This document shows, one piece after another, positions 1-42,342 of a stretch of 42,342 bases of DNA. Position numbers and translations under genes: made by a program. The DNA comes from Fidelibacterota bacterium. GTDB lineage: Bacteria > Pseudomonadota > Alphaproteobacteria > Rhodospirillales > Rhodospirillaceae. The stretch is from positions 1-42,342 of the forward strand of contig CAMDOZ010000009.1 in the NCBI GenBank assembly GCA_945903705.1, in the 5' to 3' direction. The notes beneath the pieces are model-generated. The model saw only the letters and a program-made list of their open reading frames with translations. It made no database searches and was not told the origin of the DNA. Every line of letters begins with the position of its first letter. Position 1 is the first letter of the stretch.

Positions 1-311
1 ATCGATTAATTCGATCATAGTTCCATAAATAATTCGTTTGTTCGATATATTGAGGCGCCGTAAACCTTTTGGCGTTCCCCGCGTTCTGGGGGCCCAGACT
101 GAAAGGGTCCTTTACCGATGATCCCGCACTTGCCCCGTCCCGCCCGCTCTCATTCAGGCGCCATCGCCCGCACCATGCGCCGCCTGAAGAAGGGCGCCGA
201 CGAGGTCGGCCAGGAAAAGGTGAAGCAGCCGAAACGGCCTTCGAACGCCTTCAATGCGCTTCAGGATCTTACGCCGCGCACCGCATTCGCGGGTGCCGCG
301 CCGGATAGCGA
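1..311. other. no supported gene; AT-rich edge then GC-rich filler
   Basis: The first 60 bases are clearly more AT-rich than the rest and begin with a short inverted repeat (ATCGA-TTAAT-TCGAT, 1-15). This could be the end of a promoter region for a gene outside the window. From about 70 to 311 the GC content returns to the local norm. Two short plus-strand reading frames (69-308 and 118-315) overlap in different frames. Neither has a convincing ribosome binding site or a recognisable domain, so I do not call either one. The 118-315 frame would give a short basic, Arg/Lys-rich peptide and is the less unlikely of the two. Confidence 0.4.
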
Positions 312-961
<650 letters not shown>

Positions 962-965
<4 letters not shown>

Positions 966-1654
966 GAGAGCCGCACTGTGCGGATGCGCCGCTCGACCCA
1001 TTCTGCGCCAACGATGGCGACCAGCGAGACCAAGACAGAAAGAATGGCGAGGCGCCAGGCCGGACCGTCGCCGCCGGGAGTCTGGAGAAGACTGTAGATC
1101 GCAATCGGGAGCGTCTGGGTTTCGCCGGGGATGTTGGAGACGAAGGTGATGGTGGCGCCGAATTCGCCGAAGCTTTTTGCAAAGGAAAGGATCGCGCCCG
1201 CCATGACACCGGGAAGCGAGAGCGGAAGGGTGATGGTGAGGAAAGCCCACCATCGCCGCGCGCCCAGCGTGCGTGCGGCGAGTTCCAGACGGCGGTCGAC
1301 CGCTTCAATGGAGAGGCGCATGGCGCGCACCATGAGCGGCAGACCCATGATGCCGGCCGCCAAGGCCGCGCCAGTCCAGCGGAAGGCAAAGGTGATGCCC
1401 AGCGTCTGTTCGAAGAATTGCCCGAGCGGTCCTTGGCTTCCAAAGAGCATGAGAAGCACAAGGCCGGTGACGACCGGCGGCAAGACGAGCGGAAGCAGGA
1501 CGAAAGCGTTGACCAGGCTTTTGCCAGGGAACTCGCAGCGCGCGAGGAGATAAGCGAGACCGAAGCCCACGGGCAGGCTGGCCATCATGCTAACCAAGCC
1601 CACCTTCACGCTGAGGCGCAGGGCTTCAAGCTCTGCCGGTGTGAGGTCGAACAT
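962..1654 (-). CDS. modB: Molybdate ABC transporter permease ModB
   Basis: Membrane channel of the molybdate importer, 230 residues, the usual family length. It is strongly hydrophobic with about five predicted membrane segments. The cytoplasmic EAA loop that docks onto the ATPase is visible as GLPLMVRAMRLSIEAVDRR followed by LELAARTLGARRW, and the following SFAKSFGEFGATI stretch is typical of ModB. It starts 9 bases after the modA stop and its own stop overlaps the modC start by 4 bases, so the three genes are one transcription unit with coupled translation. Confidence 0.93.
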
Positions 1655-1663
1655 GGGCGCCGA

Positions 1664-2413
1664 TCACCGCGTTGCGAAGCCGTATTTGCGATAGACCGCT
1701 TTGGCGGGTTCGCTGAGGAGAAACGTGTGGAAGGCGCGCGCCGCGGGGCCGTCGTTCTTGGCGATGATCGCAACCGGGTAGGAAATTGGCGGGTGGCTGT
1801 TGGCGGGGAAGGTTCCGGCGACGTCGACCTTGCCCGTGAGCGCCGCGTCGGTCGCGTAGACGATACCGGCGGCGGCTTCCTTGCGTTCGACGAAGGTGAG
1901 GGCCGCGCGCACGTTGTCGGCGCGCACGACCAAAGGCTCGACGGCCTTCCACGCGCCAAGGAATGTGAGCGCGGCCTGCGCATACCGCCCGGCCGGCACG
2001 GCGGTGGGATCGGCGAGCGAGAGCTTGCGCCCCTTGAGCGCGCCGGCGAGATCGAAGTTGGGTCCGATGGTCACGCCGAGACTCTCACCCTTAGGAACGG
2101 CGAGAACCAGACTGTTGCCAAGGAATGAGACGCGCGACGTGGCGTCGATCAGTTTCCGCGCGGCGAGATAGTCCATCCATTCCTCGTCCGCCGAGACGAA
2201 GAGCGCCGCGGGCGCGCCGTTTTCAATCTGCCGTGCGAGCGCCGAGCTGGCCGCGAAGGAAAAGACCGGGGCGGTGCGTCCGGTCGCCGCATAGGCTTTG
2301 CCGACATCGTTCAGCGCTTCAGTGAGACTGGCCGCCGCGAAGACGACAAGCTTGTCCTGCGCCTGTGCAGGCGCGGAGAGAAGAACTAGCAGGACGTGAA
2401 GATAGCGCAACAT
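1664..2413 (-). CDS. modA: Molybdate-binding periplasmic protein ModA
   Basis: Captures molybdate (and usually tungstate) in the periplasm and delivers it to ModBC. It has 249 residues, close to the family norm. A signal peptide covers the first 18 or so residues and ends in a plausible AQA cleavage site. The mature protein opens with KLVVFAAASLTEAL, the hallmark beta strand and oxyanion-binding loop of ModA. It is the first gene of modABC. No molybdenum-responsive regulator is seen nearby. A two-subunit molybdenum hydroxylase lies at 18949-21560, so the imported metal has a likely use in the same region. Confidence 0.93.
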   Translation of the reverse strand: MLRYLHVLLVLLSAPAQAQDKLVVFAAASLTEALNDVGKAYAATGRTAPVFSFAASSALARQIENGAPAALFVSADEEWMDYLAARKLIDATSRVSFLGNSLVLAVPKGESLGVTIGPNFDLAGALKGRKLSLADPTAVPAGRYAQAALTFLGAWKAVEPLVVRADNVRAALTFVERKEAAAGIVYATDAALTGKVDVAGTFPANSHPPISYPVAIIAKNDGPAARAFHTFLLSEPAKAVYRKYGFATR

Positions 2414-2461
2414 GCGCCAACTATAGCCTCGATATATCCGGGTGGATAGTTCGTAGAGGCG

Positions 2462-2887
2462 TTAGATAAGGCCCAATTTTCGCAGCTCGCGCTGCATTTC
2501 CTTGGTCATCTTGGGGTCGACGAAGGTCTTCTTGCGGGCCTTCTTGATGTCGGGCGGCGCATCGTCGCCTTTGAGGTAACGCCAGCCCTGGAACGCGCGC
2601 CGATGGGTCGGCTCCACCAGCACGTGATCGGGACTGAGCTCGATCAGACATTCGGGTTTGCCATCCCGTTTGCGCGTGTGCAGCTTCAAGACCTTCTGGC
2701 GCACCATGATATAGCCGCCGATGACCCAGTAGAGCGAACCGCCCTCGATGAGCTCGTCGGCCTGGCGCGGGGCGTTGCGCGTGCGGCAGCGCGGATTGCC
2801 GCTGGGGAGCCGCAAGGTTTTCTGGACTTTGATGAGATGCTCGACGTCGTCGATACCTACGGCGAGCTTGATGATGTGGAGCGCCAT
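2462..2887 (-). CDS. DUF1489 family protein
   Basis: A 141-residue cytosolic protein beginning MALHIIKLAVGIDDVEHL, which matches the start of DUF1489, a family of unknown function I know mainly from alphaproteobacteria. The frame is open for 25 further codons upstream, but those are Arg-rich and unlike the family, so the ATG at 2887 is preferred. Other visible features are a conserved-looking core (GSLYWVIGGYIMVRQKVL) and a basic C-terminus (KKARKKTFVDPKMTKEMQ). The gene lies downstream of a strong stem structure at 2925-3065 and upstream of modA, all on the same strand. No biochemical role can be inferred from the sequence. Confidence 0.75.
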   Translation of the reverse strand: MALHIIKLAVGIDDVEHLIKVQKTLRLPSGNPRCRTRNAPRQADELIEGGSLYWVIGGYIMVRQKVLKLHTRKRDGKPECLIELSPDHVLVEPTHRRAFQGWRYLKGDDAPPDIKKARKKTFVDPKMTKEMQRELRKLGLI

Positions 2888-2924
2888 GGGCTTAAGTAAA
2901 CGCGCCCGCGCTTTCCGATCAAGT

Positions 2925-3065
2925 GGCGAACGGCGAGCAGGCCTTCTGGCGCGGCGTACCAATCCGTCGTGCTGACAGAAAAATCCACCGGCAAAGCCGG
3001 CCTTTTTAGGTGCGCGCCTTCGCGCGCGGGGTCACAGGACCTTCCCCTGTGGCCCGCCGTTCGCC
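2925..3065 (-). ncRNA. Candidate structured RNA, possibly 6S-like
   Basis: The ends of this 141-base stretch pair perfectly. GGCGAACGGCG at 2925-2935 matches CGCCGTTCGCC at 3055-3065, and the stem continues as GGCC (2940-2943) with GGCC (3051-3054) past a 4-base bulge. Inside are two or three small hairpins (ACAGG...CCTGT near 3033-3050, GCGCGC...GCGCGC near 3012-3027, CCGGC-AAA-GCCGG near 2989-3001). Read on the minus strand, the 5' GCGGGCC and 3' GGCCTGC elements resemble the closing region of 6S RNA, which has a similar long interrupted stem. The classic zapA neighbour is missing. The inner CCGGC hairpin with flanking T/A runs could instead be an ordinary terminator for the methyltransferase gene. 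Confidence 0.35.
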
Positions 3066-3099
3066 GATTCATTAACGCGCCGGGCCTATTTCCAGTTGC

Positions 3100-3678
3100 C
3101 TAACCGGCAGGTTGCAAATGGACCGGCGCGGTTCTCCTGACCGCACAGAGGCGCTGGCGTACGGCGGGGCGCGGTTCGCGTTCCTCGCCGTGTTCATAGG
3201 CGACGATGTGAAGATGATCGGAAAAGGCGCGCAGGAGTTCGCCGGGGGCTAGGAGGAAATCGGGATTGCGCGGACGGCCCAGCTTTTCGTTGCCCCGGCC
3301 GAAGGTCTCGAAGATGAGCACGCCTCCGGGTGCAAGGCTGCGCACCAGATGAGGGAAATGCGGGCGGTGGAGATAGTTCGTGACCACGATGGCGTCGAAG
3401 GCTTCGGCAGGAAATGGCCAGGCGCCGGTTTCGAGATCGACGGCGAACACCTCGATCCCGGAGGCATCGGTGAGACCGGTTGTATCAATGTCCGCCGCGG
3501 TGACGACATAGCCCATGGCGGACAGGGTGCGCGAATGGCGCCCATGACCCGCGGCCACGTCCAAAACCCGCCCGCCGCGGCGAATCAAGTGAGCCCAGCG
3601 GAGCACCCAGGGTGACGGGGCAATAGAAGGGTCCGCAGAACGGTCGAAACTCGGCATCGGGCGAGTATAGACGGGCAT
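3100..3678 (-). CDS. Class I SAM-dependent methyltransferase
   Basis: A small methyltransferase of about 192 residues. Motif I for AdoMet binding is clear (GRVLDVAAGHGRHS, near residues 36-49), followed by an acidic residue after beta strand 2 (VVTAADID) and the DAIVVTNYLHRP segment that stands at motif II/IV. A LAPGGVLIFETFG strand matches motif III of the fold. Substrate cannot be told; the fold resembles small tellurite-resistance/UbiE-like enzymes. Start is uncertain: ATG at 3678 has a weak GGAA upstream, ATG at 3657 is equally plausible, and neither has a strong ribosome site. It stands alone, with mutA diverging on the other side. Confidence 0.75.
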   Translation of the reverse strand: MPVYTRPMPSFDRSADPSIAPSPWVLRWAHLIRRGGRVLDVAAGHGRHSRTLSAMGYVVTAADIDTTGLTDASGIEVFAVDLETGAWPFPAEAFDAIVVTNYLHRPHFPHLVRSLAPGGVLIFETFGRGNEKLGRPRNPDFLLAPGELLRAFSDHLHIVAYEHGEEREPRPAVRQRLCAVRRTAPVHLQPAG

Positions 3679-3787
3679 TTTCCGGCCTGGAGCCCCCACA
3701 TTTCGGCAAAGCTGGCCGTGCGCCCCCTGCGTTTGACGGGAGGGGGTCCATCACCTAAGAAAAACCCCAGTTTGATACGATTTCCTT

Positions 3788-3795
3788 GGGGAGAG
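3788..3795 (+). promoter_or_regulatory. Ribosome binding site supporting a TTG start for mutA
   Basis: GGGGAGAG sits 4 bases before the TTG at 3800. No ATG or GTG with a comparable site occurs near the protein's N-terminus, so this site decides the start. Confidence 0.65.
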
Positions 3796-3799
3796 ACTG

Positions 3800-5842
3800 T
3801 TGGCGACAGGGACAGGTTCAGCACCGACAGGTTCAAGTGGCGCGACGCTGGCGCTTGCGGGCGATTTCCCGGCGGCGAGCGACGAGCAGTGGATGAAGCT
3901 CCTGGAGAAGGTGCTGGCGGGCGCCCCGTTCGAGAAGAAGCTTGTCTCCAAGACCTATGACGGCCTCTCCATCCGTCCCCTCTATACCCGCGCCGACTGG
4001 GCCTCGCATAACGATCCGTCGGGATTGCCGGGCGGCGCGCCCTTCGTGCGCGGCGGCACGGTGCTTGGGAGCGCGCTCAATGGCTGGGACGTCCGCCAGG
4101 CGCACGATCATCCGAACCCTGCCACCGCGAACAAGGAGATTCTCGAAGATCTCGAGAACGGCGTCAGCTCGATTCTCTTGAAGCTCGACGTCGAGGGTAA
4201 AACTGGCGTCGCAGTTCAATCGCTCGCCGATCTCGAAAAGACGCTCGACGGCGTCATGCTCGATCTCGCGCCGGTCGTCCTCGATGGTTATCCCTCGCTG
4301 GTATTCGCCGCCTACCTGATCAAGCTTCTCGAGAAGCGCGGCCAGACAAAGAACTTCGCCGGCAACTTCGGTCTCGACATCCTCTCGGCTTTTGCGGCGC
4401 GCGGACGCATCACCAGCGATCCGGACACGGCGCGCGCGCGGATTTCGGACCTCGCGGTCTACACGGCGAAGAACCTTCCCAAGGCGCGCACCTATCACGT
4501 CATGTCGACGGTCTACCATTCGGCCGGCGCTTCGGAGGCTCAGGAGGTGGGTCTGGTGCTTGGCGCTGGTGTCGAATACCTGCGCGCCATGCTTGACGCA
4601 GGCCTCGACATCGACGGCGCAACGAAACAGATCGCCTTCACCGTGACGGCGGATGCGGACCTATTCCTGACGGTCGCGAAAATCCGGGCCCTCCGGAAGA
4701 TGTGGGCGCGGGTGACGGAAGCTTCCGGAGCCAGCGTCGAGAACAGAAGCGCCTCGGTGAGCGCCATCACGGCGCCCCGCATGATGAGCAAACGCGATCC
4801 TTGGGTGAACGTGCTGCGTTCGACCGTCGCCTGCTTCGGCGCAGGGATTGCGGGCGCCGACGCCGTGACGGTGTTGCCGTTCGACAGTGCGCTGGGACTT
4901 TCCAGCGACCTCGCACGGCGCATCGCGCGCAATACGCATGTGGTGCTTCAGGAAGAGTCGGGCATTGGCAAAGTGGTCGATCCAGCCGGCGGCGCCTGGA
5001 TGTTCGAGAAGCTGACGGACGAAATGGCGGACAAGGCCTGGGCCTTCTTCCAGGAGCTCGAGCGCCAGGGCGGCATGACCAAAGCGCTGATGGCGGGATT
5101 CGTCTCCGCTAAGATCGCGGGCGTACAAGCCGAGCGGGCGAAGAACCTCGCGCGCCGCAAGGATCCCATCACCGGGGTCAGCGAATTTCCGAACGTGCAT
5201 GAAGCACCGGTGAAGACGCCGGTTGCGGGGCCGAAGAAGGCAGCACCTCCCGCCGGCAAGACTTTGACCTTCCCGGCGCCGGGTGGCGGCAAGCTCATGG
5301 AGGCCTTTGTCGCATCGGCGGCCGAGCCGGTTTCCAGCTACGTCGCCGCATTGAAGGGCGGCACGGGAGCTTCCATCACGCCGTTCCCCGACCTTCGTCT
5401 CGCGCAGGACTTCGAGCGGCTCCGCGATGCCGCCGACGCCTTCAAAGAGAGCTACGGCCAGCGGCCCAAAGTATTCTTGGCCGACATCGGCACCATTGCC
5501 GAGTTCACTGCGCGCGCGACCTTCGCCAAGAACTTCTACGAAGCGGGCGGTTTTGAAGCCGTGGCCGGCGCGGGCGGATATGACGCGGCGGATATTGCCA
5601 AGGACTTCAAGACGAGCGGCGCGAGTTTCGCAGTGATCTGTTCGACCGACGCTGTATATGCGGAGCACGCCGCGAACCTTGCCAAGGCGCTGAAGGACAC
5701 CGGCGCCGTTACCGTGCATCTTGCCGGCCGCGGCGGCGACCTCGAAGCCGCACTCAAAGCCGCGGGTGTCGACGATTTCATTTTCATGGGTTGCGACGTG
5801 CTGGGCGTTTTGAACGCGCTGCACACCCGCGCGGGCAAGTGA
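3800..5842 (+). CDS. mutA: Methylmalonyl-CoA mutase small (beta) subunit
   Basis: Partner of MutB in the heterodimeric enzyme that interconverts methylmalonyl-CoA and succinyl-CoA during propionate, odd-chain fatty acid or Val/Ile breakdown. It has 680 residues. The N-terminal TIM-barrel domain has family segments such as the [14 protein letters not shown] region. The C-terminal flavodoxin-like domain has lost the B12-binding DxHxxG motif, reading [20 protein letters not shown] instead. This is expected for the non-catalytic subunit. A Pro/Ala/Lys linker near residues 470-495 joins the two domains. The start is TTG at 3800. mutB follows after 10 bases and meaB after that, which makes a complete module. 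Confidence 0.93.
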
Positions 5843-5852
5843 GGACGCAGTC

Positions 5853-8048
5853 ATGAACAAAGTTGCCGGCAAGATCCCGAACTTCGCCGACGTCAGCCTC
5901 GCCTCGACGTCCAACTCCGGCGGCCTCAATGCCGCGGAGTGGGAGAAGAAGGCGAGCGCGGCGGCCGGCGGCGCGTTGGACACGCTGACCTGGGAAACGC
6001 CGGAAGGCATTCCGGTGAAGCCGCTCTATTCGAGCGCCGACCTCGAAGGCCTCGACTTCCTCGACACGCGCCCCGGGATCGCGCCGTTCCTGCGCGGGCC
6101 CTATCCCGCCATGTACGTGACGCAACCCTGGACCGTGCGCCAGTACGCGGGCTTCTCCACGGCGGAGGATTCCAACGCCTTCTACCGCCGCAACCTCGCG
6201 GCCGGACAGAAGGGCCTGTCGATTGCGTTCGACCTCGCCACGCACCGCGGCTACGACAGCGACCACCCCCGCGTGGTCGGCGATGTGGGCATGGCGGGTG
6301 TCGCGGTGGATTCCATCTACGACATGCGCACCCTGTTCGACGGCATCCCGCTCCACCAGATGAGCGTGTCCATGACCATGAACGGCGCCGTGCTGCCGGT
6401 GCTGGCGCTCTATATCGTCGCGGCGGAAGAACAAGGCGTGAAGCCCGCGCAACTTCAAGGAACGATTCAGAACGATATTCTGAAAGAATTCATGGTGCGC
6501 AACACCTACATCTTCCCGCCCGCGCCGAGCATGAGGATCATCTCGGATATCTTTTCCTACACCTCACAGCATATGCCGAAATTCAATTCGATCTCGATCT
6601 CCGGCTATCACATGCAGGAAGCCGGTGCGACCGCCGACCTCGAACTCGCCTACACCCTGGCCGACGGCGTCGAATACGCGCGCGCAGGAATGAAAGCCGG
6701 CCTCGGCATCGACGCCTTTGCGCCAAGACTTTCGTTCTTCTGGGCCATTGGCATGAACTTCTTCATGGAAGTGGCCAAGATGCGCGCGGCGCGCCTCTTG
6801 TGGGCGAAGCTGATTAAGCAATTCGATCCCAAGAGCGACAAGTCGCTGGCGCTTCGCACACACTGCCAGACCTCGGGCTGGTCTCTCACCGCGCAGGACG
6901 TTTACAACAATGTGGTGCGTACCTGCGTTGAAGCCATGGCGGCGACGCAGGGCCATACCCAGTCGCTGCACACCAACGCCTTCGACGAGGCTCTCGCGCT
7001 GCCGACGGATTTCTCGGCGCGCATCGCCCGCAACACCCAACTCTTCATCCAGCAGGAAACCGGGACTACGCGCTCGGTCGATCCGTGGGGCGGAAGTTAT
7101 TATGTCGAGCGCCTGACCTATGAGCTGGCCAATAAGGCCTGGGCGCATATCCAGGAGGTCGAGGGCCTCGGCGGGATGACGAAGGCGATCGAAGCGGGAA
7201 TCCCGAAACTCCGCATCGAAGAGGCCGCCGCCCGCACCCAGGCGCGCATCGATGCCGGACGCCAGACCGTGGTCGGCGTTAACAAGTACAAACTGACCGA
7301 GAAAGAGGACATCGACGTCCGCAAAGTGGATAATAGCGCCGTCCGCGGCGCGCAGATCGCGAAGCTGAAGAAGCTCAAGGCCGAGCGCGATCAGAAAACC
7401 GTGGATGCGGCGCTCGCCGCCCTGACCGAAGCGGCGAAGACAGGCACGGGCAATCTGCTCGCGCTGTCGGTGGACGCAGCCCGGGCGAAAGCGACGGTGG
7501 GAGAAATCACCGACGCGCTGGAGAAAATCTATGGACGTCACGTGGCCGAGATCCGTTCGATCTCGGGTGTCTATCGCAAGGAAGTTGGTGCTGCGAACGT
7601 GGATAAGGTTCTGAAGATGGTCGAAGCCTTCGCCGAGAAGGAAGGCCGCCGCCCACGTATCCTGATTGCGAAGATGGGCCAGGACGGCCACGACCGCGGC
7701 CAGAAGGTGATCGCGAGCGCGTTCGCCGACCTCGGTTTCGATGTGGATATCGGGCCTCTGTTCCAGACGCCCGGCGAAGCCGCCAAACAGGCGGTAGAGA
7801 ACGACGTGCATATCATTGGCGCCTCGTCCTTGGCCGCCGGTCACCTCACGCTGGTCCCGGCCCTGAAGGCCGAGCTCAAGAAGCTGGGCCGCGAGGACAT
7901 CATGGTGGTGGTGGGCGGCGTGATTCCGCCGCAGGATTTCGACGAGCTCTATAAAGCGGGCGCGGCGGCGATCTTCCCGCCGGGCACGGTGATCGGCGAG
8001 GCCGCCGTCGGCCTTCTCGAAAAACTCAACGAGACGCTGGGCCACTGA
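5853..8048 (+). CDS. mutB: Methylmalonyl-CoA mutase large (alpha) subunit
   Basis: Catalytic, adenosylcobalamin-dependent subunit of methylmalonyl-CoA mutase, 731 residues, normal length. The barrel domain has substrate-channel segments such as [17 protein letters not shown] and the [13 protein letters not shown] strand. The C-terminal B12 domain carries DGHDRG at residues 611-616, with His613 the predicted lower axial ligand to cobalt, and the later GASSLAAGH and GGVIPPQD loops of the same fold. A GAGGA site precedes the ATG. It is 10 bases after mutA and 3 bases before meaB, so it is co-transcribed. With phaC in the window, the cell may both make and burn propionyl-CoA-derived carbon, but that link is inference. 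Confidence 0.96.
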
Positions 8049-8051
8049 CGC

Positions 8052-9074
8052 GTGCGCACGGGGGAAAAGACGAAGACAAAGGGGCCTTCCCTCTCCGCGG
8101 CGGATTATGTGGAGGGCGTGATCTCGGGCGATCGCGCCAAGCTCGCCCGCGCCATCACCCTAATTGAATCGCGCAACGCCGAGCATCAAAAACGCGCGCA
8201 GGAGATGCTGATCAAGCTGTTGCCGCGCACGGGCAAGTCTTTGCGCATCGGCATCAGCGGCTTACCGGGCGCCGGCAAGAGCACGTTCATCGACGCTTTC
8301 GGCACCATGCTCACCGGCCAGGGCCATAAGGTCGCAGTGCTGGCGGTCGACCCAACATCCTCACGCACGGGCGGCAGCATCCTCGGTGATAAGACGCGCA
8401 TGGCGCGTCTTTCTCAGGACGAAAACGCCTTCATCCGTCCCTCGCCCACCGGCGGCACGCTGGGCGGTGTCGCGCGTGCCACCCGCGAGGCGATCCTGGT
8501 CTGCGAAGCAGGCGACTTCGACATCATCCTGGTGGAAACCGTCGGCGTCGGCCAAAGCGAGATCACCGTTTCGGAAATGGTCGACTTCTTCCTGGTGTTG
8601 ATGATCTCCGGCGGCGGCGACGAACTTCAGGGCATCAAGAAGGGCGTGCTCGAGATCGCCGACATGATCGCCATCACCAAGGCCGACGGCGACAACGTGA
8701 ACCGCGCCAAACTCAGTGCGACCGACTATCAGCACGCCTTGCGGATCATCACTCCGATGAATCCCGTCTGGACTCCTCCCGTCGTCACCGTGAGCGCGCT
8801 GGAGAATAAGGGCCTCGACAAACTCTGGGAGAAGGTCGAGCTCTATCGCCGATCCATGAAAGATAACGGCGAATTCGAAACCAAGCGGAAAGCGCAACAA
8901 ATCCGCTGGATGTGGTCGATGATCGACGACCGGCTCATGAGCCGCCTTAGGGCCGACGACAAGGTCAAGAAACTGGCCCAGGACATGGAAAAGAGCATTG
9001 TCGCGGGCAAAGTGACTCCGGCCTTGGCCGCGGATAAGATACTGGAAGCGTTCTGGAGTTCTTTGGGGGGATAA
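8052..9074 (+). CDS. meaB: Methylmalonyl-CoA mutase-associated GTPase MeaB
   Basis: G3E-family GTPase that protects and reloads the B12 cofactor of methylmalonyl-CoA mutase. It has 340 residues. The P-loop is GLPGAGKST at residues 70-78, followed by VDPTSSRTGGSILGDKTRM, a diagnostic MeaB/ArgK stretch, then LVETVGVGQSE (switch region) and the base-recognition motif ITKADGDN. The start is a GTG at 8052, 3 bases after the mutB stop, and no better start is nearby. The C-terminal helical dimerisation arm is present. Fully consistent with a mutA-mutB-meaB operon. Confidence 0.95.
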   Translation: MRTGEKTKTKGPSLSAADYVEGVISGDRAKLARAITLIESRNAEHQKRAQEMLIKLLPRTGKSLRIGISGLPGAGKSTFIDAFGTMLTGQGHKVAVLAVDPTSSRTGGSILGDKTRMARLSQDENAFIRPSPTGGTLGGVARATREAILVCEAGDFDIILVETVGVGQSEITVSEMVDFFLVLMISGGGDELQGIKKGVLEIADMIAITKADGDNVNRAKLSATDYQHALRIITPMNPVWTPPVVTVSALENKGLDKLWEKVELYRRSMKDNGEFETKRKAQQIRWMWSMIDDRLMSRLRADDKVKKLAQDMEKSIVAGKVTPALAADKILEAFWSSLGG

Positions 9075-9079
9075 AGCTC

Positions 9080-9148
9080 ATGATTCGTATCGGACTTCTT
9101 GCCGGACTTCTTTTCGCAGGACCGGCGTTCGCCCAGTCCGATGCGTAG
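9080..9148 (+). pseudogene. Signal-peptide end of the M19 dipeptidase gene, closed by an in-frame TAG
   Basis: ATG at 9080 begins a 22-codon frame encoding MIRIGLLAGLLFAGPAFAQ and three more residues, a textbook Sec signal peptide with an AFA-Q cleavage site. A G-run sits about ten bases upstream. The frame then meets TAG at 9146-9148. The same frame continues without any other stop as LIAKAKAIHDRVIAIDTHVD into the dipeptidase. This is therefore the true start of that gene, broken by one nonsense codon or by a sequencing error (a single base change from CAG, GAG or AAG would do it). Confidence 0.8.
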
Positions 9149-9181
9149 CTCATCGCCAAAGCCAAAGCAATCCACGACCGC

Positions 9182-10318
9182 GTGATCGCCATCGACACCC
9201 ACGTCGATATCCCCTTCGACTTCGGCCCGCCCGCCTACGACATGATGCTGCCGGCGCCCGGTCAGCAGGTGCATATCCCCACCATGATCGAAGGTGGGTT
9301 GGATGTTCCATTCCTGATCGTCTACATGGGCCAGGGCGAGCGTACCGTCGCCGGCCGTGCGAAAGCCACCGCGGAAGCCTTCACCAAATTCGCCGCGATC
9401 CGCAAAGTCACCGACGAGCTCAATACGGACAAGATCGAACTCGCGCTGACAGCGGCGGACGTGCGCCGCATCATCGGGAGCGGCAAGAAGGCGGTCGTCA
9501 TCGGCATGGAGAACGGCTTCTCCATGGGTACGGACATCCGTCTCCTCGACATATTCCACGCCAACGGCGCGCGCTATTTCGGTTTTGTCCACAATGGTCA
9601 CAACGACCTTGCCGATTCCGCACAGCCCAGCCAGCCGCGCAAGGAACCCGCCGCCGAGCACAACGGCCTTTCGCCCTTGGGCAAACAGGTGGTCGAGCGC
9701 CTGAACCAACTCGGCCTCATGGCGGACATCAGCCACGCCTCGATGAAGACGGCCCTCGACGTCCTCGCCCTCTCCAAAGCGCCCATCATCGCCAGCCATT
9801 CCTCGGTGAAGTCCGTCTACGACCATGCGCGCAACTTGAGCGACGAAGTGTTGGACGCCCTGAAACGCAACGGCGGCGTGGTGCAGATCGTGGCCTTCGA
9901 TCCATACCTGCGGGCGGTGCCGCGGGAAAAGACCGAGGCGACCGCGGCCTTGCGCAAGACCCTCGGCATGCAAGGCGGCGATACCAGCAAGCTTTCCCCC
10001 GGCCAGCTTCAGGCCTACCAGACCGAGATGGCCAACATCGAAAGCAGGTGGCCCAAGGCGGGCGTTTCCCACCTCGCCGACCATATCGACTACGCCGTGA
10101 AGCGCATCGGCGTCGACCACGTGGGCATCTCGTCGGACTTCAACGGCGGCGGCGGCATCACCGGCTGGAACAATGCGGCCGAAACAATAAATGTCACACT
10201 TGAACTGGTGCGCCGCGGGTATACGGAGGAGCAGATCGCCAAGATTTGGGGCGGGAATCTGCTGCGTGTGATGGAACAGGTTGAGGCCTATGCCAAACGG
10301 GCCCCCCGGCGGCGCTAA
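9182..10318 (+). CDS. Membrane dipeptidase (peptidase family M19), cut off from its signal peptide
   Basis: Zinc-dependent dipeptidase of the renal-dipeptidase family. Visible motifs in order are AIDTHVDIPFDFG (first metal-binding HxD), GMENGFSMG (bridging Glu), FGFVHNGHNDLADS, ADISHAS (His), IIASHSSVK (His) and GISSDFNGGGG (Asp). Metal ligands look intact. The frame really begins at 9080 with a signal peptide but is interrupted by TAG at 9146. The GTG at 9182 is only the first internal start and would give a 378-residue protein without export signal, beginning right at the catalytic strand and lacking the usual first helix. Such a product may be inactive or misplaced. It is 5 bases downstream of meaB counted from the 9080 start and overlaps the next gene by about 29 bases. 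Confidence 0.85.
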   Translation: MIAIDTHVDIPFDFGPPAYDMMLPAPGQQVHIPTMIEGGLDVPFLIVYMGQGERTVAGRAKATAEAFTKFAAIRKVTDELNTDKIELALTAADVRRIIGSGKKAVVIGMENGFSMGTDIRLLDIFHANGARYFGFVHNGHNDLADSAQPSQPRKEPAAEHNGLSPLGKQVVERLNQLGLMADISHASMKTALDVLALSKAPIIASHSSVKSVYDHARNLSDEVLDALKRNGGVVQIVAFDPYLRAVPREKTEATAALRKTLGMQGGDTSKLSPGQLQAYQTEMANIESRWPKAGVSHLADHIDYAVKRIGVDHVGISSDFNGGGGITGWNNAAETINVTLELVRRGYTEEQIAKIWGGNLLRVMEQVEAYAKRAPRRR

Positions 10319-11270
10319 TCTCTCGGGCAGCGGCCTCCCGCCGCTTTCCGACAGCAGGACACGTTCCAATCCGCTGACGGCGGCGCAACACCTCGTCGTC
10401 GTCGGCTCGCGCCTGGTCTTCGGCGCTTTGTGCGGAACCATCCGCCTCTTGCGCGGTGCGCATCCCCGGGACTGGCGCACGTTGCGTTATGGCTTGCACC
10501 GGGAAGAAATCCTGGACTATCACGCGGCCCTGCCCGGCTTTGCCCGACGCCATGCGGTGGTGTTCATCCACGGTGGCGGCTGGATGATGGGAACCAAAGA
10601 CTTCTACAGTCACGATCTCATGTTCCTGCCCGAAGCGGGCTATCCGGTTTTCAACATCGAATATCCCAAAGCGCCGGAGCATCCGCACCCGCGCCCCTTG
10701 CGCGCCCTTCTGGCGGCGTTGATCTTCCTCAAGCGTTCCTTCCCCGAGGCCGAAGGCGTGCATCTGATGGGCGATTCCGCCGGCGGCAATATGGCGGTGA
10801 TGGCGGCCCTTCTTGCCGCCGACGAGACGCTGCTGAAACAAGTCGACCCGTGGTGCGACCCAAAGAAGCTTCCGAGAATTGCGAGCGTCACCTCGATCTA
10901 TGGCGTGCTCGACCGCACCTCCCTCATGCAATCAAAGGTGCCGGGACTTGACGCCATGTTCGCCGCCTATGCGGGTGCGCAGGCGCTGACCGAAAGCGTC
11001 GGTCCGGAACACGCCATCACGCCCATGGACCTTACCTTCGAACGTCATCCGCCGTGCTTCATCGCCTGCGGAGCGAACGATCCGATCCTGAAGTCGAGCG
11101 AGCTCTATGCGACGAGACTGCACGCGGAAGGTCACAAGGTTATCTTCAAGACCTATACCGACGCGTTCCACGGCTTTTTCAGTTTCCCCGAAGGCGAGTC
11201 GAAGCAGGTGCTGCGACAGGACATTGTCGGGTTTCTCGAATTTCACTCCGCCGCGGGGCCGGCCGCATAG
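10290..11270 (+). CDS. Alpha/beta hydrolase, hormone-sensitive-lipase-like esterase
   Basis: A roughly 326-residue esterase/lipase of the HSL type. It shows the oxyanion motif HGGGWMMG, the nucleophile elbow GDSAGG with Ser163, an acidic residue in the ACGANDPILKSS loop and a His in TDAFHGFFSFP, giving a full triad. The N-terminus has a short hydrophobic patch (HLVVVGSRLVFGALCGTIRLL) that may anchor it to membrane. Start is ATG at 10290, inside the end of the dipeptidase gene; a TTG nine bases earlier is possible. Its last 28 bases overlap the tail of the LysR gene on the other strand. The substrate is unknown. Confidence 0.82.
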   Translation: MPNGPPGGANLSGSGLPPLSDSRTRSNPLTAAQHLVVVGSRLVFGALCGTIRLLRGAHPRDWRTLRYGLHREEILDYHAALPGFARRHAVVFIHGGGWMMGTKDFYSHDLMFLPEAGYPVFNIEYPKAPEHPHPRPLRALLAALIFLKRSFPEAEGVHLMGDSAGGNMAVMAALLAADETLLKQVDPWCDPKKLPRIASVTSIYGVLDRTSLMQSKVPGLDAMFAAYAGAQALTESVGPEHAITPMDLTFERHPPCFIACGANDPILKSSELYATRLHAEGHKVIFKTYTDAFHGFFSFPEGESKQVLRQDIVGFLEFHSAAGPAA

Positions 11271-12214
11271 GCTTCGGGGGGCGCGCGTCCATCGAACCGC
11301 GGGCGCGAGGCGCCGGTATGCTCGAACAGCTCGCGCGAGGCCCGCACTTCGTCGGCGATGAACTTCGCGACGAGCCTGATTCGCACCAGGTCACGCATGT
11401 CCATGGGCGTCACCATCCAGAAGGACCGGGTCAGGCGTACGGTCTCAGGCAGGACCGGTACGAACTCCTCGTATTCCTTGGTGATTAAGTTGGGCAGCAC
11501 GCAAATGCCGGCGCCGGCGAGCGTCGCCTTGTACTGCGCGATGAGATTGCTGCTCTCGATCTGCGGCACGATCTCGGAATTGATCTGATGCAGGTAGTCG
11601 AGCTCAGGCGTGTGGATCAGGTCGTCGATATAGCCCACGAATCGATGCCGGCTGAGGTCCGCCGGACCATGGATCGGCGGCGCGTTCTCGAGATAGGCCC
11701 GCGAGGAATAAAGGCCGAGGTTGAAGTCGGTGAGCTTTCGGGCCACCAGCCGGCCCTCGGGCGGCTGGCTGAGGACAATGGCGATGTCCGCTTCGCGTTT
11801 GGAGAGGCTGTAGGTGTTTGGACCCGCGACGATCTGGACGACCAGGCCCGGGTGTTTTTCGCAAAGCTTCGCAACCCGGCGCGCAAGAAAACATGAGCCG
11901 AACCCCTCCGGCGCCCCGATCCGCACTGTCCCTTCGATTGAAAGATCGGCCTCGCCCACAACGTCCTGAGCCTTGAGGGAGAGGCTCTCCATGCTTTCGG
12001 CGATGGGCAGCAATTGGGCTCCCGACGCCGTGAGGGCATAGCCCTGGGGGCTGCGGTCAAACAGTTTTGTACGAAGAGCGGCCTCTAAGTTGTTGATCCG
12101 CCGCGCAATGGTGGTGTGGTCAGAGCCCAGACGGGCCGCGGCAACGGTCAATCGCCCGTAGCGGGCCACCGCCAGGAAGGAACGCAGGTTGTTCCAGTCG
12201 AATTCAGAGGGCAT
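11243..12214 (-). CDS. LysR-family transcriptional regulator
   Basis: A 323-residue regulator with an N-terminal winged helix-turn-helix (residues about 5-63, FDWNNLRSFLAVARYGRLTV then AARLGSDHTTIARRINNLE) and a C-terminal periplasmic-binding-like effector domain (from about residue 90, GTVRIGAPEGFG). Some codons are open upstream of 12214, but the HTH spacing fits MPSEFDWNNL as the start. The C-terminus carries a Pro/Ala-rich tail that overlaps the convergent hydrolase gene. It diverges from the small ORF and phaC at 12310, with 95 bases between. LysR proteins often control a divergent neighbour, so PHA synthesis is a candidate target. The effector is unknown. Confidence 0.9.
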   Translation of the reverse strand: MPSEFDWNNLRSFLAVARYGRLTVAAARLGSDHTTIARRINNLEAALRTKLFDRSPQGYALTASGAQLLPIAESMESLSLKAQDVVGEADLSIEGTVRIGAPEGFGSCFLARRVAKLCEKHPGLVVQIVAGPNTYSLSKREADIAIVLSQPPEGRLVARKLTDFNLGLYSSRAYLENAPPIHGPADLSRHRFVGYIDDLIHTPELDYLHQINSEIVPQIESSNLIAQYKATLAGAGICVLPNLITKEYEEFVPVLPETVRLTRSFWMVTPMDMRDLVRIRLVAKFIADEVRASRELFEHTGASRPRFDGRAPPEAYAAGPAAE

Positions 12215-12232
12215 GTGGATTTCCGCCCAACC

Positions 12233-12259
12233 GATGCACGGAACGCAACGTAGATGCAC
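12233..12259. promoter_or_regulatory. Direct repeat GATGCAC in the LysR/phaC divergent region
   Basis: GATGCAC occurs at 12233-12239 and again at 12253-12259, exactly 20 bases apart, about two helical turns. It lies just upstream of the LysR start and 51 bases before the small ORF. Two copies in helical phase between divergent genes could be a regulator site, but the match is short and chance is possible. Confidence 0.3.
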
Positions 12260-12309
12260 CGATCCAAATGTGAGACACCGTCGCCATCAAAGCAACGGGA
12301 AACCAAACC

Positions 12310-12507
12310 ATGACCGCCGCCGCCCTCCGCAAGACCCAGGACGCTCACTTCGAGATCGAACCGGTCGTGCGCCCGGCGGCCCCCAAGATGACGGTGGTTT
12401 CTTCGACCGCTCCGGCGCTCAGCCCGGACGACCTGCTTCGCCTGCTGTATGTGAACCCGCAGGACGGTATCCTCGTCGACGAACTGTTGGCCTTCGACAA
12501 GAAGTAA
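12310..12507 (+). CDS. Small hypothetical protein upstream of phaC
   Basis: A 65-residue acidic/neutral protein I do not recognise. It has no signal peptide or membrane segment. The N-terminal half is low in structure (Ala/Pro/Thr-rich), and the C-terminal half reads LSPDDLLRLLYVNPQDGIL then VDELLAFDKK, a likely amphipathic helix pair. It ends 18 bases before phaC on the same strand, so it is probably the first gene of the PHA operon. Its upstream site (GGGAA) is weak, while phaC has its own strong GGGAGG. It could be a granule-associated or regulatory small protein, but nothing in the sequence proves that. Confidence 0.5.
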   Translation: MTAAALRKTQDAHFEIEPVVRPAAPKMTVVSSTAPALSPDDLLRLLYVNPQDGILVDELLAFDKK

Positions 12508-12525
12508 CCAGCTCCGGGAGGCGCC

Positions 12526-14319
12526 ATGGCCGCTACTGAAAGCGGAAATATTCCCGCTGCTCCCGATCCGGCCGCCGTCTATGCGGCGCTGACTGAAATC
12601 TTCATCAACGCCCAGCGGGCGCTTCAAGCGGCCACCGTCCGCGCCTTCACGCCCGCCGCTCCCCTGCCCTACGACCCCATCGCGCCCATGCGCACGCTCG
12701 CGCAGTTCGGGATGACACTCCTCACGCAGCCGCAGCTTCTAGCCGATGCGCAGATGCGCGCCTGGCAGGAGTGGACGACGCTGTGGACGTCGGTCGCCAG
12801 CCGAACAGCCGGCAAGGACGCGGCGCCGGTGGTTGAGACGCCAAAAGGTGACCGCCGGTTCTCGGATCCGGCCTGGAGCGACGCCCCTTACTTCGACGTC
12901 GTGCGCCAGAGCTACCTTCTAGTCGGCAAGCAGCTCTCGGACCTGGTGGCGGGCGCGCGCCTCGACGACAAGACACGGGCTGAGCTCGATTTCTACCTGC
13001 GCCAGTTTCTCAACGCGGTGGCGCCGACCAATTTCATTCACACCAATCCTCTGGTGATCCGCGAAACCATGTCTCGCGGCGGCGTGAATCTTCTGAACGG
13101 ATTCGCCAAAGTGCTGGCGGACGTCGCCGACGGCAAAGGCCTCGTGCGCCGTCATACCGCCGGCGGGTTCGAAGTGGGCGTGACGTTGGCGACAACGCCG
13201 GGCGCGGTGATTTTTGAGAATGAGCTGATGCAGCTCATTCAGTACGAGCCCTCGACCGCGAAGGTGGCGAAGCGGCCGATCCTCTATGTGCCGCCGCTGG
13301 TCAACAAGTACTACCTCCTCGATCTGCAGCCCCACACCAGCCTTCTGAAGTGGCTGGTGGATCAAGGTCACACCGTCTTCGTGATCTCCTGGGTCAATCC
13401 CGACGCCACGTTGCGCGACAAAGGCCTGGACGACTACATCACGGGCGGAACGGTGGCCGCGATCGACGCCATCGAACAGGCGACCGGCGCGGGCGAAGTG
13501 GACCTCATGGGCTTCTGCCTCGGCGGCACTTTGAGCGCCATCACGCTCGGCTATCTCGCGGCGACGAAGCAGGAGAAGCGCGTCGGCTCGGCCACCCTAA
13601 TCGGCACGCTGCTCGATTTCAGCGAACTCGGCGAATGGTCCGTGTTCATCGACAAAGGCCAGATGGCGGCCTTCAACCGCTATTTGGAAACCCACGGCTA
13701 TGTGGAGGCTCACGATCTCGAGCGGCTGTTCAGCCTGGTGCGCTCCAATGACCTGATCTGGTCGTCGGTGGTGAACCACTACCTGCTCGACCGTGAGACA
13801 CCGCCGTCCGACATCCTGCACTGGTTCGGCGACGGGGCGCGCATTCCCGAAGCCTTCCTGGCCGGCTATGCCAAGCGCGTCCTGATGGATAATGGCTTGG
13901 CGAAGTCTGGTGCGCTGACGATCAAGGGCGCGAAGATCGACCTCGCCAGGGTCAAGACGCCGGTCATGGTCGTGTCATTGAAGGACGACCATGTGTCCGG
14001 CTGGGCCGCGACCTACACGGGCACGAAGCTCTTCGGCGGGCCTGTGCAGTTCGTGCTCGGCGGCTCGGGCCACAACGCCGGCGTGATCAATCCACCCGCG
14101 GCGAACAAACACGGCTACTGGATCAATGACGCGTTGCCGGAGTCCGCCGATACGTGGTTTGAGGGTGCCTCGAAGAAAGACGGCTCGTGGTGGCCGCACT
14201 GGCGCTCATGGATGACGGAGCAAGGCGATCAGACGCCTGTCCCGGCGCGCAAGATCGGCGGCGGCAAGTTGAAGCCGATCGAACCGGCACCCGGACGCTA
14301 CGTCCGCGTGCGCCACTAA
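12526..14319 (+). CDS. phaC: Class I poly(3-hydroxyalkanoate) synthase PhaC
   Basis: Polymerises 3-hydroxyacyl-CoA into PHA storage granules. It has 597 residues, typical for class I. The lipase-like box is GFCLGG with catalytic Cys331. The other triad members are an Asp in LKDDHVSGW (487/488) and His516 in GSGHNAGV. An N-terminal PhaC_N domain precedes the catalytic domain, as in the family. A strong GGGAGG lies 7 bases before the ATG. No phaA, phaB or phasin is seen nearby, so the monomer supply is encoded elsewhere. It converges with aguB, with only 15 bases between. Confidence 0.96.
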   Translation: MAATESGNIPAAPDPAAVYAALTEIFINAQRALQAATVRAFTPAAPLPYDPIAPMRTLAQFGMTLLTQPQLLADAQMRAWQEWTTLWTSVASRTAGKDAAPVVETPKGDRRFSDPAWSDAPYFDVVRQSYLLVGKQLSDLVAGARLDDKTRAELDFYLRQFLNAVAPTNFIHTNPLVIRETMSRGGVNLLNGFAKVLADVADGKGLVRRHTAGGFEVGVTLATTPGAVIFENELMQLIQYEPSTAKVAKRPILYVPPLVNKYYLLDLQPHTSLLKWLVDQGHTVFVISWVNPDATLRDKGLDDYITGGTVAAIDAIEQATGAGEVDLMGFCLGGTLSAITLGYLAATKQEKRVGSATLIGTLLDFSELGEWSVFIDKGQMAAFNRYLETHGYVEAHDLERLFSLVRSNDLIWSSVVNHYLLDRETPPSDILHWFGDGARIPEAFLAGYAKRVLMDNGLAKSGALTIKGAKIDLARVKTPVMVVSLKDDHVSGWAATYTGTKLFGGPVQFVLGGSGHNAGVINPPAANKHGYWINDALPESADTWFEGASKKDGSWWPHWRSWMTEQGDQTPVPARKIGGGKLKPIEPAPGRYVRVRH

Positions 14320-14334
14320 TCCAAAAAAACGGGA

Positions 14335-15180
14335 TCAGCGCTCGGTCAGAGCGCCGTACAACTCCGGCCGGCGATCCCGGAAGAACCCAAACGCGGCCCG
14401 CGCGCGGCGAACTTCGTCCAGATCGATGGTCGCGGTGATGACGCCTTCTTCGGTGCGATTCATTTCTGCGACCTTGTCGCCGCGGTGATTGGCGATGAAG
14501 GACGAGCCGTAGAATATCTGGCCATCTTCCGTGCCGACGCGGTTGGCCGCGATCACCGGCACGACGTTGGACACGGCATGACCGATCATGGCGCGCTGCC
14601 AGAGATCCTTGGTGTCGAGGTCGGCGTTGTCGGGCTCGGATCCGATGGCTGTCGGATAAAACAGGACTTCGGCGCCCTTCAGCATCATCGCGCGGGCGGC
14701 TTCCGGGAACCACTGGTCCCAGCAGATGCCGACACCCATGGCGCCGAACTTCGTCTTCCACGCCTTGAAGCCGGTGTTGCCCGGGCGGAAGTAGAACTTC
14801 TCCTCGTATCCGGGACCGTCGGGGATGTGGCTCTTGCGATAGATCCCCATGTTCACGCCGCCGGCGTCCAACATGACCAGGCTATTGTAGAAGTGATGGT
14901 CCTCACGCTCGAAGATCGAGGTGGGGATCACCACATCCAGCTTCTTTGCGAGCGCGGCGAGGCGCGTCACGGCCGGATGCGTATCCGCCGGGTACGCGGA
15001 ATCGAAATGCTGTTCCTTCTCCTCGCGGCAGAAGTAGTGCCCCTGAAAAAGCTCGGGCGGAAGGATGACTTGCGCGCCCTTCTTGGCGGCGTCGGTCACG
15101 AAACCTTCGATGCGCGCGATATTCTTCTCCATGTCGGTGGAGAAGGCACATTGGATCGCCGCGACAGTGACCTTTGCCAT
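14335..15180 (-). CDS. aguB: N-carbamoylputrescine amidase
   Basis: Nitrilase-superfamily enzyme that hydrolyses N-carbamoylputrescine to putrescine, CO2 and ammonia, the last step of the agmatine route. It has 281 residues. The Glu-Lys-Cys triad is visible: Glu43 in LPPELFQG, Lys116 in YRKSHIPDGPGY and Cys153 in GICWDQWFPEAARA. Segments such as FQGHYFCREEKE and NRVGTEDGQIFYGSSFI are characteristic of AguB within the superfamily. It starts 4 bases after the aguA stop, so both steps are made together. Confidence 0.95.
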   Translation of the reverse strand: MAKVTVAAIQCAFSTDMEKNIARIEGFVTDAAKKGAQVILPPELFQGHYFCREEKEQHFDSAYPADTHPAVTRLAALAKKLDVVIPTSIFEREDHHFYNSLVMLDAGGVNMGIYRKSHIPDGPGYEEKFYFRPGNTGFKAWKTKFGAMGVGICWDQWFPEAARAMMLKGAEVLFYPTAIGSEPDNADLDTKDLWQRAMIGHAVSNVVPVIAANRVGTEDGQIFYGSSFIANHRGDKVAEMNRTEEGVITATIDLDEVRRARAAFGFFRDRRPELYGALTER

Positions 15181-15184
15181 GCTC

Positions 15185-16207
15185 TTACTCGGGCTGCTGC
15201 TGGGTGATGCAGTGGAACGAGCCGCCGCCCGTTATAACATGGTTCGCCGGCAAGCCCACGGTGCGCCGGCCGGGGAACAGCTTGGCGATGGCCGCCACGG
15301 CCGCGTCGTCGGACTTCGCGCCGTAGAGCGGGACAACCACGGCGCTATTGCCGATGTAGAAATTCATCGAGCTCACGGGGATGACTTCGCCGTCTTCGTC
15401 TTCGATCCGCCCCGGCGAAGGTACGGTCATGACCTCGAGCTTTTTGCCGTTCACGTCACGGGCGGCCTTGAGGTCACCGATGATGGCTTCGAGCGCGTAG
15501 CGATTGGGATCGTCGGAGCCGAACGGCTCCATGCACACCACGACGCCGGGCGCCACGAAACGCGCGATATTGTCGATATGCCCGTCGGTGTGATCGTTGG
15601 CGAGGCCGTCGCCTAGCCAGATCAGTTTCTCGATGCCGAGACCGGTCTTGAGCCGCATCTCGATGTCGGTTTGGGAGAGCTTCGGATTGCGGTTGGGATT
15701 GAGCAGGCACTGGCGCGTGGTGAGCGCGGTCCCTTGCCCGTCGACGTCGATGGAGCCGCCTTCCAGCACCCAGTCGTTGATAGAGGCGGGCACGCCGGCT
15801 TGCTTGGCGATAAAGGCTGCAACCTTATCGTCGCCTTCCAGCACGTATTTACCGCCCCAGCCGTTGAAGCGGAAACACGCGGCTTCGATCCATTTGCCGC
15901 TTTTCACGAAGATGGGCGCGATGTCGCGAAACCAGATATCGCCGAACGCGCCGGGAATCACAGCCGCGTTCACGCCGGCGAGGCTCGCGCGGGCGGAGGC
16001 GACCGCCTCGTCGCCATTGGCCACGATCTTCAGAGGCTCGCCCCGACCTTCGTCCGCGATCGCCTTGAAGAGGGCAGCGACTTCGGCGCGCGCGGGTTCC
16101 AGATCCTCGAGCCAAAGGTCGGCGGCGCTGGGCCAGGCGGACCAGACGGCGCTGTGGCGATCCCACTCGGCGGGCTGGCGGAGCATGTCGGCGTTCGGTG
16201 CGTTCAT
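15185..16207 (-). CDS. aguA: Agmatine deiminase
   Basis: Converts agmatine to N-carbamoylputrescine and ammonia. It has 340 residues of the peptidylarginine-deiminase fold (five-bladed propeller). Key segments are PAEWDRHSAVWSAWPSAADLW at the N-terminus, IWFRDIAPIFV, VLEGGSIDVDG, NDHTDGHIDN (catalytic His) and the C-terminal GGGSFHCITQQ with nucleophile Cys333. The ATG at 16207 is chosen over an upstream one because the preceding 11 codons do not resemble the family. First gene of aguAB; no transporter or speA lies next to it, so agmatine may come from arginine decarboxylase elsewhere or from outside. Confidence 0.95.
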   Translation of the reverse strand: MNAPNADMLRQPAEWDRHSAVWSAWPSAADLWLEDLEPARAEVAALFKAIADEGRGEPLKIVANGDEAVASARASLAGVNAAVIPGAFGDIWFRDIAPIFVKSGKWIEAACFRFNGWGGKYVLEGDDKVAAFIAKQAGVPASINDWVLEGGSIDVDGQGTALTTRQCLLNPNRNPKLSQTDIEMRLKTGLGIEKLIWLGDGLANDHTDGHIDNIARFVAPGVVVCMEPFGSDDPNRYALEAIIGDLKAARDVNGKKLEVMTVPSPGRIEDEDGEVIPVSSMNFYIGNSAVVVPLYGAKSDDAAVAAIAKLFPGRRTVGLPANHVITGGGSFHCITQQQPE

Positions 16208-16263
16208 GGGATGCTCACATACTGTCTGGAAGTCGCGCACGCAATGCCGGACATTGTGAAACT

Positions 16264-17151
16264 ATGTCATCGGGAAACCTCACCGCCGACCGGCGCTTCG
16301 CCACCGCGCAGACCTTGCGCGCGGAGGGCGATTTCGCCGGGGCCGCGGACGTCATCGGCCAGGCCTTGGAGCTGGCCCCCGGCTGGGCGGAAGGGCACTT
16401 CGCGCTCGCCGAAAGCCTCGCGGATTCGGGCCGGCCGGAGGATGCGGCCGCAGCCTACCGCGCCTACCTTGTCCTGGATTCGAAGGACTCCATGGGCGCG
16501 GCGGCGCGGCTGACCCTCTTGGGAGCTGCTCCGACGCCCGCCGGTTTGCCGCCCGCCTATATCGCACGCCTGTTCGATGAATATGCGCCGCGGTTCGACA
16601 GCGCTCTCACCGACCGCCTCAACTACCGGGGACCGCAGGTGCTGAAAGAGGCCGTCACGCGTGCGTGGCCGCAGTCTTTTTCACGCGTCTTCGATCTCGG
16701 ATGTGGAACCGGCCTCTCCGGCGCCGCCTTCCGCGATGTTGCCGGATGGTTGGGCGGAGTCGATCTTTCGCCCGCGATGGTAAAGAAGGCCGAGGCAAAA
16801 AAGATCTACGATCATCTTGAAGCCAGCGACATGAGCGCAGCACTTCTAGCGCTCGTTGAACCCTGCGAATTGATCCTCGCAGCCGATGTCCTGGTCTACG
16901 TGGGCGACCTCGCGGAGGTGTTCGCAACAGTGCGGGGAAAGCTGGTTCCGGGCGGCCTTTTTGCCTTCACGGTCCAGCGGGCCGAGAGCGGCGACTACGC
17001 CCTCGGCCGCGAGCAACGCTACAGCCATAGCCGCGCCTACATCGAGAGGTGCGCCGATGCGGCCGATTTCGAGGTGGCTTTGATGGAGGACGTGGTGACC
17101 CGCCAGGAAGCCGGTAAAGACGTGCCGGGTCTCGTGGCAGTGCTCGTCTAG
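16264..17151 (+). CDS. TPR-containing class I SAM-dependent methyltransferase
   Basis: A 295-residue protein with two parts. Residues about 5-75 form two TPR-like helical repeats (FATAQTLRAEGDFAGAADVI; GHFALAESLADSGRPEDAAA). Residues from about 100 hold a methyltransferase domain that opens with IARLFDEYAPRFD and has motif I VFDLGCGTGLSG (142-153), a post-motif acidic residue in GGVDLSPAMV, and the LVPGGLFAFTVQ strand. This TPR plus methyltransferase layout is known in alphaproteobacteria, but the substrate is not established. It diverges from aguA with 56 bases between. Confidence 0.85.
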   Translation: MSSGNLTADRRFATAQTLRAEGDFAGAADVIGQALELAPGWAEGHFALAESLADSGRPEDAAAAYRAYLVLDSKDSMGAAARLTLLGAAPTPAGLPPAYIARLFDEYAPRFDSALTDRLNYRGPQVLKEAVTRAWPQSFSRVFDLGCGTGLSGAAFRDVAGWLGGVDLSPAMVKKAEAKKIYDHLEASDMSAALLALVEPCELILAADVLVYVGDLAEVFATVRGKLVPGGLFAFTVQRAESGDYALGREQRYSHSRAYIERCADAADFEVALMEDVVTRQEAGKDVPGLVAVLV

Positions 17152-17158
17152 GACGCGC

Positions 17159-17611
17159 TTAATAAGGCGTTCCGTCCTTATGCACGAAACGGCCATCGGC
17201 GTTGGCGCTCATCATGTCGATATCCGAGCAGGTCGTAAGATCATCCATCGCCCGTGATCCAACTTCGAGATAGACCGCCATTGCCTTCATTTTGTTGATC
17301 ATATGATGGCCGTTGCCGGAATTTTTGGGAAAGGCGGCGCAGTCGCCCGCCCGCAAGACTGTCTCGCCGCCGTCCTCGACCAGCGTCAGCTCGCCCTCGA
17401 GCACATAGACGAATTCGTCTTCATGCGAATGCCAATGGCGCTGGCTGGACCAGTTGCCCGGCGGCAGACGCATGAGATTGACGCCAAAGTCATTGAGGCC
17501 TCCGGCATCGCCCAGCCGTTGCCGCAGTCGACCCGCTAAGGGTTCCTCGAACGGCGGGGGATAAGGGCAGCCCTTGCGCACTTGCACAGCCGCGATGTCG
17601 ATCTTGGGCAC
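17159..17611 (-). CDS. Cupin-domain protein
   Basis: A 150-residue single-domain cupin. The metal-binding motif 1 is RHWHSHEDEFVYVLEGE (His59/61/63 and a Glu) and motif 2 includes PKNSGNGHHMINK (His102). Such small cupins bind Fe, Mn or Ni and act as isomerases, dioxygenases or sensors, so no specific reaction can be claimed. It lies 11 bases downstream of the RlmI-like gene on the same strand and ends 7 bases from the convergent methyltransferase gene. Confidence 0.85.
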   Translation of the reverse strand: MPKIDIAAVQVRKGCPYPPPFEEPLAGRLRQRLGDAGGLNDFGVNLMRLPPGNWSSQRHWHSHEDEFVYVLEGELTLVEDGGETVLRAGDCAAFPKNSGNGHHMINKMKAMAVYLEVGSRAMDDLTTCSDIDMMSANADGRFVHKDGTPY

Positions 17612-17622
17612 GAGTGGTCCTC

Positions 17623-18816
17623 CTAATCGAGGTGAAACACGAGAGCCTTCAGGTAGGCGCTTTCCGGCAGATGCGGATGCACCGGATGATCGGGGGCCGC
17701 GCCGGCGGTGCGGATGATCTTGCCGGAGCGGTTCGCATCAGTGAGGCCGCGCGCCGCGGCCGCCGTGAACTCATCGAGCGGCGCGTTGTGGCTGCAGGAG
17801 GCGACGAGCAGATAACCCCCCGGTGCCGTAACTTCCGCGCAGAGGCGGGCGAGCTTGCGGTAACCTTGCAGCCCCGCTTTCAGATCCTTCTTCGATTTCA
17901 CGAACGCCGGCGGATCGGCGACGACAACCTGCCAGCGCTTTTTCTGGCGTACCGCGTTTTCGAGAAATGGAAAGACCTCGGCCTTTTCGAACGCACATGC
18001 GACGCCGTTGGCCTTCGCGGCCTTTGCGGCGAGCTCGAGAGAATGTGCAGACCGGTCGACCGCCGTGACGGCGGTGGCGCCGCCACGGGCACAGGCGACC
18101 GCGAAGCCGCCGGTATGCGTGTAGAGATCGAGCGCACTTGCGCCGTTACTTAAGCCTGCCATGAAAGCCCGGTTATCACGCTGATCGAAGAACCAGCCGG
18201 TCTTCTGGCCGGAGGTAAGATCGCAGAAGAACGTGGCGCCGTTTTCTTCCACGGGAACGTCGCCGTCGAGGGCGCCGTGGACGAGACGTACATCGTCTTC
18301 GAGCCCTTCGAGGCCGCGCGCCGGTGTATCGCCCCGCACGACGATCGCCCGCGGGTTCGCAAGGCGCGCCAGCGTCTCGACCAGCAAGGGCACAATCGCA
18401 TCCATGCCGGCGGTGTTAGGCTGAATTACAAAGACATCGCCGAAGCGGTCGATGATGAGACCGGGCAGTCCATCGGCCTCGGCATGAACGAGCCGATAGA
18501 ACGGCCGCGCGAAGAGGCGGTCGCGGAGCGCAAGCGCAACCTTGAGCTTGGCTTCGACGAAGGCCGTGTCGATGAGGACGTCGGGCGCAGGAGCGAGGAC
18601 CCGGGCGCTGATGAGCGTACGCGGGTTGAACTGGGCGGTAGCCAGCAGTTCACCTCCGGCGTCGGTGACGGTTACAATCGCGCCGGGCGGCAAGGCCTTG
18701 GTCGCCGGATCCATCTTCACTTCGTTCGAGAAGATCCAGGGATAGCCCGACTGAAGGCGGCATTGGGCGCGGGGCTGGAGAAGAAGGCGCGGATGGCGGG
18801 AAACGGGGCTATTCAT
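17623..18816 (-). CDS. rlmI: RlmI-like 23S rRNA (cytosine-5) methyltransferase
   Basis: A 397-residue enzyme of the RlmI/RlmK/L class. An N-terminal PUA RNA-binding domain (residues about 8-75, including GYPWIFSNEV) is followed by an EEHEE-like linker and a Rossmann methyltransferase domain with DLTSGQKTGWFFDQRDNR, LDLYTHTGGFAVACARGGA (AdoMet site) and the catalytic-region motif VVADPPAFVKSK. Near the C-terminus is VASCSHNAP. In E. coli, RlmI modifies C1962 of 23S rRNA; the same target is likely but not shown. First gene of a short unit with the cupin; it diverges from the molybdenum hydroxylase genes. Confidence 0.85.
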   Translation of the reverse strand: MNSPVSRHPRLLLQPRAQCRLQSGYPWIFSNEVKMDPATKALPPGAIVTVTDAGGELLATAQFNPRTLISARVLAPAPDVLIDTAFVEAKLKVALALRDRLFARPFYRLVHAEADGLPGLIIDRFGDVFVIQPNTAGMDAIVPLLVETLARLANPRAIVVRGDTPARGLEGLEDDVRLVHGALDGDVPVEENGATFFCDLTSGQKTGWFFDQRDNRAFMAGLSNGASALDLYTHTGGFAVACARGGATAVTAVDRSAHSLELAAKAAKANGVACAFEKAEVFPFLENAVRQKKRWQVVVADPPAFVKSKKDLKAGLQGYRKLARLCAEVTAPGGYLLVASCSHNAPLDEFTAAAARGLTDANRSGKIIRTAGAAPDHPVHPHLPESAYLKALVFHLD

Positions 18817-18948
18817 GAGCGGTCCTTTGCCACCGAAACAGCCCCCGGTACAGGGAAAAACACGCCCCGCGCGGCCTCTAGCGGCTGCGGGACGGCGCCG
18901 AACCGGCTATACTCCCGCCTCCCCTAGGGACCCATCCGGAGGTCACCC

Positions 18949-19395
18949 ATGATTACCCTCACCATCAATGGCCAGAGTCACAGCGTGGAGGTCGATCCTT
19001 CGACGCCCCTTCTGTGGGTGTTGCGCGACAAGCTCGCCATGACAGGCACGAAATTCGGGTGCGGCATCGCCCAATGCGGCGCTTGCACGGTGCACATCAA
19101 CGGTGCGGCGGCCAGAGCCTGCGTGACGCCGGTGAGCATGGTGGCGGACGCGAAGATCACCACCATCGAGGGCCTCTCGACCGACGGAAGTCATCCAGTG
19201 CAGCAAGCCTGGATCGCCCACGAGGTGCCCCAGTGCGGTTACTGCCAGCCGGGCATGATGATGGCGGCGGCGGCGCTGCTCGCGCAGAAGCCGAACCCGA
19301 CGGACGCGGACATCGACGCGGCAGTCACGAACATCTGCCGCTGCGGCACCTACCCGCGCGTGCGGGCCGCGATCCATTCCGTCGCCAAGACCTGA
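18949..19395 (+). CDS. (2Fe-2S)-binding small subunit of a molybdenum hydroxylase (IorA/CoxS type)
   Basis: A 148-residue iron-sulfur subunit. The plant-type 2Fe-2S site is Cys38, Cys43, Cys46 and Cys58 ([15 protein letters not shown]), and the second, all-helical 2Fe-2S site is Cys96, Cys99, Cys130 and Cys132 ([22 protein letters not shown]). It passes electrons from the Mo active site in the next gene to an outside acceptor. A GGAGG site sits 6 bases before the ATG. The stop is 11 bases before the large subunit. No FAD subunit is present, so the pair is of the isoquinoline-oxidoreductase type, which likely feeds a cytochrome. Confidence 0.93.
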
Positions 19396-19406
19396 GGAGC
19401 ACCGCC

Positions 19407-21560
19407 ATGAACACCGCCCTCAATCGCAGACTGTTCCTCACCGCTACCACCGCAGTCGGTGGCGGCTTTGTGCTCGGCTTCTCGCTTCCTGGCAACGAAG
19501 CGGAAGCTGCTGCCGCAGCGCCGGAAGTCAACGCCTGGATCGTGATCCAGCCCGACGACACCATTGTCGTCCGCGTGGCGCACTCGGAAATGGGCCAAGG
19601 CGCCTTCACCTCGCTGCCGATGCTGGTGGCCGAGGAACTGAACGCCGACTGGTCCAAGGTGAAGCCAGAGTTCATCAATCCGACCGAACACGTGCAGCGC
19701 GGAAAGATCTGGGGCGGCACCGCCACCGTCGGCAGCCGCGCCGTGCGCACGTCGCATGAATACCTGCGCAAGGCCGGCGCCAGCGCCCGCGAGATGCTGA
19801 TCGCCGCGGCGGCGCAGCAGTGGAAAGTGCCGGCGAGCGAACTCAAGGCCGAGAAGAGCATCGTCACCCACGCGAAGTCGGGCCGCACGCTCAGCTACGG
19901 CAAACTTGCCGCAGCGGCCTCGCGGATGACGCCGCCCAAGGATGTCGCGCTCAAGCCGCACACCGAATGGACCATTGTCGGCACGTCGAAGAACCGCCTG
20001 GAGATCCCGGACAAGGTGATGGGCAAGCCGGTGTTTGCCATCGACGTGCGCCTGCCGGACATGCTGTACGCCGCCATCGAACATTCGCCGTCCTTCGGTG
20101 GAAAGCTGAAGAGCGTCAACGAAGCGGCGGTGAAGAACATGCCGGGCGTGCGCGCGGTGGTGCCGTTGTTCGACACCGCCGTCGCTGTGGTCGCCGACAG
20201 CTACTTCGAAGCCTCGCAGGCCCTGACGGCGCTGCCGATCGAGTGGGATCGCGGACCCAATGGCAATGTGAACCACGCGGACCTCCGCGCTTTCGTGAAC
20301 AGCGGGTTGACCGCGACCGATGCGGTTGAAGGCGCGAAGGAAGGCGACGTCGCCGATGCCTTCGCCAAGGCCGCGAAGGTCATCGAAGCGGAGTATCACG
20401 CGCCGTATCTCTCCCACGTTCCGATGGAGCCTCAGAACGGCACCGCGCGAGTGACGGCTGATCTGGTGGAAATCTGGGCGCCAACGCAGAACATCGAAGC
20501 GACGCTGAACCTCGCGGCGCGCGCCGCGGGCGTGGATATCGCCAAGGTGAAAGTGCATCCGGTGATGGCCGGCGGCGGCTTCGGCCGGCGCGGCGGTCAA
20601 CTCGAGTATGTGACCGAGTCCGTGACGCTCTCGAAGATGCTTGGGAAGCCGGTGCAGGTGATCTGGTCGCGCGAGGAGGATATCCGCCACGACTTCTACC
20701 GCCCGATCTCGGCGGCGAAGTTCAAAGCGGGCTTCGATGCCCAAGGCAATGCCATCGCCTGGGATACGCGCATCGCGGGCCACTCGATCATGGCCACCGC
20801 CAATCCCGAAGCCCTCAAGAAGGGCCCGGACTTGGGCTTCCTCGTGTGCTTCACCGATAATCCTTACGCCGTGCCCAACCGTCGCGTGGATTTCGGCATG
20901 CGCAACAGTCACGTGCCCGTGGGCTATTGGCGCTCGGTGAACCACTCGCAGAACGGCTACTTCCGTGAGTGTTTCGTCGACGAGATGGCCGAAGCGGCCG
21001 GTGTGGACCCTTACGAATTCCGCCGCAAGCTGTTGGCCAACGCGCCGAAGCAGCTGGCGGTCATGGACGCCGCGGCGAAGGCCGCGGGCTGGGGCCGCAC
21101 TTTGCCTGCCGGAGTTTTCCAGGGCATCGCCCAGGTGGACGGCTACGGCAGCTTCGTCGCGAGCGTGGTCGAAGCCTCGGTGCGTTCGGACGGACATCCG
21201 AAAGTGCACCGCGTGGTGACCGCCATCGACTGCGGCCATGTGGTGAATCCCGACACGGTGAAGGCGCAGACCGAAGGCGCTGTGGCCTGGGCGCTGTCAG
21301 CCGCGTTCTATGGCGAGATCACCATCAAAAACGGCGGCGTGGCGCAAGGTAACTACCACGACTATCCGATGGTGAAGATGGCCGAGATGCCTGTCGTGGA
21401 AACCGTGCTGGTGCCGTCCTACGACTTCTGGGGCGGCGTCGGCGAGCCGGGAGCTCCGCCGGTGACCCCGGCGCTGCTCAACGCCATGTACAAGGCAACG
21501 GGCCGGCGTATTCGGAATCTACCGATCGTGAAGGACTCGCAGCCTCGTTCGGCGGATTAG
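19407..21560 (+). CDS. Molybdopterin-binding large subunit of an IorB-type aldehyde/heterocycle hydroxylase
   Basis: A 717-residue catalytic subunit of the xanthine-oxidase family. The N-terminus has a twin-arginine-type signal (NRRLFLTATTAVGGGF), so it is probably exported folded with its cofactor and its small subunit. Visible landmarks are HSEMGQGAFTSLPMLVAEEL, MAGGGFGRRGG (cofactor site), GYWRSVNHSQNG and GVGEPGAPPVTPAL, where the Glu is the expected catalytic base. The frame is open far upstream, but the ATG at 19407 has a GAGGAG site and gives the Tat signal. Its stop overlaps the hemJ stop by 4 bases. The substrate is unknown; isoquinoline, aldehydes or N-heterocycles are all possible. 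Confidence 0.9.
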   Translation: MNTALNRRLFLTATTAVGGGFVLGFSLPGNEAEAAAAAPEVNAWIVIQPDDTIVVRVAHSEMGQGAFTSLPMLVAEELNADWSKVKPEFINPTEHVQRGKIWGGTATVGSRAVRTSHEYLRKAGASAREMLIAAAAQQWKVPASELKAEKSIVTHAKSGRTLSYGKLAAAASRMTPPKDVALKPHTEWTIVGTSKNRLEIPDKVMGKPVFAIDVRLPDMLYAAIEHSPSFGGKLKSVNEAAVKNMPGVRAVVPLFDTAVAVVADSYFEASQALTALPIEWDRGPNGNVNHADLRAFVNSGLTATDAVEGAKEGDVADAFAKAAKVIEAEYHAPYLSHVPMEPQNGTARVTADLVEIWAPTQNIEATLNLAARAAGVDIAKVKVHPVMAGGGFGRRGGQLEYVTESVTLSKMLGKPVQVIWSREEDIRHDFYRPISAAKFKAGFDAQGNAIAWDTRIAGHSIMATANPEALKKGPDLGFLVCFTDNPYAVPNRRVDFGMRNSHVPVGYWRSVNHSQNGYFRECFVDEMAEAAGVDPYEFRRKLLANAPKQLAVMDAAAKAAGWGRTLPAGVFQGIAQVDGYGSFVASVVEASVRSDGHPKVHRVVTAIDCGHVVNPDTVKAQTEGAVAWALSAAFYGEITIKNGGVAQGNYHDYPMVKMAEMPVVETVLVPSYDFWGGVGEPGAPPVTPALLNAMYKATGRRIRNLPIVKDSQPRSAD

Positions 21561-21991
21561 AACGGCTTCAGCACGACCATGATCACGATGATGATCATGA
21601 AGACGGCCGGAAGCTCGTTGGCGATCCGATAGTATTTGGCTGAGCGGGTATTGGCGTCGTTGGCGAAGTCTTTCGCCCAGCGCTCCATGCGCCCTTGCAT
21701 GAAGCCGATACCCGCGACGAAGGCGAGCTTCACGTAGATCCAGCCCATGGACCAGTCCACCGGGCTTTCCGCCATGAAGAGCATGGTGATCCCGAAGATC
21801 ATCGACCCGGCGGCCGCCGGGCGCATGATGATGCGCAGGAGGCGGCCTTCCATGCCCTTCAGCATCTCCGAGGCCTCGGACCCGGGCGCGAGGCCGACGT
21901 GGTTCACGAACAGGCGCGGGAGATAAAGCAGCCCCGCCATCCACGCGATGACGGAAATGATGTGCAGCGCCTTGATCCAGAAAAAGAGCAT
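21557..21991 (-). CDS. hemJ: Protoporphyrinogen IX oxidase HemJ
   Basis: Integral-membrane enzyme that oxidises protoporphyrinogen IX to protoporphyrin IX. It has 144 residues and four predicted membrane helices. The family His is in the first helix (IKALHIISVIAWMAGLLYL) and the conserved Lys is in WIYVKLAFVAG, the residues held to bind haem b and serve catalysis in HemJ. It lies 217 bases downstream of hemF on the same strand, separated by the palindromic repeat at 22023-22178. It is therefore likely part of the haem cluster, though perhaps not of the same mRNA. Confidence 0.92.
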   Translation of the reverse strand: MLFFWIKALHIISVIAWMAGLLYLPRLFVNHVGLAPGSEASEMLKGMEGRLLRIIMRPAAAGSMIFGITMLFMAESPVDWSMGWIYVKLAFVAGIGFMQGRMERWAKDFANDANTRSAKYYRIANELPAVFMIIIVIMVVLKPF

Positions 21992-22022
21992 TGCCGTGGC
22001 CCCGTCCTTTGTTCGTTTTCAT

Positions 22023-22178
22023 GTCATCACCGGACTTGTTCCGGCGATCCAGGGTTTTCGAACTCCGGACCATGCCGCACCTTTCGCTGGCGCTGCAGGC
22101 ATCGAACCCGGCAACCCTGGATCCCGGATCGCGCCTGCTCTGCTGCTTCGCAGCGTCGCAGGCTTGTCCGGGATGACG
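22023..22178. repeat. Imperfect palindromic intergenic repeat with GTCATC ends
   Basis: The left arm (22023-22054) begins GTCATCACCGGACTTG and ends GATCCAGGG. The right arm (22115-22178) is its reverse complement with an extra inner hairpin (CCTGC...GCTGC-TTC-GCAGC...GCAGG). The arms flank about 60 bases that code for nothing I can see. GTCATCCCGGA...GGATCCAGG repeats are common, non-autonomous intergenic elements in alphaproteobacteria. Once transcribed it would fold into a long hairpin between hemF and hemJ, which could trim or end the message. Confidence 0.7.
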
Positions 22179-22208
22179 TTATGAGTTTATCGGCTCAGAC
22201 CTCGATAG

Positions 22209-23048
22209 CTACGGCCATTTGACTACCGGCGGTAGGCTCATGAGATAGGCGTCGGGGTTGGCGTCGGTGGCGAACCCGAACTTCGTGCCGCGGTCGTAGA
22301 CCAGATTGAACTCCACATAGCGGCCGCGCTTGATGAGCTGCTGCTCGCGGTCGGCTTCGGTGAAAGGCGTGTCTTTACGTCGGGCGACGATCTTCGGATA
22401 GATCTCGAGGAACGCCGCGCCGACATCGCGCAGGAAGGCAAAGTCCTTCTCGATGTCGCCGCTGTCGAGGTCGTCGAAGAAGATCCCGCCGACGCCGCGC
22501 GGCTCCTTGCGGTGCGGCAGATAGAAATACTTGTCGCACCACTCCTTGTATTCGGCGTAGGCGCCGGGGCGGTAGCGCTCGCTCGCGGCTTTCAGGGCGG
22601 CGTGAAAATCCGCGGTGTCGTCGTCGAAGGGAAAGGTCGGCGTGAGATCAGACCCGCCGCCGAACCAAAGTTTGCTGGTGTGCATGAAGCGGAGATTCAT
22701 ATGCACGGTGGGCACGAAGGGGTTGGCCATGTGGGTGACGAGGGAAATCCCACTGGCGGTGAACTGGCCGCCGGACTCCTTCGCCCCTTGCACTTGGCCG
22801 ATGCTCTGGTCGGAGAGCTTGCCCCAGACGTGGCTGACGTTGACGCCGACCTTCTCGAACACAGACCCCCGCATGATGCGCATGCGCCCCCCGCCCTTGA
22901 GGCGATGATCGGGGCCACGTTCCCACTCGGTCTGCTCGAACTTTGCGGACGGCTCAAAGCTCTCGAAGCTCGCGCAGATGCGGTCCTGAAGACCGCGGAA
23001 GAACGAGACGGCGTCGGCGATGAATTCTTCGGAGGCAGGCGCGCTCAT
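22209..23048 (-). CDS. hemF: Oxygen-dependent coproporphyrinogen III oxidase
   Basis: Converts coproporphyrinogen III to protoporphyrinogen IX using O2, in the cytosol. It has 279 residues. Family-specific blocks are MRGSVFEKVGVNVSHVWG, NPFVPTVHMNLRFM, LWFGGGSDLTPTFPFDDD, YFYLPHRKEPRGVGGIFFDD and GRYVEFNLVYDRGTKFG. ATG at 23048 overlaps the hemE stop in an ATGA, which fixes the start despite an open frame upstream. An oxygen-dependent enzyme implies that the operon serves aerobic haem synthesis. No anaerobic HemN is seen here. Confidence 0.96.
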   Translation of the reverse strand: MSAPASEEFIADAVSFFRGLQDRICASFESFEPSAKFEQTEWERGPDHRLKGGGRMRIMRGSVFEKVGVNVSHVWGKLSDQSIGQVQGAKESGGQFTASGISLVTHMANPFVPTVHMNLRFMHTSKLWFGGGSDLTPTFPFDDDTADFHAALKAASERYRPGAYAEYKEWCDKYFYLPHRKEPRGVGGIFFDDLDSGDIEKDFAFLRDVGAAFLEIYPKIVARRKDTPFTEADREQQLIKRGRYVEFNLVYDRGTKFGFATDANPDAYLMSLPPVVKWP

Positions 23049-24076
23049 TTTGCCGTCCGCTCGTGCACGTAGTCGACAAGGCGCGTTATCGCGTCGGGAT
23101 CGACTTCCGGCCAAATGCCGTGGCCGAGATTGAAGATATGGCCGGGCGCCGGACCGGCGTCCGCCAGCACGTCGTCGATGCGTTTTTCGAGTGTGGCCTT
23201 CGGCGCGAACAATACTGCCGGGTCGAGATTGCCCTGGATGGCTTTGCCCGGCAGAAGTTTGCGGGCTCCAGCGAGCGGGACGCGCCAATCAACACCCACC
23301 ACGTCGACCGGCAGCTCAGAGATGATGTCGAGCACCGTTCCACAGTTGTTGGCAAAATAGATGAGCGGAACACCGAGGTCTTTGAGACCGTCAAAGATGC
23401 GCTTCACCGGCGGCAAGGCCACGTGGCGGAAGTCGTAAGGTCCGAGCAGGCCGCCCCAGGATTCGAACAGCATCAGCGCTTGGGCGCCGGCGGCGGCCTG
23501 GGCGCGGAGATAGACGATCATGGCGTCGGCGAGTTTTTCCAGGAGCCGCGCCGAGACCTGCGGCTCCGCATGAAGGAATGAACGCGGCACCGCGAATTCC
23601 TTGGAGGGCTTACCAGCAACCAAGTAGGCGAACAGCGTGAAGGGCGAGCCCGCGAAACCGATCAGCGGCACATGCGCCGGAAGACCGGCGCGGGTCAGGC
23701 GAATGGCTTCCATGACGAAGGGCACGTCACGCTGCGGCTCGAGGCTCCGCATCTCCTCGACCTGCTTCATGGTGCGGATGGGCTCGGCGATCACCGGTCC
23801 CGGGGCATAATCGAGATCGATGCCCATGCCTTCGAGGGGCACCATGATGTCGGAGAAGATAATGGAGGCATCAAAAGCAAAGCGACGGATGGGCTGAAGC
23901 GTGACCTCCGCGGCGAGCTCCGGCGAGCGGGTGAGTTCGGAAAACCCGACCTTGGCCCGCACCTCGCGATATTCCGGCAGGTAGCGTCCAGCCTGGCGCA
24001 TCACCCAGACCGGCGTGTGAGGTGTCGGCTGACGGCGGCATGCGGCGAGGAACGGGGGCAGCTTTTGGTCTGTCAC
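23045..24076 (-). CDS. hemE: Uroporphyrinogen decarboxylase
   Basis: Removes four carboxyl groups from uroporphyrinogen III to give coproporphyrinogen III. It has 343 residues, the normal length. The signature near the N-terminus, PVWVMRQAGRYLPEYREVR, holds the substrate-binding Arg residues, and FSDIMVPLEGMGIDLDY and GFAGSPFTLFAYLV are further family blocks. It starts 14 bases after hemC and its stop overlaps the hemF start by 4 bases. Confidence 0.97.
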   Translation of the reverse strand: MTDQKLPPFLAACRRQPTPHTPVWVMRQAGRYLPEYREVRAKVGFSELTRSPELAAEVTLQPIRRFAFDASIIFSDIMVPLEGMGIDLDYAPGPVIAEPIRTMKQVEEMRSLEPQRDVPFVMEAIRLTRAGLPAHVPLIGFAGSPFTLFAYLVAGKPSKEFAVPRSFLHAEPQVSARLLEKLADAMIVYLRAQAAAGAQALMLFESWGGLLGPYDFRHVALPPVKRIFDGLKDLGVPLIYFANNCGTVLDIISELPVDVVGVDWRVPLAGARKLLPGKAIQGNLDPAVLFAPKATLEKRIDDVLADAGPAPGHIFNLGHGIWPEVDPDAITRLVDYVHERTAK

Positions 24077-24090
24077 GAGGATTGGCTTTC

Positions 24091-25038
24091 TTAAGGGCCG
24101 GAAACGATGGCGCTTTGCCGGCGGGCATGAGCTTGCGCGAGCACGGCGTCGCCGCCTTTGGAGATGAAGTCACTTGCCGCGCTGTCGCCAAGAGCGACAG
24201 GTTCGGTCACGGATCCTGTGCGGCTGACGGAGACGAAGTCGGAGCCATCGAGATTGCAGGCGGCGGCATAGAGCGAGAGCGAGGTTCCGTTCACCGTGGC
24301 GAGCACGCCGAGCGGCACTTGGCAGCCGCCTTCAAGGCGGCCGAGCATGGCGCGTTCGGCGTCAACGGCGGCGCGGGTGGCGCCATGATCGAGCGGCCGC
24401 AGCCAGCGCAAAGTTTCCTGATCGCCCGCCCGCGCACATACCGCAATCGCGCCTTGGGCGGCGGCGTTGGGGAACATGAGCGTATCAAGGCGTTCCGTGA
24501 TGCGATCGGCAAGACCGAGACGCTTCAACCCGGCGGTGGCGAGGATGATGGCGTCGTATTCGCCCTCATCGAGTTTGCGGATACGCGTCGGCACATTGCC
24601 GCGCAGTTCCACCTGCTTCAGGTCCGGGCGCGCCTTGGCCAGGAACGCCTTGCGCCGAAGGCTTGACGTGCCGACGCGCGCGCCGGCGGGCAGGCCGGTA
24701 AAGCCGAGTCCGCCCTTGGAGATGAGGGCATCGCGCGGGTCTTCGCGCTCGAGAACGGCGGCGAGTGTCGTACCAGCGGTCATGGCGGTGGCGAGATCCT
24801 TGAGGCTGTGGACCACCAGGTCCACCTCTTTATCCAAGAGCGCGCGATCGAGCTCGGCGGTGAAAAACCCTTTGCCTTCGGTCGACCACAGCGGCACGTC
24901 GGTCTGCAGATCGCCGCGGGTCTTGATGATCACAAGCTCGACAGTCGGCGCGCCCGGAAGAAGGCCGATGAGGCGCTTCACCTCTTCCGATTGCCAGAGG
25001 GCGAGCGCGGAACCGCGGGTGCCGATACGCAAGCTCAC
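24091..25038 (-). CDS. hemC: Hydroxymethylbilane synthase (porphobilinogen deaminase)
   Basis: Joins four porphobilinogens into hydroxymethylbilane. It has 315 residues. The dipyrromethane cofactor Cys is Cys239 in LEGGCQVPLG. Other blocks are RIGTRGSALALWQ, VHSLKDLATAMT and LRGNVPTRIRKLDEGEYDAI. In most bacteria hemC is followed by hemD; here hemD is missing from the window and hemE follows. Its ATG overlaps the stop of the response-regulator gene by 4 bases, so it is translationally coupled to a regulator, which is an unusual arrangement. Confidence 0.97.
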   Translation of the reverse strand: MSLRIGTRGSALALWQSEEVKRLIGLLPGAPTVELVIIKTRGDLQTDVPLWSTEGKGFFTAELDRALLDKEVDLVVHSLKDLATAMTAGTTLAAVLEREDPRDALISKGGLGFTGLPAGARVGTSSLRRKAFLAKARPDLKQVELRGNVPTRIRKLDEGEYDAIILATAGLKRLGLADRITERLDTLMFPNAAAQGAIAVCARAGDQETLRWLRPLDHGATRAAVDAERAMLGRLEGGCQVPLGVLATVNGTSLSLYAAACNLDGSDFVSVSRTGSVTEPVALGDSAASDFISKGGDAVLAQAHARRQSAIVSGP

Positions 25039-25760
25039 GCCCGCTCTCCGTCGGGCAGGAAGCGATAGCCGACGCCGCGCACAGTCAAGAAGTGCTTGGG
25101 CTCATGCGGGGCGCGTTCGAAAATCTTGCGCAGGCGCAGGATGAAATTGTCGACCGTGCGGGTCGAGGGAAACACCTCATAGCCCCACACCTTCTCAAGA
25201 AGGTCGTCCCGCGCGACTACGTCGCCCGGCTGTTCGGACAGAACTTTCAGGATCATCGCTTCCTTTTCGGTGAGGTCGTGGAACGAGCCATCCCACGACT
25301 TGGCGCGGAAGGTCCGGAAGTTCACTTCATTGCCCGCGAAGCGGAGCACGCCATCGGAGGCGGGCTTGGCCGTCGACTGTTTGTACCAATCCCAGCGGCG
25401 CAAGATCGCTTTCACCCGGAGCAGAAACTCGTCGAGATGGAAAGGCTTGGTCAGATAGTCGTCACCGCCGGCTTCGAGGCCGCGCACGCGATCCTGCGGG
25501 TCGCCGCGGGCGGTGAGGAAGAGGACGGGTGTGTTCTTTCCCGCCTGGCGCAGCTCGCGGCACAGGGCGAAGCCGTCCATATGCGGGAGCATGACGTCGA
25601 GGATCAGGAGGTCGTAATCGGCGCCGAGCGCCTGGGAAAGGCCCGCGCGGCCGTCATAAGCCGTGTCGGCCGCATAACCTTCCGCGCGCATGTTCTCGGC
25701 CATACCCTCGGCCAGATGAAGGTCGTCTTCGACAACAAGGATGCGATGCGCTTCGCTCAT
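25035..25760 (-). CDS. OmpR/PhoB-family response regulator inside the hem operon
   Basis: A 241-residue DNA-binding response regulator. The receiver domain has the acidic pocket (ED at 11-12), phospho-acceptor Asp55 in LLILDVMLPHMDG and Lys105 in YLTKPF. The C-terminal winged helix (about 140-238) contains LTEKEAMILKVLSEQPGDVV, STRTVDNFILRLRKIFE and HFLTVRGVGYRFLPDGE. It overlaps the kinase stop and the hemC start by 4 bases each, so it can hardly be expressed apart from haem enzymes. PhoB-type proteins bind tandem half-sites 11 bases apart, and such a site lies upstream of hemA at 29495-29516. A role in controlling haem synthesis is an inference from context only. Confidence 0.95.
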   Translation of the reverse strand: MSEAHRILVVEDDLHLAEGMAENMRAEGYAADTAYDGRAGLSQALGADYDLLILDVMLPHMDGFALCRELRQAGKNTPVLFLTARGDPQDRVRGLEAGGDDYLTKPFHLDEFLLRVKAILRRWDWYKQSTAKPASDGVLRFAGNEVNFRTFRAKSWDGSFHDLTEKEAMILKVLSEQPGDVVARDDLLEKVWGYEVFPSTRTVDNFILRLRKIFERAPHEPKHFLTVRGVGYRFLPDGERA

Positions 25761-26860
25761 ACCACATCCTGGGTGACGGCGGCGGGCCAGGTCACGGTGA
25801 AGGTGGCGCCCTTCCCCGGCCCATCGCTATGAGCCTTCGCTTCGCCGTTCTCGAAATGCATGAAGCGCCGCACGATATAGAGGCCGAGGCCGGTCCCCGC
25901 AGCGTCGCGGCCGCCGGTGATATCCAGGCGCACGAACTTCTCGAACAAGCGCTCGGCCTCCGCAGGCTCGAAACCGATGCCGGTGTCGCGGACCGAGAGT
26001 TCGACGGCGGCGCCGGTGCGACGGCCGCTGATGGTGATCTCGCCGCCCTTCAAGGGCGCGATGGCGGCGATGGCGTTATCGATGAGATTGCGCACGACCC
26101 CGTCGGTGGCGACGGCATCGGCGAAGACGTCGAGGTCGGCGGGAATGTCGACGGTGAACGCGACGTTCTCGCGCTTGGCCACTTCTTCCACATTCGCGAG
26201 CACATGGCGCACGGCCTCGGCGACGCCGATGCGCTCACGGTTGAGCTGCACACGGCCGCGATCCAGGCGCGCGCTATCGAGGATCTTGGCGACCATGTTT
26301 TCCATGCGCCGCAAGTCGTCGAGCATGCGCTGCGAAAGCTGCTGGAAGCGCTCGGGCGAGAACTGGCGGCGGAGCATGGTTTCCAATGACAACTGAAGGC
26401 TCGCGAGCGGCGTCTTGAATTGGTGCGAGACCATGGCGAGGAAATTGTCCTGCTTGCGGCGCACTTCCGCCTCGCCGGAAAGGCCGCGCCACAGGACGGC
26501 GATGCCGGCCGCGAGGACTAGGAGGAAGAACCCGCCTTCAGCCGTGTACTGGTTCACCCGGCTCCGGCGCGATTCGTCGAGCTCGGCGAGTGCTTCAGGC
26601 TTCACCATGACCTCCTCGCCAACCACGTGGAGATGCGGAAAGATCGAGGCGATTTCGGAGGCCGCGATGCCCGCCGATTCGAGGCGCTGCCCGGCAGCGA
26701 CGTCGTAGGTATAAAGCGTGCGCACCTGGAGCGTGCGCTCATCGACGTACATGCGCTGATCAACGATCCACCAGACCACCTGCGCGACCGCAAACACCTG
26801 CAGCGCGATCATCACAATATGCAGGAAGCGGATGGGATCGGAACGGAGGGTGGTGGCCAT
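25757..26860 (-). CDS. Membrane sensor histidine kinase inside the hem operon
   Basis: A 367-residue kinase. TM1 spans about residues 11-33 and TM2 about 109-125. Between them is a periplasmic domain of some 75 residues with no domain I recognise. The HisKA H-box is DNFLAMVSHQFKTPLASLQL with His146. The ATPase part shows an N-box (VVRNLIDNAIAAIA), G1 (VRDTGIGFEP) and G2 (GTGLGLYIVRRF). No PAS or HAMP domain is evident. The ATG at 26860 is preferred to a TTG at 26890. It lies 23 bases after hemL and overlaps the regulator by 4. The small periplasmic domain or the membrane helices must sense the signal; haem, a precursor, oxygen or envelope redox state are guesses. Confidence 0.93.
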   Translation of the reverse strand: MATTLRSDPIRFLHIVMIALQVFAVAQVVWWIVDQRMYVDERTLQVRTLYTYDVAAGQRLESAGIAASEIASIFPHLHVVGEEVMVKPEALAELDESRRSRVNQYTAEGGFFLLVLAAGIAVLWRGLSGEAEVRRKQDNFLAMVSHQFKTPLASLQLSLETMLRRQFSPERFQQLSQRMLDDLRRMENMVAKILDSARLDRGRVQLNRERIGVAEAVRHVLANVEEVAKRENVAFTVDIPADLDVFADAVATDGVVRNLIDNAIAAIAPLKGGEITISGRRTGAAVELSVRDTGIGFEPAEAERLFEKFVRLDITGGRDAAGTGLGLYIVRRFMHFENGEAKAHSDGPGKGATFTVTWPAAVTQDVV

Positions 26861-26883
26861 GGCGGATCGTCCGGTTGTGTCGC

Positions 26884-28173
26884 CTACCAAGGAAGGGCCG
26901 CGACCGCTTCGGCGAGCGCTGCGACGAAGGTGTCGATATCCGCTTCCGTATGGGCGGCGGACAGAAAGCCGACCTCGTAGGCCGAGGGTGCAATGTAGAT
27001 ACCCTTCTCCAGAAGCGCTTGAAAGAGCGGTGCAAAGCGGGCGCCCGCGGCGCCGTCGATGGCCTCGGCCGACCGGGGCGGCGCACCCTCCTGGAAGGCC
27101 AGCCAGAAGATGGAGCCGATCCGGGCAAAACCAACCGGTCGCCCGGTGGCTTTCAGGGCCGCAGTCGCCTTTGCTTCCAGGACCGCGCCCAGATCATCGA
27201 GCTTGGCGATGACATTGTCGCGCTCGAGGATGCGCAAGGTGGCAAGGCCCGCGGCCATGGCCACGGGATTTCCGGAGAGGGTTCCGGCCTGATAGACCGG
27301 GCCTTCCGGCGCGATATGGGACATGAGCTGGCGCGACCCGCCGTAGGCGCCCACCGGCAATCCGCCGCCGATCACCTTTCCAAACGTAACCAGGTCCGGT
27401 GTGATGCCGTAATAAGCCGCGGCGCTGCCCTTAGGGACACGGAAGCCGGAGATGACTTCGTCGAAAATGAGCAGCGCGCCGTGTTGTTTGGTCACGGCGC
27501 GGAGCTTGTGTAGGAATTCCGGCCGCTGAAGCAGGAGTCCGTTGTTGGCGGGCACCGGCTCGATGATGACGGCGGCGATCTTCACGCCCTCGGCGGCGAA
27601 CAGAGCGTCGAGCTTGGCGTCATCGTCGAGCGGCAGCACGCGCGTGAGCGCTGCGAAATCCTTAGGAACGCCGGCCGAAGACGGCTGGCCGGCAGTGACG
27701 AGGCCGGAGCCTGCCGCCACCAGCAAGTGATCCGCGTGGCCATGGTAACAACCGGAGAACTTCACGATGAGATCACGCCCCGTCGCACCGCGCGCGAGGC
27801 GGATGGCGCTCATGGTCGCTTCGGTGCCGGAGGAGACAAAGCGCACCTGTTCGAGCCCCGGGTAGGATGCGACGACGCGCTCGGCCAGGTCCACTTCGCC
27901 GCGGCAGGGCGCCCCGTAGGTGGTGCCGAGCGCTGCAGCCTTCTGAACGACTGTTACGACTTCAAGCGGCGCGTGACCGAGAATGAGCGGTCCCCACGAG
28001 CCGACAAAATCGAGGTAACGCTTGCCCTCCTCGTCGGTGACGTAAGCGCCTTCGCCTTTCGCGATAAACCGCGGCGTGCCGCCAACGGAGCGAAAGGCGC
28101 GCACAGGCGAATTGACGCCGCCCGGAATGAAGCGGCGCGCGCGCTCGAAGAGAGCGATGTTGGTCTCGGTCAC
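26884..28173 (-). CDS. hemL: Glutamate-1-semialdehyde 2,1-aminomutase
   Basis: PLP enzyme that makes 5-aminolevulinate from glutamate-1-semialdehyde, the second step of the C5 route. It has 429 residues. Landmarks are RFIPGGVNSPVRAFRSVGG, SSGTEATMSAIRLARG, LLIFDEVISGFR and the PLP Lys266 in TFGKVIGGGLPVGAYGG. It follows hemA with a 4-base overlap, so the unstable semialdehyde can be passed between enzymes made together. The next gene downstream is the sensor kinase. Confidence 0.97.
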   Translation of the reverse strand: MTETNIALFERARRFIPGGVNSPVRAFRSVGGTPRFIAKGEGAYVTDEEGKRYLDFVGSWGPLILGHAPLEVVTVVQKAAALGTTYGAPCRGEVDLAERVVASYPGLEQVRFVSSGTEATMSAIRLARGATGRDLIVKFSGCYHGHADHLLVAAGSGLVTAGQPSSAGVPKDFAALTRVLPLDDDAKLDALFAAEGVKIAAVIIEPVPANNGLLLQRPEFLHKLRAVTKQHGALLIFDEVISGFRVPKGSAAAYYGITPDLVTFGKVIGGGLPVGAYGGSRQLMSHIAPEGPVYQAGTLSGNPVAMAAGLATLRILERDNVIAKLDDLGAVLEAKATAALKATGRPVGFARIGSIFWLAFQEGAPPRSAEAIDGAAGARFAPLFQALLEKGIYIAPSAYEVGFLSAAHTEADIDTFVAALAEAVAALPW

Positions 28174-29462
28174 TGTATCTTCTCCTTATTGATAGGATGG
28201 CGCGCGCTCTCGCCGTGGAGCGCATCCTGCATGCCGCGCAAATAAGCTTGCACCGCGGCGGGCCCCGATTCCGTGGCCAGCGCCCTGAGGCCCTTGAGCG
28301 GCGCGTGCGCGAGGCGGCGCGCGAAAGCTTCGGCCCACCGGCGCAAGCCTTCTTCGTCGGTGTCGGACTTCGGCAGGCGGCGCAGACTTTCGACGGCCGC
28401 GCGCTGATACTGCATGGTGAGGTCCTGGATCAAGGCCGAGGCCTCACGGATCGCGTATTCGCCGCGCAGACGGTCGAGATGATCGTCGATGACGAGGCGC
28501 GCGGAGGCGAGTTCCTTCAGGCGTTCGGTGCGGCCGAGCGCCGCATCGGCGATCACCGCATCTATGCCGAGACGCGTAAGGCCCGCAATCATTCCGGCCG
28601 CGGGATCGACATTGGGCGGAACGCCCAGGTCGATGATCAAGGCGCCGCGCGCCGGAGCCGCGGCGGCGATGCGCGCGGCGACCGTCAGGTCGATCACGGG
28701 CTCGGCTCCGCCGACAGCGGTGATGACGACGTCGATCGCGCCGGGATCCGAAAGGAATGCATCGAGCGGCCGGGCATCGCCGCCTAACTCCGCCGCGAGC
28801 TCCTGCGCCGTCTCAAAGGTACGGTTCACGACGGTGACGGGCAGGCCTTGCGCGGCAAGCGCGCGGCCGGCCTGGCGCGTCATGGGCGAGATGCCGACAA
28901 GCGTCACGCGACCTCGCGCGCCGTCCACATGGGCAAGCGCGCGCTTCACCGCATAGTCGGCGAGGGATTCCACGTCGGCCGCACCGGCGATTTCCTTGTG
29001 CACGTCCTGAGCGGCACGCAGCGCCTCGGCGAAAAGATAGTCGAGTTGCGGGCCGCAGGTCCCCGCCGCCTTCGCAGCACTCCACGCATGGCGCACCTGG
29101 TTGTAGATCTCGCGCTCGCCGGCCTGGGCGGAATCGAGACCGGCCGTCACCAGGAAAAGATGCTCCGCCGCGCCCTCGCCCACCCAGGCGCGGAAGACCT
29201 GGCGCACATCGTCGCCGTTCAGGATATCGGCGAAGACTTCGCCAAGGGCGTCGCGACACTCCTGCACGGCGAGGTCGTCATCGCCGGCGAGCACAAACTC
29301 GATCCGGTTGCAGGTGCCGATATAGGCGAGTTCGGGGACACCGAGGCGGGCGGCAAGGCCGCGCAGCCGGTCCTCAATCTCGGTTTTCGGCCACGCGAGC
29401 TGCCCGAGCCGCTCGACTCCGGCCGACTTATAGGAGGCGCCGATGAGCGCGAATTGATCCAT
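28170..29462 (-). CDS. hemA: Glutamyl-tRNA reductase (C5-pathway HemA)
   Basis: Reduces glutamyl-tRNA(Glu) to glutamate-1-semialdehyde with NADPH, the committed step of haem synthesis by the C5 route. It has 430 residues. The catalytic Cys51 lies in YIGTCNRIEFVL. The segment LDSAQAGEREIYNQVRHAWS corresponds to the family's LDS..GE.QI..Q block. The NADPH-binding domain follows (GRVTLVGISPMTRQAGRALA), then a C-terminal dimerisation helix region. It is unrelated to the ALA synthase that is also called hemA in most alphaproteobacteria. It is the first gene of the operon and has its own upstream region of about 80 bases with a candidate operator. Confidence 0.95.
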   Translation of the reverse strand: MDQFALIGASYKSAGVERLGQLAWPKTEIEDRLRGLAARLGVPELAYIGTCNRIEFVLAGDDDLAVQECRDALGEVFADILNGDDVRQVFRAWVGEGAAEHLFLVTAGLDSAQAGEREIYNQVRHAWSAAKAAGTCGPQLDYLFAEALRAAQDVHKEIAGAADVESLADYAVKRALAHVDGARGRVTLVGISPMTRQAGRALAAQGLPVTVVNRTFETAQELAAELGGDARPLDAFLSDPGAIDVVITAVGGAEPVIDLTVAARIAAAAPARGALIIDLGVPPNVDPAAGMIAGLTRLGIDAVIADAALGRTERLKELASARLVIDDHLDRLRGEYAIREASALIQDLTMQYQRAAVESLRRLPKSDTDEEGLRRWAEAFARRLAHAPLKGLRALATESGPAAVQAYLRGMQDALHGESARHPINKEKIQ

Positions 29463-29494
29463 GGGGGCCAGATAGCATGACCCGATGGCGGCAA

Positions 29495-29516
29495 TGTCAC
29501 GGCTGTGTCACAGCCG
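29495..29516 (-). promoter_or_regulatory. Tandem 11-bp repeat upstream of hemA, candidate response-regulator site
   Basis: Two 11-base units lie end to end: TGTCACGGCTG (29495-29505) and TGTCACAGCCG (29506-29516), 9 of 11 positions identical. The 11-base period and TGTCA core are like the Pho box (CTGTCAT repeats, 11-base period) bound by PhoB-type proteins. The same bases also contain a perfect 17-base palindrome, CGGCTGTG-T-CACAGCCG (29500-29516). The site is 33-54 bases upstream of the hemA ATG. On the hemA strand a GTGACA inside it could act as a -35, with a weak TGCTAT -10 seventeen bases on. There is no T-run, so it is not a terminator. Confidence 0.5.
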
Positions 29517-29541
29517 CTTAGCCAGTTGATTCGAAAAAGGA

Positions 29542-29565
29542 AAAGGCCGGCGCAAGCGCCGGCCT
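29542..29565 (-). terminator. Rho-independent terminator after the PRC-barrel gene
   Basis: On the minus strand AAGGCCGGCGC-TT-GCGCCGGCCTT forms an 11-base-pair stem, followed by TTCCTTTTT. It sits about 20 bases past the PRC-barrel stop and isolates hemA from that gene, which supports a separate hemA promoter between about 29463 and 29541. Confidence 0.8.
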
Positions 29566-29585
29566 TCTGCTTTCTTCAAGAACGC

Positions 29586-29927
29586 TTAGTGAACCGAGCG
29601 CGCGACCTTGAAGTAATCGAAGCTCATGTCGCGGACCTTGCCCGCTTGGCCGTCCCCTTGGATAAGGTCTTTGAGGTCATAGGCCGGGGCCTTTTTCAAC
29701 TCTTCCTTCGACATCGGCACGACGTAGCCGTTCTTGTCTTCGGAATAGTCGAGCACCGACCAGGGGACCGGCGCGTACTTCTCGCCCATTCCCATGATGC
29801 CGTTGGAGAGTTTGTCGAGCACAACGTCCTCGACGTGACCGACCTTGTCGCCGGTGGCGTCATAGACGGCGGTGCCTTTAACTTTGGAAGCCAGAATCGC
29901 GCTCGTGTGTCCTGCTGCTGTGGGCAT
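29586..29927 (-). CDS. PRC-barrel domain protein
   Basis: A 113-residue soluble protein made almost wholly of one PRC-barrel domain: SKVKGTAVYDATGDKVGHVE followed by DVVLDKLSNGIMGMGEKYAPVPWSVL, then YVVPMSKEELKKAP. PRC barrels occur in RimM and in photosynthetic reaction centre H subunits; free-standing ones of this kind are common in alphaproteobacteria and often stress-linked, but no reaction is known. A perfect AGGAGG lies 6 bases before the ATG, which suggests strong expression. It has its own terminator and is a single-gene unit. Confidence 0.85.
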   Translation of the reverse strand: MPTAAGHTSAILASKVKGTAVYDATGDKVGHVEDVVLDKLSNGIMGMGEKYAPVPWSVLDYSEDKNGYVVPMSKEELKKAPAYDLKDLIQGDGQAGKVRDMSFDYFKVARSVH

Positions 29928-30226
29928 GAGATCCTCCTTGGATAAGCCGGAGGCGTAACGGGTCCTTCAAAGCCTTTGTTCCCCCAACACAGCGGGCGCA
30001 ACGTGAGCGGGAGCGTTTCGACGCCATTCTGATCACAGAAATTTCATGCCCGGTACCACAGGCTGTTTTTCCTCACGAATCACCGGGCGCTTCGCGATGC
30101 AATCGCGCGAGTAGTGCCGGCACCGTTGCTTCCCGCATGTAGCGCATGGTTCTTGCGCACCGGGTCGCTGGGACCCTTGGACAACATGTGAGAAACGGCC
30201 GCTCGGCGGCCGAGCTGGGACATTTT
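29928..30226. other. Intergenic region between PRC-barrel gene and S9 peptidase
   Basis: About 300 bases between divergent genes. It holds the strong ribosome site of the PRC gene and, near the other end, an inverted repeat CGGCCG-CTCGG-CGGCCG (about 30196-30212) just before the peptidase ribosome site (GGGA). Promoters for both genes must lie here, but I cannot pick clear -35/-10 boxes. No gene or RNA is evident. Confidence 0.5.
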
Positions 30227-32176
30227 ATGAGAACGACTTTCGCCGCGATTTGCGTCGCGGTTTTCTGCGGCCTCACGCAGGCCGCTTTCGCGAGCGCGGA
30301 CATCTACGGAAAACTGCCCGGACTCGAGAGCGTGGACCTTTCGCCGAAAGGCACGCGCTACGCGTTTGTCGCCCTGGTCGGCGACCAGCGCCGTCTGGTC
30401 GTCATGGATGCGCAGGACAAGATCATCTTCCACAACGCGTTGGGCGATAAGAAAATCCGCGGCATCCGCTGGGCGAGCGAAGATCATGTGATGATCGAAA
30501 TTAGCGATACCCAAAACATGATGGCGACGTTCGGCGTCACGGCGGAGATCTGGAACGTCCTTTGGATCAATCTGAAGGAAAAGAAGGCCGGCTTCGTATT
30601 CGACGATGATCCGGGCATCGCGGATGCGGTGTTCGGCATGCACGGCACCGCGGTTGTCGGCGACAAAGCTTATGGATATTTCGCGGGCATTCCGCTGCGC
30701 CGCGCGACCGGAACCCGCGCCGGCTACGACTGGGATCCGTCCATGGACGTCGATCTGTTCCGGGTCGACCTCGACACCGGCAAATCGCGCCTCGAGGCCC
30801 GCTCGGTCGAGCAAGGTAGTCACGAGTGGATCGTCGGTCCCGACGGCACAGTGGCCGCGACGTCGATCTATTTCACCAAGGACGGCACCTGGCGCCTGCA
30901 TCCGGGTGAGGGCAAGAACAAGCCCTTGCGCGAGTCCAAGATTCCCATCCCTGAAATCGGTCTCTCGGGCCTCGGGCGCACGCCGGGCACGTTCCTGGTT
31001 ATGGACAACACCGGCGAAGTTGATGAACTGCAAGAAGTGAACGCGACGACCGGCGAGCAGACGCTGCTCTTGGAAGAATACAACATCGAAGGGCTGATCT
31101 TCGATCCGGTCACGCGCCTTCTCCTCGGCGCTCAAATTGCCGAGGAGCCGCGCGCCATTTTCTTCGATCCCGCGTTGGACGCGCGCTGGCGCGGCGTGAA
31201 GAAGACCTTCCCTGGATTCAACACCCGCCTTATCTCTTGGGACCACACGCTTGCGCATGCGATCGTAAAGACCGACGGCCAGCGGGATTCCGGCACCTAC
31301 TGGAAGGTCGATATGGCGACCGGCACGACGAAGGTGCTCGGCAAGCCCTATCCCGCCATCCTGCCGACCCGCGTCGGCACAACGCAGATGTTCAAGTACA
31401 AGGCGTCCGACGGCCTCGACATCGAAGGCGTGCTGACGCTGCCCGCGAAGGGCGCGGCGAAGAACCTTCCCGTTGTTGTGATGCCGCACGGCGGACCGAT
31501 TGGTCCGTTCGACAGCGTCGGCTTCGATTGGTGGGCGCAGGCCTATACAGACGCGGGCTATGCCGTGTTTCAGCCAAACTATCGCGGCTCGGGCGGCTAC
31601 GGTGCCACCTTCCGTGACGCGGGCTACGGTGAATGGGGCGGCAAGATGCTCTCGGACATCTCCGACGGCCTCAAGGCGCTCGCGGATGCCGGCGCCGTGG
31701 ATCCGAAGCGGGCCTGCATCGTCGGCGGCAGTTACGGCGGCTATGCCGCGCTTGCCGGTGTGACCGTGCAACAAGGCCTCTATAAGTGCGCGGTTTCGGT
31801 GAACGGCGTTTCCGACATGCGCAGCTTCTTCAGGTGGATCATCGACCGCCGCGGCGGGCGGCAGAACTCGTCAACGCGCTTCTACCGCGCCGCCACGGGC
31901 GCTGCGGAACGCGGCGAGAAGATCATGACCGAGATTTCGCCTGTGACCTATGCGGGGCGGGCGGATGCGCCAGTCCTTCTCATCCACGGCGTAGACGACA
32001 CGGTCGTGCCGATCGCGCAAAGCGGAATGATGGCCAGCGCGCTGGAGAGTGCCGACAAACCCGTCGAGATCATCCGCATGAAGGGCGAGGATCACTGGCT
32101 TTCCGGGGAAGCGACGCGTATCGAAATGCTTACGCACGCGCTCGCCTTCGTGAAGAAGCATAATCCGCCGAATTGA
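30227..32176 (+). CDS. S9 family (prolyl oligopeptidase-like) peptidase, secreted
   Basis: A 649-residue serine peptidase. A signal peptide covers the first 23 or so residues (AAICVAVFCGLTQAAFASA). Residues 25-370 form a beta-propeller that screens substrates, and the C-terminal alpha/beta hydrolase domain carries the triad Ser502 (GGSYGGYAAL), Asp590/591 (IHGVDDTVVP) and His623 (GEDHWLS). HGGPIGPFDSVGFDWWAQ is a family block. It is probably periplasmic and degrades short peptides, as do dipeptidyl or acylaminoacyl peptidases. The frame is open upstream, but the ATG at 30227 gives the signal peptide. It converges with the glutathione peroxidase gene. Confidence 0.92.
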   Translation: MRTTFAAICVAVFCGLTQAAFASADIYGKLPGLESVDLSPKGTRYAFVALVGDQRRLVVMDAQDKIIFHNALGDKKIRGIRWASEDHVMIEISDTQNMMATFGVTAEIWNVLWINLKEKKAGFVFDDDPGIADAVFGMHGTAVVGDKAYGYFAGIPLRRATGTRAGYDWDPSMDVDLFRVDLDTGKSRLEARSVEQGSHEWIVGPDGTVAATSIYFTKDGTWRLHPGEGKNKPLRESKIPIPEIGLSGLGRTPGTFLVMDNTGEVDELQEVNATTGEQTLLLEEYNIEGLIFDPVTRLLLGAQIAEEPRAIFFDPALDARWRGVKKTFPGFNTRLISWDHTLAHAIVKTDGQRDSGTYWKVDMATGTTKVLGKPYPAILPTRVGTTQMFKYKASDGLDIEGVLTLPAKGAAKNLPVVVMPHGGPIGPFDSVGFDWWAQAYTDAGYAVFQPNYRGSGGYGATFRDAGYGEWGGKMLSDISDGLKALADAGAVDPKRACIVGGSYGGYAALAGVTVQQGLYKCAVSVNGVSDMRSFFRWIIDRRGGRQNSSTRFYRAATGAAERGEKIMTEISPVTYAGRADAPVLLIHGVDDTVVPIAQSGMMASALESADKPVEIIRMKGEDHWLSGEATRIEMLTHALAFVKKHNPPN

Positions 32177-32206
32177 GAGGGCCACCGAATTAAGGGGGCA
32201 GCCGAA

Positions 32207-32689
32207 CTAGCCTTTGACGGCATCCTCGATCGCCCGCCGGACGCGGCCAGCGTCCGGCGGTGTGATGCTGGCGAACCAGGCCGCAAGCCGCCCGTCGCGG
32301 CCGATCAAATACTTGTAGAAGTTCCAGCGGGGTTTCGCGAAGAAGCCCCCTTCCCGCGCCAGCCACTGAAATAAGGGATGCGCGGCAGAACCGCTCACAT
32401 GAATCTTCTCGGTCATCGGGAAGGTGATGCCGAAGCTATCGCGGCAGAAGGTTGCGATCTCCGCCGGGCTTCCGGGTTCCTGGGCGCCGAAATCGTTCGA
32501 CGGAACGCCGAGCACCACAAGACCGGCGCTTTCGAACTCCCGCCAGAGCGCCTGAAGTCCCGTGTAGTGCGGCGTGAAGCCGCACTTGGACGCCGTATTG
32601 ACGATCAGGATGGGCCGTCCGGCGAAGCCCGCAAGGTCGAGGAGGCCTCCATCCAGCGCGCGGAGATGGAAATCGAAGGCCGTGCTCAT
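32207..32689 (-). CDS. Glutathione peroxidase family protein
   Basis: A 160-residue thiol peroxidase. The peroxidatic Cys is in IVNTASKCGFTPHY and the Trp-Asn block is PRWNFYKYLIGRDG. The usual FPCNQF block reads GVPSNDFGAQEP, a variation I have seen in bacterial homologues, while the likely resolving Cys (ATFCRDSFGITFP) is kept. Bacterial members usually use thioredoxin to reduce lipid or organic hydroperoxides. Its ATG overlaps the stop of the ABC exporter by 4 bases, so the two are co-translated. It has no signal peptide. Confidence 0.92.
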   Translation of the reverse strand: MSTAFDFHLRALDGGLLDLAGFAGRPILIVNTASKCGFTPHYTGLQALWREFESAGLVVLGVPSNDFGAQEPGSPAEIATFCRDSFGITFPMTEKIHVSGSAAHPLFQWLAREGGFFAKPRWNFYKYLIGRDGRLAAWFASITPPDAGRVRRAIEDAVKG

Positions 32690-34533
32690 TCGGCCATCAG
32701 CCGCGCGTTCTGGTCATGGAAACCGCCCGACTGGCGCTTCCAGAGGCGCGCGTAGGTGCCGCCGGCGGCCAAGAGCGCCGTATGGCTCCCGGTCTCCACA
32801 ATGCGGCCGTGATCCATGACGATCAACCGATCCATCTGGGCGATGGTCGAGAGGCGGTGGGCAATGGCGATGACGGTGCGCCCTTCCATGAGCGAGGCGA
32901 GCTGTTCCTGGATGGCGGCTTCGACGTCGGAATCAAGCGCCGAGGTGGCTTCGTCGAGCACGAGAATGGGCGCGTTCTTGAGAATAACGCGCGCCAGCGC
33001 GATGCGCTGGCGTTGACCGCCTGAAAGCTTCACGCCCCGCTCGCCCACCTGTGCGTCAAAGCCCTTGCGTCCCTGCCAGTCTTCGAGCGTCTCGACGAAC
33101 TCCAGCGCATGAGCCCGTTCCACCGCGGCACGGATTTCCGCGTCAGTCGCGTCGGGCCGCCCATAGCGGATATTCTCGCGGATCGAGCGGTGCAGGAGCG
33201 AAGTGTCCTGCGTCACCATGGCGATACTGGCGCGCAATGATTCCTGCGTGACGCCGGCGATGTCCTGGCCGTCGATGAGGATGCGGCCGGTGTCGACGTC
33301 GAAGAACCGCAGGAGCAAATTGACCATGGTCGACTTGCCCGCGCCGGACGGACCGACAAGTCCGATGCGCTCGCCCGGCGTGATGGCAAGGTCGATGCCG
33401 TGAAGCACACCCCTGGCCGTGCCGTAGCCGAAGTGAACATCCTTGAAGACGATCTCGCCCTTGGCGACGTGAAGCGGGCGAGCGCCCTCGCGGTCGCGCA
33501 TGGTGCGCGGCGTCGCGATGGACTTGATGCCGTCCTGAACGGTGCCGACCTGTTCGAAGATGGTGGTGATGCTGCCGGCGACCCATCCCGACATGGAGAC
33601 GATCTGCCAGGCGAGCGGCAGCGCCATGGCCACGACGCCGACGTCCACCTCGCCCGTAGACCAGAGCGCGATGGAAAACCCGGCGACGCTGACAAGCATG
33701 ACGGCATTGAACGCTGTCAGGACAAAATTGAAGACCGTCATCAAGCGCAAGAGGCGGTGATACTTGACGGTGTGTTCGTCCATGGTCGCGCGCACGAACG
33801 CGTCTTCATCGCGCGGCTTGGCGAAGAGTTTCACCGTGAGGATGTTGGTGTAGCTGTCGACGACTTTGCCGGTCAGCGTCGAGCGTATTTCGGAGACGGC
33901 GCGCGAACGGTCGCGCATCTGGGGCACGAAGTGCCGCAAGAGAAGTACATAAGCCGTGAACCACGCAAGGATCGGCAAGGTCAGGCGCCAATCGAAGTTC
34001 GCCAGCAGGATGACGGCGCTGGTGCCGTAAACGAGGATGTACCAAACGGCGTTCAGGGAGGCGACGACGCTTTCCCGAAGCGACGGCCCCGTCTGCATGA
34101 TGCGGTTGGCGATGCGTCCGGCGAAGTCGTTCTGAAAGAAGCTCCAGCCTTGGCGCACCACATGCCAATGGCTCTGCCAGCGCACCATGTTCTGGAAGTT
34201 GGCGGCAAGACCCTGGTTGGTGACGATGCCATGAACCAGGATTACAAGCGGTCGCACGAAAATCTGCACCACGGCCATGCCAAGGAGCAGCGGCCAATAG
34301 TCGCGAAAGATATCTTCCGGCGCGTGGCTGGACACGAGCTCCACCACCTTGCCGATAAAAATGGGAATGAGAAGGTCGAGAAAGGCGACCAGTGCGCCCA
34401 TGACAAACAGAGCGATGAGCAGCCAGCGGGTCTGGCGGATAAAATGCCAATAGAACGCGAGCAGCCCGGGCGGCGGCGGTTCGCCCTCGGCGTCCTCGGT
34501 GGGGTTCAGAAAACCTTCGAAAAGCTTGAACAC
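32686..34533 (-). CDS. ABC exporter, fused permease and ATPase
   Basis: A 615-residue half-transporter of the ABCB type. Six membrane helices lie in residues about 35-325, and the ATPase domain holds Walker A GPSGAGKS (394-401), signature LSGGQ (503-507), Walker B ILVLDE (523-528) and the H-loop IAHRLST. It probably works as a homodimer, or pairs with the similar protein at 38397-40250. The first 25 residues are a charged, Pro-rich cytosolic tail. It is co-translated with a glutathione peroxidase, so export of an oxidised or toxic lipid-like compound is conceivable. The substrate is unknown. Confidence 0.92.
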   Translation of the reverse strand: MFKLFEGFLNPTEDAEGEPPPPGLLAFYWHFIRQTRWLLIALFVMGALVAFLDLLIPIFIGKVVELVSSHAPEDIFRDYWPLLLGMAVVQIFVRPLVILVHGIVTNQGLAANFQNMVRWQSHWHVVRQGWSFFQNDFAGRIANRIMQTGPSLRESVVASLNAVWYILVYGTSAVILLANFDWRLTLPILAWFTAYVLLLRHFVPQMRDRSRAVSEIRSTLTGKVVDSYTNILTVKLFAKPRDEDAFVRATMDEHTVKYHRLLRLMTVFNFVLTAFNAVMLVSVAGFSIALWSTGEVDVGVVAMALPLAWQIVSMSGWVAGSITTIFEQVGTVQDGIKSIATPRTMRDREGARPLHVAKGEIVFKDVHFGYGTARGVLHGIDLAITPGERIGLVGPSGAGKSTMVNLLLRFFDVDTGRILIDGQDIAGVTQESLRASIAMVTQDTSLLHRSIRENIRYGRPDATDAEIRAAVERAHALEFVETLEDWQGRKGFDAQVGERGVKLSGGQRQRIALARVILKNAPILVLDEATSALDSDVEAAIQEQLASLMEGRTVIAIAHRLSTIAQMDRLIVMDHGRIVETGSHTALLAAGGTYARLWKRQSGGFHDQNARLMAE

Positions 34534-34637
34534 GGGGAGCGGTCAGGATCCGGGGATGGTTTGAACAGACCGGTCGGCACTGGAAGGTCGCCGCGGCCGC
34601 CGGAGTTATAGAGGCGAGCCCGGAAAGACGCCAGTTC

Positions 34638-35009
34638 TTAGCGGCCGAGAATCCGGCGTAACCCTTGCTCGAATTCCTGGACCGTCAGGGGTTTCTGCAG
34701 GACCTCGCAGTCCGCCCAGGGGTCGTGCAGGCCATCGCGGCCATAGCCCGTAATAAAGACAAAGGGGACGCCGGCGGTCTTCAGGCGCTCGGCGATCGGA
34801 AAGACGGTCTCGCCCGCGATATTCACGTCGAGGATTGCGACCGACGGAAGCTTCGCGGCGACGAGGGAGAGGCCCGCATCCACGCGTGCGGCATGCCGCA
34901 CGGCCGCGGCGCCAAGTTGCTCCAGCATTTCCTCGATCAGAAACGAGACCATGGTCTCGTCTTCGATGAGCAGTACATCCAGCCCTGAGAGGAGATCAGA
35001 CTTCGCCAT
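34638..35009 (-). CDS. Single-domain response regulator
   Basis: A 123-residue receiver domain with no output domain. The acidic pair is ED at 16-17, phospho-acceptor Asp61 in VAILDVNIAGE and Lys106 in VLQKPL. The ATG at 35009 is chosen over a GTG two codons earlier. It starts 7 bases after the HWE kinase stop and is its evident partner. Such stand-alone receivers paired with HWE kinases usually act as phosphate sinks or relays in alphaproteobacterial stress, light or motility circuits. Confidence 0.9.
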   Translation of the reverse strand: MAKSDLLSGLDVLLIEDETMVSFLIEEMLEQLGAAAVRHAARVDAGLSLVAAKLPSVAILDVNIAGETVFPIAERLKTAGVPFVFITGYGRDGLHDPWADCEVLQKPLTVQEFEQGLRRILGR

Positions 35010-35016
35010 GGCCACC

Positions 35017-36426
35017 CTAGAGACTTACTTCAATGACGCATCTCATTCCTTCGGGCGGGAAGGATGCGTTATAGGCGCCGTGAAGTTCGTCCACGACAGC
35101 GCGCTCGATGAATTTCGTTCCATAACCCGTTTGCGACGGCGGTTGCACATGCGGTCCGCCGGACTCGATCCACTCCATCCTTAAATGCTCCTGCCCAACC
35201 AGCGACCAGACAACACGCACGATGCCGCTACCGGCGGAGAGTGAGCCGTACTTGACGGCATTGGTCGCGAGTTCGTTCACGATCATGGCGAGCGCGATGG
35301 CGACTCGCGGATGCAGCGCGACGTCCGGCCCGTCAAGCTTGACGCGTGCACCCTGCTGGCCGGAATAGGGCGCCATGATGGATCCGATCACATCCGCAAG
35401 GTATGCCCCTTCCCAGTTCTTGCGGCTGAGCACATTGTGCGCACTGGAGAGTGCTTGCAGCCGCGCATCGATGCCCTGGCGCACTTCGGGCGCGGCGCCG
35501 GAATTGCGCAAGCCCCGCCAGACAATGGCCTGAACGGAGCTCAGTGTGTTCTTGACGCGATGGTTGAGCTCGTTAACCAAGAGCTCGCGATGGCCTTCGG
35601 CGCGCACAAGCTGACTGGCGACGCGGATTGCAAAGAAGCCGCCGATAAAAATGAGTGTTGCGCCGACGGCGAAGGTCGTAATCAGAGAACGTCGCGTCGG
35701 CGCTTGATAGTCGTCAACCGGAACGCCGACTGCGACGACCCATCCGGTCGCGGGCGAGCGCGTAAAGCCGGTGAGCACGCGCGTGCCTTCCACCGACGTG
35801 GTCTCGGTCAAACATTCATCGCCGGTCGCAAGCTCGACCGTCAGAGAGTCTGAAGCCGATGTAAGGGCGTCCTGCGCGAGGACCGGCCTCCGCGCCACAT
35901 GGTGAGCCGTGCGATCGAACACCGCGAGCACCCAGCCGTCCGGCAGATCGAGCCGCTGCAAGATATTTTGGAAGATGGTCGGCGGCGGATTGAAGATCAG
36001 CGCGTAGATCACGGCGTCGTTTCTTCTGACCGGCACGCTCACGGTAAACGTCGGCTCGCCCGTCCGCCGGCTGAGATAGACATTGGAGACTTGCGGTCGC
36101 TTGTCGCTAAAAACCGCGGCGATAGGTTCCAGCACTTCCGGCCGCGTGAACGCCGGCCGCCCATCGGCATAGGTATTGAAGAGCTGATTGCCGGTCGCGT
36201 CCGCCACGGAAATCGCCGTGCCCGGAGGGTAGCGGGTGAGGAAGCGCTCGGCATCGGGGAGGAAATCCTCGAGAGTCTCCGCCTGGAGAGCAGGTTCGAG
36301 GGCCAGCACCTCGAGGGCGGCCGTCAGGTTGTTGAGCTCGCCATCGACCGCCACCATGGTGCCGCGGGTGACCTGCAGCACCTGTTCGGCCGCCGCGTCC
36401 TCAGCCCGGTCATAGGTCTGGAACAC
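35017..36426 (-). CDS. HWE-family sensor histidine kinase, main frame
   Basis: The intact frame gives 469 residues: an extracytoplasmic dCache-like sensor domain (about 5-240, ending in ATGWVVAVGVPVDDY), a membrane helix (about 248-268) and an HWE/HisKA_2 kinase core with His289 in LLVNELNHRVKNTLSSVQAI, the NWEGAYLADVI block and the N-box MIVNELATNAVKYGSL. The first membrane helix is missing from this frame; it is encoded just upstream at 36430-36589 in another frame. The apparent GTG start at 36426 is thus most likely not real. Read without the frameshift the protein would be some 523 residues with two membrane helices. Confidence 0.88.
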   Translation of the reverse strand: MFQTYDRAEDAAAEQVLQVTRGTMVAVDGELNNLTAALEVLALEPALQAETLEDFLPDAERFLTRYPPGTAISVADATGNQLFNTYADGRPAFTRPEVLEPIAAVFSDKRPQVSNVYLSRRTGEPTFTVSVPVRRNDAVIYALIFNPPPTIFQNILQRLDLPDGWVLAVFDRTAHHVARRPVLAQDALTSASDSLTVELATGDECLTETTSVEGTRVLTGFTRSPATGWVVAVGVPVDDYQAPTRRSLITTFAVGATLIFIGGFFAIRVASQLVRAEGHRELLVNELNHRVKNTLSSVQAIVWRGLRNSGAAPEVRQGIDARLQALSSAHNVLSRKNWEGAYLADVIGSIMAPYSGQQGARVKLDGPDVALHPRVAIALAMIVNELATNAVKYGSLSAGSGIVRVVWSLVGQEHLRMEWIESGGPHVQPPSQTGYGTKFIERAVVDELHGAYNASFPPEGMRCVIEVSL

Positions 36427-36429
36427 GAC

Positions 36430-36589
36430 CCGCCGCGGTCAGCACCAGCATCGGCACCAGCGTTCCGGTGATGAGAACAAGGAGGCGAATCTGGAGCGGG
36501 AGAGGTTTGGGCGAGAACAGGGCTTGCGGAGACGCGGGCGCGCTGTTGCGCGCCTTTTCCTCGGACGTCCTGTCCCTGAAAGTATCCAC
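36430..36589 (-). pseudogene. N-terminal part of the HWE kinase, shifted one base out of frame
   Basis: A GTG at 36589, closely preceded by GGGGGG, opens a frame of about 30 polar cytosolic residues and then a membrane helix, LQIRLLVLITGTLVPMLVL, ending TAA. At 36429-36431 there are three C's (GGG on the coding strand). With only two, the frame would read straight on as TAA-VVFQTYDRAEDAA into the sensor domain. As written it ends at TGA about four codons later. Either a one-base insertion has broken the gene or the base is a sequencing error in a short G-run. Confidence 0.8.
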
Positions 36590-36709
36590 GATCCCCCCGC
36601 CCAGGCCGGCGCGCGGTTCCTAGTTTTCGCCGTTTATTCGAGGGTGTCTAGTGCCGCAGATTCAAAGCCGCTGCAACGCGGGGTGGAAAAGGCCGCACTT
36701 CAAATGAAA

Positions 36710-36736
36710 GACGGGCCGGCTTGAGGCCGGCCCGTC
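36710..36736 (-). terminator. Terminator after the metallo-beta-lactamase-fold gene
   Basis: GACGGGCCGGC (36710-36720) pairs perfectly with GCCGGCCCGTC (36726-36736) over a 5-base loop. On the minus strand it is followed by TTTCATTTG. It is 27 bases past the stop of the gene at 36763-38244. Confidence 0.75.
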
Positions 36737-36762
36737 CCTCGGAAAAGCTCGAAAATCGAGCC

Positions 36763-38244
36763 CTATTTCGCCTTGGCTTTGGCCTTGGACTTGGCGGCCA
36801 CGGGTTCGGGCACACCGATATCCCTGCGGAGATCGGTCATGGTGACCCGGCGGCCGTGGATCGGCGCGATCGCCGCGACATCCAAGCCGAGCCGTTCAAT
36901 ATTCTCGTGGAGATTGACGGAGTACGGATTGGGCGTGGCCGGCGGCGGCGCGTCGGGCGCCAGCGGCGAATAGGCGTCGGCTTCGCTGAGGATCTTCTCG
37001 TTGGGGAGATAGACCATCAGGAACCCGTCGGCATGGCCGCTGCCTTGGATGGCATGGAGCTCGATCGGGCGCTTACCGTCGGTAAGCACGTGCTTGTCGC
37101 CCACGGTTTCGAACGTCGCGGGCTTGCCGCCCGTGCTCATGCTGTCCGGGCCGAGCATGCGCGGATTGCCCCAGGCCGCTTCGTAGAACGGACGGGCGCT
37201 TTCGTGCGTGACGATCGTCGCCCCTTCCGCCACGAACGGCCGGAGGCCGCCGGAATGGTCGAAGTGCACGTGCGTGTTGACGACGTAACGGATGGGCTTG
37301 TTCGGCACAAGTTCCTTGGCCTTGTCGATCACCGCCTGGCCGCGCGCCGGGCTTTGCGGACCTTCGACGATCACAAGATGATCCGCTTGGTCGATCAGGA
37401 TGCTGTGGTGGCTACCACCCTTGAGGTAATAGACGCCGTCGGCCAACTGCTCGACCTCGACGTTGATCGGCGGTGCGGCGTAGCTCTTGACGTCGTCGGG
37501 AACCGCGTACGCCACCGTCGGGTTCTTCGTCACCGATGCAACAGTGATCTCGAGGACGGGGTGACCTCCTTGCGTCCGCACGATGCGGCCCGGGAATCGC
37601 ACGCCGTTGAAGTCCTTATAGTCGGAGTATGTAAACTCGACCGGCGTATCGCCCGTCACCGGATTGTCGAACTGGGAAAGAACGCGCATGACTTCGTTTT
37701 GCGCATTGATCGACCCGGTGAGCTTGAGATTGCCGACGGAGAACGAGACTTCGGAGCCGCCGTTCGCCGGAGTGCCCGTCGCTTTGTTGGCGGTCGCCGA
37801 GCGCAGGAAGCCGTGCGGTGTTGCCCAGGCTTCCACGATACGTTCTTGGACGGCGCCGGGTTGCGCGGCAATGGTGCCATTCGGCGCCACGTTCCACGCC
37901 ATCTCGCCGACGACATACTGATCGACCTTCGCTTCCACCGGCGCTGGACGCGCGCGGTTCGGATCGATCACCTGCAGTCTCGTCATCTCCACGCGGCCGG
38001 CCGCAGGATCGCTGTAGGAAACCGTCTGTGTGTAGGCGGACACGGCGAATTCAGGCCATGCCTGACCGGGAACCGGCGCTTGACCGAACTGATACCACTT
38101 GCCCGTACCGGTGAAGCTGATGGACGTCGTGCCAGGCGCATCGAGCGCCTTGGATGCCGCAGGCAACGTTCCCGCCGGCTCAGAGCAGCCGGCCAGCACC
38201 ATCGCCAAGCCGACACTTAACATTCCCAATTTTTTGAGATGCAT
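36763..38244 (-). CDS. MBL-fold metallo-hydrolase, lipoprotein
   Basis: A 493-residue protein. A lipoprotein signal ends in LAGC with Cys20 as the lipidated residue, so it is probably anchored in the periplasm. Residues about 40-255 are a novel-looking N-terminal region rich in beta strands. The metallo-beta-lactamase domain follows, with the metal motif HVHFDH (325-330), a later His in GSGHADGFLMVYLP and a C-terminal His in APIHGRRV. The last ten residues are almost all Lys and Ala. A very good AGGGAGG site precedes the ATG. It could hydrolyse esters, lactones or sulfur compounds; the substrate is not evident. It is a single gene with its own terminator. Confidence 0.88.
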   Translation of the reverse strand: MHLKKLGMLSVGLAMVLAGCSEPAGTLPAASKALDAPGTTSISFTGTGKWYQFGQAPVPGQAWPEFAVSAYTQTVSYSDPAAGRVEMTRLQVIDPNRARPAPVEAKVDQYVVGEMAWNVAPNGTIAAQPGAVQERIVEAWATPHGFLRSATANKATGTPANGGSEVSFSVGNLKLTGSINAQNEVMRVLSQFDNPVTGDTPVEFTYSDYKDFNGVRFPGRIVRTQGGHPVLEITVASVTKNPTVAYAVPDDVKSYAAPPINVEVEQLADGVYYLKGGSHHSILIDQADHLVIVEGPQSPARGQAVIDKAKELVPNKPIRYVVNTHVHFDHSGGLRPFVAEGATIVTHESARPFYEAAWGNPRMLGPDSMSTGGKPATFETVGDKHVLTDGKRPIELHAIQGSGHADGFLMVYLPNEKILSEADAYSPLAPDAPPPATPNPYSVNLHENIERLGLDVAAIAPIHGRRVTMTDLRRDIGVPEPVAAKSKAKAKAK

Positions 38245-38344
38245 ATTGATCCTCCCTGGACGCGCAAATCGGCGCGATGGTGCAACGAAATCAGGAGCTT
38301 AAGCAACGGGCCTTTGCGTGAAATCGCCGCGCCGCTTTGTAACA

Positions 38345-38375
38345 GGCCGGGCCCTTCTATTAGCAGGACCCGGCC
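38345..38375 (-). terminator. Possible terminator after the second ABC exporter
   Basis: GGCCGGG (38345-38351) pairs with CCCGGCC (38369-38375) across a loop of about 17 bases, some 20 bases past the exporter's stop. The T-run is poor (TGTTAC), so it is a weak or Rho-aided terminator at best. Confidence 0.4.
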
Positions 38376-38396
38376 CCATACAGACGGTATGACGGC

Positions 38397-40250
38397 TCAG
38401 GCCTCGTCGACGACCTGCTCCTCAGACTCAATCGGCTCTGCGGCGCCGGTGACGCTTGGCGCGTCGATCAAGGTCAACGGTTCCTTGATCGCTCCGGCCT
38501 GCCGGTCGAAGAGGCGGCGATACAGCCCGCCGGGATTGGCAAGCAGTGCCTCATGATTGCCGTCCTCGACGATCTGGCCGCGGTCGAAAACAAGAATGCG
38601 GTCGAGCGCCCGCACCGTAGAAAGCCGGTGCGCGATGATGATCGCGGTACGCCCCTTCATCAGGCGAACGATGGCTTCCTGAATCAGCGCCTCGGATTCG
38701 GAATCGAGGCTCGAGGTCGCCTCGTCCAGGATCAGGATCGGCGCATCGGCGAGGAAGGCGCGCGCGAGAGCAACGCGCTGGCGCTCGCCGCCGGAGAGTT
38801 TCACGCCGCGCTCGCCCACCAAGGTGGCGTAGGCCTTCGGAAGACGCATGATGAAGTCATGCGCATTGGCCAGCCTCGCCGCATGCTCGATGTCCGCCCG
38901 CGAGGCGCTTGGCCGCGCGTAGGAAATATTTTCCGCGAGACTGCGGTGAAACAGGATCGGTTCCTGCTGCACGATGGCGATCTGCGAGCGGAGCGACTGT
39001 TGCGTCGCGCCGCGCACATCCTGACCGTCGACAAGCACTCGCCCGCCGGTCACGTCGTAGAGACGCTGGATCAACTTCACGAAGGTCGTCTTGCCGGAGC
39101 CTGAGTGACCGACAAGGCCGACGCGCTCGCCGGCGCGAATGAGCACGGCGAGATCGTTGAAGAGTGCGGTTTCGTGACCACCGTAGCGGAAAGTCACGCG
39201 ATCGAACCTGACTTCGCCCGCGGTCAGACGCGCCGGTTTGGCGTCCGCCTTGTCCTCGATGCCGAGCGGTTGATCGTACATGGCGACCATCTCTTCCATG
39301 TCGTTCACCGAACGCTGGAGATGCTGGACGTGCTGGCCGATATCACGCAGATAACCATGCATGATGAAGTAGCTGGTGAGCACGTAAGTGACATCGCCCG
39401 GCGACGCCTGCCCAAGGAACCAGAGATAGAGCGACGTGCCGATGAGGGCGAGACGCACCACCCAGAGAAGGAGGATCTGCACGGTGCCCGACCAGGTCCC
39501 CAGGGTCCAGGTGCGGTCCGTGCGCCGCCGCCACTTGTCGATCAGGCGGGCAAAGCCGCCCTCCTCGCGGTTTTCGGCGCCGAAGGCTTTCACCACCGCA
39601 TTGCTGCTGATGGAGTCGGCAAGCGCCCCGCTCATGCGCGTATCCCAGACATTGGAAAGCGATGCAGCCGGCGCAACCAGGCGTGTGGCGAGCGTTACCG
39701 TGAGCGCGACATAGAGGACCGCGCCGACCGCCATGACGACGCCGAGCAACGGCGCCTGCGCGGCCAGCAGCAGCATGGTTCCCGTCAGCACGACCAGGGA
39801 CGGTACGAGGGCAAGCAGGATCGTGTCGTTCATCATGTCGAGCGCCCACATGCCGCGCGTGATCTTGCGTACGGTCGAGCCCGCGAACGTATTAGCATGC
39901 CAATCGGTCGAGAACCTTTGCACCCGATGGAACGTCTCACACGCAACATCGCTCATGATGCGCAAGGTAAAGCCGATGACCGACATCCAGGCGGTATGGC
40001 GCAGAACGACCATGCCGAGGCCGAGCCCGGCAATCGCGAAAAATAAGGGAAGGATGCTCTCGCGTCCGTTCTGGACGAGAGCGTCGATGAGTTTTCCCGC
40101 CACCACCGGCACGAAAATTTCGGTGAGCGTCGCACCGCTCATGGCAGCTGCGATAAGCATTGCGTAACCCGGCTGCTTAGCCCAATGGCGGAAGGTGAAC
40201 GCAAGAACGTCGCGCATCGCGTGCGCGCGCGGTTTTTTCTTGGATGACAT
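38397..40250 (-). CDS. ABC exporter, fused permease and ATPase (second copy)
   Basis: A 617-residue half-transporter with a basic N-terminus (SSKKKPRAH), six membrane helices (about 28-300) and an ATPase domain: Walker A GHSGSGKT (381-388), signature LSGGE (485-489), Walker B ILILDE (505-510), IAHRLST H-loop. The last 40 residues are an acidic tail with no known role. It has the same domain order and a similar length to the exporter at 32686-34533 but its sequence is clearly different, so this is not a recent duplication. It may be a homodimer or may pair with that protein. The substrate is unknown. Confidence 0.92.
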   Translation of the reverse strand: MSSKKKPRAHAMRDVLAFTFRHWAKQPGYAMLIAAAMSGATLTEIFVPVVAGKLIDALVQNGRESILPLFFAIAGLGLGMVVLRHTAWMSVIGFTLRIMSDVACETFHRVQRFSTDWHANTFAGSTVRKITRGMWALDMMNDTILLALVPSLVVLTGTMLLLAAQAPLLGVVMAVGAVLYVALTVTLATRLVAPAASLSNVWDTRMSGALADSISSNAVVKAFGAENREEGGFARLIDKWRRRTDRTWTLGTWSGTVQILLLWVVRLALIGTSLYLWFLGQASPGDVTYVLTSYFIMHGYLRDIGQHVQHLQRSVNDMEEMVAMYDQPLGIEDKADAKPARLTAGEVRFDRVTFRYGGHETALFNDLAVLIRAGERVGLVGHSGSGKTTFVKLIQRLYDVTGGRVLVDGQDVRGATQQSLRSQIAIVQQEPILFHRSLAENISYARPSASRADIEHAARLANAHDFIMRLPKAYATLVGERGVKLSGGERQRVALARAFLADAPILILDEATSSLDSESEALIQEAIVRLMKGRTAIIIAHRLSTVRALDRILVFDRGQIVEDGNHEALLANPGGLYRRLFDRQAGAIKEPLTLIDAPSVTGAAEPIESEEQVVDEA

Positions 40251-40639
40251 GTGACGCGTCCAGCGCCCAAGGCGCCGGCTCCAATTCGATATCTATGCAG
40301 AATGACCCAGGGCTTACGCCGGGGTCGGCGGTTCAGTTCCGTGACCTGTTGCCGGGCGGAGCCCGGGCTTGCGGTCTTACGGCGCTCTAATGGCGCGATC
40401 GGACCTTGTTATGAATGGTGCTCAGCATTGCCAGCCACCGCCGTAGTGAATGAACGGCCGGAACATACTGCGGGTGCGCTTCGCTTTCAACCGAAGCTAT
40501 GTCGCGCGATTCAAGGGGTTGGGCGCGCACCCTGCAAAAGCAAGAGCAAAACCTTGGATTTGCGCGTGTTTTTCGCTCCCCTCGCATGTCCCCCCGCGCT
40601 ACCAATCACAGGCGGGGACATAAGAGCGGGGATCAAAAA
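40251..40639. other. Intergenic region before the nucleoside transporters
   Basis: About 390 bases between divergent genes. A plus-strand frame runs into the transporter from 40499, but its first 47 codons are rich in Arg, Ser and Gln, unlike a CNT N-terminus, so I treat it as leader. The sequence is less coding-like than its surroundings. A GGGGAT just before 40640 is the likely ribosome site. No RNA gene is recognised. Confidence 0.5.
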
Positions 40640-41908
40640 CTGTTAGCGTTACAAAGCGCTTTGGGGCTTTTCGCCCTTATCGGCCTTGCGTGGCTTGTGC
40701 GCGACCGAAGCCGGACCGTCGTCTGGCGTCCGGTCATCATCGGCATCGGGCTCACGTTCATGCTGGCGGTGTTGCTCCTGAAAGTGCCGCTGCTCCAGAA
40801 CAGCCTCGCGGTGCTGAACGACGCCATGAACGTGCTGACCGACGCGACCCACGCAGGCTCGTCTTTCGTCTTCGGATATCTGGGCGGCGCTTCGCTGCCG
40901 TTTGAAGCAACGGGACCCGGATCGGCCTTCATCTTCGCCTTCCAGGCGCTGCCGATCATCCTTGTGGTCGGCGCCCTCTCGGCCCTTTTCTTCCACTGGC
41001 ACATCATCCAGCCGGTCGTGCGCGGCTTCGCTTGGGTCCTGAAGCGCACGATCGGTCTCGACGGACCGGCGGGGGTGTCGAGCGCCATGAACATCTTTGT
41101 CGGGATGGTGGAATCGCCCTTGGTGATCAGCCCGTACCTGCGCAAGGAATCTCGCGCCGGACTCTTTGTGATCATGACGGCGGGCATGGCGTCCAGCTCC
41201 GGCAGCGTGCTGGTGCTGTACGCGACCATCTTGAGCGGTTCTATTCCAAACGCGCTCGGCCAGCTGATCGCCGCTTCCATCATTTCGGCCCCCGCCGCTA
41301 TTGCCGTCGCCTTCATCATGTTTCCGCCCGATCGCAAGGAACTCAAGAATGCGACCGATCCAGCCGACGTCGCCATCGAGGGCCGCCGCGAGGGCGAGAA
41401 CGCGATGGCGGCCATCGCGCGCGGTACGCTCGACGGAATCCAGCTTTGGCTGAACGTCATGGCGATGCTGCTGGTGCTCGTGGCCCTGGTCTTCATGGTG
41501 AACGTGATCATCGCTTTCGTGACGCCCGATGTCGCGGGAGGCCCCCTCACGTTGCAGCGCGTTTTCGGTTGGATCATGTCGCCGCTGGCGTGGCTGCTCG
41601 GCATTCCCTGGAGCGAGGCGACGACAGCCGGCGCTCTTCTGGGGACGAAAACCGTCCTCAATGAAGTGATCGCCTACGACGAGCTGACCAAGCTGCCTGA
41701 AGGCGCCCTGTCGGAGCGTTCACGCATGATCATGACTTATGCGCTGTGCGGCTTTGCGAACTTTGCCTCGCTTGGCACCATGATCGGCGGCCTCGCCGCC
41801 ATGGTTCCGGAGCGCCGCAACGACATCGCAGCCCTTGCCCCAAAAACGGTCATTTCCGGAACGCTGGCCACCTGCATCGCGGGCGCCATTGTAGGTATTC
41901 TGAACTAG
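40640..41908 (+). CDS. Concentrative nucleoside transporter (CNT/NupC family)
   Basis: A proton- or sodium-driven nucleoside importer of the inner membrane, 422 residues with some ten membrane or re-entrant helices. Family blocks are VPLLQNSLAVLNDAMNVL, GSSFVFGYLGG, FAFQALPIILVVGALSALFF, GMVESPLVISPYL, MTAGMASSSGSVLVLYA and the later TKTVLNEVIAYDEL and CGFANFASLGTMIGGLAA. The start is set at CTG 40640: it has GGGGA eight bases upstream, and the same layout recurs in the tandem paralogue, which has no ATG, GTG or TTG in frame before the equivalent CTG. ATGs at 40499 and 40586 are alternatives that add an odd polar leader. Confidence 0.9.
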   Translation: MLALQSALGLFALIGLAWLVRDRSRTVVWRPVIIGIGLTFMLAVLLLKVPLLQNSLAVLNDAMNVLTDATHAGSSFVFGYLGGASLPFEATGPGSAFIFAFQALPIILVVGALSALFFHWHIIQPVVRGFAWVLKRTIGLDGPAGVSSAMNIFVGMVESPLVISPYLRKESRAGLFVIMTAGMASSSGSVLVLYATILSGSIPNALGQLIAASIISAPAAIAVAFIMFPPDRKELKNATDPADVAIEGRREGENAMAAIARGTLDGIQLWLNVMAMLLVLVALVFMVNVIIAFVTPDVAGGPLTLQRVFGWIMSPLAWLLGIPWSEATTAGALLGTKTVLNEVIAYDELTKLPEGALSERSRMIMTYALCGFANFASLGTMIGGLAAMVPERRNDIAALAPKTVISGTLATCIAGAIVGILN

Positions 41909-41938
41909 CTTCCGCGACGAATGTGAAAGATATTTGAC

Positions 41939-41958
41939 GGGAAGGGATATCCCTTCCC
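41939..41958. terminator. Perfect 20-base palindrome after the first transporter
   Basis: GGGAAGGGAT followed by its exact reverse complement ATCCCTTCCC, 30 bases past the first transporter stop. There is no T-run after it, only C's, so it may act as an mRNA-end stabiliser, an attenuator between the tandem genes or a protein-binding site rather than a true terminator. Confidence 0.4.
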
Positions 41959-42033
41959 CCGGGCTTTCGCCGCGCGCTATTCAAAAAAAGCGGGCCATCG
42001 AGAGCGGGGCATTTAATTAAGTGGGGATGCACC

Positions 42034-42342
42034 CTGTTAGCCTTGCAGAGCGCCTTAGGCTTATGCGTCATCATCGGTCTCGCATGGCTCATCAGTGAGA
42101 ACCGGCGCGGCGTTATTTGGCGGTCGGTGATCCTTGGGGTCGCGCTTCAGTTCGTCCTGGCGGTTTTGCTTCTAAAAGTCCCCGTGTTTCAGAACAGCCT
42201 CGCGGTTCTGAATGACGCGGTAAGCGGCCTTACCAACGCAACGCGCGCCGGAACGTCTTTTGTGTTCGGCTACCTTGGCGGTGCCGAGCTGCCGTTCGAA
42301 CCGACGGGCGCGGGCGCCAGCTTCGTCTTCGCCTTCCAGGCC
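42034..42342 (+). CDS. Second CNT-family nucleoside transporter, partial at window end
   Basis: The first 103 codons of a close paralogue of the preceding gene, cut by the window edge. It reads LLALQSALGLCVIIGLAWL, then VPVFQNSLAVLNDAVSGLT, then GTSFVFGYLGGAELPFEPTG. The in-frame stop at 41935 and the lack of any ATG, GTG or TTG before CTG 42034 point to a CTG start with GGGG seven bases upstream; the TTG at 42043 is a poorer alternative because its ribosome site would be 16 bases away. A tandem pair may split purine and pyrimidine nucleosides between them, but the sequence cannot show this. Confidence 0.85.
   Translation, partial: MLALQSALGLCVIIGLAWLISENRRGVIWRSVILGVALQFVLAVLLLKVPVFQNSLAVLNDAVSGLTNATRAGTSFVFGYLGGAELPFEPTGAGASFVFAFQA

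Follow-up and report, generated by a model that had tools for sequence, protein, structure and literature searches.

The window, the whole stretch of 42,342 nucleotides that was analysed, comes from an uncultured alphaproteobacterium and carries on its minus strand a row of haem-biosynthesis genes with a two-component pair in its midst. The row reads hemA, hemL, kinase, regulator, hemC, hemE, hemF and hemJ, and runs from position 29462 to position 21557. Its genes, and the elements in front of them, are the following:

29495 to 29510, minus strand: hem-box TGACACAGCCGTGACA, a pair of TGACA half-sites spaced by 11 bp, the same motif as the published Leptospira HemR site
29472 to 29477, minus strand: -10-like element TGCTAT, read by eye; TGNTAT is kept in most alpha rows
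28170 to 29462, minus strand: hemA, glutamyl-tRNA reductase (C5 pathway), identified by family models
26884 to 28173, minus strand: hemL, glutamate-1-semialdehyde aminomutase, with a GTG start and a GTGA overlap with hemA
25757 to 26860, minus strand: putative HemK-type membrane histidine kinase of 367 aa, with HisKA at residues 137-202, HATPase_c at 254-360, and H146 and T150
25035 to 25760, minus strand: putative HemR-type OmpR-family response regulator of 241 aa, with an ATGA overlap with the kinase
24091 to 25038, minus strand: hemC, hydroxymethylbilane synthase, with a GTG start and a GTGA overlap with the regulator
23045 to 24076, minus strand: hemE, uroporphyrinogen decarboxylase, identified by its family model
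22209 to 23048, minus strand: hemF, oxygen-dependent coproporphyrinogen oxidase, with an ATGA overlap with hemE
21557 to 21991, minus strand: hemJ, protoporphyrinogen oxidase, which closes the row in relatives (TIGR00701 over cut-off)

The order from hemA to hemF on one strand had been proposed in a sequence-only reading of this DNA, and the family models agree with it; the genes listed there were correct, but hemJ had been missed. The four 4-base overlaps reported in that reading exist as well, although not all are ATGA: hemA/hemL and regulator/hemC share GTGA, kinase/regulator and hemE/hemF share ATGA. For each of HemL, HemC, HemE, HemF and HemJ, one or more of its own NCBIfam models scores above cut-off. 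HemA reaches 187.8 bits against TIGR01035, below the cut-off of 209.55, and passes the Pfam cut-offs for GlutR_N, Shikimate_DH and GlutR_dimer. A gap of 23 bases separates hemL from the kinase gene, given a kinase start at the ATG at 26860. Upstream, a terminator-like hairpin (29568-29541) closes the preceding gene, indicating that hemA is the first of the row. The genes hemB (C92) and hemH (C55) are located elsewhere in the window genome.

The kinase passes the Pfam cut-offs for HisKA and HATPase_c, its transmembrane parts being judged by eye, and the regulator passes those for Response_reg and Trans_reg_C, defining an OmpR-type protein. Against named NCBIfam equivalogs, none of the 25 models listed for either protein passes: the best are PnpS for the kinase (149.9, with 400 needed) and OmpR for the regulator (177.3, with 331 needed). 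Assignment of the kinase to a named envelope-stress or redox family was rejected, since no listed equivalog reached its cut-off. In an alignment of 51 kinases, H146 and T150, the latter four residues further on, are both invariant. The recognition-helix segment of the regulator, PSTRTVDNFILRLR, is similar in the alpha and gamma types.

The gene order is conserved in relatives. The full order hemA-hemL-kinase-regulator-hemC-hemE-hemF-hemJ was found in 14 of 20 relative loci, and the other six end at contig ends and are consistent with it as far as they reach, so that the comparison proposed in the sequence-only reading bears out the arrangement. A wide scan in which the kinase alignment was searched against named genomes, with the best 80 of 104 relatives kept (78 loci), gave the same picture. 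Relatives with the pair away from hem genes had been named as the observation that would speak against a haem role; among these best 80 of 104 relatives, the kinase adjoins hem genes in 77 of the 78 kept loci. Where the kept loci leave room, hemL lies directly upstream of the kinase in 73/74, the regulator directly downstream in 69/70, and hemC after the regulator in 67/68. The exceptions are L135, which has lost hemA-hemL; L196, a 4,051-base contig titled Planctomycetota bearing a kinase-like stretch with no hem or regulator neighbour found; and L194, whose contig ends in the kinase and for which the regulator counted is an unrelated one. Chance gene order was rejected, the row being conserved both in relatives and in the wide scan. 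By record title, the kept loci comprise 29 Gammaproteobacteria/Steroidobacteraceae, 28 named just Proteobacteria and one Planctomycetota, most of the remainder being variously named records from the group to which the window belongs. Gamma types have hemD and hemB between hemC and hemE, as read by eye in two loci.

Within the family, the kinase is present in 22 of 73 genomes, namely 18/19 of the genus, 3/3 of the sister genus g3, 1/1 of the sister genus g9 and 0/50 of the others. Its absence from the one remaining genus genome, G005 (71% complete), is not established, since hemA lies there about 2 kb from the contig start, on the kinase side. A phylum-wide sample detected the kinase in a single genome of 398, the window's own; at the strictness used (E 1e-60, five candidates scored per genome), at which distant forms may be missed, the kinase is uncommon in the phylum.

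The 5′ end of the hem-box is located 48 nt upstream of the hemA ATG. Read by eye, the -10-like TGCTAT lies 17 nt past the second GTGACA and 9 nt upstream of the ATG. As the downstream half of the box precedes the -10-like TGNTAT by 17 nt in alpha types, the box covers the -35 place. A consensus promoter scan found no sigma-70-type promoter upstream of hemA, and the hemA transcript may lack a leader. All 19 loci of the initial set, the window plus 18 relatives, carry upstream of hemA two TGACA copies at an 11-bp spacing, and the exact TGACA-N6-TGACA stands once before hemA in 19/19 genus genomes. Direct repeats spaced by 11 bp fit regulators of the OmpR family. For a broader survey, 61 hemA upstream regions (the window and 60 loci) were taken from the 78 loci, 18 being excluded (in 11 no hemA lay within reach, in seven hemA or its upstream region was cut). 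Of the 61, 58 have TGAC-N7-TGACA no more than 100 bp from hemA, with a shuffle expectation of 0.03/61, and 57 of these 58 motifs lie 47 to 51 nt upstream of the estimated hemA start. In the three misses (L171, L178, L179), TGAT replaces TGAC. With one mismatch allowed, 60/60 loci match, which with the exact box of the window makes 61/61 alpha- and gamma-type loci; many of these are closely related and thus do not represent 61 independent tests, whereas the alpha and gamma types are independent. The TGACA repeat was found in 0/30 hemA genes of the same order that lack the kinase-regulator pair.

Beyond hemA, the exact box occurs at 36 further places in the 19 genus genomes, compared with 14 for a reversed control pattern, indicating that further targets of the regulator are possible. 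In the window genome, no second exact box stands at a promoter, the other two (C18, C22) lying inside open reading frames. Two close relatives, G009 and G017, also have exact boxes close to a fabD-like gene. A hem-box at hemB was rejected, with 0/19 hemB loci carrying a box in front of hemB; two chance half-matches to the box occur inside loci L203 and L212.

The distribution of the two routes to ALA and the ancestry of hemA were also considered. GlutR_N is present in 19/19 genus genomes, and an ALA synthase over the model cut-off is absent from 18 of them, the exception being G018, where one lies on contig C267. The search of 99 relatives found GlutR_N in 76 and ALA synthase over the cut-off in 68. 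The window HemA is 24-33% identical to 30 HemA proteins of the same order and about 38-44% identical to complete HemA of gamma-type loci. Likewise, a quick hemA tree, which has very long branches and was used for grouping only, with no root or direction of transfer given, separates the pair-carrying loci from same-order hemA without the pair (support 98). These sequence relationships suggest that the operon has been exchanged between lineages.

One relative separates the box from hemA. In G066 (g3, given as 100% complete; locus L135), ALA synthase is present and GlutR_N is absent; the locus retains an exact hem-box, followed by kinase-regulator-hemC-hemE, and hemA-hemL are gone. Because G066 kept both box and pair after the loss of hemA-hemL, we conclude that the box goes with the pair and not with hemA. 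A ferrochelatase-like gene at this locus points away. A box at the G066 ALA synthase gene was rejected, none being present within the 8 kb read at that locus.

The arrangement is not without precedent; it is preceded by Leptospira HemKR (PMC2266917, PMC11426443) and by Pseudomonas algZR-hemCD (PMC5790918), both of them two-component systems located in hem operons. The reported Leptospira HemR box is TGACA[N6]TGACA (PMC11426443). Like HemKR, the pair described here combines a HisKA kinase with an OmpR-type regulator, has a TGACA-N6-TGACA box about 50 nt before hemA and a kinase threonine four residues past the phospho-histidine, and, as in L. interrogans, directly follows hemL. HemKR is linked to hem genes in L. 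interrogans (PMC2266917), and the record of this genome displays hemCD-hemB-hemL-HemK-HemR-hemE-hemN in one row. An exact hem-box lies 53 nt upstream of the gene heading that row, which is annotated as a hypothetical protein and is treated as hemA on the basis of Figure 1 in PMC2266917. The likeness in sequence is modest: the regulator is 35% identical to HemR over 229 residues, and the kinase 29% identical to HemK over 263 residues. In one-way searches with the Leptospira queries against the window genome, HemR retrieved this regulator first by a small margin (131 vs 121.9 bits for the next, 39 matches), and HemK retrieved this kinase first (59.6 vs 41.2 bits, 12 matches).

The two systems also differ. 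They belong to different phyla, the kinase is longer here (367 aa vs 305 aa for L. interrogans HemK), and its periplasmic stretch, judged by eye, spans about 73 residues vs about 35. In Leptospira, hemC, hemD, hemB and hemN are arranged otherwise, whereas the window operon includes hemF and hemJ. In L. biflexa, unlike here, the pair is not located with the hem genes, and HemR is described as having further targets, hmuO and exbB1/exbD1, whereas the window genome has no second exact promoter box. A linked pair in Bdellovibrio is mentioned without data in PMC2266917, and no description of HemKR in Alpha- or Gammaproteobacteria was found in the open-access literature searched. The shared box, the shared hemL-kinase-regulator order and the one-way matches make HemKR the best class for the pair, its two proteins being putative orthologues of HemK and HemR.

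AlgZ and AlgR are a kinase and a regulator of the LytS/LytTR type. Unlike AlgR, the regulator described here carries Trans_reg_C (OmpR type) and is not of the LytTR type. The likeness is that the two-component genes of Pseudomonas aeruginosa are cotranscribed with hemC and hemD (PMC5790918); AlgZR has a broad regulon, and no hem-box is claimed for it. The Corynebacterium systems HrrSA and ChrSA, likened here by description only, also control a hemA promoter and are described as haem-responsive, acting on haem use and export.

Taken together, the kept place of the pair, behind hemL in nearly all loci, and the hem-box before hemA uphold the earlier view that it belongs functionally to the haem operon, and the functional guess of the sequence-only reading was largely right. 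Comparative sequence evidence strongly supports control of haem synthesis by the pair, very probably exerted through the hem-box in front of the operon. With a probability of roughly 0.87, we propose that the pair forms a two-component system of the HemKR type that serves haem synthesis specifically, acting by activation at the hem-box and by precursor-triggered switch-off. The membrane kinase would phosphorylate the OmpR-type regulator, which would sit on the hem-box (29495-29510) as a tandem dimer, with the downstream half of the box at the place of the -35 element, and would turn on hemA-hemL-kinase-regulator-hemC-hemE-hemF, its own genes included. The gene order itself implies an autoregulatory loop. 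A build-up of porphyrin precursor (ALA or a derivative of it, in Leptospira) would convert the kinase into a phosphatase, and the operon would fall back. In Leptospira, phosphorylated HemR is reported to activate hemA and to repress hmuO, and ALA, or a product of ALA, to switch the system off via the phosphatase activity of HemK (PMC11426443). The phosphatase residue is of the class Thr/Asn, four residues after the phospho-histidine, and that of HemK is taken from the same source. For the window operon, we infer that the regulator binds and that it activates and does not repress, and we likewise infer the signal and a single transcript.

The sign of control is where an alternative survives best: the phosphorylated regulator might repress the operon, with a signal such as haem excess turning the kinase on, which we consider unlikely. 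A dimer over the -35 region could block or recruit polymerase alike, and L. biflexa HemR both activates (hemA) and represses (hmuO) (PMC11426443). However, the single kinase and regulator mutants of L. biflexa are haem or ALA auxotrophs, with hemAEL down 2 to 10 fold, indicating activation at hemA (PMC2266917). Against this, a later double mutant showed no significant effect on the hemA operon (PMC11426443, 2024). Activation in the window operon would thus be carried over by analogy from a genus in which the evidence is mixed.

It is improbable that the pair merely rides in the hem operon and regulates something else, the box being an autoregulatory site. This would resemble AlgZR, cotranscribed with hemCD and endowed with a broad regulon (PMC5790918), and would accommodate the excess of exact boxes over the control pattern; but the box heads the whole operon, so that autoregulation is hem regulation, the two other exact boxes of the window genome are inside open reading frames, and growth of Leptospira in the absence of haem or ALA requires the putative orthologue (PMC2266917). 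Finally, GTGACA is a 5/6 match to TTGACA 17 nt before the -10-like TGNTAT in alpha types, but that it is a mere -35 element, or that the repeat serves another haem-gene regulator, the linked pair not binding, is highly improbable, as a -35 element requires no second copy 11 bp upstream, the 11-bp direct repeat agrees with the published HemR site and the habit of OmpR-family regulators, none of the 30 same-order hemA genes lacking the pair has the repeat, and G066 retained the box with the pair.

Regarding the signal proposed for the HemKR-type kinase, the sensor-part residues best kept in the 51-kinase alignment lie mainly at the membrane ends: Q27, W30, W31, D34 and Q35, and, on the side of the second helix, Q104, Y105, W107, E108, F111 and F112. 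A few kept residues, such as Y50, A56, G64 and P75, fall in the loop. By eye, Leptospira HemK has WW and EGTFFL at the corresponding places, the sensor profile comparison with HemK being weak (hhalign probability 13.5, E 0.0021). The periplasmic loop of HemK is reported to be replaceable and its membrane part indispensable (PMC2266917). The kept residues may thus fit signal sensing in or at the membrane, a lead and not a result. The envelope or redox signal initially suggested for this kinase is not supported, since the published HemK signal is ALA or its product and the best-kept residues are at the membrane and not in the periplasmic loop.

A broader reading, which we hold tentatively and place somewhat short of even odds, is that HemKR, far from being peculiar to Leptospira, is an old mobile control cassette for haem synthesis, which would have crossed phyla together with the entire C5 operon and its operator. 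The kinase would sense a metabolite of the porphyrin path inside the membrane, through WW at the end of the first helix and E-G/S-x-FF at the start of the second, and not through its periplasmic domain, and the window's lineage would have received a foreign hemA that replaced ALA synthase.

In conclusion, a known kind of switch reaches beyond the bacteria described in the published accounts we found. What is added is the spread of HemKR in Pseudomonadota, the conserved membrane residues, and a relative, G066, without hemA-hemL. With the same gene junction and operator in many Pseudomonadota, the single-genus system of Leptospira becomes a comparative one. The HemR regulon becomes predictable from the box, and G066 indicates that control by the pair does not require the genes for ALA synthesis to lie in cis. 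In the alignment of distant kinases, the membrane residues stand out as the candidate sensing part, and what HemK responds to becomes testable by exchanging kinases and by mutating the few residues shared across types.

Between hemF and hemJ, at window 22005-22205, about 150 nt form a strong palindrome, with a predicted fold of -95.8 kcal/mol (z -6.1). This palindrome resembles a dispersed repeat element, and the gap between the two genes is shorter than that of the window in most of the relative loci fetched.

In G066, a genome of sister genus g3, the hem-box, kinase, regulator, hemC and hemE are retained and hemA-hemL has been lost (L257:7533 and L135:7791). The ALA synthase gene of this genome sits apart from the box-kinase-regulator locus, adjoining a second hemC-like frame, and no box was found in the 8 kb read at that site. 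Within the window's own genus, the sole ALA synthase over the cut-off (676 bits) lies at 308-1510 of C267, a short contig of the fragmented genome G018, and could be a contaminant. Ten records of the kinase scan (among L122-L134) are titled Candidatus Marinimicrobia; their hem loci are those of the window's alphaproteobacterial genus, and the titles look wrong.

Box-like sites were also observed elsewhere. Two close relatives carry an exact box-like TGACAGCTGCGTGACA 62 nt upstream of a fabD-like frame (L241:1963 and L242:2349), and genome G015 displays three identical copies of the box-like TGACATCGGTGTGACA, spaced by 186-191 bases (L243:3219-3611). At the hem-box itself, ferrochelatase (hemH) is the neighbor in 15 of the 18 hemH loci of the genus (L217-L234); the other three come from the window genome and from the two relatives nearest to it. 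Since ferrochelatase in those 15 loci adjoins the box and points away from hemA, the hem-box may serve both genes.
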